Source: Candidatus Aquiluna sp. UB-MaderosW2red
GTDB lineage: Bacteria; Actinomycetota; Actinomycetes; Actinomycetales; Microbacteriaceae
Assembly (NCBI RefSeq): GCF_900100865.1
Contig: NZ_LT627734.1
Location: 620,001-684,000 of the forward strand
Reading direction: 5' to 3'
DNA length: 64,000 bases
The position numbers and the translations under genes are program-made. The notes below the pieces were generated by a model, which was given only the letters and a program-made list of their open reading frames with translations, was not told where the DNA came from and made no database searches. Of the stretch, positions 1-64,000 are shown piece by piece; the first letter of the stretch is position 1, and each line of letters starts with the position of its first letter.

Positions 1-175
1 TTCGGGTTCCCATAATGACCCGGTGAAGCTGGTGTTTGCGTTTTGCGCGAAGGATGCCGAATCCCATCTTGAATTGCTTGCTGAGTTTGCGACCCTTTTA
101 TCGAGTGAAGGGAATGTAAACCTTTTATTAAATGCTTCCGCTTTGAGCGAGATAAGAGATGTCATCAACGCTTAG
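1..175 (+). CDS. PTS sugar transporter subunit IIA, C-terminal fragment
   Basis: The reading frame is open from base 2 to a TAG at 173-175, giving 57 residues; the 5' part lies before the window. The fragment begins SGSHNDPVKLVFAF, which matches the late part of mannitol/fructose-type EIIA domains, where an S-x-H-x-D-P-V stretch leads into a beta strand. EIIA takes phosphate from HPr on a histidine and passes it to EIIB. The active-site histidine is upstream of the window and cannot be checked. The gene is followed 19 bases later by a IIB gene on the same strand, which supports the call. Confidence 0.75.
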   Translation, partial: SGSHNDPVKLVFAFCAKDAESHLELLAEFATLLSSEGNVNLLLNASALSEIRDVINA

Positions 176-194
176 TTGGTTAAATAGTTGCATC

Positions 195-467
195 ATGAAA
201 ATTTACGCAGTGTGCGGTGCCGGGATCGGCACCTCGGTCTTATTGAAGGCCAATGTTGATCGAGTTTTAGCGGCCTTAGGCTTCGAGGCTGAAGTGCACG
301 CGGTAGCCATTTCCCAAGCCCTAGAGGATGACTCTCCGGCTCAGATTGTGATGGCGACTCCGGAGCTACTTGAAAAGCTCAAGAACGTTCGGTCCGAGGT
401 AATCGCGGTGAACAACATTTTTGATCTGGCGGAGCTTGAGGAGAAGTTACGAATAGCGCTGGGCTAG
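195..467 (+). CDS. PTS ascorbate/galactitol-type subunit IIB
   Basis: A 90-residue cytoplasmic protein starting MKIYAVCGAGIGTSVLLK. The CGAGIGTS loop is the phosphocysteine P-loop of the ascorbate (UlaB/SgaB) type of EIIB, with Cys6 as the expected phospho-acceptor. The ATG at 195 is chosen over an in-frame ATG at 159 because the longer version adds 12 residues before the first beta strand and overlaps the end of the IIA gene. It would pass phosphate from the upstream IIA to a IIC permease, which is not in the window after this gene. The sugar cannot be told from the sequence; ascorbate-type IIB proteins occur with several pentose- or ascorbate-like substrates. Confidence 0.85.
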   Translation: MKIYAVCGAGIGTSVLLKANVDRVLAALGFEAEVHAVAISQALEDDSPAQIVMATPELLEKLKNVRSEVIAVNNIFDLAELEEKLRIALG

Positions 468-476
468 GCTTTTTAG

Positions 477-1142
477 ATGCCACAGCCGGGAGCCACAGAT
501 CAGACCAAGCTCAATCGTTTGAGCCATAAGGCTTCAAACAGCCAAGTAGAGCTCTACTCCATTTTGGACGCCAACCTGGTTGCCCATGTTGGAATCATTT
601 TTGAAGACAAACCGCTAGTGATCCCAATGGCCTATGGCCGAGTCGGCAACCTCGTTTATCTTCATGGCTCTTCCGGCTCCAGGCTCATGCGAGCCTTGGC
701 TGACGGGCCCAATTTGTGCGTGAGTGTCACCGAACTGAATGCAATCAAAGTTGCCCGATCCACCTTTAACTCCGGTATGCATTATCGCTCGGTCGTGATT
801 TTTGGAAAAGCCGAATTAGTGCCGGATGATTTGAAGGATCGAGCGTTGAACGCGATCAGCAACGCCATGCTGCCGGGGCGGGTCCAAGAGGTTAGGCCTT
901 CAACCAAAAAAGAACTTGCCGCGAGCCTGATAATTTCATTATCCCTTGATGAGACCTCAGTGAAAATAGCCGTCAATCAAGACGACGATGATCCCGAGGA
1001 CCTAGGCAAAGGCACCTGGTCGGGGATCATTCCATTTGTCACAGGCATTGGAGAGATAGTCTCGGCCGATGAGGAAGCGCAGCGGTTAGAGATTCCCGAG
1101 AGCGTTCGAGAGTTTAGGAGAGGTTCTCCAAAAGCTCGCTAG
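477..1142 (+). CDS. Pyridoxamine 5'-phosphate oxidase family / flavin-binding split-barrel protein
   Basis: A 221-residue protein with the split-barrel pattern of the Pyridox_ox_2/NimA-like group: an opening L-Y-S-I-L-D-A-N-L-V-A-H-V-G strand, then P-M-A-Y-G-R-V-G-N-L-V-Y-L-H-G, then S-R-L-M-R-A-L. Proteins of this group bind FMN or F420 and include nitroimidazole reductases; the substrate here is unknown. It begins 9 bases after the PTS IIB stop and may be co-transcribed. Its 3' end overlaps the convergent phosphohexomutase gene by 29 bases. Family assignment is fairly sure, function is not. Confidence 0.8.
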   Translation: MPQPGATDQTKLNRLSHKASNSQVELYSILDANLVAHVGIIFEDKPLVIPMAYGRVGNLVYLHGSSGSRLMRALADGPNLCVSVTELNAIKVARSTFNSGMHYRSVVIFGKAELVPDDLKDRALNAISNAMLPGRVQEVRPSTKKELAASLIISLSLDETSVKIAVNQDDDDPEDLGKGTWSGIIPFVTGIGEIVSADEEAQRLEIPESVREFRRGSPKAR

Positions 1143-2745
1143 CCCAGGAGCTGAGTTCATTAAGTTTTTCTTGGGCTACTAATTCGGAGGGCCCGGTGTA
1201 TTGCAGGTAGCACTTGAGCTTGGGCTCGGTACCTGAAGGCCTGATCACCACGCGAGCATTTCGGCTTTCAAGAATCATGCCGTCTGTTGCAGGGAAATTG
1301 ACCCCCAAAGCCAAATCCTCACTCTTGCAAGCTTCGCCAAGCAAATCGATTGGAGGCGATTGCCTAACCGTCGCCATAATATTTTTGATAATCCCCAGAT
1401 CGGTTACTCGAATCGATACTTGACCAGTTTTCTGATGACCATACCGACCTGCAAGCTCGACTAGATATTCAGCAAGGTCGCTGCCCGAGGCCTTCAGCTC
1501 TGAAGCCAAATCCGCAATCATCAGGGCGGCGGTAATGCCATCCTTATCCGGGGTGAATTCGGGGTCAACGCAGTAGCCGAGAGCCTCTTCGTAACCGTAA
1601 GAGAGGTTCGGAACCTTGGAGATCCACTTAAAGCCGGTCAGAGTTTGCTGGTACTCAAGACCGTAGTGCTTTGCAAGCGCACTCATGTCCAACGACACCA
1701 AAGAGTTGGCAATCACAGTTGCCTTGCCCAAGGTTGCCATGCGGTCGGCAAGTATCAACCCCACTTCGTCGCCAGTCAGCATCCTGAACCCGTCGGTGGA
1801 TTTGATTCCAACCGCCAGGCGGTCAGCATCCGGATCATTCGCCAATATCAAATCCGAGCCAAACTCTGAGGCAGTCTCAAAGCTCAGGTCCATCGCGCCT
1901 TTTTCCTCGGGGTTTGGAAATGCCACGGTTGGAAAACTGCCGTCAGGTTCTTGCTGCTTTGGGACCGACTGAAAATCAAACCCGGTTAGGTCTAAAATCC
2001 CTTTTACTACTCGGTGGCCCACGCCGTGCATCGCGGTGTAGGTGATTCGAAGGTCTTTACGTCTGGAATCTTCAGCTGGAATCAGTTCAGCGGCGCGCTT
2101 TACGTAGGTGTCTATCTCGTGCTGGCCAATGATTTGAAAATCATCCGACTTTGGGATTTCGGGAAATTTGAGCTTAGCTGCCACGTGGTTGATTTCATTT
2201 GCGATCTCAGAATCCTGCGGGGGCACAAGCTGAGATCCGCCGGTGGCGCCACCTAGAAAGACTTTGTAGCCGTTATCTTTTGGCGGGTTGTGGCTTGCGG
2301 TCACCACGATCGTGGCACTTGAACGCAGTCCCCTGCCGGTAAATGCGGCCACCGGGGTTGGGACCGGCGAATCAAACAGGCTTACTTTGATGCCAGCACC
2401 GGCGATAATTTTAGCCGAATCAAGCGCAAAGACATCGGAGTTCACTCGGCCATCAAAACCGATTACCACCGAAAGCGACCCGGTTGTATCCAGATACTCG
2501 CTCTGGTTTCGCTTCAGGAAATTGGCGATTGCCAGAGCGGTTTGAGCTACTAACACTCGGTTCATCCGATTTGGTCCGGCACCCAGTTCACCCCTGAGTC
2601 CTGCCGTCCCAAACTCGAGCCGACTGGAGAATCTAGCTTCCAAGGCAGCCAGCTCGTTGTTGGAAATTAGCTTCTGGAGCTCGCTGCGGGTTTCTGGATC
2701 AGGGTCCTGATCCAGCCAGGCTTGAGCGGTAGGAATCAGATTCAT
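1114..2745 (-). CDS. Phosphoglucomutase/phosphomannomutase (alpha-D-phosphohexomutase)
   Basis: A 543-residue cytoplasmic enzyme that interconverts hexose 1- and 6-phosphates. It has the phosphoserine loop TASHNPPKDNGYK, the metal-binding loop DPDADRLAV, a sugar-binding G-Y-E-E-A-L-G and the C-terminal phosphate-binding R-P-S-G-T-E-P-K. Its length and the E-E-A-L-G motif fit the longer PGM2-like mutases better than the 450-residue ManB type; a shorter paralogue lies at 25268-26680. The ATG shares one base with the stop of the upstream purine nucleoside phosphorylase gene (TGATG), so the two are likely one operon and may be translationally coupled. PGM2-type enzymes can also act on pentose phosphates, which would suit a nucleoside phosphorylase partner (inference). 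Confidence 0.92.
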   Translation of the reverse strand: MNLIPTAQAWLDQDPDPETRSELQKLISNNELAALEARFSSRLEFGTAGLRGELGAGPNRMNRVLVAQTALAIANFLKRNQSEYLDTTGSLSVVIGFDGRVNSDVFALDSAKIIAGAGIKVSLFDSPVPTPVAAFTGRGLRSSATIVVTASHNPPKDNGYKVFLGGATGGSQLVPPQDSEIANEINHVAAKLKFPEIPKSDDFQIIGQHEIDTYVKRAAELIPAEDSRRKDLRITYTAMHGVGHRVVKGILDLTGFDFQSVPKQQEPDGSFPTVAFPNPEEKGAMDLSFETASEFGSDLILANDPDADRLAVGIKSTDGFRMLTGDEVGLILADRMATLGKATVIANSLVSLDMSALAKHYGLEYQQTLTGFKWISKVPNLSYGYEEALGYCVDPEFTPDKDGITAALMIADLASELKASGSDLAEYLVELAGRYGHQKTGQVSIRVTDLGIIKNIMATVRQSPPIDLLGEACKSEDLALGVNFPATDGMILESRNARVVIRPSGTEPKLKCYLQYTGPSELVAQEKLNELSSWASELLENLS

Positions 2746-3566
2746 CAGAACTTCTTAATAATTTCTGCCAAGAGCTTGGAGATGCGCGCCTCGGCATTTT
2801 TGCCAGCCTCTAGGACCTCGGCGTGGTTCAGCGGCGTGCTTTGGATTCCGGCTGCAAGGTTAGTTATGAGGGACATCCCAAGTATCTCCATTCCCATTTC
2901 CCTTGCGGCTATCGCCTCCAGAGCAGTCGACATTCCTACAATGTCGCCACCCAGAATCTTTGCCATCTGAACCTCGGCTGGTGTTTCGTAGTGCGGGCCT
3001 CGGAATTGTACGTAGACCCCCTCATCCAAGGAGCTGTCTACCTCGTGGGCCAGGTCGCGAAGCCGCTTCGAGTAAAGATCGGTCAGGTCAACAAAATTTG
3101 CGCCCTCAAGCGGAGAGTTTGCGGTTAGGTTTATGTGGTCAGAGATCAAAACCGCCGCGCCACCATCCCACTGCCTCTTAATGCCGCCGGCGCCATTGGT
3201 CAGAATCATTATCTTTGCGCCGGTTTTTGCGGCCGTGCGCACCGAGTGAACCACTGAGCGAACCCCATGGTTTTCGTAATAGTGGGTTCTAGCCCCGATC
3301 ACCAGAGCGTGCTTGCCATTTGGGAGCTTCACAGAACGAAGCGTGCCAACGTGGCCAACCACTGAGGGTTTAGAGAACCCAATGATTTGACTTGCGGGGA
3401 TGTCGCTCACGGTTTCACCGAGTAGGTCGGCCGCTTTTGCCCAGCCGGAGCCCAGGGTGAGGGCTATGTCGTGGGATTGAATTCCTGAAATTTTAGCTAT
3501 CTGATCGGCTGCTTCTTGCGCGATTTCAAAGGGGTTGGCGTTTTGTTCATAAAGGGGATTGACCAT
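2745..3566 (-). CDS. punA: Purine-nucleoside phosphorylase
   Basis: A 273-residue trimeric-type purine nucleoside phosphorylase, splitting purine (deoxy)nucleosides with phosphate into base and (deoxy)ribose 1-phosphate. Visible motifs are LGSGWA (phosphate-binding loop), V-V-G-H-V-G-T-L-R, R-T-H-Y-Y-E-N-H-G, N-G-A-G-G-I and F-R-G-P-H-Y-E-T-P-A-E, followed by G-D-I-V-G-M-S-T-A-L-E. The start is put at ATG 3566 rather than TTG 3569 because a -10-like TAGACT ends 6 bases upstream, which would give a leaderless message. With the downstream phosphohexomutase it forms a salvage pair able to turn ribose 1-phosphate into ribose 5-phosphate (inference). Confidence 0.93.
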   Translation of the reverse strand: MVNPLYEQNANPFEIAQEAADQIAKISGIQSHDIALTLGSGWAKAADLLGETVSDIPASQIIGFSKPSVVGHVGTLRSVKLPNGKHALVIGARTHYYENHGVRSVVHSVRTAAKTGAKIMILTNGAGGIKRQWDGGAAVLISDHINLTANSPLEGANFVDLTDLYSKRLRDLAHEVDSSLDEGVYVQFRGPHYETPAEVQMAKILGGDIVGMSTALEAIAAREMGMEILGMSLITNLAAGIQSTPLNHAEVLEAGKNAEARISKLLAEIIKKF

Positions 3567-3620
3567 CAAATCAGTCTAACTAACCTTCTAGAGCGCAAAG
3601 GTTAAGCGAGAATACTCCTT

Positions 3621-5045
3621 GTGTCAGCTACTGAGAAAAAAACCATTCACCCGATAGTCATCATTGGCGGGGGTCCAGGAGGCTACGAGGCGGCTCGTGC
3701 CGGTCGTCAGCTTGGCGCCGAAGTCGTGTTGATCGAAGAATCTGGAATCGGCGGTAACGCGGTTCTCACCGATGTTGTTCCCTCAAAGACGCTGATTGCC
3801 ACCGCCGAAGCGGCCGAGCGGATTGGAGTGGCGCAGTCTTTGGGCGTGACTCTCTTGTTGGAGGGGAAGACCGTTGAGCCTCAGATCGCGATTGATCTAA
3901 AGACGGTGAATCGCAGGTTGCTGGCCTTGGCCAAAAGCCAGTCGGCAGAAATGCTCTCAATCCTCGAAGCCGATGGGGTGCGAATAATCAATGGTCGCGC
4001 CGTGCTGGATGGTAATCATCACGTTGTTGTAAAGCCACTTGATGGCTCAGCCCCAGAGCGAATCGAGGCCAAGACCATAATTGTTGCCACCGGAGCAAGA
4101 CCAAGAGAGTTAGCCAATGCCACCCCGGATGGCTTGCGGATTCTGAACTGGAAACAGCTTTACAGTCTTGATGAGCTCCCCGAGCACATGATTGTGGTGG
4201 GCTCTGGAGTCACCGGAGCCGAGTTCGCTTCGGCTTATCTATACCTAGGCAGCAAGGTCACTCTGATTTCGAGCCGAGATAAGGTTTTGCCAGGCAACGA
4301 CTCTGATGCAGCAGATTTGATAGAGCGGGTTTTTAGGACCCGTGGAATGAATATTTTGAATAACGCACGTGCCGAGAAGGTGGAGAACACCGGTGATTCG
4401 GTTCGGGTCACCCTCGCCGATGGCAGCAGCGTCGAGGGGTCCCACTGCTTGATGGCGGTTGGCGCAATTCCTAATACTCAAGGTCTCGGCCTAGAAGAAG
4501 CCGGGGTTGCCCTGACTGACTCGGGTCACGTTATTGCAAACAAAGTCGCCAGAACCTCAAGAGCAAATGTCTATGCGGTGGGGGATTGCTCAACGGGTAT
4601 GCCGCTAGCCTCGGTGAGCGCGATGATGGGCCGCACCGCCGTTTATCACACCATGGGGGATGTAGCGGCTCCGACCAGAATACGCAATGTGGCATCGAAT
4701 GTTTTCACAGCTCCCGAAATTGCTTCGGTGGGCTGGTCCCAAAAGGAAATTGAGCAGGGCCTAGTGCGCGGTGAGATTCAAAAAGTGATGTTGGAGACCA
4801 ATCCGCGAGCCAAGATGCAAGGCATAAAAGATGGCTTTATTAAGCTCTACGCTTCGATTGGGTCGGGCACTGTAATCGGCGGTGTCGTTGTTGCGCCCCG
4901 AGCGTCAGATTTGATTTATCCGATTGCTGTGGCTGTGGAAAACCGCTTAACGGTGGACCAACTAGCTCGCACCTACACCGTTTATCCATCACTCTCGGGT
5001 TCAATTGCTGATGCCGCCAGCGCGCTGCACCCGACACTGGATTAA
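3621..5045 (+). CDS. lpdA: NAD(P)H-quinone dehydrogenase, LpdA/Rv3303c type flavoprotein
   Basis: A 474-residue pyridine nucleotide-disulfide reductase fold protein: FAD-binding [10 protein letters not shown] near residue 16, NAD-binding [13 protein letters not shown] near residue 195, second FAD contact YAVGDCS, and a C-terminal dimer domain. The redox-active Cys-x4-Cys of lipoamide dehydrogenases is absent: the site reads [15 protein letters not shown]. This fits the actinobacterial Rv3303c branch, which acts as an NAD(P)H:quinone oxidoreductase rather than a disulfide reductase. Start is GTG. It diverges from the punA operon across a 54-base gap, and its 3' end overlaps the convergent biotin carboxylase gene by 4 bases. 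Confidence 0.88.
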
Positions 5046-6814
5046 TCGAGAATATCTAAAATCCTGGTTCCGGCAGAAATTGTGGTTCCTTGGCTAACTC
5101 CAATAGAGGTGACGGTTCCAGAGCGGTGAGCGCTAAGCGGCTGTTCCATTTTCATGGCCTCTAAAACCACCAATAGGTCACCTTCTTGCACTTGATCTCC
5201 CTCTTTGACCGCAAGTTTTACCACGGTGGATTGCATCGGAGCCAGCAGTGAATTACCTTTGGCACCCATGTGACCAGCAACGCTGGAGGTTTTGGCTCGT
5301 TTCGGCGCGTGCCCTGCGGCCGAGCCAATTTCGCCAACTAGTAGCCTTTTAGGAACGCTCACCTCTAGCCTTTTTCCGGCTACCTCAACCACAACTTGGT
5401 GCCTTGGTTCAGCCTCGGCTAATTCTTCAATCTGCCCGCTCCAGGGTTCAATATTATTCACCCAATCGGTTTCAATGAACCTGGTGAAAACGCCGAATTT
5501 ACCGTCTTGGGCTATAAAAGCGGGGTGGTTAACTATTTCGCGGTGGAAGGCTAAGACGGTAGGTAGACCCAAAACCTGCATCTCACCGAGCGCTCTTCTC
5601 GAGCGTTCAAGAGCCTCGGTTCGGTCCTTACCAGTGACAATTAGTTTCGCCATCATTGAATCAAAGTTTCCGGAAATCGCATCCCCTGAGACCACGCCGG
5701 AGTCAACCCTGATTCCCGGACCGCTCGGGGCTTGAAATAAGCGAATCGGACCCGGGGCCGGCAAAAAGTTTCGCCCTGGATCTTCGCCATTGATTCTGAA
5801 TTCAAAGCTGTGACCGGAAACTTTTGGGTCGGGATATTCAAGGACTGCGCCTTCGGCAATCCTGAACTGCTCACGCACCAGGTCGATACCGGTCACCTCT
5901 TCTGAAACCGGGTGCTCGACCTGCAACCGGGTGTTCACTTCCAAAAATGAGATGGTGCCATCTTGGGCGACGAGAAATTCACAGGTGCCCGCGCCTTGAT
6001 AATTCGCCGCACGCAGGATGGCCTTGGATGATTCGTAAAGTCTTTTGTTTTGTTCCTCCGATAAAAATGGAGCAGGGGCTTCTTCAACAAGTTTTTGGTG
6101 ACGACGCTGCAGTGAGCAGTCTCGAGTCGAGACAACAATCACATTTCCATGGTTATCTGCTAGGCATTGGGTTTCAACGTGCCTTGGTTTGTCTAAGTAT
6201 TTTTCCAAAAAACACTCACCGCGGCCAAATGCCGCGATTGCCTCTCGGGTAGCCGATTCGAAAGACTCGCCAATTTCCGAAATCTCACGCACCACCTTGA
6301 TGCCCCGTCCACCGCCGCCGTAGGCGGCCTTGATGGCAATGGGTAATCCGTGAATCGCAACGAAAGCTTCCACTTCGCTCACGGTCTGAACCGGATTGAT
6401 TGTTCCAGGAGCCAAAGGTGCACCAACGGATTCGGCGACTTTTCTTGCCGAAACCTTGTCTCCCAAAAGTTCTATGGATTCGGGCGATGGACCAATCCAA
6501 ATTAGGTCCGCGTCAATCACGGCTTGCGCGAAGCTCGAGTTTTCAGATAAGAACCCATAGCCCGGGTGAACCGCGTTGGCTTTCGAGCGCTTCGCAATTG
6601 AAATTAGTTTTTCAATTACCAAATAGGTTTCGGCCGCGGTCGCACCATTAAGAGCGTAGGCCTCATCGGCTAGCTTGACGTGTTGGGCATCCCGATCGCC
6701 ATCGGCATAAACGGCCACAGTTTGGATGCCAGAATCTTTCGCGGCTCGAATTATGCGCACCGCAATTTCGCCTCGGTTTGCAATGAGCAGCTTTTTGATT
6801 TTGCGTGCGGTCAT
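5042..6814 (-). CDS. accA3: Acetyl-/propionyl-CoA carboxylase alpha subunit (biotin carboxylase plus BCCP)
   Basis: A 590-residue biotin-dependent carboxylase subunit. The N-terminal biotin carboxylase domain starts [19 protein letters not shown], holds the ATP-grasp glycine loop [13 protein letters not shown] and the active-site stretch [14 protein letters not shown]. The last 75 residues are a biotinyl domain with EAMKMEQPL, where the lysine is biotinylated. It loads CO2 onto biotin and hands it to the beta subunit; the beta and epsilon genes are at 11.6-13.5 kb and the biotin ligase at 13.6 kb. The ATG is preceded at 8 bases by a -10-like TAAGCT. It is separated from upstream maf by a strong terminator, so it should have its own promoter. 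Confidence 0.95.
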
Positions 6815-6864
6815 AATCCGATAGCTTATTGCGCGATTTGCTGCCAGTTTTATAAGTCAGCTAC

Positions 6865-6887
6865 AAAAAAACCGCCTTTTCGCGGTT
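6865..6887 (-). terminator. Rho-independent terminator after maf
   Basis: On the minus strand AACCGC, a 6-base loop and GCGGTT are followed by a run of at least six T (the A-run at 6865-6870 on the plus strand). It starts directly after the maf stop codon and lies upstream of the biotin carboxylase gene, so it should end the maf transcript. Confidence 0.85.
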
Positions 6888-6889
6888 GA

Positions 6890-7489
6890 TTACCTCCAGA
6901 AATCCTGGTAATTATGGCCAAGTTCCTCAATCATTTTCCTGAGTGCCACCAGCGATAAGCCAACCACGGTGTGGTAGTCGCCCTCGATCCGCTCGATAAA
7001 TGCTCCGCCCATCCCGTCGATAGTGAAAGCCCCTGCCACCTCAAGTGGTTCGTTAGTGCTCACATAACGCTCAATTTGCTGATCGGTCAATTCGGCAAAA
7101 AACACTTTTGTCGAAGTCACTCTTTGAGAAACCTGACTTGTTTTGGTGTCGATTACACAGTGACCTGAGAACAGCTCCCCTGATTGGCCGCTCATTTTTT
7201 TCCAACGCGCAATTGCAACGGCACTTTCTAAGGGCTTTCCTAAAATTTCACCATCAAACCAAAGCGCTGAGTCACACCCAATCACTAAAGACTCGGGGTG
7301 GTCTTTTGCAACTGCCCGCGCCTTGGCGGTGGCCAATAATTGGGTCAGATCCTCTGGTGTCGAGGGGTTCATTTGGAACACCAGGGCATCCTCATCCACC
7401 CCTGGAGACGTGGTCTGAAAGTTCAACCCTGCCTCTAACATCAGCTTTTTGCGGGCGGGCGAGGTGGAGGCAAGTATTAATTTGGTCAC
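6890..7489 (-). CDS. maf: Maf family nucleoside triphosphate pyrophosphatase
   Basis: A 199-residue protein beginning MTKLILASTSPARKKLML, the S-x-S-x-R-(K/R)-x-L-L signature of Maf/YhdE house-cleaning pyrophosphatases. A later G-C-D-S-A-L matches the catalytic acidic loop, where many homologues read G-A-D-T-V or G-C-D-S. Members hydrolyse dTTP/UTP or modified nucleotides to the monophosphate. In actinobacteria maf often sits with acyl-CoA carboxylase genes, as here, though the terminator at 6865-6887 separates it from accA3. It diverges from the RNA methyltransferase gene with a 25-base gap. Confidence 0.9.
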   Translation of the reverse strand: MTKLILASTSPARKKLMLEAGLNFQTTSPGVDEDALVFQMNPSTPEDLTQLLATAKARAVAKDHPESLVIGCDSALWFDGEILGKPLESAVAIARWKKMSGQSGELFSGHCVIDTKTSQVSQRVTSTKVFFAELTDQQIERYVSTNEPLEVAGAFTIDGMGGAFIERIEGDYHTVVGLSLVALRKMIEELGHNYQDFWR

Positions 7490-7514
7490 ATTCCAAGGTT
7501 AGCTGTGGAACACT

Positions 7515-8684
7515 TTGAACGTGATTATTGAATTGAAGATTGAAAAAGTTGCCCACGGTGGCATATTTATCGCTCGCCATGAGGGCAAAGCGGTGTTTGT
7601 CACCGGAGCCATTGATGGTGAAGTAGTCAAGGCCGAGGTCTATGAAGACTCCGGTCGCTACATGCGAGCCAGGGTGGTAGAGGTGGTTGAGGGCTCCGAG
7701 CACCGCAGGGTGCACTTTTGGAAAGCTGCGCGCCAGGGGGCAGGTGGGGCTGAGTTCGGCCACATCAATCTTTCCTATCAGCGAGAACTAAAGGGGAAGG
7801 TGCTGGCCGAAGCCCTAGAGCGCATGGCGGGGATTGAGCTTCCCACCGAGGTAATGCCTGTACCAGGTGAAACCGATGGCCTAAATTACCGCACAAGAGT
7901 GCAACTAAACGTTGATGCATCAGGTTTGGCGGGCCCGGTGATGTCGAGAACGAATGACGTGATTTTTGCAAAGGACTTGCCCTTAGCGGTTGAAGAAATT
8001 GAGCAGCTGGGCCTCCATCTCAAAAACTGGTCCGGGGTCAAAAAGATTTCAATCTCCTCCTCGAGCGTTGGTGATTTGCAGTGGATGGTGGACAGCAAGG
8101 TAAACGGGTCCGAGAAGCTACTAGAGAGGGTTGCCGGGAGAACATTCAGGCTCTCTACCGGAGGCTTCTGGCAAGTTCACAAGGACGCGCCTGAGCTCTT
8201 GGTGGCAACTGTCACTCAAGCCGCCAAGGACTTAGGGCTTGACCCAAGCAAGAAGCACCTAGATCTTTATGCCGGAGCGGGTCTTTTTAGCGCGACATTA
8301 TCGGTGGCGTTCGACTCGCTGCAGATAACCGCAGTGGAATCCAGCAAGATTGGCGTCTTGGATGGAGAGCGCTCCACCAAGGATCTAAATAATCTAAAGT
8401 TCGTGAAATCCGACGTGTTGCGCTTTTTGCGCACTCAAACCGATGTTGCATATGACACTGTGGTTTTGGACCCACCTCGCTCCGGGGCAGCCAGCAAGGT
8501 GATTGACGCACTAACCGCGGTTGGTCCAAAAAACATAATTTACGTGGCATGCGACCCGGTGGCACTGGCTCGCGATCTTAAGCAGTTGATCGCCGCCGGC
8601 TACCGACTTAGGGGGCTTAAGGCCTTTGACATTTTCCCGCACACTCACCATTTCGAGTGTGTGGCAACGCTTTCGCGAAGCTAA
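7515..8684 (+). CDS. TrmA/RumA-type class I SAM-dependent RNA (uracil-5-) methyltransferase
   Basis: A 389-residue RNA methyltransferase. An N-terminal TRAM-like barrel (IEKVAHGGIFIARHEGKAVF) is followed by the fold's SAM loop LDLYAGAGLFSA, the D-P-P-R-S-G motif and a late V-A-C-D-P-V-A-L-A-R-D, where the cysteine is the catalytic nucleophile of m5U enzymes. The four iron-sulfur cysteines of RlmD are absent: the matching stretch reads ARQGAGGAEFGHI with alanines where CGGC is expected. That loss is usual in actinobacterial members. The start may be TTG 7515 or GTG 7521; no strong ribosome binding site decides it. The target RNA is not determinable. Confidence 0.88.
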   Translation: MNVIIELKIEKVAHGGIFIARHEGKAVFVTGAIDGEVVKAEVYEDSGRYMRARVVEVVEGSEHRRVHFWKAARQGAGGAEFGHINLSYQRELKGKVLAEALERMAGIELPTEVMPVPGETDGLNYRTRVQLNVDASGLAGPVMSRTNDVIFAKDLPLAVEEIEQLGLHLKNWSGVKKISISSSSVGDLQWMVDSKVNGSEKLLERVAGRTFRLSTGGFWQVHKDAPELLVATVTQAAKDLGLDPSKKHLDLYAGAGLFSATLSVAFDSLQITAVESSKIGVLDGERSTKDLNNLKFVKSDVLRFLRTQTDVAYDTVVLDPPRSGAASKVIDALTAVGPKNIIYVACDPVALARDLKQLIAAGYRLRGLKAFDIFPHTHHFECVATLSRS

Positions 8685-8695
8685 TCTTGGATTTC

Positions 8696-9343
8696 ATGGA
8701 GCGAGTCAGAGTAGCGATAGTCGATGACCACGAAGCGGTGCGCCTAGGGTTTGCAGGGACCTGTGACCAATTCGGTTTTGATCTTTTGGGCTCAGCAGCC
8801 ACGGTCACTGAGCTCCTAGAGCAGATAGCCGATAAGGATTGCGAGGTCGTGATCTGTGACTTGTCTTTGGCAGATGGTTCGCTGGTGAAAGACAACGTTG
8901 AGCGGCTTGTGGCGGTGGGACCTGCTGTTCTGATTTTCTCCATCGCCGATAGGGCATCACTGATGCGCGCGGCCCTTCGGGCTGGCGCGGTGGCTATCGT
9001 GCCTAAATCCCAACCCATGGCAGACCTGGCAGAGGCGATTCGACTCTCGGCCAAAGGCGTCATTATCAATAACTCTGAGACCACGGCAATGATTGATGCT
9101 GACACCTTATTTCTAAGAGATGCCAATCTTTCAAATCGTGAGCGCGAGGTGCTATCGCTTTACGCCTCGGGGATGAGTCTCAAGCAGGTAGCTTTTGAGC
9201 TAAAAATTAAACGGAGCTCTGCAAAAGAGCACATTGATCGAGTCCGTGTGAAATATGCCAAGCTCGGCCGCGAGGCCGGCACCAAAGTCGATTTATTTAA
9301 GCGAGCCGTAGAAGACGGAATCCTCACGGGAGAACTGCTGTAG
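8696..9343 (+). CDS. LuxR/NarL-type response regulator
   Basis: A 215-residue regulator with an N-terminal receiver (RVAIVDDHEAVRLGF; phospho-acceptor Asp in V-I-C-D-L-S-L-A-D-G) and a C-terminal helix-turn-helix (LSNREREVLSLYASGMSLKQVA then a variable recognition helix containing KRSSAKEHIDRVRVKY). The recognition helix is less standard than in most LuxR proteins, where T-V-K-x-H is expected; here it reads S-A-K-E-H. ATG 8696 is chosen because it opens directly on the first strand; a longer frame from 8657 would run into the upstream gene. It overlaps the following sensor kinase by one base, so the pair is one unit. Confidence 0.9.
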   Translation: MERVRVAIVDDHEAVRLGFAGTCDQFGFDLLGSAATVTELLEQIADKDCEVVICDLSLADGSLVKDNVERLVAVGPAVLIFSIADRASLMRAALRAGAVAIVPKSQPMADLAEAIRLSAKGVIINNSETTAMIDADTLFLRDANLSNREREVLSLYASGMSLKQVAFELKIKRSSAKEHIDRVRVKYAKLGREAGTKVDLFKRAVEDGILTGELL

Positions 9344-10515
9344 TGCCCTCTTCACAGCTGACCTCGGCTGCGACCATCAAGCTCGAATTGCTTTTGCGGC
9401 GTTATTTTTCTGTAGTTCTTCTGTTATCCGCAATCGAGGTGGTGGCTAATGCGATAAGCCAGGCGCTTCTTCTGAACAATCTTTCTTGGGTCTTCCTGGG
9501 AGTACTTCTTCTGGGTCAGCTCGTTCTTGTATCTGCCAGCTGGCTCGGTCGGGGCAGCAACTTTTGGTTTCTTGGCTACGGGGTCTTGTCGCTGTTGTTG
9601 CTTGCGCTTTGGCCCTTGGTGGTAAAGGACCCGGCAGCACTACCGGTTGATTTTCAGCCCTGGATGTGGTGGGCAATTGGAATTTCGGCGGTCGCGGTGG
9701 CCATTGGTGCGAAACCCCTGATCACGCTTTTTTACATAACAGTCAACGCGACTCTTTGGTTTATCGTCGATTCCTCACAATTTGGAGGCGGATCTCCAGG
9801 GCTAGAGAGTATGCAGGATTCGGCATACCTCTTTTTTTCCGCGGGAGCCATCGCGGGTCTAATTTTTCTGATTCGAGAAGGGGCACAGGCTTCGGATGAT
9901 GCAAATAGTGAGGCAATTGAATCCACTCTGCAGCAAGCTAAAACCGATGCCGTTGAGCACGAGCGACAAAGAATTGATGCTCTTGTGCACGACAAGGTGC
10001 TCTCGACACTTCTGCTGGCAGCTAACGCTCAAACCGCCGTCGATATGCAAAGTGTTGTGAAGCAGGCAAAAGACGCGATTGCTACCCTTACCGCAACAAA
10101 AGAAGGCACCAACGACACCGCGGGATTTAATCCCCTCGGTCTCTTCCGCGCGCTGAAGCGAGCTGCAATTGGATTATCGCCCGGGATCGAAATCTCGATA
10201 CTCTCTGGTGGCACCGAGGAAATCCCCCCGCAGGTGGCTCAATCGATTACCGAGGCGACCCTGCAAGCCATTGATAATGCCAATCGCCACTCTCGTTCGA
10301 GCAAAATAAGACTGATTTTAGACTCTCCCGCGCCAAATGGCCTATACGTGCAAGTTATTGATAACGGTGTGGGGTTTCGAGTAGATAAGGTTCCAAAAGA
10401 CCGCCTTGGAATCCGAAATTCGATTATCGGCCGCCTTGAATCTGTGAACGGGAAGGTCGTCATCGAGTCCTCTCCGACCAATGGCACAACCATCCAGCTT
10501 CGGTGGTCGGCATGA
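9343..10515 (+). CDS. Membrane sensor histidine kinase of the three-gene cluster
   Basis: A 390-residue protein, GTG start sharing one base with the response regulator stop. Five to six hydrophobic segments fill residues 20-185. A short coiled linker (SEAIESTLQQAKTDAVEHERQR) leads to IDALVHDKVLSTLLLAA, which stands where HisKA_3 kinases have the phospho-acceptor histidine; here it is His-Asp. The C-terminal ATPase has an N box ATLQAIDNANRHS, G1 DNGVGF and a late G-T-T-I-Q-L. It is the probable partner of the 8696 regulator. No periplasmic sensing domain is visible, so the signal may be sensed in the membrane (inference). Confidence 0.88.
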   Translation: MPSSQLTSAATIKLELLLRRYFSVVLLLSAIEVVANAISQALLLNNLSWVFLGVLLLGQLVLVSASWLGRGSNFWFLGYGVLSLLLLALWPLVVKDPAALPVDFQPWMWWAIGISAVAVAIGAKPLITLFYITVNATLWFIVDSSQFGGGSPGLESMQDSAYLFFSAGAIAGLIFLIREGAQASDDANSEAIESTLQQAKTDAVEHERQRIDALVHDKVLSTLLLAANAQTAVDMQSVVKQAKDAIATLTATKEGTNDTAGFNPLGLFRALKRAAIGLSPGIEISILSGGTEEIPPQVAQSITEATLQAIDNANRHSRSSKIRLILDSPAPNGLYVQVIDNGVGFRVDKVPKDRLGIRNSIIGRLESVNGKVVIESSPTNGTTIQLRWSA

Positions 10516-11477
10516 TTCGGATTCCGAGAATTTCAGCGATTATTCTTGCTTTAGGGTTCGGGCTTTACCATGCCACTCTGGGATTAATTAATCTTCCAAA
10601 ATACGAGCATCCGGGGTTCGCAGCAGTTGCGATCGGCATATATGTTTTTGCCCTGGTCAATTCTTTACTGCAAGGCCCGGGATTTAGTTTGCGCTTAGGG
10701 TCCGCCCTCACTAATCTGGCGGCCGCCATCTTTGTGCCGCTGTTGATGTCAGTTGCGCTTGACCCTGAAGCGATAGCTGGTTTTAACACCTGGCACGTGG
10801 CAGCAATCGGAACCCTGATGGCAATCACTGCAATTCGCCAACAGCGCCTCATAGCTTGGGTTGGATTAGGGTTTGTGATTCTCCAGGTTTTGGTTTGGGG
10901 TGGTCTGGACATTATTTTCAACTCCGGCGTTATCGGAGCGCTCTTTTTAGTGGCAGCCTCCCAGGCGGCAGCTTCGGGCCTAAGGGCCTCAGCTTTAGCG
11001 GCCAGGCAGTATCGGGAGCAGGCTATTGCAACCTCGGAGGCTACTTATGCGAGCTCTGCCGCGAGAGCGGAGCGAAAGCTAAGAGTAAGCAAAGCACTGG
11101 ATGATGCGCAGCCTCTATTAGAAAGAATTATCGCCAAGCAAGGGAATCTTTCAGAGGCGGAGCAAACCGATGCAAGACTCACCGAGGCGGCCCTTCGCGA
11201 CCAAATTCGCGGTAGGTCGATGGTCACCGAGGAGCTGGTTTTGGAGGTGCGCAAAGCTCGAGCTCGTGGGGTTGAGGTTCAGCTCTTGGACGACGGTGGC
11301 TTTCTAGATATCTCAGAAGCCGAAAAAGCCGAGCTGATTGATCGGGTTGTGCGGGAGCTATCACTCATCAAAAGCGGGAAAGTTGTGATTCGGGCGGTTG
11401 CCGGTCAAGATTGGCGGCTTACGATGGCAGCCCTTAGAAAAGAAGCCGAGAAGCCGGATTTATTTCTCAGGCTTTAG
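10512..11477 (+). CDS. Membrane protein with degenerate histidine-kinase-like C-terminus
   Basis: A 321-residue protein overlapping the kinase stop through ATGA. Residues 1-160 hold about six membrane segments laid out like those of the upstream kinase. The cytoplasmic half has a coiled stretch (R-Q-Y-R-E-Q-A-I-A-T-S-E-A-T-Y) where a kinase would have its dimerization helices, but no phospho-acceptor His-Glu/His-Asp and no N, G1 or G2 boxes. It ends in strand-helix segments (VEVQLLDDGGFLDIS; GKVVIRAVAGQDWRL) that recall a stripped ATPase domain. I infer a catalytically dead paralogue, perhaps a partner or modulator of the kinase. No known family name can be given. Confidence 0.75.
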   Translation: MIRIPRISAIILALGFGLYHATLGLINLPKYEHPGFAAVAIGIYVFALVNSLLQGPGFSLRLGSALTNLAAAIFVPLLMSVALDPEAIAGFNTWHVAAIGTLMAITAIRQQRLIAWVGLGFVILQVLVWGGLDIIFNSGVIGALFLVAASQAAASGLRASALAARQYREQAIATSEATYASSAARAERKLRVSKALDDAQPLLERIIAKQGNLSEAEQTDARLTEAALRDQIRGRSMVTEELVLEVRKARARGVEVQLLDDGGFLDISEAEKAELIDRVVRELSLIKSGKVVIRAVAGQDWRLTMAALRKEAEKPDLFLRL

Positions 11478-11490
11478 TTCTGCCGGGCGA

Positions 11491-11515
11491 TGGGGGCGAG
11501 AAGAATCCCGCCCCA
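11491..11515 (+). terminator. Possible stem-loop terminator after the two-component cluster
   Basis: A GC-rich stem (TGGGGGCG against CGCCCCA, one bulge) with a loop of about ten bases lies 14 bases after the stop at 11477. No T-run follows, so it is only a candidate. The rest of 11478-11636 shows nothing recognisable. Confidence 0.4.
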
Positions 11516-11636
11516 CCCAAAGCCCCGAATTGGTTCGAAGCACCCTTGTTGCTTAGAGGAACCACGTCCAGTCAAGCGCACCAGGGTGAATCTTTGGCAG
11601 TCGTTAATGATTTGTTACTAACCTATTTGGGGGACA

Positions 11637-11864
11637 CTAGTCGCTGGATCTTGGAGAATAGCTCCAGCTCGGGTGCAAAGAACTTCTTAGCATCGCGGGG
11701 TTTTTGTGCCAGGTAGTTTTTGGTTTCCCCAGCGCTATGCGTCCCAGGCGGCGCGATTCTTGAATCGCGGCGGTAACAACCGCTAGCGCGGCGGCTTGTT
11801 CGAATTCATCCGCTGGCGACACACTCAGTAGCTCGGTAATCTCGTGGGCCTTGAATTGCTGCAT
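11637..11864 (-). CDS. Acyl-CoA carboxylase epsilon subunit
   Basis: A 75-residue protein whose first base shares the TAATG-type junction with the beta-subunit stop (coordinates meet at 11864). The pattern I-x-E-L-L near the N-terminus, an alanine-rich helix (EQAAALAVVTAAI) and a C-terminal W-H-K-N-P-A-M-L-R-S-S-L-H-P-S-W match the small epsilon subunits that stabilise actinobacterial acyl-CoA carboxylases. These proteins diverge fast, so the call leans on the position directly after the beta gene as much as on residues. Confidence 0.75.
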   Translation of the reverse strand: MQQFKAHEITELLSVSPADEFEQAAALAVVTAAIQESRRLGRIALGKPKTTWHKNPAMLRSSLHPSWSYSPRSSD

Positions 11865-13453
11865 TAGAGAGGAATGTTTCCGTGCTTTTTGGCCGGCAGG
11901 TTAGCTCGCTTAGTTTTTAGCGCTCGCAGCGAGCGAATAATGGCAGTTCTTGTTGCAGCCGGCTCAATGATGCCATCGAGCTCGCCCCGTTCGGCGGCCA
12001 AAAATGGTGAGGCAACGTTGTAGGTGTATTCCTTGGCAAGCCGGTCTCGAACTCTGGCAACATCCTCGCCGTTGGCCTCGGCCTCTTTAATTTTGTCGCG
12101 GTAAAGAATGTTGATCGCACCTTGGCCTCCCATGACTGCAATCTCTGCAGTGGGCCAGGCCAGGTTGATATCGGCCCCGAGTTGCTTGGAGCCCATGACT
12201 ATGTAGGCTCCGCCATAGGCCTTGCGTGTGATCACCGTTATGAGCGGCACCGTGGCCTCGGCGTAGGCATAGAGCAACTTAGCCCCGCGGCGAATCACTC
12301 CGGCCCACTCTTGATCGGTGCCGGGTAGGTAGCCGGGGACATCTACCAATGTGATGATCGGGATTGAGAATGCGTCACAAAACCTGACAAAGCGGGCGGC
12401 TTTCTCGCCGGCCGAGATGTTTAGAGTGCCAGCCATTTGCAGCGGCTGGTTTGCCACGATGCCAACTGACTGCCCGTCGATTCTGGCGAAACCAATCAAA
12501 ATATTGGGAGCAAAAAGAGGCTGAATTTCTAGGAATTCGCCCTCGTCTACAAGCTCGGTGATGATTGCACGCATGTCGTAGGGCTGATTCGGGCTGTCGG
12601 GAATGATGTGGTTCAGCTTTTGATCATTCTCGGTGATTTCGAGCTCGCTCTCGGCCTGGTAGGTGACCGACTCGGAGAGGTTATTTTGCGGTAAAAAGCC
12701 AATCAGAGACTTCACGTAATCAATCGCATCAGTCTCATCTTCGGCCAGATAGTGTGCCACTCCAGAAGTTTCGTTGTGAGTCCTGGCTCCGCCAAGTTCC
12801 TCCATGCCAACATTTTCGCCGGTTACGGCCTTGATCACATCGGGTCCAGTTACGAACATATTGGAGGTTTTATCAACCATGATCACAAAGTCGGTGAGAG
12901 CGGGGGAGTAAACAGCACCTCCGGCAGCCGGACCCATGATGATCGAGATTTGTGGGATAACTCCCGAGGCCATGGTGTTAAGTTTGAAAATCTCACCGTA
13001 CTTGCCCAGAGCCACAACACCCTCTTGGATGCGGGCTCCGCCCGAGTCCAAGATGCCGATGAGTGGCACGCCGGTTTTGATGGCCAGTTCCATCACTTTG
13101 ATTATCTTGTTGCCAGCGGCCTCACCGAGAGAGCCGCCAAAGATCGTGAAGTCCTGAGAAAAGAGAGCTATTTGTCGGCCGTGAATTGTTGCAATTCCGG
13201 TAACAACCGAATCTCCATAGGGTCTTTTGGCATCCATGCCAAAAGAAGTGGAGCGGTGCCTGACGTATTCATCGAGTTCCACAAAAGAGCCGGGGTCGGT
13301 CAGCATTGCGATGCGCTCGCGGGCGGTGTTCTTGCCTTTGGAGTGCTGCTTTTCGATTGCGGCATCTCCGGAAGCGGTCACCGCCTCGTGGTAGCGCTTT
13401 TTGAGATCGGCTAGCTTGGATTTAGTTGTAGAAAGATCGGGGGTATCAGACAC
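11864..13453 (-). CDS. pccB: Acyl-CoA (propionyl-CoA) carboxylase beta subunit
   Basis: A 529-residue carboxyltransferase subunit that moves CO2 from biotin to acetyl- or propionyl-CoA. The N-terminal half has [16 protein letters not shown] and the oxyanion stretch [13 protein letters not shown]; the C-terminal half has [10 protein letters not shown] and [11 protein letters not shown]. Length is usual for PccB/AccD5. It works with the biotinylated alpha subunit at 5042-6814 and the epsilon subunit downstream. Substrate preference between acetyl- and propionyl-CoA cannot be settled here. Confidence 0.94.
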
Positions 13454-13577
13454 GGTAACTCCTCATCCGCCTACCCTATCGGGGTAGCTGCTGCCAAAGT
13501 TTGAGCATTGACCACAAGCAAATGCTTATTTCAATGTTTATTACCTACAAAATACCCTGCTGCGATATTGTTTGGTT

Positions 13578-14333
13578 GTGGAACTCAATAAATCGCAACA
13601 GTTGGTCAATTGGATGCGCTATTTACCGAGCACGGATTCGACGAATCTCGAGCTTGCTCGTGTGCAGCAAATTGAACCACTTCCAAACTTCTCAGCGCTG
13701 GTTGCTGGCTCGCAAACCGGGGGCCAAGGCCGGCTCGGCCGCTCCTGGGTTTCGGAGCCAGAAACTTCAATATCACTATCGCTTTTGCTGCGCTCTGGCG
13801 CGCAAATATCACAGCTTGGTTTTCTGACTTTGATGGCTGCTGTGAGCCTCGATGCGGCAATAAAGTCCTTTGATTCGAAAATTGCTTCGGGTGTTAAGTG
13901 GCCGAATGACGTGTTGGTGCTGGAAAAAAAAGTCAGCGGGATATTGGCCCAGATTCAACCCGATGGATCATTAATACTCGGGGTTGGGATAAATCTAAAA
14001 AAACAACTTGGAGCGCCAGATACGTCTATTTCTCTAGAAGAGCTGGGAATATCCGCAAACTTTGATGAGGTGCTGGCGGCTTTTCTCGCTCAGTTTCGGG
14101 TGCGCTATGCCATTTTTGTTCAGTCGCCTCAGCTCGCGATTCTAAAAACCCGCAATGAGCTACTGGAGGTTTGTCTGAGTCTTGGCCAAAGGGTGCGGGC
14201 ACAAATGCCCAATGGCCAAGAAATACTCGGCCGAGCAATCGACATCGATGAGTTGGGTCAATTAGTTCTTGAATCCGATGAAGGTATTGCAATTTCAGTG
14301 GCTGCCGCCGACGTCTGGCATCTGCGAAACTAG
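13578..14333 (+). CDS. birA: Biotin--[acetyl-CoA-carboxylase] ligase
   Basis: A roughly 250-residue biotin protein ligase without an N-terminal DNA-binding domain (monofunctional class I). Motifs are STDSTNLELA, the GGQGRLGRSWVSEP biotinyl-AMP loop (GRGRxGR type) and VKWPNDVLV. GTG 13578 is favoured over TTG 13572 because TATTGT ends 6 bases before it, the leaderless pattern seen at other starts here. It diverges from pccB and would biotinylate the lysine in the alpha-subunit EAMKM motif. It is followed by purK after a 21-base gap. Confidence 0.92.
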   Translation: MELNKSQQLVNWMRYLPSTDSTNLELARVQQIEPLPNFSALVAGSQTGGQGRLGRSWVSEPETSISLSLLLRSGAQISQLGFLTLMAAVSLDAAIKSFDSKIASGVKWPNDVLVLEKKVSGILAQIQPDGSLILGVGINLKKQLGAPDTSISLEELGISANFDEVLAAFLAQFRVRYAIFVQSPQLAILKTRNELLEVCLSLGQRVRAQMPNGQEILGRAIDIDELGQLVLESDEGIAISVAAADVWHLRN

Positions 14334-14354
14334 AGCGAGAAAAAAGGGGTTCAG

Positions 14355-15482
14355 ATGCCAGTTGTTGGAGTAATAGGCGGCGGCCAGCTCGCTCGCATGA
14401 TGCACCCGGCAGCAATTGCTCTCGGGGTGGAGCTAAGAGTGTTTTCGGAAGAAAGCGATTCGCCTGCAAAAAGTGCCACCACCGAAATAGGTGACTATCT
14501 AGATTTTGATCGACTGAAAGATTTTTGCCAGGGTTTGGATGCTCTGACCTTTGATCACGAACACGTGCCAACCGCATTATTAGAGAGACTAGAAGAACTC
14601 GGGGTAAAAGTTAGGCCGGGCTCCAGGGCTTTGATTCACGCTCAAAATAAGTTGGTGATGCGCGAGCGGCTAACCGAGCTCGGTTTGCCGATGCCGCACT
14701 GGGCGAGTGTCACTAGCGCAGCCGATTTGGAAAGCTTTATCTCAGATTTTGGCCCAGAAATTATTGTGAAAACTCCGATTGGGGGTTATGACGGCAAGGG
14801 GGTCCGAGTTGTTGAGTCCGTAGACCAGGTGTCTGATTGGCTGGAAAACATCGCGCAATTCGGTGGGGTGCTGCTAGCAGAAGAAAAAGTTGAATTTATT
14901 GCTGAGGTTGCCCAGTTGAGTGCCAGAAACCCCTCGGGAGAATTCCGCGCTTGGCCTCTGGTGCAGACAATTCAGGAGCATTCGGTCTGTTCGGTTGTCA
15001 TTTGCCCAGCTCCCAAAGAATTCGATTCGATTCAGGCCGAAGAGATAGCTCGAATTGTGAGTCAGAGCCTCAGTGTCATTGGGGTACTGGCTGTGGAAAT
15101 GTTTGTTGCAAAAGATGGCAGGTTATTGATTAACGAGCTGGCAATGCGGCCGCACAACTCGGGCCACTTTTCAATTGAGGGCAGCTTAACATCGCAATTT
15201 GAACAGCATCTTCGGTCTGTTCTAGATTTGCCACTGGGCGAAACTCATTCGCTTGCACCTCATGCTGTGATGGTGAATCTGCTCGGTGTAAATCAGACTA
15301 ATAACTTTGTTGACCACTACCCAAGTGCAATGAAGGAGTTCCCAGAGGTGAAATTTCACAGTTACCAAAAGACTCCAAGATTGGGCCGCAAGATGGGCCA
15401 CCTCACAGTTCTTGGTGAAAATGCCTCAGAAATTCAGCGACTTGGGCTTGCGGCTCGCGAAGTTTTATACCGAGCCGAGTAG
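14355..15482 (+). CDS. purK: 5-(carboxyamino)imidazole ribonucleotide synthase
   Basis: A 375-residue ATP-grasp enzyme starting [16 protein letters not shown], typical of PurK, with [11 protein letters not shown] in the ATP-binding loop and E-M-F-V and [12 protein letters not shown] in the metal-binding/active-site part. It makes N5-CAIR from AIR, bicarbonate and ATP in purine synthesis. A purine-rich stretch before the ATG (AAAAAAGGGG) is the likely ribosome binding site. Directly followed by purE, its pathway partner. Confidence 0.95.
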
Positions 15483-15508
15483 TTTTTATTAGAGGCGAAA
15501 GGGTTGAC

Positions 15509-16000
15509 ATGTCAAAAGTCGCGATTGTGATGGGCTCAGATTCGGATTGGCGGATCTTAGAAGCAGCGCATCTTGAACTTAAGAGCTTTGGCATCGAGGT
15601 GGAGGTTGAGGTCCTAAGTGCCCATCGCACGCCAGAAACCATGCTGAACTGGGCCAAAAATGCTTCAGAGAATGGGTTCTCGATTGTGATTGCTGGAGCT
15701 GGCGGGGCGGCTCACCTGCCAGGGATGATTGCTTCTGCAACATCGCTGCCTGTTATTGGAGTTCCAGTGTCCCTGAGCCACCTAGACGGCATGGATTCGC
15801 TGCTGTCTATTGTTCAGATGCCAGCTGGTGTGCCGGTGGCTACGGTCTCGATAGACGGTGCTAAAAACGCAGCTCTGCTAGCGATTCGAATGCTCGGGGT
15901 GTCGGATTTGGTGATCCGAAGCAAAATGGATCAGTACCGCGAGGACCTGAAATTATCAGTTGAACAAAAAAATCGGAGCCTGAAAGCTCGCTTGAGCTAA
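15509..16000 (+). CDS. purE: 5-(carboxyamino)imidazole ribonucleotide mutase
   Basis: A 163-residue class I PurE, turning N5-CAIR into CAIR. It has the substrate loop MGSDSDW, SAHRTPE, the glycine-rich [12 protein letters not shown] and the [22 protein letters not shown] stretch. A ribosome binding site (GGCGAAAGGG) precedes the ATG. It closes the birA-purK-purE run. Confidence 0.96.
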
Positions 16001-16022
16001 GCCCCAAATATCCAAAACGCCC

Positions 16023-16040
16023 AAACCATCAGGGTTTTTT
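16023..16040 (+). terminator. Short rho-independent terminator after purE
   Basis: AAACC and GGTTT pair across a five-base loop and the second arm runs into six T. The stem is only five pairs, so strength is doubtful, but the position 22 bases after the purE stop and before a new gene with its own ribosome binding site fits. Confidence 0.5.
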
Positions 16041-16081
16041 GAGAATCTAAACCTAAGGTTGAAGGTGGCAGGAGGTCAAGC

Positions 16082-16609
16082 ATGCCTAGATTCGTTTTAA
16101 TAGCGCTCTTAGCGGTAGGCACGCTTGCGCTATCCAGCTGCAGTATTTTCTACCCGAACGCCGGAGCCACCTCATTGCCTCAGGATGACGAAACCACGCA
16201 AACACAAAGCGCTGAGCCCACGGAATCTCCTGCGCCAAACCAAGAACCGGAACAGAGCGCTTCGGCTGAACCTAGCGCTTCAGCTGCCGAATCTCCTGCA
16301 ATTATTCGCAAGGAGACTTCCGTAGAAATCATCATGGCGGTGCCGGAGCCGGACCTTGGGGTTCTGACTGTCGTAGCGCAGCTTCCGAGCCTGAGTGAAT
16401 CGGGGGGCACTTGTACGTTGCGCCTGATTAGCGGCTCGGTAGAAAAGACGATGGAAGTAAAGGCCGAGCCCTCAAGCGATTACACCCAGTGTTTTCCAAT
16501 CGAGCTGCCGCTAACCGGCCTGCCGAAGGGCACGGCAGTTGTGAGCGTCTCCTACAGTTCTGACTTCCACTTTGGAACCTCCAAAAATCAATCGGTGGTG
16601 ATTCCCTAG
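16082..16609 (+). CDS. Secreted lipoprotein of unknown function
   Basis: A 175-residue protein with a lipoprotein signal peptide (MPRFVLIALLAVGTLALSSCS; lipobox L-S-S-C, Cys20). Residues 30-75 are a low-complexity Ser/Glu/Pro/Ala linker, and the last 95 form a predicted beta-rich domain with two further cysteines. A strong ribosome binding site (GCAGGAGGTC) precedes the ATG. The next gene starts on the base after its stop, so the lipoprotein and the LysM protein are probably made together at the envelope. The family is not recognised. Confidence 0.8.
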   Translation: MPRFVLIALLAVGTLALSSCSIFYPNAGATSLPQDDETTQTQSAEPTESPAPNQEPEQSASAEPSASAAESPAIIRKETSVEIIMAVPEPDLGVLTVVAQLPSLSESGGTCTLRLISGSVEKTMEVKAEPSSDYTQCFPIELPLTGLPKGTAVVSVSYSSDFHFGTSKNQSVVIP

Positions 16610-19516
16610 GTGTTCAGAAGAGCTCTTGGATTATTCACTGCGTCCTTTATGGCGGCGGTTGGTTTAGTGGCCTTGCCGGTTTCGGCTCCAGTTTCGGTTG
16701 CCGCCCCAAACATCAGCGCATTTGACCCTGGTTTGATAATCAGCGACAGCGTATTTTTTGATTCAGATTCCATGACTCTGCCCCAGATCCAGGACTTTTT
16801 GGACAGTAGAGTGGCGAACTGCCGTGCAACCGATGCAGCCTTGAATTGTTTGAAGGATTATCTTTCGGAGATTCCGGAGACTCCGGCAACCGCCGCATCT
16901 CAGACTGGACCCTGCTCCGCGATTCCAGCCAAGACAAACGCGACAGCGGCTGAGATTATTTTCGCGATATCCAATGCTTGTGGAATTAGCCCCAAAGTTC
17001 TTTTGGTAACTCTTCAAAAGGAGCAGGGTCTGGTTTCTTCAACCAAACCGACTTCTTATATGTATCGAGCGGCCATGGGTTTTGGTTGCCCGGACTCCGA
17101 TCCCGCAATTTGTGGCAAGGTTTTTGTCGGTTTATTCAACCAGTTATATCGAGCTGCCCGCCAGTTTGCTTGGTATGGCAATCCGGATGGCTCGTTCACA
17201 TATTGGAAGCCAGGCCGCACAGTAGCGATGCGCTTTAATCCCAAGTCTTCTTGCGGCACAAAGTCATTCGAGCTTCGCAGTCAAGCTACCGCAAATCTTT
17301 ATTACTACACCCCCTACACACCAAATGACGCCGCGATGAACAATCTTTACGGTCGCGGCGACTCCTGTTCGGCTTATGGAAACCGAAACTTCTGGCGCTT
17401 TTTCCACGATTGGTTTGGCTCGCCGATTGCCGGTGGTTACCTAATCAAGGCAGCCGGCAGTGACTCGTATTTGATTGTCGATGACAAAAAGTACCGAGTA
17501 TCAGACTCAAGGTTGATCGCCGCGTTGCGGCCCTTGGGCCCATTGGGTGAGGTGTCTCAAGGTTATTTGGATAGCTTTACCACCGAGGGAGATGCCACCC
17601 AGATCATAAAACTCAAGGACACCGGTGCACTTCATTTACTTGTGGATGGCATTCGCTACGCGGTTCCAAATTGCGAAATGGCGGCTCAGTTTGGTGTGGA
17701 TTGCAATAGCGCCATTGAGCTCAGCTCGGCTCAGGTAAACATATTTGTCAATGGCGGCAATTTGACCCAATTGGTGCAAACCGCCAACGGAACCAAGTAT
17801 TGGATAGAGAACGGACAGAGCCGGGTAGTGGTTGATGATCTTGCCCTGAGCTCGGTTGGGGCTTCGGGTATTAGCCCAACTCAGATGGTTATCGAGCAGG
17901 TGTCAAGCCTGGTTCCTGGAAGCGCGCTTGCTTCCGAGCTAGTGATGTTTAGTCTGACCGGAACCAAGGATAAGGTAATCGCTGCTGGTGGCAAGTCCTA
18001 TCGATTTGTGGCAAGTCTGGTCCAAGATGTTGGTTTTTCCAAGTGGTTCCAAGAATCAAAAGTAACCCTCTCGGCCCAAGCAATTGCGGGGGGTGTCGAG
18101 CCAGATACGATTCGGGGTTTTGTTAAGGACTCCGGTAATAATGCCTTTGTGCTTACCGAAAACGGCAAATTGCCAGTGGCTGATCCGTCCAACTGGACCC
18201 AGAGCATCGTGTCCTTGCCGGATTCCTTGCTTGCTGCAATTCCAACCTCGCAGGGCACGCTGGCTTCGCCAGCGATGATTAGCTCTAAGGGAAACCGGCT
18301 TTCTTATTTTATTCAATCCGGTGAGCGTCGCATCTCGGGCACTACAGAGGTCACCAATAGATTTTTGAACCTACTGAATCAGCCTTCCATAATCGAGGTT
18401 CCGCGCTCCGCCATCAACACTGTTCCCAATGTTGGAACAGCGATTGCACCTGGCTCGGTAGTGCGAGCAACCGGCACCACACAGCTGTTTTTAGTCGATG
18501 ACCTGAATCGCAAAATACCGTTGCGAAACTCAGCCCAAGCGATCAGCACAATCGGAACCAAGACGCTTGACTTCACTAAGGCAGTAATTGCAGGGCTTGA
18601 GACCAGAGCGAAGCTTGATACTTTTAAAGTCCAGTGTGACGGCAGTACCTTTTTGCTTGATCGAGGTGTGCTGTATCCAATTTCCGCGGCCAGCGCGCAG
18701 CAATTCCCTGGAACCCCATACCCATTGGCACTATCAACCTGTGCTGCAATGAAACTCTCTGAAAGAGCGGTTGGGCAGTTCATTAGAGACAATAGGGGAG
18801 TCCTCTTTTTGATTGAGGATGGTAAGAAATCGAAAATTTCTGGCTGGGCACACTTTGCAAAGCTTCGTGGGGACGGGCCAGGGTATGTTGCAGCAACCAA
18901 TTTCTTTGCGGCTCTAATTCCTACTTCTGGCAGGGCCCCGGCCACTGTCCAGCTGGCGTCTTTTGAGAACCTGCCAACCGGCGGCTTTGATGAATTTGGT
19001 TTCGCGGGATCTATCCCCGAGGTAGTAAACCCAACACCAAGTCCAACACCGAGTCCAACACCGAGTCCAACACCGAGTCCAACACCCACTCCAAAACCAA
19101 CCCCAGTCCCGTCACCAACGCCTTCCTCGACTCAGGCACCAGTTGAGCCTGCTGAGACAGCCGAGTTCGTTGAATACAAAGTTCTGTCGGGGGACACGCT
19201 TAGCGGAATCGGCGCAAAGTTTGGCGTTTCAGCCTCGACTATTCAAAGCTTCAATTCGATTTCCAATCCTCGCTTGATTCAGATTGGGCAAATTCTAAAG
19301 ATACCGACCGCTGCTGGAACCTCAAGCGCTGCTCAACAAGTTGCCAGCCCCGAACCGGTTGTCGAAATTGAGCGCACCTATCAGGTGCAATCTGGTGATT
19401 CGCTTTGGGGAATCGCTCGCAAGTTTTCTGTAAGTTCAACAAAACTTGCGGAGGCGAACGGCATAAATAACCCGAACTTCATTCGGGTCGGGCAAACCCT
19501 AATTATTCCTAACTAG
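16610..19516 (+). CDS. Large secreted protein with muramidase-like N-terminus, internal repeats and two LysM domains
   Basis: A 968-residue exported protein (GTG start, signal peptide to about residue 31). Residues 35-280 hold a cysteine-containing domain with SPKVLLVTLQKEQGLVSS, which resembles the helix bearing the catalytic glutamate in lysozyme-like folds, and a following G-F-G-C. This is a resemblance only. Residues 280-790 repeat a pattern of Y-x-V/I with G-x-(K/R)-Y-x-V, like a beta-repeat array. A Pro-Thr-Ser spacer lies at about 807-840, then LysM 1 at 855-902 and LysM 2 at 922-968. LysM domains bind peptidoglycan, so the protein likely acts at the cell wall. Its 3' end overlaps galE by 8 bases. 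Enzymatic activity is unproven. Confidence 0.78.
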   Translation: MFRRALGLFTASFMAAVGLVALPVSAPVSVAAPNISAFDPGLIISDSVFFDSDSMTLPQIQDFLDSRVANCRATDAALNCLKDYLSEIPETPATAASQTGPCSAIPAKTNATAAEIIFAISNACGISPKVLLVTLQKEQGLVSSTKPTSYMYRAAMGFGCPDSDPAICGKVFVGLFNQLYRAARQFAWYGNPDGSFTYWKPGRTVAMRFNPKSSCGTKSFELRSQATANLYYYTPYTPNDAAMNNLYGRGDSCSAYGNRNFWRFFHDWFGSPIAGGYLIKAAGSDSYLIVDDKKYRVSDSRLIAALRPLGPLGEVSQGYLDSFTTEGDATQIIKLKDTGALHLLVDGIRYAVPNCEMAAQFGVDCNSAIELSSAQVNIFVNGGNLTQLVQTANGTKYWIENGQSRVVVDDLALSSVGASGISPTQMVIEQVSSLVPGSALASELVMFSLTGTKDKVIAAGGKSYRFVASLVQDVGFSKWFQESKVTLSAQAIAGGVEPDTIRGFVKDSGNNAFVLTENGKLPVADPSNWTQSIVSLPDSLLAAIPTSQGTLASPAMISSKGNRLSYFIQSGERRISGTTEVTNRFLNLLNQPSIIEVPRSAINTVPNVGTAIAPGSVVRATGTTQLFLVDDLNRKIPLRNSAQAISTIGTKTLDFTKAVIAGLETRAKLDTFKVQCDGSTFLLDRGVLYPISAASAQQFPGTPYPLALSTCAAMKLSERAVGQFIRDNRGVLFLIEDGKKSKISGWAHFAKLRGDGPGYVAATNFFAALIPTSGRAPATVQLASFENLPTGGFDEFGFAGSIPEVVNPTPSPTPSPTPSPTPSPTPTPKPTPVPSPTPSSTQAPVEPAETAEFVEYKVLSGDTLSGIGAKFGVSASTIQSFNSISNPRLIQIGQILKIPTAAGTSSAAQQVASPEPVVEIERTYQVQSGDSLWGIARKFSVSSTKLAEANGINNPNFIRVGQTLIIPN
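19031..19090 (+). repeat. 12-bp tandem repeat coding a Pro-Thr-Pro-Ser spacer
   Basis: Five head-to-tail 12-base units, the middle three identical (CCAACACCGAGT) and the outer two with one to three changes. They encode P-T-P-S repeats between the repeat array and LysM domains of the 968-residue protein. Such a repeat can change copy number by slippage and alter spacer length without shifting the frame. Confidence 0.9.
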
Positions 19517-20459
19517 CGTCCCAGGCCGACTGCACAATCTGCTTGAGGTTGTGTGTTGCCTCAAATCCCATCACTTCTCGAATCCGGTCTACATTGGCCA
19601 CTAGCTTCGGTGGATCTCCAGCCCGGCGCGGTTCAACAACCTCTTTAAAATCAGTTCCCGAGGCAATTTTTAGCTCTTTAAGCACCTCGAATACCGAGGC
19701 ACCGACTCCGGTTCCAACATTGAAGGTGTCAAAAGGTCTTTCATCAAGGCTCAGGTAGTCCACTGCTGAGATGTGAGCTTGGGCAAGATCCAAGACGTGA
19801 ACATAGTCTCTGACGCAACTGCCGTCATCGGTTGGGTAGTCAGAACCGAAGACTTTGGGCGCATTGCCCAATTTGAGAGCTTGAATGGCGATCGGAATCA
19901 GATTCAGCGGTGCGCTGTCTCCAAGGTCCTTAAAGCCCGCTCCGGCGACATTGAAATACCTTAGGTTCACTCCGCGCAGACCCCAAACCTTGGCATTTTT
20001 CACCATCCATTCGCCAACCAGCTTGGTTTCACCGTATGGGTTTATCGGTTTGGCGGGGTAATCCTCGGTAACGGAGTCCACATCCGGCATGCCGTAGGTG
20101 GCTGCTGAGGAGGAGAAAACAAGTTTCTTGAGGCCAGACTCACGCATGGCTAATAAAAGCGCCCCTAGGCCGCCGAGATTATCCAAGTAATAGCGCTCTG
20201 GCAACTGAACCGATTCCCCGACTTGCTTTCTAGCAGCCAGGTGAATCACGGCGTCGAAACGCTCTTCATTCATTATCTTGACAAGCCTTGTAGTGGCATC
20301 TGGAGTTGCCAAATCGAGATTAATCAGCTTGCAATTCAAGCGTGATTCGACCCCGGTGGACAGGTTGTCTACAACCACGCATTCGTGACCCATTTGGGTG
20401 GCAACGCGAACCACGTGGGAACCGATGTATCCCGCACCGCCGGTTATAAGAAGTTTCAT
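19509..20459 (-). CDS. galE: UDP-glucose 4-epimerase
   Basis: A 316-residue extended short-chain dehydrogenase. NAD-binding GGAGYIGSH is at the N-terminus, the catalytic Tyr-x3-Lys is in N-P-Y-G-E-T-K, and S-S-S-A-A-T-Y-G supplies the serine/threonine. It swaps UDP-glucose and UDP-galactose and completes the Leloir route with galK, galT and galM at 53.8-57 kb. A -10-like TAGCCT ends 6 bases before the ATG, suggesting a leaderless message. Confidence 0.93.
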   Translation of the reverse strand: MKLLITGGAGYIGSHVVRVATQMGHECVVVDNLSTGVESRLNCKLINLDLATPDATTRLVKIMNEERFDAVIHLAARKQVGESVQLPERYYLDNLGGLGALLLAMRESGLKKLVFSSSAATYGMPDVDSVTEDYPAKPINPYGETKLVGEWMVKNAKVWGLRGVNLRYFNVAGAGFKDLGDSAPLNLIPIAIQALKLGNAPKVFGSDYPTDDGSCVRDYVHVLDLAQAHISAVDYLSLDERPFDTFNVGTGVGASVFEVLKELKIASGTDFKEVVEPRRAGDPPKLVANVDRIREVMGFEATHNLKQIVQSAWDAS

Positions 20460-20517
20460 GTCTCAAGGCTATCGTGAAGGTTTATTCACAAATTGTGCCA
20501 AATTGATAAACCCCAAC

Positions 20518-20547
20518 TTGACAAGGGCATACTTACACCGTTGTAAT
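20518..20547 (+). promoter_or_regulatory. Sigma70-type promoter of whiB2-like gene
   Basis: A perfect -35 TTGACA at 20518-20523 and a -10 TGTAAT at 20542-20547 with an 18-base spacer, 37 bases before the ATG at 20585. GAAGGTGGG upstream of the start serves as ribosome binding site. Confidence 0.65.
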
Positions 20548-20584
20548 TACATCATTGAGATTTACCAGAAGGTGGGAATAAGGC

Positions 20585-20890
20585 ATGGAACAACGAAGTC
20601 AGGTGCCGACTAATTGGTTTGTGGATGTCCTCAAGCTTGGGGTTGCGGGGGCAAATTCAGACTCGGGCTCGGATCCACTTTCTTGGCAGGGCGATGCGCT
20701 TTGCTCGCAAACCGATCCAGAGGCCTTCTTTCCTGAAAAGGGCGGATCCACAAGGGACGCCAAGCGGATATGTGGTCAGTGCAATGTGAAGTCCGAGTGC
20801 CTCGAGTATGCGCTCAAAAATGACGAGCGCTTTGGCATTTGGGGCGGGCTTTCCGAGCGCGAGCGTCGTCGACTGCGCAAGCGCGCCTAG
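20585..20890 (+). CDS. whiB2: WhiB family iron-sulfur transcription regulator (WhiB2/WhmD-like)
   Basis: A 101-residue Wbl protein with the four cluster cysteines in the order C-x(n)-C-x2-C-x5-C (ALC ... RICGQCNVKSEC), the G-[VI]-W-G-G motif as FGIWGGLSERERRRLRKRA and a basic C-terminal tail. WhiB2 homologues act with sigma factor to control septation genes. The block downstream (glycosyltransferase, DUF5719, metallopeptidase-like, phosphomannomutase) mirrors the neighbourhood of whiB2 in mycobacteria, which is why the WhiB2 subtype is preferred. Confidence 0.85.
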   Translation: MEQRSQVPTNWFVDVLKLGVAGANSDSGSDPLSWQGDALCSQTDPEAFFPEKGGSTRDAKRICGQCNVKSECLEYALKNDERFGIWGGLSERERRRLRKRA

Positions 20891-20896
20891 TTAGTC

Positions 20897-23494
20897 GTGG
20901 CTGCGCTTTCAGTAGCGGCCATTGTCGTCTCGCACGAACGGGCCGATTACTTATTAGAAACCCTGAGTCAGCTCAGTAAACAGACCCACTTCATAGAGCA
21001 GGTGGTCGTTGTTGAGACCAGCTCAGACCAGACTTCCCTGGATGTTGTAACTAAGTTCGATTATTCGGTGATTACACCAGGAGATCTCAGGCTCGGAGCC
21101 GCTATTGAGTCGGGTATTGCGGCACTTGCACAAAAGCCCGGCTGGATATGGGTGCTTCACGAAGACTCCGCCCCAGATGAAAATGCTTTAGCGCAACTTG
21201 CCAAGGCCGCTGAGATATCGCCCTCGGTAGCGGTCATCGGACCAAAACTTCTGAATTGGGAAAACCCAATTGAAATTCAACAAATGGGCCTCACTCTGAC
21301 TTGGACCGGCAGGCCTTTTTTGCTAGTGCAAAAAGAATACGACCAGGGTCAACACGATGCGGCTGGCGACACCTTAGCCGTCTCCACGGCCGGAATGCTT
21401 GTGTCGCTGTCGGCTTGGGAGAAACTGGGCGGCCTTAATGATAAGACTCCGGTCTTTGCCCAAGATTTAGAATTCGGCGGCAAGGCGCGGGCTGCTGGTT
21501 TTCGGGTAATTGTCGAGGCCCGCGCTCGAGTTCGCCACGCGGGCCTCTCAATGAGCTCTGGGCGCTCCAGGAAGTGGCTGGGGGGTACTTGGGCTCAGGG
21601 CATCTCCAAGGCTCACATCCACATGGCCACTTTGACATTCCCCGCTCTTTCAGCATTAGCGCTTTACCTTCTAATGCCCATCATCGCTTTGATCTCAATA
21701 CCTAAACACCTTCTTTCAAAGCGTCCTGGAAGAATTCTTGGCCAACTCTCGGGCTGGTTTTGGGCCTGGGGGACAGCGCCCAAGCGCTTTGCGGCAAGAG
21801 CCGAGTTTCGCAAACTGGGAAGCCCCAAGCCACTGCGCTCTTTATACGCCACGCGAGCCCAGCAAAAAAGGCGAAGAGCCCAAAAGCTTCAAGAAGAGCC
21901 TCTGGGAGATCCAAGGGCAATCCGAGCCACTATTTTTTCTAGCAACTCAATCTGGCTTGCGCTGATCCCAATACTGGCAAGCTTCAAGATATTTCCAGTC
22001 GGCGCAATTGTGAGCGACAACTTGGCACCGCCTGGCTCGAGCGCCCTGTCGGTATTTGAAGCAACGGGGATAAGCCAGCTGCCCTTCCTTTTTGGAGTCG
22101 CGCTGCCAAGCGATCCGTTTAATTGGTACTTGTCCCTAATTTCTTGGATTTGGCCCAGCAATCCGTCTGTGGCATTGGCAATTGTCATTTTTATTTCCCC
22201 GGCTTTTAGCTTCCTGGGCCTCTGGCTCCTCTCGAGCATCTTTATTTCTAAAATCTGGGTCAGAAACCTGATTGCGCTTGGTTTTAGCCTGAGTCCATTT
22301 GCTCTCGGCTTGGCGCTGGAAGGGCAGATTGTTGAATTGACAGCCTTGAATTCAGCGATTTGGGCCGCGTTCTTCTTGATCCGTAGTTCGATGGCCATTA
22401 ATTCAGCCAGAAGTTGGCGCTGGGTGGGGCTAGCAGGTTTGGCACTGGCCGTCACCGCAGTTTCTTCACCGCTACTATTTGGTCTGCTGGCCTTATTGAT
22501 AGCTGGCCTGGGGATCCGGTTCTGGCGGAAATCCGCATTTATGATTTGGGCATTACTGCCGGGGATCGCCCTAATTTTGCCATGGGCTTTGGTGACAGGT
22601 AAAAGTGGTTGGCTATTTTTCACAACCAGCACGGCCGCCGCTTTACCAATGAGTCAAGACTTTGCATACCTGATGATTGCCTTTTTAGCACTTGGTGCTG
22701 GCTCACTTTTGGTTGCCAGGCTCAGTATTGCAATTCCTATTTTTGGTTTTGCAATACTGAGTTTTGCTGGGGGTTGGCTCCAGCCAGCGTCATCCGGAGT
22801 GGCCCTTATGGGGTTCTCGGCACTTTGTCTAAGCGTGGCTACCGGCCTCTTATTGGAGAACCTAACTGGCAGAGCTCTGACAAGCGTTATTGCCGGCGCC
22901 ACACTGATTGGAAGTATCGGCTCGGCAGCTCTTTTGGTGAATGCCAGCTCCGGCTTTGAGGTAAAGGATTCGAGGCAGCTGCCGGCACTTGTGGTAGCTG
23001 CCGCCGAGCAATCTGATTCGGTTCGAACTTTGGTGCTGAGTTTCGAAAAAGGCGCAGTGGCCGAGCTGGTCTGGGGGGATGGTCGCTCTCTTGAAGAGCG
23101 CAGCGTGCTGATGGATTTTCTAAGGCCAGAGGATCAAAGACTGCAACCCACCATCGCCGAGCTCACGGCGAGGCTGGTTGCGGGCAATGCCAATGGTGTT
23201 AGTGGGTTAGTCGAGGCCGCCGGCATTAATTTTGTGTTATTGGCAGATGCGGAATCAGTCGAACTTGCGGCGGTCGCGGCGGGTATCAATGCCATTCCAA
23301 GTTTTCAGCCGGCTGGCAACACACCCTTCGGGTCACTTTGGAGCACCGGGGTCGAATTGAGCACCGCCAAAGTTACTGAACCCAACAATCAAAGAAATCT
23401 CCAGCTCGGTCTAATTGCGGCTTTTGTGTTATTGGCCATCCCAACCAGGGCATCTGTGATCGGATCCAAAAAAACTAAGAGGAGCGTTTCGTGA
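20897..23494 (+). CDS. GT2 glycosyltransferase fused to a polytopic membrane region
   Basis: An 865-residue protein. Residues 1-240 are a GT-A family 2 domain: VAAIVVSHERADYLLETL opens it, VLHEDSAPDENAL holds the D-x-D-like metal/sugar-nucleotide site, and D-L-E-F-G-G-K-A-R-A-A-G-F is the acceptor-loop type motif. From residue 245 a membrane segment and basic loop lead into about eleven further membrane helices (350-700) and a mostly soluble tail with a last helix near 850. GTG start is 6 bases after the whiB stop; the 3' end overlaps the next gene through GTGA. The location suggests assembly of an envelope polysaccharide. Donor and acceptor sugars are unknown. Confidence 0.85.
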   Translation: MAALSVAAIVVSHERADYLLETLSQLSKQTHFIEQVVVVETSSDQTSLDVVTKFDYSVITPGDLRLGAAIESGIAALAQKPGWIWVLHEDSAPDENALAQLAKAAEISPSVAVIGPKLLNWENPIEIQQMGLTLTWTGRPFLLVQKEYDQGQHDAAGDTLAVSTAGMLVSLSAWEKLGGLNDKTPVFAQDLEFGGKARAAGFRVIVEARARVRHAGLSMSSGRSRKWLGGTWAQGISKAHIHMATLTFPALSALALYLLMPIIALISIPKHLLSKRPGRILGQLSGWFWAWGTAPKRFAARAEFRKLGSPKPLRSLYATRAQQKRRRAQKLQEEPLGDPRAIRATIFSSNSIWLALIPILASFKIFPVGAIVSDNLAPPGSSALSVFEATGISQLPFLFGVALPSDPFNWYLSLISWIWPSNPSVALAIVIFISPAFSFLGLWLLSSIFISKIWVRNLIALGFSLSPFALGLALEGQIVELTALNSAIWAAFFLIRSSMAINSARSWRWVGLAGLALAVTAVSSPLLFGLLALLIAGLGIRFWRKSAFMIWALLPGIALILPWALVTGKSGWLFFTTSTAAALPMSQDFAYLMIAFLALGAGSLLVARLSIAIPIFGFAILSFAGGWLQPASSGVALMGFSALCLSVATGLLLENLTGRALTSVIAGATLIGSIGSAALLVNASSGFEVKDSRQLPALVVAAAEQSDSVRTLVLSFEKGAVAELVWGDGRSLEERSVLMDFLRPEDQRLQPTIAELTARLVAGNANGVSGLVEAAGINFVLLADAESVELAAVAAGINAIPSFQPAGNTPFGSLWSTGVELSTAKVTEPNNQRNLQLGLIAAFVLLAIPTRASVIGSKKTKRSVS

Positions 23495-24828
23495 AGCTCG
23501 CGATGAGAATTTTACTAGTTCTGGTCTTCCCAGCCCTGATGGTCACAACCTGGTTATTTGTGCCGCAGTTTTTGGAGGGTGTCCAAGTTGAGAAGTCCGA
23601 GACGAGCTCCGAGTTAGTCTCGGTAGAGCCGCTCCCGCTAAAAATATATTGCCCGGGTCCCTTGGTTGAAGTCGGCGGGGAGCAGGGCACCGAGCTTGGG
23701 AGCCTAGAGCTAATTGGTAAGGCTCAAATTTTTAGACATAGCTCCAATGCTGACTTACTTCAGAGCCTCGAGGCTGAGGTCATAAATGGCGGCAGTATTG
23801 AGTCCGCTGGCTTCGAGCAATCCACCGGGCTATTAGCTGCCAATCAGGTTCAGTCAATTTCAAGAGCTCGAGCCATCGGTCTGGCTGCCACGAATTGCCC
23901 CCAGCCCCAAAGCTCTGGTTGGTTTGTCACCGGGGTGTCTGGTTCTGGCAATGAGTCGGTTCTACTTTTAGCAAATCCAAATCAAACTGAGGCTCAAGTG
24001 AATTTGGAGTTCCAGCTTCCAGAGCGAGTTTTGGAGCATCGAGTGACTCTAGCGGCCAATGAAAGTGCCGTGCTGTCTTTGGCAGCTTTTAGCGACGCTG
24101 CTCCTAATTACGCCATCAGGTATTACACCGATGGCCCGAAGGTTTCTCTGGCGCTTCAAAATCGCTCGGCTCGGGGTCTCACGGCCACAGGCATCGAACT
24201 TCAATCGCCACTGGCAGAGCTATCCAGCAAATATGTCATCACCGGTCTTTCCACCTATGCGGTTGGCTTTGAATCGCCAACACTAATAATTGCTAATCCA
24301 GCAGCTGCCGAGCTCAGGGTGTTGGTAACTGCGGTTGGCGAGGGCGTGGCTGGATTGGAGACCACAGTTGTGGTTCCCGGCGGTGCAGTTGTCAGCACAT
24401 CCTTGAACCTGCCACAGGGATCCTTCACGCTGTTCTTGGATTCCAGTACTGAGTTCTTGGCCGCGGTTAGAAACACCGCTTTGGAGCCGGTGCTGGACTT
24501 TGCTTGGGCGACCCCGGCGCAAAAGTTCAGTGGGCTTTTGGTGTTGCCGGTGCCAAGTTTTGAAAGCAGGCTGTTCTTAGCCAACGATCAGGGTCAGGTC
24601 GTCTCAGTCACAGTCGAATCGGTATCGGGGGGAAATTCTGAGTATCAAACGGTGGCCGTGCCGGCTAATTCGGGTGTGAGTTTAAAGGTTTCCGCCGAGA
24701 CCATCCGGCTCCAGTCAGGAGGAGACTTCTATGCCGCCCTGGAGCTTTTGGACACCGTTGGTTACGCAATCATCGAGCCTAGGGAGAATAGAAATCTAGG
24801 TGCGGAGCTAATCATCGAGGTTCGCTAG
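23491..24828 (+). CDS. DUF5719 family secreted/membrane-anchored protein
   Basis: A 445-residue protein with an N-terminal signal anchor (MRILLVLVFPALMVTTWLF), then an all-beta extracellular part. Short strands of the N-P-x-x-x-x-A-x-V type recur (LLANPNQTEAQVNL; IIANPAAAELRVLV), as in DUF5719 proteins that follow this glycosyltransferase in many actinobacteria. GTG start overlaps the glycosyltransferase stop, so the two are translated together and probably work together at the outer membrane face. No catalytic motif is apparent. Confidence 0.75.
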   Translation: MKLAMRILLVLVFPALMVTTWLFVPQFLEGVQVEKSETSSELVSVEPLPLKIYCPGPLVEVGGEQGTELGSLELIGKAQIFRHSSNADLLQSLEAEVINGGSIESAGFEQSTGLLAANQVQSISRARAIGLAATNCPQPQSSGWFVTGVSGSGNESVLLLANPNQTEAQVNLEFQLPERVLEHRVTLAANESAVLSLAAFSDAAPNYAIRYYTDGPKVSLALQNRSARGLTATGIELQSPLAELSSKYVITGLSTYAVGFESPTLIIANPAAAELRVLVTAVGEGVAGLETTVVVPGGAVVSTSLNLPQGSFTLFLDSSTEFLAAVRNTALEPVLDFAWATPAQKFSGLLVLPVPSFESRLFLANDQGQVVSVTVESVSGGNSEYQTVAVPANSGVSLKVSAETIRLQSGGDFYAALELLDTVGYAIIEPRENRNLGAELIIEVR

Positions 24829-25220
24829 TGCTCGGGGTGGATCAACTCCCAGGGATCTTTGTCAATGAGCTCTGCCGCTGCACTCACTACCGCATGCTCG
24901 ATTTCCATTCTCGGATCCGGCATTTTATGTTTGCCAAATCTCTCGATTGGGATTCTGTAAAGCACGATGCTCATGGAGCCCTTATTAGATTGGTAACGCC
25001 TAACCCCTTCGCCCTCACGAATTAGTGGAACATCTTCGATGCGCCAGCTGAGTTCGGATAGTTCTTCTGGAAAACTTTGGGTGAGGTATTCGCAAGTGTC
25101 AATCACGACCTGCTCGAAAAAGCCCGAGCGGGCGATACCGTGGCTAAATAATTTGGTTGGCAAAGGCCTCCTCAGACCGCGCCCGTGGCGGTCTCGGTGA
25201 TTGATTCGCCTTTGCCCCAT
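24825..25220 (-). CDS. Metallopeptidase-like family protein (Rv3259 type), degenerate zincin site
   Basis: A roughly 131-residue cytoplasmic protein with the family opening R-D-R-H-G-R-G-L-R-R-P-L and a zincin-like C-terminal helix reading IEHAVVSAAAELI where active zincins have H-E-x-x-H. The family is annotated as metallopeptidase, but the zinc motif is absent here, so protease activity is doubtful. ATG 25220 is favoured over TTG 25247 because TACAAT ends exactly 6 bases before it, with TTGGTC as a weak -35. It overlaps the convergent DUF5719 gene by 4 bases and diverges from the phosphomannomutase gene. Confidence 0.75.
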   Translation of the reverse strand: MGQRRINHRDRHGRGLRRPLPTKLFSHGIARSGFFEQVVIDTCEYLTQSFPEELSELSWRIEDVPLIREGEGVRRYQSNKGSMSIVLYRIPIERFGKHKMPDPRMEIEHAVVSAAAELIDKDPWELIHPEH

Positions 25221-25267
25221 GGGGTCATTGTATTCTTTGAAAGTCAAAGACCAAGGAGCAAGTCAAT

Positions 25268-26680
25268 TTGATCAACTTCAGCGAATTTGTAAAGACCTAC
25301 GATGTTCGCGGGCTGGTGGGGGTTCAGCTGACTGACGAAATTATCGAATGCTTCGGCGCGGGCTTTGTTGATGAACTAGAGCTTTACGGCAAAGAGTTAG
25401 TCATTGGTCATGACATGCGGGACTCCTCGAGTGGATTCGCCCAGAGCTTTGCAAAGGGTGCAATGGCTAGGGGTGCGAACCCGGTCTTGATTGGGCTGTG
25501 TTCAACGGACATGACCTACTACGCCTCTGGAGCCATGGGGCTGGCTGCGGTGATGTTCACAGCAAGTCATAACCCGGCCAGCTATAACGGCATGAAGTTT
25601 TCACGCGCTTTGGCCAGGGGCATCAGTTTGGATACCGGGTTGGCGGAGATTTCCCAAAGAGCGCAGGATTTTCTTGCGCATGGGATATCGGCGGTTTCCC
25701 CAGTTGGCTCAATGCGGGGACTCGATGTAATCAGCGAATACGCGAAATTCCTTCGCGAGCTAGTGGATCTATCTGGCATGCGTCCTTTAAAGATTGTGGT
25801 GGATGCGGCAAATGGAATGGGTGGACTCACGGTGCCGGCGGTTTTATCAGATGGCGCGGGACTAAGCCCTTTACCCATAGAGGTGGTGGAGCTTTATTTT
25901 GAACTTGATGGCAGTTTCCCAAATCACGAAGCGAATCCGCTTGATCCAAAAAACCTAGTTGATCTTCAAAGGGCGGTAGTTGAGCACGGTGCTGATTTGG
26001 GTTTGGCATTTGATGGCGACGCAGATCGCTGTTTTGCGGTGGACGAATTAGGGGGACTTGTGAGCCCCTCGGCGCTCGCAGCAATAGTTTCAAAACGGGA
26101 GATTCGCCGCGTGAAGGAGCAGGGAGAAAAAGAGATAACGGTGTTGCATAATCTTTTGACCTCCAAGTTCGTGGCCGAAGTGATTTCAAAAGAGGGCGCC
26201 ACACCAATCCGAACCAAAGTTGGCCACTCGCTAATAAAAGATCAAATGGCTCTAACCAATGCGGTGTTTGGCGGCGAGCATTCGGCGCATTATTACTTTC
26301 GCGATTTTTTCGGTGCGGATAACGGCATGCTGGCCGCGCTTCACCTGATCAGTGAGCTAGCGAGCAATAAACTCGAAATGTCAGAGCTCGCAAAAAGTTA
26401 TACCCCCTATTTTTCTTCAGGGGAGATCAACTCAACAGTCACTGATATCCCCTCTGCTCTTGATCGCGTGCTGAGAATTTTCCCCGAGGCCAGCATTGAT
26501 AAATTTGACGGCGTCACCATTAGCGTCTCGGGAGAAAGCTGGTTCTGGCTCAATGTGCGTTCTTCAAATACTGAACCGTTATTGAGGCTGAACGTGGAGT
26601 CAAACCAAGAGGTCTTGATGATTCAAATTCGAGATTTGGTGCTGGCTGCGATTCGAGAAAATCAAAGCATCCCAACCTAA
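25268..26680 (+). CDS. manB: Phosphomannomutase/phosphoglucomutase
   Basis: A 470-residue alpha-D-phosphohexomutase of the ManB/AlgC length class. It shows T-A-S-H-N-P-A-S-Y-N-G-M-K (phosphoserine loop), the metal loop D-G-D-A-D-R-C, the sugar loop G-G-E-H-S-A-H and the phosphate loop R-S-S-N-T-E-P. It supplies mannose 1-phosphate or glucose 1-phosphate for the envelope sugars used by the adjacent glycosyltransferase block. TTG start with the ribosome binding site AAGGAG about ten bases upstream. Confidence 0.92.
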   Translation: MINFSEFVKTYDVRGLVGVQLTDEIIECFGAGFVDELELYGKELVIGHDMRDSSSGFAQSFAKGAMARGANPVLIGLCSTDMTYYASGAMGLAAVMFTASHNPASYNGMKFSRALARGISLDTGLAEISQRAQDFLAHGISAVSPVGSMRGLDVISEYAKFLRELVDLSGMRPLKIVVDAANGMGGLTVPAVLSDGAGLSPLPIEVVELYFELDGSFPNHEANPLDPKNLVDLQRAVVEHGADLGLAFDGDADRCFAVDELGGLVSPSALAAIVSKREIRRVKEQGEKEITVLHNLLTSKFVAEVISKEGATPIRTKVGHSLIKDQMALTNAVFGGEHSAHYYFRDFFGADNGMLAALHLISELASNKLEMSELAKSYTPYFSSGEINSTVTDIPSALDRVLRIFPEASIDKFDGVTISVSGESWFWLNVRSSNTEPLLRLNVESNQEVLMIQIRDLVLAAIRENQSIPT

Positions 26681-26740
26681 ACTTATGAGATTTTTGGGTT
26701 CGCGCGATTGCAGCTAGCTGGGGATGGGTTTCATTAACTG

Positions 26741-26769
26741 TTTTCACAAGCTGGCAAGCAGGATACATT
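26741..26769 (+). promoter_or_regulatory. Candidate mtrA promoter
   Basis: -35 TTTTCA (26741-26746) and -10 TACATT (26764-26769) with a 17-base spacer, 63 bases before the mtrA ATG. A GTAACG just downstream resembles half of a reported MtrA-type site, which would allow autoregulation; this is a weak inference. Confidence 0.45.
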
Positions 26770-26832
26770 TGAGTAACGGAAAATAATCCACGAGGGTTGG
26801 ATTGTTGCTGAAACTAAATTGCGGAGGGCGCA

Positions 26833-27513
26833 ATGTCTCAAAAGATTCTTGTCGTAGACGATGATGACGCGTTACGCGAAATGGTTGGCTTGGTGTTATC
26901 GGGCGCTGGCTACAACCCAGTCTTTGCCGCCGATGGCATCAGCGCGGTAGATGTTTTTAGCTCCCAGAACCCGGATCTAGTGCTTTTAGATATCATGCTG
27001 CCTGGGCAATCGGGCATTGAGGTCTGTAGGCAGATTAGAAGCAAGTCCGGTGTCCCAATCATCATGTTGACCGCTCGTGGAGATACCGAGGATGTTGTTC
27101 TTGGTCTTGAGGCCGGAGCCGATGACTACGTGGTTAAGCCACATAACGGTGCGGAGCTGTTGGCAAGGGTGAAAGCAAGACTCAGGCCACTTGCCGATGA
27201 CGCTGCAACGGTTCAGATCGGCTCTTTGGTGCTGGACCCGCAGACCTTCGAGGTCAAGCGCGGTGACACATCGCTGTCCCTGACTCCTCTGGAATTCAAA
27301 CTTTTGCACACCCTTGCGGCTAAGCCGCAGCAGGTCTTTAGCCGGGAGATGCTCCTCGAGCAGGTCTGGGGTTACCAGTACAAGGCTGACACTCGATTGG
27401 TGAATGTTCACGTTCAGCGTCTTCGCTCAAAAATTGAGGTAGATGCCGAGAACCCGAAGATCGTGATGACCGTTCGCGGGCATGGATATCGAGCCGGTAC
27501 CGAAGCTTCGTGA
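26833..27513 (+). CDS. mtrA: Response regulator MtrA
   Basis: A 226-residue OmpR-family regulator. Receiver: KILVVDDDDALREMVG, phospho-acceptor Asp in L-V-L-L-D-I-M-L-P-G, switch residues in I-I-M-L-T-A-R-G. Winged helix: L-T-P-L-E-F-K-L-L-H-T-L and V-N-V-H-V-Q-R-L-R-S-K-I-E. MtrA controls cell-wall hydrolase and replication/division genes in actinobacteria. The MtrA-MtrB-LpqB order with 4-base overlaps is diagnostic. GCGGAGGGCG precedes the ATG as ribosome binding site. Confidence 0.97.
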   Translation: MSQKILVVDDDDALREMVGLVLSGAGYNPVFAADGISAVDVFSSQNPDLVLLDIMLPGQSGIEVCRQIRSKSGVPIIMLTARGDTEDVVLGLEAGADDYVVKPHNGAELLARVKARLRPLADDAATVQIGSLVLDPQTFEVKRGDTSLSLTPLEFKLLHTLAAKPQQVFSREMLLEQVWGYQYKADTRLVNVHVQRLRSKIEVDAENPKIVMTVRGHGYRAGTEAS

Positions 27514-29051
27514 TTGCGCTTCTGCGCCGTTCGCTTACGGCACGAACAGTTTTCGCCACTTTGGTGCTCAGCGGCTTTGCTCTAGTTGCTCTGGGAGGTT
27601 TTCTTTCGTATTCGCTAGCTAATAGTTTTTATCAATCCCGGCTGACCCAGGTACTAAACGAAACTGAACGAGCCGTCGGCTTGGTTCAGGGCACCGTCGC
27701 CGCCGCTTCTCTGACCGATGAGACGGCGCTGCAAACTCTTATTAACTCGGTGGTGCCTTCACTTGAAATTTCCGGTGGTTCTGGAACCCGTCAGGTGGCG
27801 CTTTTGCGCAGTCCAGGGCAGCCGCAGCTGCAGCTATTTCAATCGCCAATTTCCAGAGATTTGGACCTCACGAGCATTCCCGGGGAGCTGCGGCAATCGG
27901 TGCGTGAGTCGCCGGGAATTCTCACCTACACCTCAATCTCCCTGGTGAGAGGTGGTTCCCTGGTTCCGGGAATAACGGTTGGGGCTCCAATCGCTTTTCC
28001 ATTAGCCGGGGACTTTGAGCTGTATTTGGTTTTCGATTTGGCAGCCGAGCAGCAGTCTTTGCAACTGGTGCAAAACGCACTGGCCGTTGGTGGCATCGTG
28101 TTGCTGATAATCATTGCGCTACTCAGCTATTTTGTAACCCGGCAAATTGTGAAGCCGGTGGAGAAAGCGGCCTTGGCAGCCGAGGCGATATCCGACGGGA
28201 AGCTGGACGAGAGACTGCCGGAACGCGGTGACGATGTAATCGCGCTCTTGGCCAAATCCTTTAATAAAATGGCGAGCAACCTTCAGGGCCAAATTGAGCA
28301 GCTCGACTCACTCTCAAGGATGCAGCGCCGTTTTGTTTCGGATGTCTCGCACGAGCTGCGCACCCCGATGACCACCATTAAGTTAGCCGGGGAGGTAATC
28401 TTCGGCAATCGCGAGAAGCTGGAACCCGCTCTCTCTCGCTCAGCAGAGCTCATGCAAAATCAAATACTGCGCTTTGAAAGACTGCTGGCAGACCTTCTAG
28501 AGATATCTCGCTATGACGCCGGTGCGGTAACGCCAGAGTTTGAGTATCAAGATCTAAATGCCGTGGTGGGTGCCGCTATCGCCTCTATTGAACCACTAGC
28601 CATTTCCATGCAAACCGAAATCCGGGTAATACTTCCACCTAAAGCGGTGGATGCCGAGTTCGACGCCAGGCGCATTGAGAGACTCTTGCTTAACCTGTTG
28701 TCTAATGCCGTTGAGCACGGTGAAGGAAGGGCGATTGTGGTCGAGGTCGGGCAAAACTCCCAGGCCGTAGCTGTCTGCGTATCCGATTCCGGGGTGGGCA
28801 TGACCAGGCAGCAGCTTGAGCGCGTGTTTGATCGCTTCTGGAGGGCGGATCCCGCAAGACAGCGCTCAGTAGGTGGCACAGGTCTTGGTCTAGCAATATC
28901 AAAAGAAGACGCGATTCTGCATCGTGGTTGGCTGCAGGTCTGGTCAAAGCCCAAGCGAGGAACAAGTTTCAGGCTGACATTGCCACGCCGCGCGGATTCC
29001 ATTATCGCTAATTCGCCATTGGCTTTGCCCCCGAGGTCGGTGGAGATATGA
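27510..29051 (+). CDS. mtrB: Sensor histidine kinase MtrB
   Basis: A 513-residue kinase with a first membrane helix near residues 13-36, an extracytoplasmic loop, a second helix near 190-212, a HAMP domain, the HisKA box F-V-S-D-V-S-H-E-L-R-T-P-M and an ATPase domain (LLNLLSNAVEHG N box; SDSGVGM G1; GGTGLGLAIS G2). GTG start overlaps mtrA by 4 bases. It phosphorylates MtrA and is modulated by LpqB, encoded next. Confidence 0.97.
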   Translation: MIALLRRSLTARTVFATLVLSGFALVALGGFLSYSLANSFYQSRLTQVLNETERAVGLVQGTVAAASLTDETALQTLINSVVPSLEISGGSGTRQVALLRSPGQPQLQLFQSPISRDLDLTSIPGELRQSVRESPGILTYTSISLVRGGSLVPGITVGAPIAFPLAGDFELYLVFDLAAEQQSLQLVQNALAVGGIVLLIIIALLSYFVTRQIVKPVEKAALAAEAISDGKLDERLPERGDDVIALLAKSFNKMASNLQGQIEQLDSLSRMQRRFVSDVSHELRTPMTTIKLAGEVIFGNREKLEPALSRSAELMQNQILRFERLLADLLEISRYDAGAVTPEFEYQDLNAVVGAAIASIEPLAISMQTEIRVILPPKAVDAEFDARRIERLLLNLLSNAVEHGEGRAIVVEVGQNSQAVAVCVSDSGVGMTRQQLERVFDRFWRADPARQRSVGGTGLGLAISKEDAILHRGWLQVWSKPKRGTSFRLTLPRRADSIIANSPLALPPRSVEI

Positions 29052-30706
29052 TTCGCAAGCTAATCGCTCTGCTAATGCTATTTACCCTTGCCGGGTGCGC
29101 CTCTTTGCCCACCAGGATCGATATTCGGCAGGGTCCGGAACTTATTCCGGATGACTCTCCGGAGCTCACGTATTACACTCCGTCCGGTCCGATTATGGGG
29201 TCTGGACCCGAGGAGATTGTGTCGGGCTTTCTGGCCGCTGGCACTGGACCGCAAAATGACTACGGGGTGGCTCGTGAGTTTCTATCCGAGGATTTCGCTC
29301 AGCGCTGGCAGCCAGATGTTGGAGTTCTGGTACGAACCGGCGCTCCTGAATTTCGCTCTTCGGGCGATTCGCTCCAGATTGTACAAATCAATGTTGGCGC
29401 CCGGATTGATGAGCAGGGGCGGTACCTAGATTCGGAGGAGCCAAAAACTAGTTCTTTGCGTTTTCAGCTTTCTAAAGAAGCTGGAGAGTGGCGAATTTCC
29501 TCGGCCCCCAATCTAACGGTGGTTACCTCACCAGTTTTTGCCGTAGTTTTTAATGCCTTCCCGGTCTATTTTTTGGACAACACCTCGGAGCGCTTGGTGC
29601 CGGATCTTCGCTGGTTCCCAACCAGGGCTTCCACCGGCACCAGATTGGTGAACGCGCTTTTGGATGGCCCCGCTGAGGGTTTGGCGGCCGGTGTAATCTC
29701 CGCAATCCCAGTGGGGACCAAGCTCACCATTGATGCGGTGCGCGTTCTGGAGGGGGTCGCGCAGGTCGATTTAGATGCCACAGCGCTAGAGGCTAGCGCT
29801 AGCAATCGAAGGCTGATGGCAGCGCAGTTGCGAGCAACCCTGCTGCAACTTGCAGGGGTATCCGACATCGCAATCTCGGTGAACTCTTCACCGCAGGACA
29901 TTAGCGCCCCACCGATATTGATTGAGTCCTCGACCGGAGCCCCTTATGCTTTGAGCCTGCGGGGTGTTGCAAGAGTGAATGGCGGCCAGGGCGCGACCCT
30001 TAGTAGCACTAAAAATGCCGTAACTCAGCTTTCACCTGAGCTCTTTGCGATTGATTCTGATGCCAATCGACTGGCCTACGCTACGGCTTCCGGGGTCTAT
30101 TTAGCCGTTAGTTCGAGTATCTCATTTCAGAACACCTTGGTTTCCGATGCCACAAACATCCAGCATCTCGAATTTGATGTCAATGGTTTTCTCTGGCTCT
30201 TCCCAAGGCTCGCAACTGACCCAATCCTCGTGATTGACCCACTTGGTAATCAGCGCACAATATCGCAGCCAGTTGGTAACGAGCGAGTATCCGCTTCACT
30301 AAGCCCGGAGGGATCGAGGCTCGCTCTTATCTCACAGGGTGCCAGTGGCCCTGAGGTTCTGATTTTTTCGGTTTTCAGGGCTCAATCTGGCTACCCACTT
30401 GAGTTGGTTCAGGCCGATTCGCTCAAGCCAGTTCTCGGACAAGCATTTAGTCTAAATTGGCAAAATGGTTCGACCTTGAGAATCTTGGAGCGCACCACTT
30501 CGGGCCTCACTGCGCTCAGCGACTATCCACTAAAGGGTCCTCGAACACAATTGAGCATGCCTCCGGTGGTGGGGGTGAAAATTGTCCCCGGGCCATCTTC
30601 GACATCCACCTACCTGCTATCTGATGCCGGTGAGGTTTGGGTGCTTTCTTCAGGCACTTGGCGGCAGAGCGAAACGGCTGTAATAGACATCTCAATTCTT
30701 CGCTAA
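29048..30706 (+). CDS. lpqB: Lipoprotein LpqB
   Basis: A 552-residue lipoprotein: signal peptide with lipobox L-A-G-C (Cys17), then a GerMN domain around residues 170-285 (LVNALLDGPAEGLAAGVISAIP; VDLDATAL) and a C-terminal beta-propeller-like half. LpqB binds the extracellular part of MtrB and tunes MtrAB signalling. ATGA overlap with mtrB. It ends the operon; a perfect hairpin follows. Confidence 0.95.
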   Translation: MIRKLIALLMLFTLAGCASLPTRIDIRQGPELIPDDSPELTYYTPSGPIMGSGPEEIVSGFLAAGTGPQNDYGVAREFLSEDFAQRWQPDVGVLVRTGAPEFRSSGDSLQIVQINVGARIDEQGRYLDSEEPKTSSLRFQLSKEAGEWRISSAPNLTVVTSPVFAVVFNAFPVYFLDNTSERLVPDLRWFPTRASTGTRLVNALLDGPAEGLAAGVISAIPVGTKLTIDAVRVLEGVAQVDLDATALEASASNRRLMAAQLRATLLQLAGVSDIAISVNSSPQDISAPPILIESSTGAPYALSLRGVARVNGGQGATLSSTKNAVTQLSPELFAIDSDANRLAYATASGVYLAVSSSISFQNTLVSDATNIQHLEFDVNGFLWLFPRLATDPILVIDPLGNQRTISQPVGNERVSASLSPEGSRLALISQGASGPEVLIFSVFRAQSGYPLELVQADSLKPVLGQAFSLNWQNGSTLRILERTTSGLTALSDYPLKGPRTQLSMPPVVGVKIVPGPSSTSTYLLSDAGEVWVLSSGTWRQSETAVIDISILR

Positions 30707-30714
30707 CAATCCAA

Positions 30715-30733
30715 GGCACAACTCGGTTGTGCC
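30715..30733 (+). terminator. Terminator hairpin after mtrAB-lpqB
   Basis: GGCACAAC and GTTGTGCC form a perfect 8-pair stem with a 3-base loop, 8 bases after the lpqB stop, followed by a T-rich stretch. Confidence 0.7.
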
Positions 30734-30786
30734 CACATTTTGGATTTTGATTGTTTTGACTGGCACCCAGAGAACAAACTTCTGGC

Positions 30787-31434
30787 ATGAAAGATCAGAT
30801 TTTGGACTTTATTTTCCCAGCTCGATGCGTGATTTGTTCGAAGCTGCCCAAGCTAATTTGCCAAGGCTGTTTTCCGCTAAACAGCCCGAGTACTTTCGAG
30901 CTAGCGGCGGCAAGTGGAATTAGCAGTTTTCAATACCAAACCGAGTTCGGTAAGGTGCTGAGCGGATTCAAGGACCGTGCATTACTTCAGCTCTCAACAA
31001 CGCTTGCCAACGCTTGGCTCTTGGATTTAGAAAGAGCAGTTTCAGAATATAAACCCGAACTTATTTTGGTGCCGCCATCATCTAGGGCTAATTTCCGAAA
31101 ACGTGGCTACAACCCCGTCGAATTATTGGTTAAAAAAACACTCAGCCTCTCGAGCAAAAAGGCGCGAGAGCTTCCGGTCAAAACATTGGAGTTGATTCGG
31201 CAAACCAAAGATCAAGCGAGTCTCAATCAGGCGCAGCGGGCCATCAATCTCTCGGGAGCATTCAGGTGTCAGGAAAAACCGAATCTAAGGGTTTTGCTCA
31301 TCGACGATGTGCTCACTACCGGCGCGACCCTTCAAGAGATGACCCGTGCAGTACATGCCTCAGGGGCGAGGGTTACAGGAATCTGTGTTCTAGCTCAAAG
31401 AACTCTGGTTATCGACTCGCAACCAAGAATATGA
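30787..31434 (+). CDS. comF: ComF family phosphoribosyltransferase-like protein
   Basis: A 215-residue protein with an N-terminal zinc-finger-like C-x2-C ... C-x2-C (RCVICSKLPKLICQGC) and a C-terminal PRTase fold carrying the PRPP loop V-L-L-I-D-D-V-L-T-T-G-A-T. The stretch RANFRKRGYNPVELL is typical of ComF. The family is linked to DNA uptake in transformable bacteria, but actinobacterial members stand next to lpqB and hpf without other competence genes, so the role here is open. Confidence 0.87.
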   Translation: MKDQILDFIFPARCVICSKLPKLICQGCFPLNSPSTFELAAASGISSFQYQTEFGKVLSGFKDRALLQLSTTLANAWLLDLERAVSEYKPELILVPPSSRANFRKRGYNPVELLVKKTLSLSSKKARELPVKTLELIRQTKDQASLNQAQRAINLSGAFRCQEKPNLRVLLIDDVLTTGATLQEMTRAVHASGARVTGICVLAQRTLVIDSQPRI

Positions 31435-31478
31435 GCGTAGGTTAGGGACAAGACACAGGTGTCTATTAGGAGGTCACA

Positions 31479-32105
31479 ATGGAACTTACAATCTCAGCCA
31501 AAAACCTCACGGTATCGGACCGATTTCGGGAGTATGTCGCCGAAAAATCTCAAAAAATAGAGCGCTTCGCTTCCGAGTCCGAAGAGCTCAACATCAAAGT
31601 CACCAGGCATGAACATCGTCGCTCATCGGGAGTGGAAGACCAGGTCGAGCTGACCGTCTACAAGCCCGGCCACGTGGTTCGAGCAGAGGCCAATGCTTCT
31701 GATAAATTTGCCGCCTTCGACATTGCCCTTGGCAAGCTCATAGAGCGGCTGCGCAGATATTCCGATAAGCAAAAAGTCCATATCGGAGGTAGTCACAAAA
31801 ACATCAGCACCAGTGAACTGGCCGCAACCGACTTCGCTGCAATAGACCTAAAGCCAGCCGAACTAAGACTGATAACTGGCGAGGTGGAAATAGTCAAGGA
31901 GCCCGAAGCGCCTGATTACGGAGTCTCCCCAGTGGTGATTCGAACCAAGGAGTTTGAGAAGGTGTCAATGACTCGCGAGGAGGCGATTGACCGCATGGAA
32001 TTGGTAGGTCATGATTTTTACTTATTCCACGACTCTAATATTGACCAAGCCGCGGTTGTTTATCGTCGGCAAGGCTGGAGTTACGGAGTAATTAGTCTGA
32101 GCTAG
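31479..32105 (+). CDS. hpf: Ribosome hibernation-promoting factor, long form
   Basis: A 208-residue long-type HPF. The N-terminal domain (residues 1-105) has the S30AE fold with the basic H-E-H-R-R-S-S-G; the C-terminal domain (about 150-208; VVIRTKEFEKVSMTREEAIDRMELVGHDFYLF, shown in part) drives ribosome dimerization. It silences ribosomes in stationary or starved cells. A very strong ribosome binding site (TAGGAGGTCACA) precedes the ATG. It stands directly before secA, the usual actinobacterial order. Confidence 0.95.
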   Translation: MELTISAKNLTVSDRFREYVAEKSQKIERFASESEELNIKVTRHEHRRSSGVEDQVELTVYKPGHVVRAEANASDKFAAFDIALGKLIERLRRYSDKQKVHIGGSHKNISTSELAATDFAAIDLKPAELRLITGEVEIVKEPEAPDYGVSPVVIRTKEFEKVSMTREEAIDRMELVGHDFYLFHDSNIDQAAVVYRRQGWSYGVISLS

Positions 32106-32153
32106 TTTTTCTAGCGAGGGCTAGACTTCATTTCGAAACTCAAGGAGAAAATC

Positions 32154-34820
32154 TTGGCGTCAATAATCGACAAAATGCTGCGCGCTGGCGAGGGCAAGCT
32201 TATAAAAAAGCTCGAAGTTATTTCCAAACAGGTAAATAATCTAGAAGCGGATTTCCAAACCCTGACTGACGATGAGTTACGCCAAGAAACCAGCTCCTTT
32301 CGAGAGCGGTATGCCCTGGGTGAGACCTTGGACGATCTGCTCCCCGAGGCCTTCAGTGCAGTGCGCGAGGCATCTGTTCGAACCTTGGGACTTAGGCACT
32401 TCGATGTTCAGATAATGGGTGGAGCGACGCTTCACTTGGGGAACATCGCAGAGATGAAAACCGGTGAGGGTAAGACTTTGGTCGCAACTCTCGCCGCATA
32501 TTTGAACGCCATCCCAGGCCGCGGCGTCCACGTGATTACGGTGAACGACTTTTTGGCCGGTTACCAATCAGAGCTCATGGGCCGCATCTTCCGCGCTTTG
32601 GGGATGACCACCGGCTGCATTATTTCGGGCCAGGATCCGAATCAGCGCCGGGCACAGTACGCCTGCGACATTACTTACGGTACCAATAACGAATTTGGTT
32701 TTGACTACCTCAGAGACAACATGGCGCTTTCTAAGCCGGACCTGGTTCAGCGGGATCACTTTTTTGCCATCGTTGACGAGGTCGACTCGATCTTGATCGA
32801 TGAGGCTAGAACCCCATTGATTATTTCGGGACCCGCCCAAGCTGATGTGAATCGTTGGTTTGGTGTTTTCGCGAAGCTAGCTCAGACCCTCAAAATTGAT
32901 ATTGACTACGAGGTGGATGAGAAAAAGCGCACCATCGGAATCCTGGAAGATGGTATCGATAAGGTGGAGGATCACCTCGGTATTGAGAATCTTTATGAAA
33001 CCGCAAACACGCCACTGATTTCATTTCTGAATAACTCCATCAGGGCTAAAGAGTTATTCCGCAACGACCGAGACTATGTCGTGGTCGATGGCGAAGTTCA
33101 AATTGTTGATGAACACACCGGACGCATCCTGGGAGGCCGCCGCTACAACGAAGGCATGCACCAAGCCATCGAAGCCAAAGAGGGCGTAGCCATCAAGGCG
33201 GAGAACCAAACCCTTGCCACAGTGACCCTGCAGAACTATTTCAGACTCTATAAAAAACTCGCCGGTATGACTGGAACCGCTGAGACCGAGGCCGCGGAAT
33301 TCAATGGCACATACAAGCTCGGCGTGGTTGCAATCCCGACCAATAAGCCAATGATTCGCAAGGATCAGCAAGATTTGATATTCAAAAACGAAGAGGTGAA
33401 ATTCCGCATGGTCGTGGAAGACATCTTTGAAAGGCATCAAACTGGCCAACCAATCTTGGTTGGAACCACTTCGGTAGAAAAAAGCGAATACCTCTCCAAG
33501 CTTTTGGCGAAGCGCGGGGTGAAGCACGAGGTGCTAAACGCTAAAAACAATGCTCGTGAAGCTGTGATTGTCGCCCAAGCAGGTCGCTTCGGCGCGGTAA
33601 CGGTTGCCACCAACATGGCTGGTCGCGGAACTGACATCATGCTCGGTGGTAACGCCGAGTTCTTGGCGGTTACTCAAATGCAGGCTCTTGGTCTTGACCC
33701 AGTTGGCGAACCCGAGGCTTATGAGGCCCGCTGGGATGAGGTCTTTTTAAGGATGCGCCAAGACGCTCAGGTCGAAGCGGATCGAGTACTTGAAGTGGGC
33801 GGGCTTTATGTCTTAGGAACCGAACGTCACGAGTCCCGCAGAATCGACAACCAGCTTCGCGGGCGCTCCGGTCGCCAGGGTGATCCGGGCGAATCTCGTT
33901 TCTACTTATCGCTAACTGACGACCTCATGCGACTTTTCAATTCGGGAGCCGCATCCGCTTTGATGAACCGCTCTTCGGTGCCGGATGAATCGGCTATCGA
34001 GTCCAAGGTTGTCTCGCGCGCCATCGCATCGGCTCAGTCCCAGGTCGAGGCTAGAAACGCTGAAATTCGCAAGAACATTCTGAAGTATGACGATGTTATG
34101 AACCGCCAGCGCGAGGCCATCTACACTGATCGCCGTCAGATTTTGCAGGGCGAAGACATCTCGCAGACTCTGCAGGATTTTCTGGAGATAGCAATTAAGG
34201 ACATCATCCGAAGCAACATGCCCGAGGGATCAGGTCAGGATTTGGATCTAGAGGGTCTCTGGAAAGAATTACAGGCGGTTTATCCGGTTGGTATCGAGAT
34301 CGAAGAGGTCATGGAGAGTGCTGGCTCAAGGGCCAAACTAACCAAAGTCTGGCTCACCGAAGAAATTCTTAGCGACGCAAAAATTGCCTATCAAAAGCGC
34401 ACCGACGAAATCGGTCCAGAAGTCATGCGCGAGCTGGAGCGCAGGGTAATGCTTTCGGTGGTCGACAGAAAGTGGCGCGACCACCTATACGAAATGGACT
34501 ACTTGAAAGAGGGCATTGGTCTTCGGGCAATGGCTCAGCGCGATCCATTGGTGGAATATCAGCGTGAGGGCTACGGCATGTTCACCGACATGATGACTGG
34601 GATTCGCTATGAAGCGGTTCAGTTCTTGTTCAATGTTGAGATTAAGCAGAATCTTCCTGAGGTCCAGGCGCCACCAGTGCAATCACTAACCTATTCGGCA
34701 CCAACCGAGCAGGGCGGGGTCGATACTCATGCTGAGCGGACTCAGCTTTCTCGTCCGACGCCCCCAGTGGTGAAAAAGCCTCCACAGGCCGGTCCCGGGA
34801 GTGCCTTCTTTAGAGGCTAA
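32154..34820 (+). CDS. secA: Preprotein translocase ATPase SecA
   Basis: An 888-residue SecA: Walker A in [29 protein letters not shown], the M-A-G-R-G-T-D-I motif and [12 protein letters not shown]. It powers export through SecYEG and serves the many secreted proteins in this window. Start is TTG with AAGGAG upstream. The C-terminal zinc-binding motif found in many proteobacterial SecAs is absent, normal for SecA1 of actinobacteria. The 3' end overlaps the convergent Rv3235-like gene by 4 bases. Confidence 0.97.
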
Positions 34821-35182
34821 ATCAGGCAAATATCCGTGATTCGATACTTGCCATGGATGAGTTCGGCTCGAATTGAAACTGCCCGGGTGGAGCCTGAAAT
34901 TTTGAGAACCACCACGGCTTGGTAGGCACCTACATCGGTGAGAAAAGTCTGTGATTTTTTTACAAAAATGTCTGGTCGCAACTTAGTTCCGGTGAGTTGG
35001 CGTTGCAGAGATTGCCGTTTTACTCGCTGGCAAATATCGTAATAGGTTCGATCCGATAGCCAGCGAGCCAGTTGCTCGGGCCTTCTGACTCCTGCTAACA
35101 CCTCGACGTAAGCGGCTCCGATTTGCGCAAAAAATGCAGCTGGATCCGGATTCTTTACTTCAACTGTTCCCTGTTTTAGCAT
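34817..35182 (-). CDS. Rv3235 family protein
   Basis: A 121-residue protein conserved beside secA in actinobacteria. It is basic in the middle ([14 protein letters not shown]) and ends in a small alpha-beta domain ([20 protein letters not shown]). Family opening A-x-x-x-V-E-V-L-A-G-x-R-x-P-x-Q-L-A-R-W is clear. Function unknown. Confidence 0.8.
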
Positions 35183-35203
35183 TTTCTACCCTCGCTTTGC
35201 GTC

Positions 35204-35218
35204 GGAAGTTAAACTTCC
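35204..35218. promoter_or_regulatory. Perfect 15-bp palindrome between divergent genes, candidate operator
   Basis: GGAAGTT, one A, AACTTCC: seven-base arms, perfect. It lies 22 bases from the Rv3235-like start and 95 from the 35313 start. No T-run follows, so an operator fits better than a terminator. The binding protein is unknown. Confidence 0.45.
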
Positions 35219-35312
35219 CTTGAGTTTGGACAAGATTTGGGAATATTGGAAGTCTTATTTTCCTAGTTGTGGATAACTTTCTGGGGACAGCTTTGGCCCC
35301 ATACTTGCCAGC

Positions 35313-35720
35313 ATGGATTTTCTAACCGAACTCGAATACGAATTCTCTGAGCTGAATCAACCCAAGCCACCCCAAGGCTCGAGGGTGGTGACCGGAAAAA
35401 TGGAAGTTGCCATTGACAAGGCTTATCTCGGGAAAGACTTTATTTGTGGCTTGAGCAGCCTTGGCTTGATTGCCGTGCCCACCTCGAAGATTCTCAGGAT
35501 CCTGAGCACCAATCTGCCGATAAGAACCGAAATTACTTTGCTGGAATTACTCGCAGTTCAAAAGCAACCGGTTTTAATTGAGTACCCAGAATCAGATCAG
35601 GAAAACTGCTGGCTACTGAATGTCTCTGATGATTGGCTTCGAGTGGCAACCAAGCAGGGCATTGCTTGGCTGGCAGCGCAAAGTATCGAATTGGTCAAAT
35701 TTTCGCCTGTGGATAACTAA
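35313..35720 (+). CDS. Conserved hypothetical protein
   Basis: A 135-residue soluble protein, no signal peptide or membrane helix. The last 90 residues alternate short strands and helices (DFICGLSSLGLIAVP; IPLRTE-like and LLELLAVQKQPVLIEYP). I do not recognise the family. A -10-like CATACT ends 7 bases before the ATG, so it may be leaderless. It opens a run with the SAF protein, the ATPase and the PdtaS-like kinase. Confidence 0.6.
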   Translation: MDFLTELEYEFSELNQPKPPQGSRVVTGKMEVAIDKAYLGKDFICGLSSLGLIAVPTSKILRILSTNLPIRTEITLLELLAVQKQPVLIEYPESDQENCWLLNVSDDWLRVATKQGIAWLAAQSIELVKFSPVDN

Positions 35721-35772
35721 ATACATTTTCGCAATCTTTCTGCCACTGTCTGTGATTGACAAAGGAGTTGCA

Positions 35773-36354
35773 ATGGCAAAGGTTTTGCGAAGAAGGATTC
35801 CGAACTGGGCCTGGCTGAGCGCTGGTATGTGTATCGTCGCGGTTGCGCTGGCCCTATCAGCGCTGAATCGGCCCCTGCCGCAGTATCTGGTCGCAGCAGT
35901 TGACCTGAAGCCAGGGGCCGCAATTTCAATCTCGGATTTCACGCTGATAAACCTGGATCTTGGCTCATCCGCCAATAGCTACTTAGGCCCGAGCGAGCTA
36001 ATAGCTGAGGCAAGTGTGACAAGGCTGATACCTGCGGGGGAGCTGCTGCCGACTCGTAGCGTCAGGGAGTTTGTCGCGCCGGGGATGACTTCAATCAGAT
36101 TTGTCCCAGGCCTGAAACCTTCAACAAATGTTCGGCCCGGCACTTGGGTCTCAATTTGGCAAGTGGTGGAAACTGAAACTGGGTTCGAGTCTCAAAGAAT
36201 CGTGGAGCGTTCTGAGGTGACAGAGGTGGCTTTTGGCGAGGGATTATTTGCGGCGGATTTCCCCGAAGTTGAGCTGATTCTGAGCCTTGCGGAGGCAACC
36301 CTGGTGCTCGGGGCAGTGGCAGCTGACACCGACCTATTTGTTTTGGAGCAGTGA
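35773..36354 (+). CDS. SAF domain protein (CpaB-like)
   Basis: A 193-residue protein with one N-terminal membrane helix (WLSAGMCIVAVALALSAL) and a SAF domain (YLVAAVDLKPGAAISISDF), as in CpaB/FlgA-type proteins that line pilus assembly channels. AAAGGAG before the ATG decides the start; upstream in-frame ATG 35620 lies inside the previous gene. ATGA/GTG overlap with the ATPase gene downstream. No Flp pilin, secretin or TadA gene is in the window, so a pilus role is unproven. Confidence 0.78.
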   Translation: MAKVLRRRIPNWAWLSAGMCIVAVALALSALNRPLPQYLVAAVDLKPGAAISISDFTLINLDLGSSANSYLGPSELIAEASVTRLIPAGELLPTRSVREFVAPGMTSIRFVPGLKPSTNVRPGTWVSIWQVVETETGFESQRIVERSEVTEVAFGEGLFAADFPEVELILSLAEATLVLGAVAADTDLFVLEQ

Positions 36355-37196
36355 TGACGATCCTTTCCGAGGGAATGCTGGCGGTGCCGGAGATCAAGCT
36401 TGCCCCAAGCACCCTTAGTGGCAAGCTGGTGAGCTCCTGGGGCACCGCAGGAAGCGGTAAAACCTCAATCGCTATCAATGTCGCCTTTGAGCTCGCACTA
36501 GCGGGAGAATCGGTTTTACTGGTGGATTTGGATAGTCGCAGGCCCAGCATCGCGTCTTGTTTGGGTTTGACCGAACCGGGGGCCGCGCTAACCGCGGTCC
36601 TGAGACTTGCAAGACAGGGCAGGTTGGATGCCGCAGAGTTAGAGCGACTCTGCAGCATGGTGAAGTTTCAGGGTAAACAATTACAAGTCCTCACGGGCCT
36701 CAACTCACTCTCCAGGTGGCCAGAGCTTGATAGCAAGGCAATCTCCGATTTCAGCTCAATCGCGAGAAATCTCTTTGACTGGGTGGTTTTTGACCTCAAT
36801 GATGATATCGAAACTGGCAGTTTTTCTGCCGACACTGGGATGGAGCGCAATCAAGCCACCAGGGAGATTTTGCAGCTTTGCGATTACAGGCTGCAGAGCT
36901 TTGCGGCCGATGCTGTTGGGGTTAATAGGTATCTGAGTTTGGCCAAGGAAACTGATTTTGAGACCTGGGTTATCGCCAATCGAGTTAGAGCCTCAACCAT
37001 CGGACGAAATGCCGAAAGACAGCTGCGTGACACGATTTTCAGAGTGTCTAGAGTGACGCTGCGAGCCCTGGTCCCAGAGGACCAAGCCGGCTTTGATCTT
37101 TGCATGCTAGAGGGCAAACCGCTTTGCCTGAGTGCCAAGAACTCCAAGGCGCGTGAGGCAATCAGGCTGATTACCACCGACCTCTTAGATGCTTAG
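36351..37196 (+). CDS. CpaE/ParA-like P-loop ATPase
   Basis: A 281-residue protein. The P-loop is SSWGTAGSGKTSIAIN, followed by the ParA-type L-L-V-D-L-D-S-R-R-P-S (switch I/deviant Walker) and a late V-V-F-D-L-N-D. Such ATPases position machinery at the pole or drive pilus assembly with CpaB. The deviant first lysine (KGGxGKT) of ParA is replaced. It overlaps the SAF gene by 4 bases (GTG 36351 or ATG 36354 as start). Confidence 0.8.
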   Translation: MMTILSEGMLAVPEIKLAPSTLSGKLVSSWGTAGSGKTSIAINVAFELALAGESVLLVDLDSRRPSIASCLGLTEPGAALTAVLRLARQGRLDAAELERLCSMVKFQGKQLQVLTGLNSLSRWPELDSKAISDFSSIARNLFDWVVFDLNDDIETGSFSADTGMERNQATREILQLCDYRLQSFAADAVGVNRYLSLAKETDFETWVIANRVRASTIGRNAERQLRDTIFRVSRVTLRALVPEDQAGFDLCMLEGKPLCLSAKNSKAREAIRLITTDLLDA

Positions 37197-37220
37197 AAGC
37201 TCGCGCTAAACTCGCTATTC

Positions 37221-38651
37221 ATGAGCGACACTCAGGGGCTAGCTAATCAGTGGATCAGATCACTGTTGGCCGATTGGCAGTTGATTGCGGATGTGGCATT
37301 TGCTGATTTAGTTTTATGGCAATTTGATCAGGGCAAATTTATTGCCACAAACCATGCCAGGCCCGCTGCTGCACCAACCGTTTTCCACCGCGATCTCACA
37401 GACCAAAATCCCAGAAGCGACTGGCTGGAGATCATCGAACTCTCTTATCAAACCGGGGAGTCGGTTAATCCAAGCAGCATTAGCGAGATTGACGGCCTGA
37501 AAACCCGAGTTTCGGCCTTTCCTGTTTATGCGGGAGGTAAAAAGGATGGGGATCTGCCGATAGCGGTCATTTCCCGCCACCTTAACCTCACCGAGGGCCG
37601 GATGCCCAGCAAGGTGCAACTCAACTTCCAAGCCGTTGGCAATGAGATCTTGGAGATGGTAGCGCAGGGGCTATTTCCTACCCCCGAGGTTGGTTCAGGC
37701 TCAAAGCGCGGCGCTCCTAGGCCGAACGACGGACTACTCCGATTGGATGAGTCCGGCAATGTTGTTTTTGCCTCACCCAACGCCCTGTCACTTTTTTATC
37801 GAGCCGGAGTGAAAGTCGAGCTGGAGGGAAAACAGTTTTCTAAGGCAGTGACCGGTGCGCAATTGGATTTTGGGCCAATGGATGAAGGTCTGCCGCTGGT
37901 ATTAACCGGCAAGGGCGCTTGGCGAACCGACCTTGAATTTAAGAATATGACTTTGGCGGTTCGGTCCATCCCGACAATCGAGCGCGGCAAACGAGTCGGC
38001 GCCACAATTTTATGCCGCGATGTCACCGAACTGAGATTTCGAGAGCGCGAGCTCATCACCAAGGATATGACGATTAGGGAGATTCACCATCGAGTGAAGA
38101 ACAACCTGCAAACCGTGGCATCTTTGCTCAGAATTCAGTCACGGCAGTCCAAATCTGAAGAGGTCAAAGAATCATTGGCCCAGGCGATGCGTCGAGTCAG
38201 TGCTATTGCAGTCGTGCACGATGTGCTCTCCGAAGGAATAGATCAAGAAGTTTCGTTCGACCTAATCTTCAAAAGAATTTTGGCTCTAGTTCCCGATATC
38301 ACGGCCGCATATCACAACAGCGTGAAAACAGAGTTGGTGGGAAGCTTTGGAGAGCTTTCAGCTCAACGTTCCACCACGCTGGCCCTAGTTCTAACCGAGG
38401 TTGTGGCAAATGCTGTGGAGCACGGGCTGGCAGGAAATTCCGGACTCATTCAGGTTGAAGCGGCCCGAGATAAACAGTTTCTCACAATTGCAATTACCGA
38501 TGATGGTGTCGGTCTAGCTGAGGGCAAAGTGGGTACTGGGCTTGGGACGCAGATTATTCGTACGCTCGTTGAATCCGAGCTTCGCGGCAGTATTAGTTGG
38601 ACCTCACCGATTCGCGGCGGGACTAAGGTCGCAATCAAGCTCCCTATTTAG
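37221..38651 (+). CDS. pdtaS: PdtaS-type soluble sensor histidine kinase
   Basis: A 476-residue kinase without membrane helices. N-terminal GAF-like domain (10-150), PAS domain (about 170-275) and a HisKA_2/HATPase pair: I-H-H-R-V-K-N-N-L-Q-T-V holds the phospho-acceptor, E-V-V-A-N-A-V-E-H-G is the N box and DDGVGL the G1 box. This is the architecture of mycobacterial PdtaS (Rv3220c), which phosphorylates an ANTAR regulator; that regulator gene is not in the window. Mycobacterial pdtaS also sits near whiB1, as here. Confidence 0.92.
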   Translation: MSDTQGLANQWIRSLLADWQLIADVAFADLVLWQFDQGKFIATNHARPAAAPTVFHRDLTDQNPRSDWLEIIELSYQTGESVNPSSISEIDGLKTRVSAFPVYAGGKKDGDLPIAVISRHLNLTEGRMPSKVQLNFQAVGNEILEMVAQGLFPTPEVGSGSKRGAPRPNDGLLRLDESGNVVFASPNALSLFYRAGVKVELEGKQFSKAVTGAQLDFGPMDEGLPLVLTGKGAWRTDLEFKNMTLAVRSIPTIERGKRVGATILCRDVTELRFRERELITKDMTIREIHHRVKNNLQTVASLLRIQSRQSKSEEVKESLAQAMRRVSAIAVVHDVLSEGIDQEVSFDLIFKRILALVPDITAAYHNSVKTELVGSFGELSAQRSTTLALVLTEVVANAVEHGLAGNSGLIQVEAARDKQFLTIAITDDGVGLAEGKVGTGLGTQIIRTLVESELRGSISWTSPIRGGTKVAIKLPI

Positions 38652-38679
38652 CCGCGGCGCTGCTTGAAATTAACGCGAA

Positions 38680-38934
38680 TCAGCCAGCGCGTCGAGCTCT
38701 GGCATAGCGACGCTTCAGCGAGCGGCGCTCATCCTCAGAGAGGCCACCCCAAACTCCGGTGTCCTGATTCTCCTTGATCGCATACTCGAGGCAGCTTGCG
38801 GAGACATTACATTGACGGCAAATTGTTTTTGCCTGCTCGATTTGCTCAAGGGCCGGTCCCGTGTTCCCGACTGGGAAGAAGAGTTCCGGGTCCTCATTGA
38901 GGCATCGGGCCTGATTTAGCCACGTCATATCCAT
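38680..38934 (-). CDS. whiB1: WhiB family regulator, WhiB1 type
   Basis: An 84-residue Wbl protein: M-D-M-T-W-L-N-Q-A-R-C-L start, cluster cysteines in ARC ... TICRQCNVSASC, then TGVWGGLSEDERRSLKRR and a basic tail. WhiB1 is an essential iron-sulfur, NO-responsive sigma-A partner in mycobacteria. ATG 38934 is chosen; the longer frame to 39057 adds a non-conserved stretch. It is convergent with pdtaS, 28 bases apart. Confidence 0.93.
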   Translation of the reverse strand: MDMTWLNQARCLNEDPELFFPVGNTGPALEQIEQAKTICRQCNVSASCLEYAIKENQDTGVWGGLSEDERRSLKRRYARARRAG

Positions 38935-39041
38935 AGTGTTTCGGTTCCTAAGATCGACATTGCTCCTACTTTTTAGCAGGTAGAGTCGCATGTGCAACCC
39001 CAAAATGCTTTCACAGCCGAGGAAAGAAATCAAGACCCAAA

Positions 39042-39437
39042 ATGCAAAAGCAGCCAAAAAAACTCATAATCGCGGTGATTATCATTGCCCTGGAGGCATT
39101 AATTCTTTGGGGGCTCGGTGTTTGGTCTCTTGTTGCACTTTTTTTAGAAGATACCGCTTCTTTTGTCAGCGCATTGTTTTTGCTCGGCATGGTTTTGGCG
39201 GCGGCGCTTTGGGCGAGCAACATTGCAATTGGGGTCTGGCAGCATAAGCGCTGGGCATATTCGCCAGCATTGATTCTCCAGCTCATCACAGCGGCGATTG
39301 CAACTGCCAGTTTTGGCGGCGAATTTGGAATTGTTTGGCTGGGTCTTGGATTATTGGTCCCGGCGGCAACTGCGTTTTACTGCGTGTTTTCCAAAGAGGT
39401 GAGGGAGCTACTGCGCCCCACCGAGACGCTTGAGTAG
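39042..39437 (+). CDS. Small membrane protein
   Basis: A 131-residue protein with four predicted membrane helices (about 9-30, 36-60, 74-95, 99-120), basic N-terminus and acidic tail. Its 3' end overlaps the convergent peroxiredoxin gene by 30 bases. Not assigned to a family. Confidence 0.7.
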   Translation: MQKQPKKLIIAVIIIALEALILWGLGVWSLVALFLEDTASFVSALFLLGMVLAAALWASNIAIGVWQHKRWAYSPALILQLITAAIATASFGGEFGIVWLGLGLLVPAATAFYCVFSKEVRELLRPTETLE

Positions 39438-39890
39438 CATGTTGGCGTGGCCAGTAGCTTTCACGTTATAAAGGGACTGCAAGACTTTCCCAGCCTTATC
39501 CAAAATGATGGTTGATCGAAGCGGACCGCGATAGACACGGCCGTATATGCTCTTTTCGCCGAAGGCTCCGTATAAATGGTGGACAACCATGTCGGGGTCG
39601 CTCAAGAGGTCAAAGGCTAGATCGTGAGATTCCTCAAAGCTCTTTAGCTTCGCCACGCTATCCGGAGATATTCCAACGATAGTGAACCCTAAGGCTTCAA
39701 ATTTTCCCAACGAATCTTGAAAGTCGACGGCCTCTTTGGAGCAACCAGGGCTTCCGGCCGCGGGGTAAAAGAACGCAACCAGCCCCTGGCCGGAGAAACT
39801 AGAGAGCGATCTGATTTCGCCATTTTGATTTGCGAGTGAAAAATCAGGGGCCGCATCTCCAGTAGCAACTCGCACAACTTCTTGATTCAC
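39408..39890 (-). CDS. bcp: Peroxiredoxin, BCP/PrxQ type, single cysteine
   Basis: A 160-residue thioredoxin-fold peroxidase with A-P-D-F-S-L-A-N-Q-N-G near the N-terminus and the peroxidatic loop F-F-Y-P-A-A-G-S-P-G-C-S-K-E-A (Cys50). The usual T-P-G-C-T is S-P-G-C-S, and no other cysteine exists in the protein, so it must use an external thiol (1-Cys type). Confidence 0.88.
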   Translation of the reverse strand: MNQEVVRVATGDAAPDFSLANQNGEIRSLSSFSGQGLVAFFYPAAGSPGCSKEAVDFQDSLGKFEALGFTIVGISPDSVAKLKSFEESHDLAFDLLSDPDMVVHHLYGAFGEKSIYGRVYRGPLRSTIILDKAGKVLQSLYNVKATGHANMLLKRLGGAQ

Positions 39891-40019
39891 TAAAGCCCCT
39901 TTGTCTGCCTGTGAAAAGAATAGTGAGAGTTCGGGAATTTTTTTGGAGAGTTCGCCATCAGCGTGGCTTCGAAAAGCTTGCCACGAGCCGAAACTAAAGT
40001 GCTAGAATTTGGGGCTGTC

Positions 40020-40095
40020 GCACCTCTAGCTCAATCGGCAGAGCAACTGACTCTTAATCAGTGGGTTCCGAGTTCAAGTCTCGGGGGGTGCACCA
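40020..40095 (+). tRNA. tRNA-Lys (CTT)
   Basis: Cloverleaf: acceptor GCACCTC pairs with GGGGTGC (one G-T), D arm AGCTCAATCGGCAGAGC, anticodon arm ACTGA-CTCTTAA-TCAGT with anticodon CTT, T arm CCGAG-TTCAAGT-CTCGG, discriminator A at 40092 and a coded CCA at 40093-40095. Mature body is 73 bases. It lies at the edge of the accessory stretch that runs to 43.4 kb. Confidence 0.96.
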
Positions 40096-40135
40096 TGAAA
40101 CTTTTATTGGATAACCCAGCCGAGTAATCAGGTTT

Positions 40136-40909
40136 CTAGATGTTCAGGGTTCCAATGACGATGACCCAGGCTAGAACCGACTTGGACACCAAGCTCAAAA
40201 TAATGTAGCCCTTCTCACCAAACTCATAGAGCTTCCACTTACCAACCTTCTTGTATTGCAGCCACATGTTGATGGCGAAGGTGTTGAAGAATAAGAAGGT
40301 CAGCAAAAAGCCAAATTGAGCGTAGGTCGGTATCGAATCCGATATGTTGTTGGTCGAGACCCAGAAATAGATTCCACCCATAATCCAAGGCACGATTCCC
40401 GCAACAACGCCTAGGTTAAAGGGCAACCAGCTGGTCTTCTCGGTCAACTGGTTGTGGCGCTCCATGACGAGACCAAACATGTTCATCAAGAAGTTCAAGG
40501 TAAATACAAATACCACTGCGGAAATCTCAATTAGGCCACCAAGCATCAACAGCACGACCAGCATCAAGGAAGATGATATCGAGTACTCCCACCAGCGCGG
40601 TGGGTTGATGCCCTTAGCAATATTTTGCTCGTAGCGGCGGATGTAAAAAGGCGATGAAATCAATAGGTGGGCGATTGCCGATAGCAATAGAAATATTGGG
40701 CCGATTAGCGCTATTGGGAATTCAAAGAGTGTCTCACTCACGGGGCGAATGCCCTCGGGGGTATCGGTGAAGAACCGAGAGATAACCGGGATCCTCGTTT
40801 CATCGTTCAAGATGAAAAATAGCGCAACAGCCTGGACTAGGTGAAAAACACCAGCCAATCTGTTAAGTATTTGCAACTTGCTTCCAAGTTTTGTCTCAGG
40901 CTTCATCAT
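40136..40909 (-). CDS. Heliorhodopsin
   Basis: A 257-residue seven-helix retinal protein of the heliorhodopsin family, inverted in the membrane relative to type 1 rhodopsins (N-terminus inside, from family knowledge). The family pattern is clear: early LQILNRLAGVFHLVQAVALF, helix 3 start PRWWEYSISSSLMLVVLL with the Glu that serves as Schiff-base counterion, LPFNLGVVAGIVPWIMGG, a helix-6 block F-L-F-F-N-T-F-A-I-N-M-W-L-Q-Y-K, and last-helix YIILSLVSKSVLAWVIV where Lys243 is the retinal lysine. Heliorhodopsins do not pump ions well; signalling or enzyme-regulating roles have been proposed. ATG start, GGGAGAA upstream. Its 3' end faces tRNA-Lys; no retinal synthesis gene is in the window. Confidence 0.96.
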   Translation of the reverse strand: MMKPETKLGSKLQILNRLAGVFHLVQAVALFFILNDETRIPVISRFFTDTPEGIRPVSETLFEFPIALIGPIFLLLSAIAHLLISSPFYIRRYEQNIAKGINPPRWWEYSISSSLMLVVLLMLGGLIEISAVVFVFTLNFLMNMFGLVMERHNQLTEKTSWLPFNLGVVAGIVPWIMGGIYFWVSTNNISDSIPTYAQFGFLLTFLFFNTFAINMWLQYKKVGKWKLYEFGEKGYIILSLVSKSVLAWVIVIGTLNI

Positions 40910-41476
40910 TTCTCCCAGCTGATTTAGTTAGCCCACATCCCCGGGCTTCTAAAAAGTATAAACGCGTCAAAAACTTCGAGCCTAGTTTCCGATCTAGGAG
41001 AGCCTGACAGTTTGGTGAGAGTGTTTATTGGGAAATTACCAGAATTGAAACTTGATCCTGGCCCAAGGCCCTTGGCTCTAATCATTTGGTGCAAACAAGG
41101 ACTGAAGTCCACATTCAAGACTCATCAAAAAAGTGCTGCCCCAAAGAGGCAAGAGACCAAGCGATGCCGTCCTTGTCGGCACACTCCAACTCGGCGGCCC
41201 CCAAGTTCAAATATTCCCGGTTATTCTTGCCCCGGTTTGAATCCCCAGTATCACCACCTGAAGATCTCTAGTTCATCAAAGCCCCCACGACTTAGATGAC
41301 GCTTTGTTGTGTCTTGAAAGCGGGAATCGGGAAAAACCCAGGATTGGCGAACGGTCTTGCAGAAAAGCAAAAAATTAGTATCGGCTTGCTCTGCCAGTGT
41401 TTGGCTGTGCGCAAGGTTATTGCTCAGTCACCTGGGCGAATTGTTTTTCTAGAATCCCACGAGTTGGAATATTGCG
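40910..41476. other. Gene-poor interval upstream of the heliorhodopsin gene
   Basis: No confident gene. Near the heliorhodopsin start a TATACT about 50 bases upstream on the minus strand could be a -10. Further up, a minus-strand frame between stops at about 41120-41255 reads R-E-Y-L-N-L-G-A-A-E-L-E-C-A-D-K-D-G-I-A, then W-S-L-A-S-L-G-Q-H-F-F. It looks protein-like but lacks a start, and may be a gene fragment. Overlapping plus-strand frames have the biased composition of antisense reads. Confidence 0.5.
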
Positions 41477-41770
41477 TCAGGTCAAACTAACGAAATCAAG
41501 TTCCTTGCCACAGTGCACACAGAAGGTGGCCTCATCTTTAATCAATTCCGAGCAATACACGCATTTTCGAGTTAGTTCTGGACTTACTGGTCGCATCACT
41601 TGAATCACGAATAGCGGGATTAGCCAGCCAAGTAGAAGTGATACGACTAGAAATCCCGCGAAACTTCTTCGCCTCTCCTGAGCCACTCGAGCAACAAAAT
41701 AAGCCGGAATCACCCAAATCAAAATAAATACGATGGCTATTCCAGCCCACTCCGACCCGTCTAAACCCAT
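41477..41770 (-). CDS. Small membrane protein with C-terminal zinc ribbon
   Basis: A 97-residue protein: two membrane helices (GIAIVFILIWVIPAYFVA; FAGFLVVSLLLGWLIPLFVI) and a zinc ribbon at the end, C-V-Y-C and C-V-H-C separated by ten residues. ATG 41770 opens just before the first helix. A similar zinc-ribbon membrane protein, with the ribbon at the N-terminus, is at 47982-48260. Function unknown. Confidence 0.75.
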   Translation of the reverse strand: MGLDGSEWAGIAIVFILIWVIPAYFVARVAQERRRSFAGFLVVSLLLGWLIPLFVIQVMRPVSPELTRKCVYCSELIKDEATFCVHCGKELDFVSLT

Positions 41771-42031
41771 AACTGCTCCTGCTCTAGAACCCATTTTAAC
41801 TTACCACCTGACATCAGCATTTCCTCTTAAGTAGTTGGTGGAGATGGCCTATACCCGGGTAGGCCTGGGACTCAAAGGCGCTCGGCTACAGACTGCAACT
41901 TCTTTTGCCGAGCTGACTCAAAAGTATTTAGGCGGCCTGAATCAGGGCCGCTCAGGCTCACGCTTTTTTCCAATTCGGCACTCTAGCTGGGTGAGATCGA
42001 AGGAAAGAATTGAATAGAGGCGAATTACCTG

Positions 42032-42895
42032 TTGACCAAGCTGCCCACATTTCTCATCGAATCAATAAAAGACGGACTCAGAAGAACGAGGTATTTTGGG
42101 CAGCTTCGAGCTCCCACGAACCTCACCCAGGCCAAGGCAGATCTGCAAAAAGATCTTCATCTAATCGAAAGAGCCTTGGCACTTCCTGAACCGAGAAGGC
42201 CTTTTGGACTTAAACCTGTGGCGCGTATCAACGAACTTATCGCCCAATATTGCCCTGAACTCGGCAATTATCTCTTGAATCAAGCTGAGCATATTCTGGC
42301 CGAGGATATGAATTGGAATGAGCAGGGCATTCGGCCAGCTTTTCCCGAAATTCGAGAGCCAAGCGAAGCTCAGCATCTTTTGGTTTCCCGGCACTCAGTG
42401 AGGGCGTTTGGTTCTGATTTGGCCCCCACAGATCAAGAACTAGAGGGGATTATGCAGCTCGCGGTGTACGGCCCGAGTGTTTCTAACACCCAAAGTTGGA
42501 GCGTTTGAGCCTATCGCGCAGAAACTGACATTGAAAAGCTTTTATCTTTGCAAAACGGGAACGCTGGTAACTCTAAAATTCCACTTCTGCTTCTTATTAC
42601 CGTCGACTGCAGGAGCTTTGCGGGTCCTAGGGAGCGCAATCAGATGTGGATTGATGGTGGGATTTTCCTGCAGCAACTACTGCTGTCAATTCATGCATCA
42701 GGCTGGGCGAGTTGCCCAATGAATTTGTCTGAGATAAATGCCCAAGCCAGCAGGCTTCGAAAACTCGCACACATAGCCGATTACGAGGAAATCATCTGCT
42801 TTGTCTCGGTTGGCGAACAAGATCCTGCAATCTCACCGGCTCGTTCGGCAAGAAAGCCGGTGACCGAAGTGCTGCATATTGAACAACTTGGCTGA
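42032..42895 (+). pseudogene. Nitroreductase family gene interrupted by one in-frame TGA
   Basis: One frame of 288 codons runs from TTG 42032 to the TGA/TAG region at 42895 and is broken only by TGA at 42506-42508. Before it stand the nitroreductase features S-R-H-S-V-R-A-F and Y-G-P-S-V-S-N-T-Q-S-W (FMN phosphate and isoalloxazine contacts). After it the same frame carries A-Y-R-A-E-T-D-I-E-K, then K-I-P-L-L-L-L-I-T-V-D and NQMWIDGGIFLQQLLLSI, the usual second half. No frameshift is needed. This is a nonsense-mutated FMN oxidoreductase, a recent pseudogene, unless the base is a sequencing error or the halves are made separately. Selenocysteine is unlikely because the position is not a known catalytic site. 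Confidence 0.85.
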
Positions 42896-43350
42896 GCCAC
42901 GAACCTAGAACTTGCCACACATGCCAACTAATTGCGCAAAGGGGACATGGAAATGCTTGAATCGGCAGCGATGAGCATTGCGGCAACTATTTGGGTTGGC
43001 TCCTGGTGTCTGGGGTAGGTAGCCTTAGCAACGCCGCCGTGACCCTTGCCAAGATAGCTGCTGGCACCATCGCTGCAATCCGCATTTGGAGCAAATCGAC
43101 TGCCGCGAGCGAGCCGTCCAAAGTAAAGGGTCTGTCGAATCTTTCCTCCCGGGGAGTCCCAACGGTTCATTCAGCTGGTTGCGCTTTCGGTCCGGGAATC
43201 AGAGGCTTGGAAACTAAGAAATCGACGCCAATAGGGTCTCGGCAATTGGTGCGCACCTACTTGCCCGAAAGTTCGGGTCTTGACCATTAAAAAGCCGGCT
43301 AAGACTTTTGGTTTCTAATTTTGGAATAATCTCCAAAATAAATACAAATA
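42896..43350. other. Decayed interval, possible broken minus-strand gene
   Basis: No intact gene. On the minus strand one frame from about 43286 to 42970 reads like real protein (R-T-N-C-R-D-P-I-G-V-D-F-L-V-S-K-P-L; D-G-S-L-A-A-V-D-L-L-Q-M-R-I-A-A) but is cut by TAG at 43257-43259 and TGA at 43167-43169. The plus-strand 99-codon frame over it is Ser/Lys-rich as antisense reads are. I cannot name the ancestral family. Confidence 0.5.
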
Positions 43351-43387
43351 TTGATTGAATCCGGCAGATAGTTAGGTTAGCCTAACC
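43351..43387 (+). promoter_or_regulatory. Promoter of efeU-like gene with DtxR/IdeR-like iron box
   Basis: -35 TTGATT (43351-43356), 16-base spacer, -10 TAGGTT (43373-43378). Over the -10 lies GGTTAG-C-CTAACC (43375-43387), a perfect 6+6 inverted repeat that matches the core of the DtxR/IdeR consensus. Iron-loaded repressor bound here would cover the -10. Consensus from established knowledge; the regulator gene is not in the window. Confidence 0.8.
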
Positions 43388-43414
43388 ATCTAAGAAACAA
43401 TCAAGGACGACTAA

Positions 43415-44269
43415 TTGATTTCAAACTTTTTGATAGGCCTGAGAGAGGGTCTAGAAGCGGTGCTCATTATTAGCATCCTGGTGGCTTATTTGGTGAAAAC
43501 GAGACGCACCGACAAGCTTATTTACGTTTGGCTGGGTTCAGGACTGGCGGTCCTTCTTTCGCTATCTTTTGGATGGTTACTCACTTTTACTCAGTTCGGG
43601 CTCCTTGCAACCAGCCGAGACCAGGAGATTTTTGCTGGTGCGATGGCATTCACGGCTGTCGCCCTGGTCACCTGGATGATCATTTGGATGCGAAATATCG
43701 GCTCCAGAATTTCCCAGGAATTGCAAGGGAAATTAGAGGAGGCGATTACTGGCGGAGTAGTCGCCATAGGTGCCATGGCATTTGTTGCAGTTGCCCGTGA
43801 AGGCTTAGAAACAGCACTCTTCTTCTTCAGCGCGGTCCAGGCAGCCGGCTCAACCGCGACTCCTGTTGGAAGTTTTGTTTTTGGCATTCTGACAGCTGTT
43901 TTGCTGGGTTACTTGCTTTACCGTCGTGCGGTAAAGATTAATCTCAAGAAATTCTTCAACCTCACTGGAAGCTTCCTGATATTTGTCGCCGCCGGGGTTC
44001 TTTTATACGGAGTGCATGAATGGCAGGAGAGTGGACTCCTTCCTGGTGAGGGGTTCTTGGCGTTTAATCTCTCCTCCCTAATTCCGGATGACTCTTTGAT
44101 TGCCTCATTGGCAAAAGGAATATTTAATTTCCAGCCTGAGACGAGCTGGTTGGCAGCCTGTAGTTGGCTGCTTTACGTTGGAATAACGCTCAGCTTGTTT
44201 CTATTTCGGAAACCAAAATCACAAGCCCACGCCCTGAGCTCCGGCGAAACTAGAGTCGCTGCCCGATAG
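43415..44269 (+). CDS. efeU: FTR1/EfeU family iron permease
   Basis: A 284-residue seven-helix iron permease. The two iron-coordinating R-E-G-L-E motifs are at residues 10-14 (GLREGLEAVLI) and 128-132 (AREGLETALF). TTG start. EfeO and EfeB partners are not adjacent, so it may work alone or with partners elsewhere. An iron box sits on its promoter. It is convergent with the FbpABC-type operon. Confidence 0.93.
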   Translation: MISNFLIGLREGLEAVLIISILVAYLVKTRRTDKLIYVWLGSGLAVLLSLSFGWLLTFTQFGLLATSRDQEIFAGAMAFTAVALVTWMIIWMRNIGSRISQELQGKLEEAITGGVVAIGAMAFVAVAREGLETALFFFSAVQAAGSTATPVGSFVFGILTAVLLGYLLYRRAVKINLKKFFNLTGSFLIFVAAGVLLYGVHEWQESGLLPGEGFLAFNLSSLIPDDSLIASLAKGIFNFQPETSWLAACSWLLYVGITLSLFLFRKPKSQAHALSSGETRVAAR

Positions 44270-44279
44270 ATGCTTGATT

Positions 44280-44299
44280 GGAAGCCCCGTTCAGCTTCC
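44280..44299. terminator. Terminator hairpin between efeU and the iron ABC operon
   Basis: GGAAGC and GCTTCC pair across an 8-base loop, 10 bases after the efeU stop and close to the end of the convergent ATPase gene. The following bases are CCAGGTTTTAG. It could serve both directions. Confidence 0.55.
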
Positions 44300-44306
44300 C
44301 CAGGTT

Positions 44307-45332
44307 TTAGTTCGCGTAAAAGTTGACAGATCCACGAACCCAGACCTTGACCCTCATGCCAACCTCTGGCGCAAATGGACCATTGGATCGGGCTCGAATA
44401 ACTAGATCGCCAATCTTGACTTCAAGAACTGCATCGTGACCAAAGAACACCTGGGCGATAACCTCACCTTCGCCTCCCGGATTCGGGAGTAGATAGAAGT
44501 TTTCATACCTGATTGCGGTTAGGCCTTGATCTCCATCCGACACCTTGCCCATTGGGTTTAGTAGACCAAGCGCTGTCGAGATTTTACCCTTGACTACTTG
44601 ACCCTCAACCAGAACCGAGTCGCCTAAAAAAGTTGCAATGCCAATGTCAACCGGGGAGTTATAAATTTCGGTCGGGGTGCCAATTTGAACAATCTCTCCA
44701 TTGCGCAGAACTGCCACCCTGTCTGCCAAAGAAAGGGCCTCTTCTTGGTCGTGTGTCACTAGAACTGCTGTAGCACCCTCTGCTAAAAGGATTGCCCTAA
44801 TGTCAAGCCTGAGCCTTGCTCGAAGCTCGGCATCGAGTGCGCTAAAGGGTTCATCCATCAAAACAAGCGCAGGCCTAGGAGCCAGCGCTCGGGCAAGCGC
44901 TACTCTTTGCGCCTGACCTCCAGAGAGGCTCTCTGGCCTAGCATCCGCAAAATCCGTCAACTCCACAAGTTCAAGAAGGTGCTTCAGCCTGGCCGCTTTT
45001 TCTTCGGTTGGCCACTTTGATATACCAAATCCAATGTTTTGCGCAACGTTTAGGTGGGGAAATAATGCCGCATCCTGGGGCACTATCCCAATGTTTCTTT
45101 TATCTGGAGCAAGGACCTTCTTTGAATTGGAGATTTCCACGCCGTTTAGCTCTACTGATCCAGAAGTGGGTCTTTCAAATCCGGCGATGAGTCTCAAAAG
45201 AGTTGACTTGCCTGCACCAGAAGCGCCTAAAACTGCCACAAGCTCTTGGTTTTTTAGCTCTAGGTCAATACTTTTGAGAACATGAGTGTCGCCAAATGAT
45301 TTACTTAGGCCGCTTAGCTTCAACAGCGTCAT
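44307..45332 (-). CDS. fbpC: Iron(III) ABC transporter ATPase (FbpC type)
   Basis: A 341-residue ABC ATPase: Walker A GASGAGKST, signature LSGGQAQRVALARAL, Walker B ALVLMDEP, H-loop VLVTHDQEEAL, then a C-terminal TOBE-like domain. Start overlaps the permease gene stop by 4 bases. It powers the FbpB-like permease. Confidence 0.92.
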   Translation of the reverse strand: MTLLKLSGLSKSFGDTHVLKSIDLELKNQELVAVLGASGAGKSTLLRLIAGFERPTSGSVELNGVEISNSKKVLAPDKRNIGIVPQDAALFPHLNVAQNIGFGISKWPTEEKAARLKHLLELVELTDFADARPESLSGGQAQRVALARALAPRPALVLMDEPFSALDAELRARLRLDIRAILLAEGATAVLVTHDQEEALSLADRVAVLRNGEIVQIGTPTEIYNSPVDIGIATFLGDSVLVEGQVVKGKISTALGLLNPMGKVSDGDQGLTAIRYENFYLLPNPGGEGEVIAQVFFGHDAVLEVKIGDLVIRARSNGPFAPEVGMRVKVWVRGSVNFYAN

Positions 45333-46846
45333 TTTGCTCGAACCTCCGAAATTGCCTTGCGAGCCTGGGCATTTAGCGCCAGCGCGGGCAACCCGGCAAG
45401 CATAATCAAAAGCATCGCATAGGGAGCCGCTTGGCTATAAGAAAGGTTCTCAGTCGCACTCCACAACCTGGTGGCCAAGGTGTCAACCTCGGTTGGGCGG
45501 AGCAAAAGTGTCGCTGGGAGTTCTTTTAGCACTGTGAGACTAACCAAGGCCATGCCCGCAATAATTCCAGGCATAGCAATCGGGAGCACTATCTTGAAAA
45601 GCGTTCTATTTGCCGGGGTGCCAAGTGATTGCGAGAGGTCCTCGAGACTTCTTGGCACCCTTGCGATAGGGGAGGAGATTGCCGCCAGAGCGTTTGGTAA
45701 AAATAGAATCAAATACCCGATTAACAGTAACCAAGTCGTTTGATAAATCCATGGTGTGATATTTGCTCCGAAAAATACCAAAGCCAGACCCACCACGATT
45801 GCCGGCAACGCATGGGTTGCCCAGGCCAGTGTTTCGATAAAAGCACCGAGCTTGGTGCGATACCTAACCGCCCAGAGTGCAATCGCGGTGGCAAAGATTC
45901 CGATGACCACACCCGCCAAACCAGCCAGGCTAAAAGAGCCCCACAGGGCCTCCAGTAATTGACCTATGTCAATGCTTGTACCGCCCTGGATGCTCCAAAT
46001 TGTGAGGCTCACAATTGGCAACCCGACCCCCAGGGCCGCAACCAAGACCAGAATCGGAAGTGCGATCCAAGACCAATTTCCAAGCTCAACCCGCACTCTT
46101 TTTCCCAGGGCGCGTGAGCTTGAAAGATTCACCCCGCGGTAGCGCCGTTCCAGCCAAATCACCAGCAGTGTAATTAGCAGCAGGATTATTGCTAAGGCTG
46201 CCGCTGCCGTTCTATCAAAGGATCCGCGATAGGCATTGAAGATGGCTCTTGTGAAGGTGTCGTATCTAAGAATCGCAATCGCACCGAACTCGCTCAGGGT
46301 GTAAAGGGCAACTAACAACACCGAGGCCGTGGCGGCCGGAGCCACTTGCGGCCAAGTGACCTTTCTAAGTACCGAGAATCTGCCAAAGCCAAGGCTTCGA
46401 GCTACCTCTTCGCCTGCGGTGTCCACCCTCATAAGCGATGCGGTGACGGCTAAAAACACGTAGGGGCTGGTGGCCAAAGTTAAGACCAGCCAGGAGGCGA
46501 AGAACCCCGAAAAGGCTGGAAACACCGACACGTATCCAAGCGCCATGACGTAGGAGGGAATTGCTAGTGGCAGCGCGGCCAAAACCGCAAACATTGATGC
46601 AAACCTGATATTTGATCTAGTTGTTAGCCAGGCTTGTGAAAAACCGACCACAAAAGCCGAGATTGAGACGCTGAGCACTAGAAGTCCAGTGTTAGCCAAG
46701 AGTTCTAATGTGCGGAACCGAAAAACTTCATCGAGGGCCTGATCCAGGCCCTCGATGAATCGGATTGCAAGATAACCAATTGGCAGGCTTGCGAATAAGG
46801 TTGCGCCAAGGCTAAGTACTACAACTAGAAATGGCGGCCTTCGCAT
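45329..46846 (-). CDS. fbpB: Iron(III) ABC transporter permease (FbpB type)
   Basis: A 505-residue permease with about twelve membrane helices in two fused halves. Each half has an EAA-like loop (EEVARSLGFGRFSVLRKVTWP and a second LEDLSQSLGTPANRTLFKIVLP, each shown with its key G). This duplicated layout is typical of FbpB/SfuB iron permeases. It lies 10 bases after the binding-protein gene. Confidence 0.93.
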   Translation of the reverse strand: MRRPPFLVVVLSLGATLFASLPIGYLAIRFIEGLDQALDEVFRFRTLELLANTGLLVLSVSISAFVVGFSQAWLTTRSNIRFASMFAVLAALPLAIPSYVMALGYVSVFPAFSGFFASWLVLTLATSPYVFLAVTASLMRVDTAGEEVARSLGFGRFSVLRKVTWPQVAPAATASVLLVALYTLSEFGAIAILRYDTFTRAIFNAYRGSFDRTAAAALAIILLLITLLVIWLERRYRGVNLSSSRALGKRVRVELGNWSWIALPILVLVAALGVGLPIVSLTIWSIQGGTSIDIGQLLEALWGSFSLAGLAGVVIGIFATAIALWAVRYRTKLGAFIETLAWATHALPAIVVGLALVFFGANITPWIYQTTWLLLIGYLILFLPNALAAISSPIARVPRSLEDLSQSLGTPANRTLFKIVLPIAMPGIIAGMALVSLTVLKELPATLLLRPTEVDTLATRLWSATENLSYSQAAPYAMLLIMLAGLPALALNAQARKAISEVRAK

Positions 46847-46856
46847 TTATAGAACT

Positions 46857-47873
46857 CTAGATGAGTCCCGCCTCACGAATCAGATCAAGCGTCTCGGAGA
46901 GGCTATCTAGATCGCTCAGATCGATATTTGGAGCAGGGACTTCCTCGAGTGCAGGAAGGCTGATGGTCTGTGGGACACCGGCGATTAGGGGGTACTCGCT
47001 TGTTTGGCTGGCAAAGTACTCCTGCGCGCTTTGGCTCAAAAGGTATTCAACAAAAAGCTTGGCGGCGGCTGAGTCGTGGACCATGCCCACGCCGGCGACA
47101 TTTATCAGGTTGCCGACATCCTGGTCCTTGAACTGGGTGATTCTAGACTTCAGGTTCTCCATGCCAACTTCTTTACCCTTGGCATACCAGTAGTAGTGAT
47201 TGATTAGCCCAGCATCTACGGTGCCGGCTTCCACGGCTTCAAGAATGGCGGAGTTTTTTTCGAATAGCACCGCGTTGGTCTTCATTGCCTTGAGCCACTC
47301 GAGGGTTTTATCCTCACCCTCCAGCACGCGCATTGCGGTCACAAAGGACTGGAACGATGCGTTGGTTGGTGCAATCGCGATTCTTCCCTTCCATTGAGGT
47401 TCCGCAAGATCAAATACGGATTTTGGCAGGTCAGTGACTTTCTCAGGGTTGTAATTCAAGACCCTGATCCGGCCTGAGATGCCCACCCATTTACCGTCTC
47501 GGGCAGAATAAGCGCTTGGCACTAGGTCCAAAAGCTCTTGCGGGATTGTCTTTAGAAGCCCGGCCTTGGATAGCGAGCCCAGGGCTCCGGCATCCTGGGA
47601 GAAGAAAATATCAGCCGGGGAGTTTTCACCCTCTTCTAGAATTTGTGCGGCAAGCTCGGCTCCACCGGCGTAGCGAACTTCAACGGCGATTCCAGTTTCT
47701 GCAGTGAAGTCATCAATTACTTGCTGAACCAAATCTTCGTTTCTACCCGAGTAAATGGTGAGCGTGGCATCTTGAAGGTCTTGATCCGCTGGTGAACAGC
47801 CGGATAGCGAAATCCCTAAAAGGGCAATAACGGAAAAGGCTAGGGTCTTTTTGAGTCTGAGTTTTTTAAACAA
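46857..47873 (-). CDS. fbpA: Iron(III) ABC transporter substrate-binding lipoprotein (FbpA type)
   Basis: A 338-residue lipoprotein: signal with lipobox L-S-G-C, then a class II periplasmic-binding fold. L-T-I-Y-S-G-R-N-E-D-L and, late, G-L-I-N-H-Y-Y-W-Y (iron-binding tandem tyrosines) match ferric-binding FbpA/IdiA proteins. TTG start without an obvious ribosome binding site. First gene of the iron operon and preceded by a strong promoter under an iron box. Confidence 0.93.
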   Translation of the reverse strand: MFKKLRLKKTLAFSVIALLGISLSGCSPADQDLQDATLTIYSGRNEDLVQQVIDDFTAETGIAVEVRYAGGAELAAQILEEGENSPADIFFSQDAGALGSLSKAGLLKTIPQELLDLVPSAYSARDGKWVGISGRIRVLNYNPEKVTDLPKSVFDLAEPQWKGRIAIAPTNASFQSFVTAMRVLEGEDKTLEWLKAMKTNAVLFEKNSAILEAVEAGTVDAGLINHYYWYAKGKEVGMENLKSRITQFKDQDVGNLINVAGVGMVHDSAAAKLFVEYLLSQSAQEYFASQTSEYPLIAGVPQTISLPALEEVPAPNIDLSDLDSLSETLDLIREAGLI

Positions 47874-47904
47874 GGAGGGTCATCTACTTTCTGTATTCCC
47901 CAAT

Positions 47905-47933
47905 AGGTTAGGGTTACCTAACCTTCTTGTCAA
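47905..47933 (-). promoter_or_regulatory. Promoter of fbpABC with DtxR/IdeR-like iron box
   Basis: On the minus strand: -35 TTGACA (47928-47933), exactly 17 bases, -10 TAACCT (47905-47910). Inside lies GGTTAGG-GTTA-CCTAACC (47906-47923, plus-strand reading), 7-base perfect arms, covering spacer and -10. This is close to the 19-bp DtxR/IdeR consensus and should give iron repression. Confidence 0.85.
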
Positions 47934-47981
47934 TTTAAACTTATATCGAGGCTCATCGCCCCGGTTTCTATTAGCTATTAG

Positions 47982-48260
47982 CTACTTTTTGCGCGCTGAA
48001 ATAATCAAGGTGATGGCACCCACCAGTAGGACCGCCGTGGGAGCAACATAATCAAGCCCCGAATACCAGTCGGTCCAGCTGTTGGCTATGACAAAGACGA
48101 GCCCCAGACCGCCCATTGCGATCAAGGCCCAAGAGATGGCCCTGCTGGATCGCGGATCGGTTTTTTGTAAGTCGTCTCGGGTAGTAGCGGTTAGAGCGCC
48201 ACAGCTTTGGCAACTAATATCAAACTCAGAGATTGTCGCCGCACATTTTTTGCATTTCAT
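47982..48260 (-). CDS. Small membrane protein with N-terminal zinc ribbon
   Basis: A 92-residue protein: zinc ribbon M-K-C-K-K-C ... C-Q-S-C in the first 20 residues, then two membrane helices (AISWALIAMGGLGLVFVIA; VAPTAVLLVGAITLIISA) and a basic end. Function unknown. Confidence 0.75.
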   Translation of the reverse strand: MKCKKCAATISEFDISCQSCGALTATTRDDLQKTDPRSSRAISWALIAMGGLGLVFVIANSWTDWYSGLDYVAPTAVLLVGAITLIISARKK

Positions 48261-48316
48261 GCCATCAGCCTAGGGCTCGATTTTGATAGCGGTTCGATTT
48301 GAGCTCTGGTACCCAG

Positions 48317-48679
48317 CTAGATTTTGCACTCTGGTGTGCCACCCGGGAGCTTGTCGCGATTCGCAGCAATCTTTTTGTAAGTAAGATTCGCCAAGCTCGA
48401 GATGATCGGCAAATTAAGGATTCTGCCGGCAATCAGCCATGGGGTTTTTGACTCAATTAAGACCTGGGCAACGGCCTCGCTTCCTTGAAACTTGCCCCTT
48501 TCACTCACAAATCTTAAAGCCTCCGAGCATTCTTTTTCAGAGAGTCCGTATAAGGCCGGTTCCAGCCGCTGATAGGGCTGAGTGTGGATTCTTTTCGAGC
48601 CAATCATTCGCCTAAGCACTCTCACGCTGGAACTGCAAAAAGCACAGTCCCCGTCGAAAATAAGAATTGGCATATCCAT
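48317..48679 (-). CDS. DCC family thiol-disulfide oxidoreductase-like protein (DUF393)
   Basis: A roughly 120-residue protein with the family motif I-F-D-G-D-C-A-F-C near the N-terminus (D-G-x-C-x-x-C) and L-R-R-M-I-G following. The start is placed at the ATG 2 residues before MPILIFDGDC; up to 13 extra residues are possible upstream. Redox role inferred from family. It diverges from the ktrB gene. Confidence 0.85.
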   Translation of the reverse strand: MDMPILIFDGDCAFCSSSVRVLRRMIGSKRIHTQPYQRLEPALYGLSEKECSEALRFVSERGKFQGSEAVAQVLIESKTPWLIAGRILNLPIISSLANLTYKKIAANRDKLPGGTPECKI

Positions 48680-48882
48680 ATGCATTACAAGCAGTTTTCG
48701 AGCTCCTGAATTCCTCACACTTAAGTCGAGGCCTCGATCTCCTTATTGCAATGAATACAATGCTAGGCCGAACAATTCGATCAAAATTTCCGATTGGCGG
48801 GGTCGCTAAAGCTAGCAACTCGGAGTATCTTTGTGGAGTCTTATTTAGAGGAAAAGGGCAAGGCTTTGTTTTGATTTCTACG

Positions 48883-50256
48883 ATGCAAAAAAAGCCCATG
48901 CATCCGTCAAGGCTGGTGGCTATCGCCTTCGGGGCCGTGGCCGCCTTGGGCACCATATTGTTGTCGACGCCGATGGCTACCAAATCTGGAGAATCCACTC
49001 CGATAACTGACGCTTTGTTCACGGCAGTTTCGGCGGTAACCGTGACTGGTCTTTCGGTTGTAGACACTCAACTGCACTGGAACATGTTTGGTCACGTGGT
49101 GATTGCACTTCTGATTCAAGTTGGTGGTTTTGGAATTGTGGGCTTCGCCACTCTGATTGGTTATCTGCTGGACGGTCGAATCTCTTTGCAGAATCGACTG
49201 AGTAGCTCCTCCGAATCTGCAACGGCAATTGCACCGAATGTGAAGACTCTTCTTCTAAACATTTTGAAGATGATGTTGTTCTTTCAAACGCTCGGCTTTA
49301 TTTTTCTGTTTTTTAGATTCTTAACTAAATACGGCTATAGCGTGTCGGAGGCATTTGGTCACGGCCTATTTCACGGAATCTCCGCCTTTAATAACGCTGG
49401 CTTCTCGCTCTACTCGGATAGCTTGATCGGATTCGCGGACGATGGCTGGATACTGGTTCCGATTTTCATGGCCACGATGCTCGGGTCCCTTGGTTTTCCG
49501 GTCCTGGCCGAAATTCGTGATCGGCTAAAATTGGTCATTTATCGCCTGCGCAAGAAGGTGGCGCCCTACACGATGCCGCCGCAGTGGTCCCTCAACTCGC
49601 GCATTATTCTTTGGTCCACACTGGTGTTGGTGGTGCTCGGCACTTTATACGTGGCACTTTTGGAGTGGAATAATGCCGCCACCCTTGGGCAAATGGATCC
49701 GCTTAGTAAATTCATAAACTCTGTCTTTGCGGCTGTGATGCCGAGAACCGCTGGGTTCAACTCGGTTGACATTGCGGCTTTGAATCCAGCTACTTGGCTG
49801 GGAATGGACATGTTGATGTTCATTGGTGGAGGCTCGGCATCTACCGCTGGTGGTATCAAAATCGGAACTGCCGTGATCCTGATTTTCATCATCTACACCG
49901 AAATTCGTGGTGAAACCGCTGTGAATGTTGGTAATAGAAGATTGCCTCGTTCGATTCAGCGCCAGGCTTTGGCGATTATCAGCCTCACCTCGCTCGCAAT
50001 TTTGAGCGCAACCATTGTTCTTCGACTCACAACCGAATTCAGTTTGGATAAAATCTTATTTGAGGTTATCTCAGCGGTTTGTACTGTGGGACTCTCAACC
50101 GGCATCACTGCAGATCTGCACGAACCAGGCAAGGTCATGCTCTCGGTGCTGATGTTTATCGGAAGACTGGGGCCGATATCCATCGCTACCGCCTTGGCCC
50201 TGAGAAAAACTAAGCGTCACTTCGAGTATCCAAGAGAAAGACCACTAATTGGTTAG
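48883..50256 (+). CDS. ktrB: Potassium uptake channel subunit KtrB/TrkH
   Basis: About 457 residues from the ATG at 48883 (TTG 48871 is an alternative; the long frame from 48667 overlaps the divergent gene and adds hydrophilic sequence). Four pore-loop repeats are visible: A-V-T-V-T-G-L-S, F-N-N-A-G-F-S, R-T-A-G-F-N-S and C-T-V-G-L-S-T-G, each with the selectivity glycine. It carries K+ with KtrA encoded 28 bases downstream. Confidence 0.9.
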   Translation: MQKKPMHPSRLVAIAFGAVAALGTILLSTPMATKSGESTPITDALFTAVSAVTVTGLSVVDTQLHWNMFGHVVIALLIQVGGFGIVGFATLIGYLLDGRISLQNRLSSSSESATAIAPNVKTLLLNILKMMLFFQTLGFIFLFFRFLTKYGYSVSEAFGHGLFHGISAFNNAGFSLYSDSLIGFADDGWILVPIFMATMLGSLGFPVLAEIRDRLKLVIYRLRKKVAPYTMPPQWSLNSRIILWSTLVLVVLGTLYVALLEWNNAATLGQMDPLSKFINSVFAAVMPRTAGFNSVDIAALNPATWLGMDMLMFIGGGSASTAGGIKIGTAVILIFIIYTEIRGETAVNVGNRRLPRSIQRQALAIISLTSLAILSATIVLRLTTEFSLDKILFEVISAVCTVGLSTGITADLHEPGKVMLSVLMFIGRLGPISIATALALRKTKRHFEYPRERPLIG

Positions 50257-50284
50257 TTCTAACCAAGTTCAGGAATAGGAAATC

Positions 50285-50974
50285 ATGGCTAAGAAAGAAG
50301 CACCAGGGCGTAAGAGGGCATTTCACGCATCAAACGTGGTGGTGATAGGGCTGGGTAGATTCGGAACCTCGCTAGCTTTAGAACTTGTGAAAAATGGACA
50401 CCAAGTATTCGGTATCGACACCGATGATCGGATAGTTCAATCACTGGCTTCAAGTCTCACCCACGTGGTGACGGCTGATACTACTGACGAGGAAGCAGTT
50501 CGCGAGCTCGGTCTAGCGGATATGGATAGCGCGGTGGTCGCTATTGGAGCAGACATCGAAGCCTCAATTCTTACCACCTCACTGCTTCTACAACTCGGTG
50601 TCAAGCAGGTTTGGGCGAAAGCCAACTCGAAATCTCACGGCAGAATTCTGGAACAAATCGGTGCTCACCACGTGGTGTTCCCGGAATATGAAATGGGTCG
50701 TCGGGTTGCGCACCAAGTGTCTGGAGAATCGCTAGATTACGTTCCAATTGATGAGGACTTTGTAATGCTCAAAGGCATGGTGCCAGAAAGTTTCGATGGC
50801 AAAAATCTGGCTGAGCTAAAGATTCGCTCGAGATTTGGTGTCACAGTTGTAGCGGTCAACCAAGGAGACGGAAAGTATACGCCGGCCTTCCCTGAAACCG
50901 TTTTATCAAAGGGGCAAACCTTTGTGGTTGCCGGCCAGGTTGAACCGCTAAATAAGTTCTGCCAGCTGGATTAG
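50285..50974 (+). CDS. ktrA: Potassium uptake regulatory subunit KtrA/TrkA
   Basis: A 229-residue RCK protein: nucleotide-binding G-L-G-R-F-G-T-S-L-A with the acidic end of strand 2 (V-F-G-I-D-T-D), and a C-terminal RCK_C domain. It gates KtrB according to bound nucleotide. GGAA upstream of the ATG serves as ribosome binding site. Operon with ktrB. Confidence 0.93.
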   Translation: MAKKEAPGRKRAFHASNVVVIGLGRFGTSLALELVKNGHQVFGIDTDDRIVQSLASSLTHVVTADTTDEEAVRELGLADMDSAVVAIGADIEASILTTSLLLQLGVKQVWAKANSKSHGRILEQIGAHHVVFPEYEMGRRVAHQVSGESLDYVPIDEDFVMLKGMVPESFDGKNLAELKIRSRFGVTVVAVNQGDGKYTPAFPETVLSKGQTFVVAGQVEPLNKFCQLD

Positions 50975-50984
50975 GCTTTTCTTA

Positions 50985-51353
50985 ATGAATATAAGAGCAA
51001 TCCTTATTGGCCTATTTGGTATCGCGGGCATCGTTTTGAGCCAGTACTTTTATCAACCCGATCTGGCACTGATGCTTATCAGTGCAGCGATTCTTGGCGG
51101 ACTTTGGGGTCTGGTTGTTTGGAGTGGCACCAGGGTTGGCAAAGGGGCTTCCGCGCTTTTCAAGCTTGCCCTGGTTGCGTTGGTGGCTAGCTTTATGTTT
51201 AGCCAGGCGCTAGATGTTGCCTATTCGCTCAGCTCAGCTCCCGCGGGCGCACGTTTTGAAATGGCTCCCGAGGTTATTATTTACGCCGCAGGTCTTTGGG
51301 GCCTTGCGATGCTGATGAGGCTATTTGCGCTTGGGCCGCAAAAAAAGAAATAG
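50985..51353 (+). CDS. Small membrane protein
   Basis: A 122-residue protein with four predicted membrane helices and a basic tail (GPQKKK), 10 bases after ktrA and probably in its operon. Its 3' end overlaps the convergent CopC-like gene by 33 bases. Not assigned to a family. Confidence 0.7.
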   Translation: MNIRAILIGLFGIAGIVLSQYFYQPDLALMLISAAILGGLWGLVVWSGTRVGKGASALFKLALVALVASFMFSQALDVAYSLSSAPAGARFEMAPEVIIYAAGLWGLAMLMRLFALGPQKKK

Positions 51354-51860
51354 CCCAACTGCCACTGCACTAATTGATATCCAAAGGAGCCAGTAATTAG
51401 ACGCCTCTGGGGCCTTGTCTGTTAGCTCCAGCTGGGTTACGGCATTGGGGCAATCTAAAAATTGGTAGCCGGCCTCTGCCACATAATCGCTTTGGTTCTC
51501 GATGAGAAAGCTTTGGCTCCCGGAAATCGGGTGACCATCTCCTGAAACAACTCGCCAGGCAATGTTGTATTCACCGGGCTGGTCAAGATCCAACCTCGTG
51601 CTCGCCTCCCTACCCTCAACAACCGCGCAGCCGTTATTTACTAGAATGCCAGTGTCTACTTGGGTGATAATAATTTCATTGCCTCCACCCGAGCCCAGGC
51701 TAATTAGCTCATCGCTAAATGCGAGAGAGATTTCCACTAGCCCAGCCTGAACCACCTCGCCATCGGCTGGCGAAAAATCGACCAGCTCCTCGTGCGCACT
51801 CGCGCTGGGTGTGATCAGCAGCAAAGCTGCCGTGGTTGCGAAAAGGCGCATAAACTTCAT
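51321..51860 (-). CDS. CopC domain protein
   Basis: A 179-residue exported protein: signal peptide ending S-A-S-A, mature end HEELVDFSPADGEVV with the amino-terminal histidine that CopC proteins use to bind Cu(II). V-S-G-D-G-H-P-I-S-G is the second CopC motif. Two cysteines lie in the extracellular part and a single C-terminal membrane helix (LLWISISAVAVGLFLFL) anchors it. TAAGCT ends 7 bases before ATG 51860, supporting that start. Confidence 0.88.
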   Translation of the reverse strand: MKFMRLFATTAALLLITPSASAHEELVDFSPADGEVVQAGLVEISLAFSDELISLGSGGGNEIIITQVDTGILVNNGCAVVEGREASTRLDLDQPGEYNIAWRVVSGDGHPISGSQSFLIENQSDYVAEAGYQFLDCPNAVTQLELTDKAPEASNYWLLWISISAVAVGLFLFLRPKRK

Positions 51861-51881
51861 ACCTAGAAGCTTAGGCAGGTA

Positions 51882-53255
51882 TTGGTGAAGCAAGCACTTT
51901 ATGGCATATCAGGCGGCCTAGTTGTGGGCCTGCTGGCTCTAACGGTGATTTTCTGGGGACCACTGACTTCGGGTCAGGATCCCAGCCCGGAGAATTTAGC
52001 CGCTAGTGAGCCGGTCACAAGCTCTCCTATTTCAACCGCCTCGCCCACCGCCTCGGAAATTATTTCCGAGGTTGGAAAGTGCTCGGTGCAAGAAGCTGAG
52101 AGCGCTGACGGCATCCTCACTCTGCAGGCTCAGGTGCGCGATGCGTTGACTGGCGAAGTGCTATTTGATCGAGGCTCAAACATCCCGGCCCGCACGGCTT
52201 CGGTGTTAAAGCTCTTCACGGCCGCAGCGGCTCTAGAAACACTTGGTCCAGACTATAAGGTAGCGACTCGGGTTTATGTGGACGCTAATGACTCAAGTAT
52301 TTTGTATTTGGTTGGCGGCGGCGACCCGACTCTTTCGCGGACCGATGGTAACTCCCAGTCGGTCTATCGAAATGCGCCAAAGCTCGACACTCTGGCTAAG
52401 CAGATAAAGAGCTGGTCGAGAACCCAGACTTTTTCAAAGATTGTGCTTGATAGCACTTTATTCGGAGGTTCCGCCGGTGAATATCACCCAGATTGGGACA
52501 AGCTTCGGGGTCTAAGTGAAGGCTGGATGTCCCCAGTTTCCGCACTCCAGGTTGATGGTGATAGAGATAACCCGGCGAGCAAAGACTCAAAAAGAAGCGC
52601 GGATCCCGTTGCCCGAGCCGGAACCTGGTTTCTGCAGGCACTCGGTGAGAGTGCTTCTAAGGCGGTAATCCAAAAGGCTACGACCCCAGCTGATGCGATA
52701 GAGATCGCGAAGGTTGAATCAAGACCAATCAGTGAGTGGATCAACTATATGCTCAAGGTGAGTGACAACACTTTGAGTGAAGCACTAGCAAGACTCGTCT
52801 CGCTCGATGTTGGGCTCGGCGGGGGATCTAGCTCACTAACTGAGAGTTATAAGCGCGCTCTAGTGAACACGGGTCTCGACTTCACAAGCTTTAGGGTGAT
52901 TGATGGCTCTGGTTTATCTGCTAATAGCGGTGTGACGCCTGCTTTGGTGAATGATCTATTGGTTTTGATAAATGCCGATTACGGTTCTTTCAAATCCATA
53001 TTGAGCGGCATGCCGGTCGCGGGATCCGGTGGCTCTTTGGGTTCCAGGCTTACCGAGGCAAGCGGTCAAATTACTGCAAAAACTGGTTGGATTCGAACTG
53101 GGTATTCTCTCGCCGGGTTCGCCGATTCCCCGGATGGCACCAAGCTCATCTTCACCGTTTATAACCTGGGATTTGTTTCAACTTTAAATCGCGAGGCGAT
53201 GGATAACTTGGTGCTTGCCATTTATAACTGCGGCGGCGAATTAGGGAACGAATAA
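51882..53255 (+). CDS. dacB: D-alanyl-D-alanine carboxypeptidase/endopeptidase (PBP4 type)
   Basis: About 457 residues, S13 peptidase family. N-terminal membrane anchor and Ser/Pro-rich linker, then S-V-L-K (S-x-x-K), S-D-N (S-x-N) and K-T-G-W motifs in order. It trims peptidoglycan peptides outside the membrane. Starts TTG 51882 or GTG 51885. The stop shares a base with the nicotinamidase ATG (TAATG). Confidence 0.93.
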   Translation: MVKQALYGISGGLVVGLLALTVIFWGPLTSGQDPSPENLAASEPVTSSPISTASPTASEIISEVGKCSVQEAESADGILTLQAQVRDALTGEVLFDRGSNIPARTASVLKLFTAAAALETLGPDYKVATRVYVDANDSSILYLVGGGDPTLSRTDGNSQSVYRNAPKLDTLAKQIKSWSRTQTFSKIVLDSTLFGGSAGEYHPDWDKLRGLSEGWMSPVSALQVDGDRDNPASKDSKRSADPVARAGTWFLQALGESASKAVIQKATTPADAIEIAKVESRPISEWINYMLKVSDNTLSEALARLVSLDVGLGGGSSSLTESYKRALVNTGLDFTSFRVIDGSGLSANSGVTPALVNDLLVLINADYGSFKSILSGMPVAGSGGSLGSRLTEASGQITAKTGWIRTGYSLAGFADSPDGTKLIFTVYNLGFVSTLNREAMDNLVLAIYNCGGELGNE

Positions 53256-53839
53256 TGACAAAGGCTCTTTTTATAATTGATGTGCAAAACGATTTTTGCG
53301 AGGGTGGGGCGCTGGCCTGTGCTGGCGGTGCTCAAGTAGCCAAGGGCATCACCTCTTACCTGCAAGCGAAACCTCAGGGCTACGACTTTGTTATTGCCTC
53401 GCGGGATTGGCACACGCCCAACGACTCCAATGGCGGTCATTTTCCTAAAGCGGGTGATGAGCCAGATTTCACCAATACCTGGCCGCTGCACTGCATCGCG
53501 GGGGAGCCAGGAGCCGATTATCACCCAAACCTAGAGCGGTCTCTGATAGATATTCACATCAAAAAGGGCCAGGGACAGCACGGATACTCGATATTCGAGG
53601 GGGTAACGGACTCGGGCGAGAGAATTCAAGATTTAATCTCAAGGCTTCGGATTGAGTCGGTAGATGTTGTCGGCATCGCCACCGACCATTGCGTTTTGGC
53701 CTCGAGTCTTGACGCTAAAGAATTTGGACTAGAGGTTCGAGTTATTGCTAGCCTCACCGCGGGCGTTGGAAAAGCCAGCACCGAAGCCGCCATTGATCAA
53801 ATGGTGGATGCTGGAATCAAAGTCGTTCCAACCGACTAA
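53255..53839 (+). CDS. pncA: Nicotinamidase
   Basis: A 194-residue isochorismatase-fold amidase: I-I-D-V-Q-N-D-F-C-E-G-G-A-L with the catalytic Asp, S-R-D-W-H (metal site), and V-G-I-A-T-D-H-C-V, where Cys is the nucleophile. It turns nicotinamide into nicotinate for NAD salvage. One-base overlap with dacB; 4-base convergent overlap with galK. Confidence 0.94.
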   Translation: MTKALFIIDVQNDFCEGGALACAGGAQVAKGITSYLQAKPQGYDFVIASRDWHTPNDSNGGHFPKAGDEPDFTNTWPLHCIAGEPGADYHPNLERSLIDIHIKKGQGQHGYSIFEGVTDSGERIQDLISRLRIESVDVVGIATDHCVLASSLDAKEFGLEVRVIASLTAGVGKASTEAAIDQMVDAGIKVVPTD

Positions 53840-54975
53840 GACTCTTTGCGGGCACCCTGGCTTGGCTTCACGGCAAAAATCCGAGGCTCTTTATAGCCCT
53901 TGGCCGCAAAGGCCAACTTGCATTTTTTCTCAAGAGTAAAAAGCTCATCCTGATTAATAATTGCGATAGCGGCGCCGCCAAAACCGCCACCGGTCATGCG
54001 AGAACCGATTGCCCCGGATTCGATTGCGGTTGCAACCGCTAAATCCAGCTCGTCTATGGAGATCTCAAAGTCATCCCGCATGGATGCATGAGACTGGGCC
54101 ATTAGCTCGCCAAGTGAATCTAAATTTGATAATGCAAGTGCGCTCACGGTGTCGAGCACTCTTTGGTTCTCGGTAATCACGTGCCTTACTCTGCGAAAAG
54201 TGAGGTCGTCTAATTCGACTTTTGCCCGTGGTAGGTCGGAAATATCCAACTCTCTGAGTGATGACACCCCAAGTGTTTTGGCCCCTAGCTCGCAAGCATC
54301 GCGCCTTGAGCGGTAACCACCATCGGAGTGCCGGTGGGCAACTCCGGTGTCGATAACCGCGACCACCAAGTTCTTTTCGCTTAGACCGAGTTTCACGTTG
54401 GTGGTCGTGAGGTCCCGGCAATCAATCAAGACCGCGGAATCGCTCTGGGCCATCAAAGAAGCGGTCTGATCCATGATTCCAGTTGGAGCTCCAACCACTT
54501 CGTTTTCGGCCCGCTGACCGATACGAGCCAACTCAACTCTTTCGAGACCGGCCTGCCAAAGCTCATTCAGGCCAAAGGCCACAGAACACTCCAGGGCGGC
54601 CGAAGAGGATAACCCGGCACCCACTGGAACATCCGAGGTAATGAAGCAGTCAAACCCCTGCTGGCCGTGCTCACGCATCATCCAGGCAATACCCAGTGGG
54701 TATAAAGCCCAATCCAGACCGGTTGGCTTTTGCCCGGCTAAATCCAATTGATAGATCTGAGTGTCGATGGTCGATGCCACGCGGCAGATTTTGTCAGCGC
54801 GTAAAGAGATCGCGGCGTAGGTGCGTCGATCAATACCAAACGGTAAAACAAATCCCAGGTTGTAATCAGTGTGCTCACCAATCAAGTTGGCTCTTCCAGG
54901 AGCTGACCAGACTCCCGTTGCGGGATAACCAAATGCTGCCTGAAAGCCGGTCTCGGCTTCTAGTTTTAGACTCAA
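53836..54975 (-). CDS. galK: Galactokinase
   Basis: A 379-residue GHMP kinase: galactose signature GRANLIGEHTDYN, ATP loop V-P-V-G-A-G-L-S-S-S-A-A and motif 3 M-T-G-G-G-F-G-G-A-A. Phosphorylates galactose at C1. Overlaps galT by 4 bases. Confidence 0.95.
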   Translation of the reverse strand: MSLKLEAETGFQAAFGYPATGVWSAPGRANLIGEHTDYNLGFVLPFGIDRRTYAAISLRADKICRVASTIDTQIYQLDLAGQKPTGLDWALYPLGIAWMMREHGQQGFDCFITSDVPVGAGLSSSAALECSVAFGLNELWQAGLERVELARIGQRAENEVVGAPTGIMDQTASLMAQSDSAVLIDCRDLTTTNVKLGLSEKNLVVAVIDTGVAHRHSDGGYRSRRDACELGAKTLGVSSLRELDISDLPRAKVELDDLTFRRVRHVITENQRVLDTVSALALSNLDSLGELMAQSHASMRDDFEISIDELDLAVATAIESGAIGSRMTGGGFGGAAIAIINQDELFTLEKKCKLAFAAKGYKEPRIFAVKPSQGARKES

Positions 54976-56048
54976 GAAATTACCTCTCGCAGGCGCTTAG
55001 CGGCAGCTTCTGGTGCGACATCCCCGACAAACGCTCCCATCGCAGCTTCCGACCCTGCCAAATACTTAAGCTTGTCTTTTGCTCTTCTGGGCGAGGTGAT
55101 TTGAAGGGTGAGCCTGACTCGCTCTCGGTTCTCAATCATGGGCGCTTGGTGCCAGGCGGAAATGTAGGGGGTTGGGGTTTCATAAAGTGCGTCAATGCCC
55201 TGCAACAGTTTTTTATAAAAACTGGCTAGCTCATCCGACTCTGAGTTGCTCAGGGTCGCAAGATCTGGAACCTGGCGTTTTGGCATCATGTGTAATTCAA
55301 TTGGCCAGCGAGCTGCGAAAGGCACGTACGCCACAAAGTTTTCGGATTCGAGAACCACCCGATCGGAGCCAAATTCAAACTTCGCAAGCTGATCGAAAAA
55401 GCCACTTCCTACTCTATCGATGCTCGAAATAAGCTTCTTGGTCGTGGGAGTCACAAAAGGGTAGGCGTATATCTGACCGTGCGGATGATGCAGGGTCACG
55501 CCTATTTCCTCCCCGCGATTTTCGAATGGGAAAACCTGCACGATTCCCGGCTGCGACTGAAGGTTCTCGGTCCTATCCTGCCAGGCCGAGATTACAGTTC
55601 TGATTCGATTCTCCGACATCGAAGCCAGGCTGCCCTGGTGCTCGGGAGAGAACACCACAACTTCGCAGCGCCCATGCGCCTGGGTTGAAAAACCAAATAC
55701 ATCAACATCTGGGTGAGAAATGTGACCCGTGGCGGGTCCAAATGCTGGGCCTTTATTTTCAAATACTGCTACATCAAAGACATCGGGTAACTCGGAAGGA
55801 TTGGAATCGGTAGTTGGGCAAAGCGGGCAAGCGTTGGCCGGGGGTAAAAACGCACGTTGCTGGCGGTGAGACGCAATGGTTATCCACTCGGAGCTCAATG
55901 GGTCAAATCGAAGGTTTGCCGTTTCTGGACGCTCTTCTGTGGCTCGCTGATCCGATTTTCTTATCGAGGGGAGACTGGAACCTTCATCGTCAAAGTAGAT
56001 TAAGTCCCTACCATCGGAGAGCTTTGCCTCGATTTTACTACCGGTCAC
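54972..56048 (-). CDS. galT: Galactose-1-phosphate uridylyltransferase
   Basis: About 358 residues. H-P-H-G-Q-I (H-P-H nucleotidyl-transfer motif) and C-P-L-C zinc ligands are visible, with a late E-L-H-M-M-P. Start GTG 56048 (VTGSKIEAKLSDGRDL) is preferred with AAAAGAGA before it; the frame could run to 56147 but that would overlap the divergent galM gene. Exchanges UMP between UDP-glucose and galactose 1-phosphate. Forms the galTK operon. Confidence 0.92.
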   Translation of the reverse strand: MTGSKIEAKLSDGRDLIYFDDEGSSLPSIRKSDQRATEERPETANLRFDPLSSEWITIASHRQQRAFLPPANACPLCPTTDSNPSELPDVFDVAVFENKGPAFGPATGHISHPDVDVFGFSTQAHGRCEVVVFSPEHQGSLASMSENRIRTVISAWQDRTENLQSQPGIVQVFPFENRGEEIGVTLHHPHGQIYAYPFVTPTTKKLISSIDRVGSGFFDQLAKFEFGSDRVVLESENFVAYVPFAARWPIELHMMPKRQVPDLATLSNSESDELASFYKKLLQGIDALYETPTPYISAWHQAPMIENRERVRLTLQITSPRRAKDKLKYLAGSEAAMGAFVGDVAPEAAAKRLREVIS

Positions 56049-56077
56049 TTGCGAGTCTCTTTTCCGATTCTCATCGC

Positions 56078-56959
56078 TAAAGTAAGGGGGTGAATCAATC
56101 AAACTCCGAAGACGAACTAACCATTTCTCGCACCTCCGAGAGCTCAATAAGTATGGCAGTAATTTCGCTTTTTGGCGGTTCTCTTGCGTTTTTGTCGCTA
56201 TTTGACAGAATCGTTATAGACCGCTCAAACGCTGAATCCGTGGGCCAATACGCCTTCGGAACTGTGCTTGCACCCTGGCCAAATCGGATTCCCGGTGGCA
56301 CCTATGAGTTATTTGGTCAGGAGTATAAAACCGATGTTTTAGATTCTTCCGGTAACGCCAATCACGGGCTTTTGCGCAAGCGCAAGATGGAACTTCGGGA
56401 GAGGGGCGAGGCTTTTGTTTTACTTGGCTATGAATTCGGTGGAGATGAGGTTTACCCCTTCGCAGTGGACCTTCAGGTCAGGTACGAGCTCAACTCTCAG
56501 GGGCTAGCGGTCACGGCAATCGCAAAAAACCTAACCGGCCAAATTGTTCCATTCGCAATTGGGTTTCATCCCTATTTTGCTACCGAGGGACCATTTGTGC
56601 TTCGGACAAATGGAACCGAGCTAATCAAGACCGATGAGCGACTGATTCCAAATGGCACTCAAAAACTAGATTCGGCTTTCGAGCTTGACTTTCACACGGA
56701 ACAGGCATTTGACGGCTGCGTGGTTGCCAATCACGCTCGGATTGAATTTGACAATCACTCAGTGCTGATCGAGGCAAGCGACAACCTGCCATACCTCATG
56801 GTCTATCGACCACCAATGACCGTTCTCGAATCTTCGGGTCAGTCTTTGGCTGTGGAGCCAATGTCTCACCCGACCAACGTGTTTCAAAGCGCAATCGAAA
56901 CAACGTTACTGGCGGGCCTTGAAACCAAAACATATTTCTTCAATGTTAGAACGCGCTAG
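56078..56959 (+). CDS. galM: Aldose 1-epimerase (galactose mutarotase) with leaderless-type start
   Basis: Coding starts at GTG 56090 and gives 289 residues; bases 56078-56083 (TAAAGT) form a -10 six bases before it, so the promoter is included here. A-P-W-P-N-R-I-P-G-G and I-G-F-H-P-Y-F hold the substrate-binding Arg and catalytic His, V-E-P-M-S-H-P-T-N is the late motif with the catalytic Glu. It equilibrates galactose anomers and feeds galK. It diverges from galT. Confidence 0.88.
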
Positions 56960-57635
56960 CTGGAAGCTCTTTCAAATCGTTTGCGAGAGCGTCTAAAACA
57001 ATAGACGCAACATGATCGGCTGTCATTCCCTGGGGGAAAGCCGGAGCTTCTCCTGAGATTGCTCTTGTGGCAAGGCCAGTCTCGGTGTGGCCGGGGGTGA
57101 CTGATAAAACCCTGATTCCTTCTCTGCGCCACTCTTTTCCAAGCGCCTGCAGATAACCACCAATGGCCGTCTTGGAAGCGCTGTAGCCGGCCATGTTGGC
57201 CATCGGCAGCTCGGCGACAACTCCTGTGAGATTTAGCACGAATGGTTCACCACCGCGCTGAGCGCTGGCTAGAAGAACTGGCTGCAATTCGGAAATCAAT
57301 TGCATGGGGCCGATTGCGTTTGTTTGCATCAAGGTGGCCAGGATGCTTTGGGGGGTGTCAACCGCTTTTCCAAAGGCAACCACTCCAGCCGCATTCACTA
57401 TTCCATCCAGCTCGGTGGTGGAATTCAGATAATCAGTCAAAGTTGTGATGCTGTCCTTGTTCTCATAATCAAGAAGAAGTCGCACCTCAACGGCATTGGG
57501 AATCTTGCCCGCAGAGTCATTGGATCTTGCAGTGCCCAAAACTGTTGCACCCTTAGCAATTAGTTGGGAGGTGATGGTGGCCCCAAGTGCACCAGAAGCG
57601 CCAACTACCAAAATACGTTTATTAGAAAATTCCAT
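56946..57635 (-). CDS. Short-chain dehydrogenase/reductase
   Basis: A 229-residue Rossmann enzyme: G-A-S-G-A-L-G (NAD(P) loop), N-A-A-G-V, catalytic Y-S-A-S-K, and P-G-H-T-E-T. Substrate unknown. Its 3' end overlaps galM by 14 bases, convergent; a sugar link is possible by position only. Confidence 0.9.
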   Translation of the reverse strand: MEFSNKRILVVGASGALGATITSQLIAKGATVLGTARSNDSAGKIPNAVEVRLLLDYENKDSITTLTDYLNSTTELDGIVNAAGVVAFGKAVDTPQSILATLMQTNAIGPMQLISELQPVLLASAQRGGEPFVLNLTGVVAELPMANMAGYSASKTAIGGYLQALGKEWRREGIRVLSVTPGHTETGLATRAISGEAPAFPQGMTADHVASIVLDALANDLKELPASAF

Positions 57636-57694
57636 GCTGATGCCAACTCTGTTGGTCCCCTGAGTATTTCCCGAAGCGGTGAAAATGGTAGTCA

Positions 57695-57747
57695 GGCTCC
57701 TTGAATTTGGAAATCTTAATAGACTTGAAATATCTTATAAAGGAGCC
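57695..57747 (+). repeat. Long-loop inverted repeat upstream of the ECF fusion gene
   Basis: GGCTCCTT (57695-57702) and AAGGAGCC (57740-57747) are perfect 8-base arms with 37 AT-rich bases between, including CTTATAA. The 3' arm holds an AGGAG that looks like a ribosome binding site but stands 48 bases before the ATG. It may be a regulatory RNA hairpin or an operator; it fits no riboswitch class I know. Confidence 0.5.
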
Positions 57748-57794
57748 AATTGTTAGCAACTATGTCAATTGTCGGAGTGAACCCGAGCGTATAA

Positions 57795-59606
57795 ATGGTT
57801 AGAAAAGCCCGAAAACTCCTGCTTGCTGGTCTTTTGGCGCTTAGTTTTTTACCCCTCAGCTTGGCCTATTCGGTCATCATTGGTTCCGCCGCGGGCGCGA
57901 CGCTCTTGGTTCTGATTCCAGAGGTTGTGCTCATGGGGCCATTTGGCCAGCTCACGCTTTTTGGAGAAGTAAGCCTCGAAGGCCTCATTCAAAACTCTGT
58001 GGCCACGATACCCATTGTGCTCGGTGTCTTTGCTTTCGCGCTTCTTTCGATTTTCCTCACACCCCATCTACTTTTCAGGCTGAGCCAGAGATTTAGGTTT
58101 GCCAAGGAATTTTTAGGTGCCTTGGCGATCTTTTTGTCTTGGCCCGAGCGTGTTTTGTTCTCGAGTCGCAGAATGAAAAATGCCAAAAGCTTGCGGGGTG
58201 AAAATAGCGGGGGAAAGTTGATGCCAACACTTCGGATATCAGCCCAAAGGGCAAAAGCAATTAGATTGCGCTTCGCCCTAATAGCAAAGAGCGCGACCCC
58301 CAGTTCCGAAACCGCCATTGATTTCAATGGTGTCGAAATAGCTGGACTGGATATGGGGAAGATGAGTTTTCAAATTGCCGCCGGCGAATTGGTGGTAATA
58401 ACAGGACCAACCGGCTCTGGCAAAACCACCTTGCTGCAGGCAAGCTGCGGTTTGGCCGCTAAGTTTTATGGACGACAAGTCACCGGTCAAATCAAGGTTT
58501 TCGGATTATCGGTAAATGAAAACATCGCAGAGCTTTCAAGTTTGGTTTCTTTGGTGCCCCAGGAGCCGGGTGAGTATTTTATGGCTGAGCTAGTTGGCGA
58601 GGAACTTTTTGGGGTAACGGAACATTACCTTGGGACTCAGGATCTATTGGAGCTGCATATCAGTTCCCTATCTCAGGCAGAAGCGGTCTTCGTGGCAATC
58701 ACTAGGGCACTCAACCCGCTACCAAAAGCGTTATTACTTGACGAACCATTCGCAGCTCTGGATTCTAGGGCAAGCGCTCAATTAGTTAGCTTGCTATCCG
58801 ATCTGATTAGCCAAGGGGTCACCGTGGTCCTGGCCGAGCATCGGATTCGGGAAGTCGGCGTCTTGAGCCCTAGGTTTCTAAAGCTGCAGAATGGCCTTGA
58901 AGAAGGAGCCTGGAGGCCCAAAATCATCGTTCCAGAACCCGCTCTATTGCAGCTAAATCAGCACCAGGTGTTGCGGGTTATATTTGAAGAACTTCGCCGG
59001 GGCGAAAGACTGTTGGGAAAGACGGCTTTCACTGTCCAGCAGGGCGAAATTCTGGCCATTTCGGGGCCCAATGGCTCCGGCAAGACAGCCCTTTTAGAGT
59101 CAATTTTCTTTGGCCCGGCTAAAAGAGAGATTTATGGTGTCACACTCGAGGCCGCAGCCAAGCCCGACTTGATTGCCCTGGTTCCCGAAAGCTTGGAGGG
59201 GTTTTTTATCTCTCGAACTCTTCGCGAGGAACTCAAGCGCGTAGATCAGGTGGCCAAGGTCTTGCCAGGTTTCACAGAACACAATTTCAAATCAATATGT
59301 GTGAACACGGAACTTACTCCTGAGCTACTAGCAACCGACCCGAACAAGTTGTCTTTTGGAACAAGGCTCTCCTTGGCGATCGCCATGCAGTTGAGTCATA
59401 AACCAAAAGTCCTATTGCTAGATGAGCCGGTGAAGGGATTCGACCCCGTCATGCGGGCGAATGTTGCAAGGGTTTTGCGCCTGACGGTTCAAGCCGGAAC
59501 ATCGATTATCTTCACCTCTCAAGACTCGCAATTTGTCTTCGATGCGGCGGATAGGGAATTGGCAATTCAAGGCCAAGAACTTGTGGAAAGGACCCCTGGC
59601 AGTTGA
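57795..59606 (+). CDS. Single-chain ECF transporter energizing module (EcfT-EcfA-EcfA' fusion)
   Basis: A 603-residue protein. Residues 1-170 resemble an EcfT component: membrane helices, S-L-E-G-L-I-Q-N-S, a coupling-type stretch with R-I-S-A-Q-R-A-K-A. Then two ABC ATPases in tandem: first Walker A GPTGSGKTT near 205, Walker B K-A-L-L-L-D-E-P; second Walker A GPNGSGKTA near 425, Walker B K-V-L-L-L-D-E-P. The signature motifs are atypical: S-S-L-S-Q-A-E in the first, L-S-F-G-T-R in the second, in place of LSGGQ. No S component (substrate binder) is adjacent, so the vitamin or metal is unknown. Confidence 0.8.
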   Translation: MVRKARKLLLAGLLALSFLPLSLAYSVIIGSAAGATLLVLIPEVVLMGPFGQLTLFGEVSLEGLIQNSVATIPIVLGVFAFALLSIFLTPHLLFRLSQRFRFAKEFLGALAIFLSWPERVLFSSRRMKNAKSLRGENSGGKLMPTLRISAQRAKAIRLRFALIAKSATPSSETAIDFNGVEIAGLDMGKMSFQIAAGELVVITGPTGSGKTTLLQASCGLAAKFYGRQVTGQIKVFGLSVNENIAELSSLVSLVPQEPGEYFMAELVGEELFGVTEHYLGTQDLLELHISSLSQAEAVFVAITRALNPLPKALLLDEPFAALDSRASAQLVSLLSDLISQGVTVVLAEHRIREVGVLSPRFLKLQNGLEEGAWRPKIIVPEPALLQLNQHQVLRVIFEELRRGERLLGKTAFTVQQGEILAISGPNGSGKTALLESIFFGPAKREIYGVTLEAAAKPDLIALVPESLEGFFISRTLREELKRVDQVAKVLPGFTEHNFKSICVNTELTPELLATDPNKLSFGTRLSLAIAMQLSHKPKVLLLDEPVKGFDPVMRANVARVLRLTVQAGTSIIFTSQDSQFVFDAADRELAIQGQELVERTPGS

Positions 59607-59701
59607 ACTCGCGTCGGCTGCCACGAACTTTGTCTTTAGCTAGCTAATTTAAGTTTCACAAGTAGTGCAGACTTGAGGCCAGAAATATAAAGGGGAGCAG
59701 T

Positions 59702-60337
59702 TTGCAACTAATCGGTTTATGGGCTCTCATTGCCGCAACCCTCGGCCCCTTTCAAAACGTTCTCGGCTGGAGCATCTCGGGTGCACTGGTTCAAGGATAC
59801 GACCCAATTTCTAAGACCATCAGTGACTTGGCTGCCGATGATTCCCCGGTGAAGTGGATTCAATCAAGTTTTTTTCTAGCTGGATCAGTCCTTACGCTCA
59901 TCGCCGCTTTTAGCGCGAAGTCCCTCGCTCTGCCCGGCAGGGTCGCACTGTTTTTAGCCGGTATTTCGGGTTTCGGTTACACCTACTTCCCAACTGCATT
60001 GGTCGCGCCTTCGCCAAATTGGCATGTGATATTTGCAACAATCGCGTTCGTGTTGTTTTCCGCTTGGCCGCTTTTGTCAATGCGTTTTGATAAGCGCTAC
60101 CACTGGTCGCTTAGACCCCTGGCAGCGATTAGCGCAACATTAGTTATGGGAGCCACAACCCTTTGGTTCTTGCTCACCTGGCTTGAGCCGGGTCAGCCCA
60201 TTGTCGGGCTTTCCGAAAGGGTCATAGCGGTAATGCAGGTTTTGTGGCTGTCGTTTGTGATTTGGTCTCAGTGGCTTCACCAGAAAAAAGGAGCGCCTGA
60301 GACTGCTCCAGAATTAGCCTATGGGGCCAAGAACTAG
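59702..60337 (+). CDS. DUF998 family membrane protein
   Basis: A 211-residue protein with six predicted membrane helices. The family motif G-Y-D-P-I-S-K-T-I-S-D-L-A is at residues 32-44. TTG start with a clear ribosome binding site (AAAGGGGAGC). Function unknown. The 3' end overlaps the convergent lipoprotein gene by 24 bases. Confidence 0.85.
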   Translation: MQLIGLWALIAATLGPFQNVLGWSISGALVQGYDPISKTISDLAADDSPVKWIQSSFFLAGSVLTLIAAFSAKSLALPGRVALFLAGISGFGYTYFPTALVAPSPNWHVIFATIAFVLFSAWPLLSMRFDKRYHWSLRPLAAISATLVMGATTLWFLLTWLEPGQPIVGLSERVIAVMQVLWLSFVIWSQWLHQKKGAPETAPELAYGAKN

Positions 60338-60721
60338 CGAGAGAGTTTCGGGGTCTTCACGCTCCGTTATTGGTTCGGCATAGTCAACCGATAATTCGCT
60401 AAAAACTGTCTTGCCCTCGTATTGCATCGGTTTGGACAGCACCAAAGTCACATCGTTTAGGACAAAATTTCCCGAGACACAATCCGGGTCACACAGGTTT
60501 GTGGTGGCCGTGGCGGTTCCAGTGGCAGTGTCTTTACCCCAGTTGCTCCATGCAATGTCGCTGAATACTTGCCCTGCATCGGCGCAATAAGGGGTAAATT
60601 CGGTTGGCTCAACCGAGTAGTTCACACATGTATACAGCTGGGTAGTTGGTGTTTGGTCGGCGCATCCGCTTAGGGATAATGCGAACAGGGAGGCTGCGGC
60701 AAGCGCAAGAATTCGATTCAT
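60314..60721 (-). CDS. Small lipoprotein
   Basis: A 135-residue lipoprotein: MNRILALAAASLFALSLSGCA signal with lipobox L-S-G-C, and four more cysteines in the mature part that could form two disulfides. ATG 60721 is chosen because a typical signal peptide begins there; the frame could start at 60748. Not assigned to a family. Confidence 0.75.
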   Translation of the reverse strand: MNRILALAAASLFALSLSGCADQTPTTQLYTCVNYSVEPTEFTPYCADAGQVFSDIAWSNWGKDTATGTATATTNLCDPDCVSGNFVLNDVTLVLSKPMQYEGKTVFSELSVDYAEPITEREDPETLSLVLGPIG

Positions 60722-60880
60722 AATTGCAATTATAAAGTTAAGTCCCATAATCCGAGCTTCAAGGACGCGCGCGATCTGACACGCTTGGCCCGATTTGGCC
60801 AGGAGGCTGGATAGCCATTTGCGTTGACGGGTGTTGGTCTCTCAGTTAGCATTTTGAAGAACCGCAACGAAGGGGTTTTT

Positions 60881-61825
60881 ATGTCAGTTCAGAGGAATCG
60901 TTTAGATCCTGAATCTCGTGAGCCACTTGAGGGCTTGCTTCAGGCCATTCCTGGAGGGTTTAATGCCATCGAAGATCTTGATAAGCGAAGAGCAGTGGTT
61001 GGTCAACTTCTAGTTGAGCCAGAGCTTGACCAAAGAGTGACCATGGAAGACCGGTTGATTCCGGGTCCGACTGGAGAGCAGTTGGTTCGGATTTATAGAC
61101 CGGTTGTAAATAAAGAGCCAATGCCCGCCCTAATAAATATCCATGGTGGAGGGATGGTCTTGGGAAGCGTTCAAGGTGACGCTGCTACTGCCCAAATGCT
61201 GGCCGCGGAGTCCGGCGCCATTGTTTTCTCGATCGATTATCGTAAGGCACCTGAGAATCCATATCCCGCGGCCGTCAACGACTGCTTCTCGGCATCACAG
61301 TGGGTATTCGAAAACGCCAAGGACCTCGGAATTGATGCAAATAATATTGGGATTTATGGTGGGTCGGCTGGTGGTGGGCTCGCTCTGGCCGTTTGTTTGA
61401 TGGCTCGTGATCAAAGTGGCATGAAATTCAAATACATGATGCCGATTTACCCAATGATTGACGACCGAAATCAAACTCAATCCACCCATGATGTGACCGA
61501 GGTCGGAATTTGGGATCGGGCCGGCAACATTGAGGCTTGGGGTCTTTATCTCGGTGGAGAACCTGCGGATGGTTACGCCGCCCCCGCGAGAATGGAAGAT
61601 CTGGCTAATCTCCCTCCGGCTTATATCGACGTCGGTGAGATGGATGCGTTTCGAGACGAAGACGCTGAATTCGCCTTGCGTTTAATCAAAGCGGGTGTTC
61701 CCTGCGAATTCAGAATCTATCCGGGCGCATATCATGCGTCCGAGGTATTTGCCCCAGAGGCCGCCCTATCAAGACGGATTTGGGCTGGCAGGCTCGAAGC
61801 TCTAAGGCGATTTATCGCTTCCTAA
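60881..61825 (+). CDS. Alpha/beta hydrolase, HSL-type esterase
   Basis: A 314-residue esterase: oxyanion H-G-G-G (I-N-I-H-G-G-G-M), nucleophile elbow G-G-S-A-G-G-G, acid in G-E-M-D-A-F-R-D and catalytic His in Y-H-A-S. The pattern is that of the hormone-sensitive lipase family. ATG 60881 follows AAGGGG; upstream in-frame 60824 adds unlikely residues. Substrate unknown. Confidence 0.9.
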   Translation: MSVQRNRLDPESREPLEGLLQAIPGGFNAIEDLDKRRAVVGQLLVEPELDQRVTMEDRLIPGPTGEQLVRIYRPVVNKEPMPALINIHGGGMVLGSVQGDAATAQMLAAESGAIVFSIDYRKAPENPYPAAVNDCFSASQWVFENAKDLGIDANNIGIYGGSAGGGLALAVCLMARDQSGMKFKYMMPIYPMIDDRNQTQSTHDVTEVGIWDRAGNIEAWGLYLGGEPADGYAAPARMEDLANLPPAYIDVGEMDAFRDEDAEFALRLIKAGVPCEFRIYPGAYHASEVFAPEAALSRRIWAGRLEALRRFIAS

Positions 61826-61835
61826 GTGTGCTGTG

Positions 61836-61875
61836 TCAGCCGGTGAGAAACGCTCGTGCGGGTCTCACCGGCTGA
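61836..61875. terminator. Bidirectional terminator hairpin
   Basis: TCAGCCGGTGAGA (61836-61848) and TCTCACCGGCTGA (61863-61875) are perfect 13-base arms with a 14-base loop, between the esterase stop and the end of the convergent DoxX-like gene. No T-run on either side, but position and length fit a shared terminator. Confidence 0.75.
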
Positions 61876-61881
61876 CCGCTT

Positions 61882-62400
61882 CTAGGCCGCTGAGTTAGCT
61901 TCCTGGAGAGGCTTAGCCACCGTCGGGGCGGTATTTTGCTTGATAGCACCCAACCCCGAGGCAATCACCAGAGCCGAACCAATGATGATTAGGTTCTTGA
62001 TGATGTATTGACCCTCGAGGGTCAGTCCGAAGGGGAATACCTCGAAGCAAATCTCCGGGAGCAAAACAAGCGGTAAGAAGGTACCTGGCATCTGGAAGGC
62101 CAAAAGCACTATCCCAATTCTGGTGAGGGCTGGGATTAGAAAAGCGACACCAATAGCAACTTCCCAAAGTCCCAAAAGCGGAACGATGATTTCTGGAGTG
62201 AGCCAATAAACCGTGGCCGCAACTAGATCATAAGCGGGGGAAAGGTGCCCAATCATCTTCAGGGCCCCGAACCAAATGAAGGTAATTCCAATTGCGAACC
62301 TTAGAAAAGGCACACCAATCTTGGCTGAGAATTCGATAACCATGTTGTCAAATTTGCTGACTAGTTTCGCCAGCGGTGCGGGGATCATTTTGAGTTCCAA
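61882..62400 (-). CDS. DoxX/DUF417-like membrane protein
   Basis: A 172-residue protein with four membrane helices and the opening P-F-L-R-F-A-I-G-I-T-F-I-W-F-G-A-L-K, typical of DUF417/DoxX-like proteins. A later W-E-V-A-I-G-V-A-F-L matches the same fold. Function unknown; some family members relate to redox stress. Confidence 0.82.
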   Translation of the reverse strand: MELKMIPAPLAKLVSKFDNMVIEFSAKIGVPFLRFAIGITFIWFGALKMIGHLSPAYDLVAATVYWLTPEIIVPLLGLWEVAIGVAFLIPALTRIGIVLLAFQMPGTFLPLVLLPEICFEVFPFGLTLEGQYIIKNLIIIGSALVIASGLGAIKQNTAPTVAKPLQEANSAA

Positions 62401-62483
62401 ATCTTCTAACAGGACTTTTTGCCCATGTCAGAGCAAAGCTTCACAGGTGCTTTTTTATTCCTGAGAGGCCCATTAAGAGGGTT

Positions 62484-63095
62484 CTAGAGCATTCCTGCAA
62501 TCTGAGTTACGTGGTCGATGGCGATCGAGTGACCGCCGGGGTGGCTGAGCCATAAAACCTTTGCACCGGCCTCAATAAGTTTCCCAACAAGGATTTCGGT
62601 GGCCTTTTCCGGTGCATAAGAATCTAGGGTGCCGTTAGCTATGAAAACTTTTTTCCCCGTTAGATCTGGAAACTTGGCGAGCTGTGGCATCGGGTTGGTT
62701 GCCCCAAAGGCCACAACCCCGGCTATTGAAGCGGGGTTGGTCAGCAACAACGCCAAAGCGGTGTTGCCTCCGTTGGAGAACCCAACCGCGTAGGCCTTGG
62801 AGATGTCTATCGCATACTCTTTTTCCGCTATTTCAAAAAAACTACCGAGTTCTGTGATTGCCTCGGCCAAAGATTCCTGAACAAAACTGCCGTCCGAATT
62901 TCGCTCAAAAAAGCGATTCATTCCTTCGGCGGTATTCATGCCCCTGGGGGATAAAAGGGTTGCCTCGGGGCTGAGAAGCTCGCCGAGTTTCATAAGGTCG
63001 TGCTCATCGGCGCCGGTGCCATGAAGAAGAATCAGGACTTTCTCACCACCAGGTTTAAAAACGTGCGGTCTTGTTAGGTCGCTGGGGTTAGCCAT
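62484..63095 (-). CDS. Phospholipase/carboxylesterase family hydrolase
   Basis: A 203-residue alpha/beta hydrolase: L-L-H-G-T-G-A-D-E (oxyanion), nucleophile G-F-S-N-G-G, acid in G-T-L-D-S-Y and His in H-P-G-G-H-S. It overlaps the dioxygenase gene upstream by 8 bases; such hydrolase/glyoxalase pairs are common and suggest joint action on an aromatic or quinone compound. Confidence 0.9.
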   Translation of the reverse strand: MANPSDLTRPHVFKPGGEKVLILLHGTGADEHDLMKLGELLSPEATLLSPRGMNTAEGMNRFFERNSDGSFVQESLAEAITELGSFFEIAEKEYAIDISKAYAVGFSNGGNTALALLLTNPASIAGVVAFGATNPMPQLAKFPDLTGKKVFIANGTLDSYAPEKATEILVGKLIEAGAKVLWLSHPGGHSIAIDHVTQIAGML

Positions 63096-64000
63096 CCGTT
63101 AATCCTAATTCCGGAAGCGAAAGGGCTATTTGCTCCCTAGATGGCTCAAGCCATGGGGGCAACTTGAGCTTTTTACCAAGCTCCAAAAGCGGCTCATCGA
63201 TATCAAACCCGGGAGAATCGGTGGCAATCTCGAATAGGACACCGCCTGGTTCGCGGAAATAGATGCTTTTGAAATATTGCCTGTCTAAGACCTCTGTGAC
63301 AGCAATGCCTCGGCTCGATAGTTCCTGACGCCAGGACTCCATTGTTGCTAAGTCCGGGGCCCTGAATGCGACGTGGTGAACTGTGCCACCGGCTTGCAGG
63401 CCGCGTTCCAGGACCCCACCCAGAACTTCAACCTGAGCTCCTGAGCCACCATCACCCATGGTGAAGGTGGCACCCGAATCGGTGTCTTTTTCGTGCGTCA
63501 TGCCCAAATCGGAAACTAACAAACCTGCTGTTGGATCCATGACTCTTTGGCTTAGGGTCACTGAGTGCAAACCCCTGACGGCAAATTCTTGAGGGATTGA
63601 ACCGACCCCATCCCAGCCACTGCGAGTATCCGAATCTGTCGCTACAACCGACAGCTGCATGCCGTCAGAGTCTCGAAAAGTTATCTCCTGTCCGTCATTG
63701 CTGAGAGTGTTTTCTATTTCAAGTTGGGTCAGCCGATCTGACCACCAGCCGATTCCCTCGCGAGGGACGCTGAATGAAGATTTGGTGGTGAGACCGGAGC
63801 CTTCTTTGCCCGGGGTTATGCCGGGCCAGGGGAAAAACGTCATCAGGGTCGAAGGACTTCCTTGGTTATCACCGTAATAAAGATGCCAGATGTGAGGGGC
63901 GTCAAAATTCACGGTTTGCTTTACTAGGCGGAGCCCAAGAACCCTGGAATAAAAAGCCACGTTGAGAGCTGGGTTGCCAGCCAATGCGGTGACGTGGTGG
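63088..64000 (-). CDS. Ring-cleaving dioxygenase (VOC/glyoxalase family), 5' end outside the window
   Basis: At least 303 residues; the frame stays open to base 64000 and reads H-H-V-T-A-L-A-G-N-P before the listed in-frame TTG, and that His-His-Val-Thr is the usual conserved start of this family, so the true start is beyond the window. Two VOC modules: F-Y-S-R-V-L-G-L-R-L-V-K-Q-T-V-N-F-D first, then G-L-H-S-V-T-L and V-H-H-V-A-F-R in the second, with Y-F-K-S-I-Y-F-R-E-P-G-G-V-L-F-E-I-A. Members (YkcA/MhqO type) cleave hydroquinone-like rings with Fe. Confidence 0.9.
   Translation of the reverse strand, partial: HHVTALAGNPALNVAFYSRVLGLRLVKQTVNFDAPHIWHLYYGDNQGSPSTLMTFFPWPGITPGKEGSGLTTKSSFSVPREGIGWWSDRLTQLEIENTLSNDGQEITFRDSDGMQLSVVATDSDTRSGWDGVGSIPQEFAVRGLHSVTLSQRVMDPTAGLLVSDLGMTHEKDTDSGATFTMGDGGSGAQVEVLGGVLERGLQAGGTVHHVAFRAPDLATMESWRQELSSRGIAVTEVLDRQYFKSIYFREPGGVLFEIATDSPGFDIDEPLLELGKKLKLPPWLEPSREQIALSLPELGLTDG

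Follow-up and report, generated by a model that had tools for sequence, protein, structure and literature searches.

The function of the heliorhodopsins (HeRs) is largely open, and a genome with two of them, which belong to separate clades and have opposite residues at the sites that tune colour, offers an internal comparison. Thirteen HeRs have been measured at 530–556 nm, and a double swap at the sites of Gln213 and Ala240 in 48C12 shifts λmax by 12 nm in each direction, Gln/Ala being the redder and Met/Ser the bluer pair, with Met/Ala HeRs already found below 540 nm (PMC7807009). HeRs have been published as regulators of glutamine synthetase and photolyase, and also of an ABC transporter. 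Glutaredoxin, catalase and COG4270 genes adjoin HeRs, with redox genes enriched, and the glucose/sorbosone dehydrogenase family has been linked to HeRs and to sugar metabolism (PMC8612252), while the HeR transcript of Aurantimicrobium photophilum follows the carotenoid genes and is up in the dark (PMC8591293). Many HeRs of the CPR appear to form new clades (PMC9166423). Closest to the present case are the Aquiluna genomes of PMC12422013, where 11 of the 12 genomes with three rhodopsin genes (two HeRs and one AcR) are from saltwater, blh occurs in 22% of Aquiluna, and Figure 6E gives the synteny of the carotenoid genes with rhodopsin annotations.

The window analyzed here is a stretch of 64,000 nucleotides (C1:620001–684000) of the one-contig genome of Candidatus Aquiluna sp. 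UB-MaderosW2red, which has 1,663,804 bases. It contains a HeR gene, hereafter HeR2, in the following surroundings.

37221–38651, plus strand: PdtaS-type histidine kinase, conserved left block, kept also where HeR2 is absent
38680–39057, minus strand: WhiB-type regulator, conserved left block
39408–39890, minus strand: AhpC/TSA-family peroxiredoxin with a single Cys (Cys50), conserved left flank of tRNA-Lys in the genus
40020–40095, plus strand: tRNA-Lys(ctt), convergent with HeR2, the ends 40 bp apart, and a conserved landmark of the insertion hotspot
40136–40909, minus strand: HeR2, complete heliorhodopsin of 257 aa (256 aa from the conserved start at 40906)
40910–43414: decayed interval, probably at the putative breakpoint that separated off the right block typical of the genus
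41477–41794, minus strand: small membrane protein whose zinc ribbon scores below threshold (25.4 against a Pfam cut-off of 27)
42032–42895, plus strand: nitroreductase-family pseudogene, with ORFs 42032–42508 and 42548–42895 matching opposite ends of PF00881
43415–44269, plus strand: EfeU/FTR1 iron permease, which only the window genome has among the 22 of the genus

The open reading frame that the original prediction had called a heliorhodopsin gene, leaving its strand unstated, is real and lies on the minus strand, and the profile searches did not place its product elsewhere: the protein scores 287.5 bits against PF18761 (cut-off 26.7, profile positions 1–242 of 242) and 315.5 bits against NF038020 (cut-off 100, positions 1–244 of 244). 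A search of PDB sequences listed 18 matches at E ≤10, of which six are HeRs (E 1e-59 to 5e-37) and the remainder are weak (best E 0.005). Membership of the heliorhodopsin family is practically certain. Both predicted landmark blocks, R-W-W-E-Y-S-I-S-S-S in TM3 and S-K-S-V-L-A-W in TM7, were found, and the SxxxK of helix 7 reads SLVSK and contains the retinal lysine. The number given to this residue, Lys243, holds when counting from 40909, and becomes Lys242 from the second Met, one codon further on, which is the start conserved in all 11 aligned HeR2 orthologues. The K motif is kept in 36 of the 36 aligned HeR2 rows, and the strict TM3 pattern in only 28 of them. Glu108 in TM3 and two histidines align to Glu107, His23 and His80 of 48C12, where we take Glu107 to be the counterion and assume the roles usually ascribed to it and to the two histidines. 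Glu107 has also been named in the literature as a proton-transfer site. An E-S-L motif in TM3 has been given for HeRs (PMC9601134); read by eye at E, E+4 and E+11, the triad is E-S-V in HeR2, E-S-L in 48C12 and E-S-I in TaHeR, such that the third letter does not seem to be family-defining. HeR2 is predicted to bind retinal and, by homology, to have the inverted topology, with its N-terminus inside.

HeR2 is under strong purifying selection, with dN/dS of 0.064–0.076 in three close ortholog pairs and of 0.035–0.070 in six of the ten pairs that include the window HeR2, where dS is high (1.2–3.1); the other four of these pairs were saturated and were left out, giving nine computed pairs in total. 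Upstream of the gene, no block is conserved in all nine HeR2 loci of the genus.

The statement that no retinal-synthesis gene, photolyase or pump rhodopsin lies in the window stands for the families searched, but the isolation that it implied does not, as members of these families occur elsewhere in the genome. The search for blh and rhodopsin genes proposed with the original prediction returned both, as well as a lycopene cyclase, and the relevant genes are as follows.

C1:266530: Blh-family gene
C1:368208: weaker photolyase-domain match (40 bits)
C1:476507: type-1 rhodopsin, TM3 reading D-T-E by eye
C1:1200787: strong photolyase-domain match (263 bits)
C1:1.476–1.480 Mb: carotenoid-type genes (phytoene synthase PF00494, flavin amine-oxidoreductase PF01593, UbiA PF01040, lycopene cyclase PF18916)
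C1:1571667–1572404: HeR1, a second heliorhodopsin (309.9 bits), 39% identical to HeR2

Among the 22 genus genomes, HeR1 was found in 20 and HeR2 in nine (at 78–91% identity), and two genomes (G013 and G157) carry neither. The nearest named HeR2 sequence is from an Aquiluna MAG (91%), and that of the isolate IMCC13023, which carries both HeR genes, is at 84%. Such named relatives put the genome in Aquiluna, within the Luna-1 subcluster of the Microbacteriaceae. Across the 398 genomes of the family, PF18761 matched in 80, and over its cut-off in 77. In the window genome (G000), katG follows HeR1 downstream at a distance of 3.5 kb (ORF to ORF), on the same strand and with two genes between (locus L057, C1:1.566–1.572 Mb, at 3978–6137 and 9644–10447). 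KatG occurs in 7 of the 22 genus genomes, being beside or near HeR2 in three (G207, G408 and G322) and present without HeR2 in another three of the seven carriers (G375, G095 and G013).

In a 99-row tree of the quick kind, with SH-aLRT supports only and long branches flagged, HeR2 falls in a 36-row clade (SH-aLRT 100), which is unrooted and whose sister group is unsettled. One side of this clade holds 30 rows from Microbacteriaceae, Nanopelagicales and other actinobacterial MAGs (SH-aLRT 94), and the other six rows from Saccharibacteria/Patescibacteria (SH-aLRT 86) at 63–70% identity; some records on the actinobacterial side, one of them titled Streptomyces griseus, are likely misnamed MAGs. 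HeR1 groups with 48C12 in an 18-row clade (SH-aLRT 100). Among the best 80 of 138 relatives, there is a gap in identity after the HeR2 clade, from 63% for its last member to 46% for the next HeR. The separate clades and this gap argue that HeR2 is no recent copy of HeR1, and a recent duplication is ruled out by the identity of only 39% between them together with the full support for each clade. The spread of HeR2 over two phyla is compatible with horizontal transfer, in either direction. Through this one gene, the HeR2 clade ties the Saccharibacteria to free-living actinobacteria. Known hosts of Saccharibacteria include actinobacteria. We also considered a virus-carried gene, which was set aside after viral contigs, scanned once using two peptide patterns, gave no HeR2 relative.

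The colour sites considered here are positions 213 and 240 of 48C12, and the blue-type grouping (below about 540 nm) is that of PMC7807009, which is no formal family. The window HeR2 has Met/Ser at these sites, and thus the residues of the blue type (Met with Ala or Ser), a criterion of residues and not of colour, whereas HeR1 of the same genome has Gln/Ala. Across the genus, HeR2 has Met/Ser in seven of nine copies and Met/Ala in the other two, and HeR1 has Gln/Ala in all 19 readable copies, the 20th being truncated and too short to read. The same division runs through the tree set, where HeR2 rows have Met/Ser (27/36) or Met/Ala (9/36), HeR1 rows Gln/Ala (17/17), and rows outside both Met/Ala (43/44) or Met/Ser (1/44). 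Serine at the second site is thus almost limited to HeR2, with at least six changes on the tree, and the switch between Met and Gln at the first site happened once and marks HeR1 together with 48C12. At the first site, all 44 rows that belong to neither HeR1 nor HeR2 have Met, so HeR1 is the unusual one at this position. Since HeR2 and HeR1 are opposite at both published colour sites, we predict a two-colour pair in which HeR2 is the bluer member, a prediction that we consider somewhat better than even on the basis of two residues and the mutants of one paper.

Lysine-less proteins of the type-1 family have been described in the literature. Separately from HeR2, we observed divergent HeR homologues that lack the retinal lysine of TM7 in seven genomes of the Microbacteriaceae (L044–L049 and L051, in G314, G317, G084, G139, G342, G283 and G150). 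The loss holds in all seven that could be aligned, of eight looked at; TM7 reads, for example, LSVVQAS or LSLASTS, and the equivalents of His23 and His80 are gone, with R-x-x-E in TM3 kept. Three of these genomes (G314, G084 and G139) carry a canonical HeR besides.

The tRNA-Lys that was predicted to lie beside HeR2 is there, and a comparison of gene neighbourhoods in relatives, as had been proposed, shows that the tRNA-Lys/peroxiredoxin side is typical of the genus and that the right side in the window is not. In the relatives, the left block ends with WhiB, a small membrane protein and the peroxiredoxin. Beyond it come tRNA-Lys(ctt), then a variable stretch and finally a right block, which in many opens with a 2-hydroxyacid dehydrogenase and continues with LysE, peroxiredoxin-2, LysE-like and aminotransferase-type genes (both by eye) and carotenoid genes. 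HeR2 lies inside the variable stretch in all nine genus loci: directly at the tRNA in four, after a membrane protein that we call F26 in two, and after F26 and further genes in three, one of which was read from a tRNA fragment, with its left block on another contig. That it sits beside tRNA-Lys is conserved in the genus and no accident of the window genome. In all eight HeR2-bearing relatives, HeR2 shares a contig with the LysE/peroxiredoxin-2 block; within the fetched stretch, phytoene synthase and desaturase follow in three (L115, L116 and L120), and UbiA alone in two more. The window genome instead has its right block at C1:1.475–1.485 Mb, in reversed order and about 0.82 Mb from HeR2, and in the one-contig genome G013, which has no HeR2, the left and right blocks adjoin. 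Both the displaced right block and the decayed interval at 40910–43414 would be accounted for by a large inversion, one end of which lay just beyond HeR2. In this interval, which the original prediction described as decaying, decay is seen for one gene, the nitroreductase family member split over two ORFs, and the zinc-ribbon membrane protein named as a close neighbour has a ribbon that falls just under the Pfam cut-off.

A repeat of the 3′ part of a tRNA is the usual trace of insertion at that tRNA. The 3′ part of tRNA-Lys is repeated in three of the nine HeR2 loci and in one locus without HeR2, and these repeats bound insertions that lie between the tRNA and HeR2, with HeR2 itself outside. 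No integrase was found among eight genes scanned in or beside the island. A general preference of HeR2 for tRNAs was considered and is not significant: a tRNA lies within 1 kb in 4 of 27 non-Aquiluna loci, compared to 16 of 261 other genes there (p = 0.10), and in 4 of 44 loci of other HeRs. Two observations on single loci can be placed here. In another genus, HeR2 (L040, 6940–7611, the same locus as L173) has two near-identical tRNA-Thr(cgt) genes in front of it and begins about 55 bp past the second, which suggests insertion at a tRNA. In IMCC13023 (G207), an ORF between tRNA-Lys and HeR2 (L038, 3968–5005) contains a ubiquitin domain (PF00240, 99.6 bits); unusual in a bacterium, the domain may be genuine, may derive from a eukaryotic insert or may reflect contamination.

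Turning to the neighbours as functional clues, a redox- or porphyrin-type gene is found at 251 bp or less from HeR2 in 14 of the 36 HeR2 loci (the window, L135, L136, L139, L140, L141, L148, L151, L152, L155, L158, L159, L161 and L164), a tally that was made after looking, over mixed families, with orthologous loci counted repeatedly and with no matched control; in the other 22 loci, where neighbours were scanned in part, none was recognised. The genes are a peroxiredoxin (the window, L140 and L141), a catalase-peroxidase divergent to HeR2 (L135 and L136), a glutaredoxin 2 bp upstream (L139), a SOUL heme-binding protein 56 bp upstream (L148 and L151, both Saccharibacteria with like gene order), TspO 56 bp upstream (L164, Saccharibacteria; PF03073, 96 bits), and DoxX/MauE-like membrane proteins (L152, L155, L158, L159 and L161), three of which were scanned and score under the Pfam cut-offs, with the other two joined to L155 by homology. 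The peroxiredoxin of the window had been called a 1-Cys enzyme; this is right mechanistically, given its single Cys50, and by family it passes PF00578, with thiol-peroxidase and PrxQ models as the nearest, both below their curated cut-offs (126.6 against 140 and 116.6 against 260). The ORF at 13654–15825 of L132 is a P-type ATPase and not a catalase. Elsewhere in the clade, HeR2 has a glucose/sorbosone dehydrogenase 38 bp upstream in L145, and lies next to a CNNM protein in L151 and a Na/H exchanger in L149. The neighbours thus vary by lineage, with no partner conserved across the clade.

SOUL proteins, a family picked after looking, lie within 5 kb of a HeR in 6 of 79 loci (L148, L151, L152, L161, L197 and L209), which is perhaps three to four independent cases given the shared gene order of L148 and L151; about one copy per genome is present in 19 of 33 genomes tested, these 33 having been chosen to include the six. 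TspO, SOUL and DoxX are absent from the main text of PMC8612252, and our literature search did not find heliorhodopsin paired with TspO or with "SOUL heme-binding". In the genome of L166, a Saccharibacterium, SOUL and TspO adjoin each other (G436, C3:53611–54589); provided that C3 is the L166 contig, it seems to carry HeR2 as well, at a distance of about 20 kb. The window itself encodes a DoxX-like protein at 61885–62427, 21 kb from HeR2, with a homologue in the HeR2 island of relatives.

F26, a membrane protein of 267–311 aa, is arranged tail-to-tail with HeR2 in five of the nine Aquiluna loci. Two homologues match the TspO family PF03073 with 23.3 and 20.6 bits, short of its cut-off of 24, and hhalign with a 24-row alignment gives a probability of 12.8 and E of 0.002; direct Pfam and NCBIfam scans of F26 gave no TspO match, and its predicted model (pLDDT 88.5) has no PDB match at E 0.001 and no TspO among the 50 matches listed. 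F26 is present in 188 of the 398 family genomes and, by eye and among the matches listed, has its only placements close to a HeR in the HeR2 island and in G162 (at about 3 kb). A role as a general HeR partner is not supported by this distribution.

Taking these observations together, our preferred reading, to which we give about an even chance, is that HeR2 is a working, retinal-binding HeR of a second, lineage-hopping clade, kept beside HeR1 as a light sensor that absorbs at bluer wavelengths and acts on defences against photo-oxidative stress, with the caveat that the neighbours behind the stress element were tallied post hoc. Retinal made by Blh, or taken up, would bind at Lys243; green or blue-green light would start a slow photocycle of the heliorhodopsin kind, and the altered protein would act on partner proteins without pumping ions, such that defences against photo-oxidative stress (peroxiredoxin, catalase-peroxidase and carotenoids) could be adjusted. 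Retinal binding, the actual colours, sensor role, partner and stress output are all points that we infer. In our judgement, HeR2 is quite probably a sensor rather than a transporter, and the stress output is on balance doubtful: the redox- and porphyrin-type neighbours suggest a light sensor of photo-oxidative stress, and against this the peroxiredoxin and the kinase are also found without HeR2. An extended form of the preferred reading, to which we give low odds, is that a 48C12-type HeR1 absorbing near 550 nm may form a two-colour pair with HeR2 (near 530–540 nm), the latter acquired horizontally and exchanged between actinobacteria and Saccharibacteria, and that the ratio of the two signals would report water colour, depth or salinity-linked colour and set the photo-oxidative defences.

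The change of neighbours from lineage to lineage would also be expected if HeR2 regulates, through light-driven protein contact, some quite different output such as an enzyme or transporter, with the redox neighbours reflecting the insertion hotspot only. Other HeRs have been published as binding glutamine synthetase or an ABC transporter, and HeR2 itself adjoins the dehydrogenase, CNNM and Na/H exchanger genes described above, each in a single locus; the recurrence of redox-type genes in separate lineages, as published for other HeRs (PMC8612252), weighs on the other side, and we find this alternative somewhat unlikely. It is improbable that HeR2 instead rides as a passenger on a mobile element at tRNA-Lys and lacks any lasting role for its host. 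Its patchy distribution, its presence in two phyla and the tRNA-derived repeats in three of the nine loci all fit a passenger, but the strong purifying selection extends across deep divergence, HeR2 lies outside the insertions that the repeats mark, and the eight genes scanned include no integrase.

It is very improbable that HeR2 is a weak light-driven proton transporter like V2HeR3 of giant viruses: a viral heliorhodopsin does move protons (PMC9448325), but indirect arguments speak against it, as the pocket residues compared in HeR2 agree with those of 48C12 and TaHeR (in a comparison set without V2HeR3), the genome already has a type-1 rhodopsin, and the single viral-contig scan gave no HeR2 relative. 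Finally, the EfeU permease and an ABC transporter come after the decayed interval in the window, which could point to a link with iron uptake. As EfeU is found in only one of the 22 genus genomes compared to nine for HeR2, and as this neighbourhood is best explained by rearrangement, we reject the EfeU link and give an iron-uptake function almost no credence. HeR2 is an ordinary protein by family, and its value is raised by the pair that it forms in a small genome with a retinal-synthesis gene and by the clade that it shares with Saccharibacteria. Genome editing exists for the freshwater relatives Rhodoluna lacicola and Aurantimicrobium photophilum (PMC11577799).

Set against the described systems, HeR2 agrees with 48C12 (6su3) and HeR1 in its family and in the positions of the lysine, histidines and glutamate, but these two belong to another clade and have Gln/Ala instead of Met/Ser. 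The closest solved structure by score is that of TaHeR from the Thermoplasmatales archaeon SG8-52-1 (6is6; 226.5 bits with the HeR2 profile), which has Met at the first colour site like HeR2, but Ala at the second, and lies outside the HeR2 clade. For the HeRs of Saccharibacteria and other CPR, PMC9166423 draws, as far as its accessible text goes, no link to those of Aquiluna or Nanopelagicales, whereas six Saccharibacteria/Patescibacteria HeRs fall in the HeR2 clade here, five of them with the Met/Ala colour state compared to Met/Ser in the window. The second HeR of saltwater Aquiluna comes from the same genus as HeR2, and the second copies are mostly distant from the first (12/13; PMC12422013, ISME Commun 2025); we take this distant second copy to be HeR2. 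A distant second HeR in saltwater Aquiluna was already on record; the available text of that work is without a colour prediction, the clade shared with Saccharibacteria or the tRNA-Lys locus, all three of which are given for HeR2 here, and what is new is that HeR2 and HeR1 differ at both colour sites.
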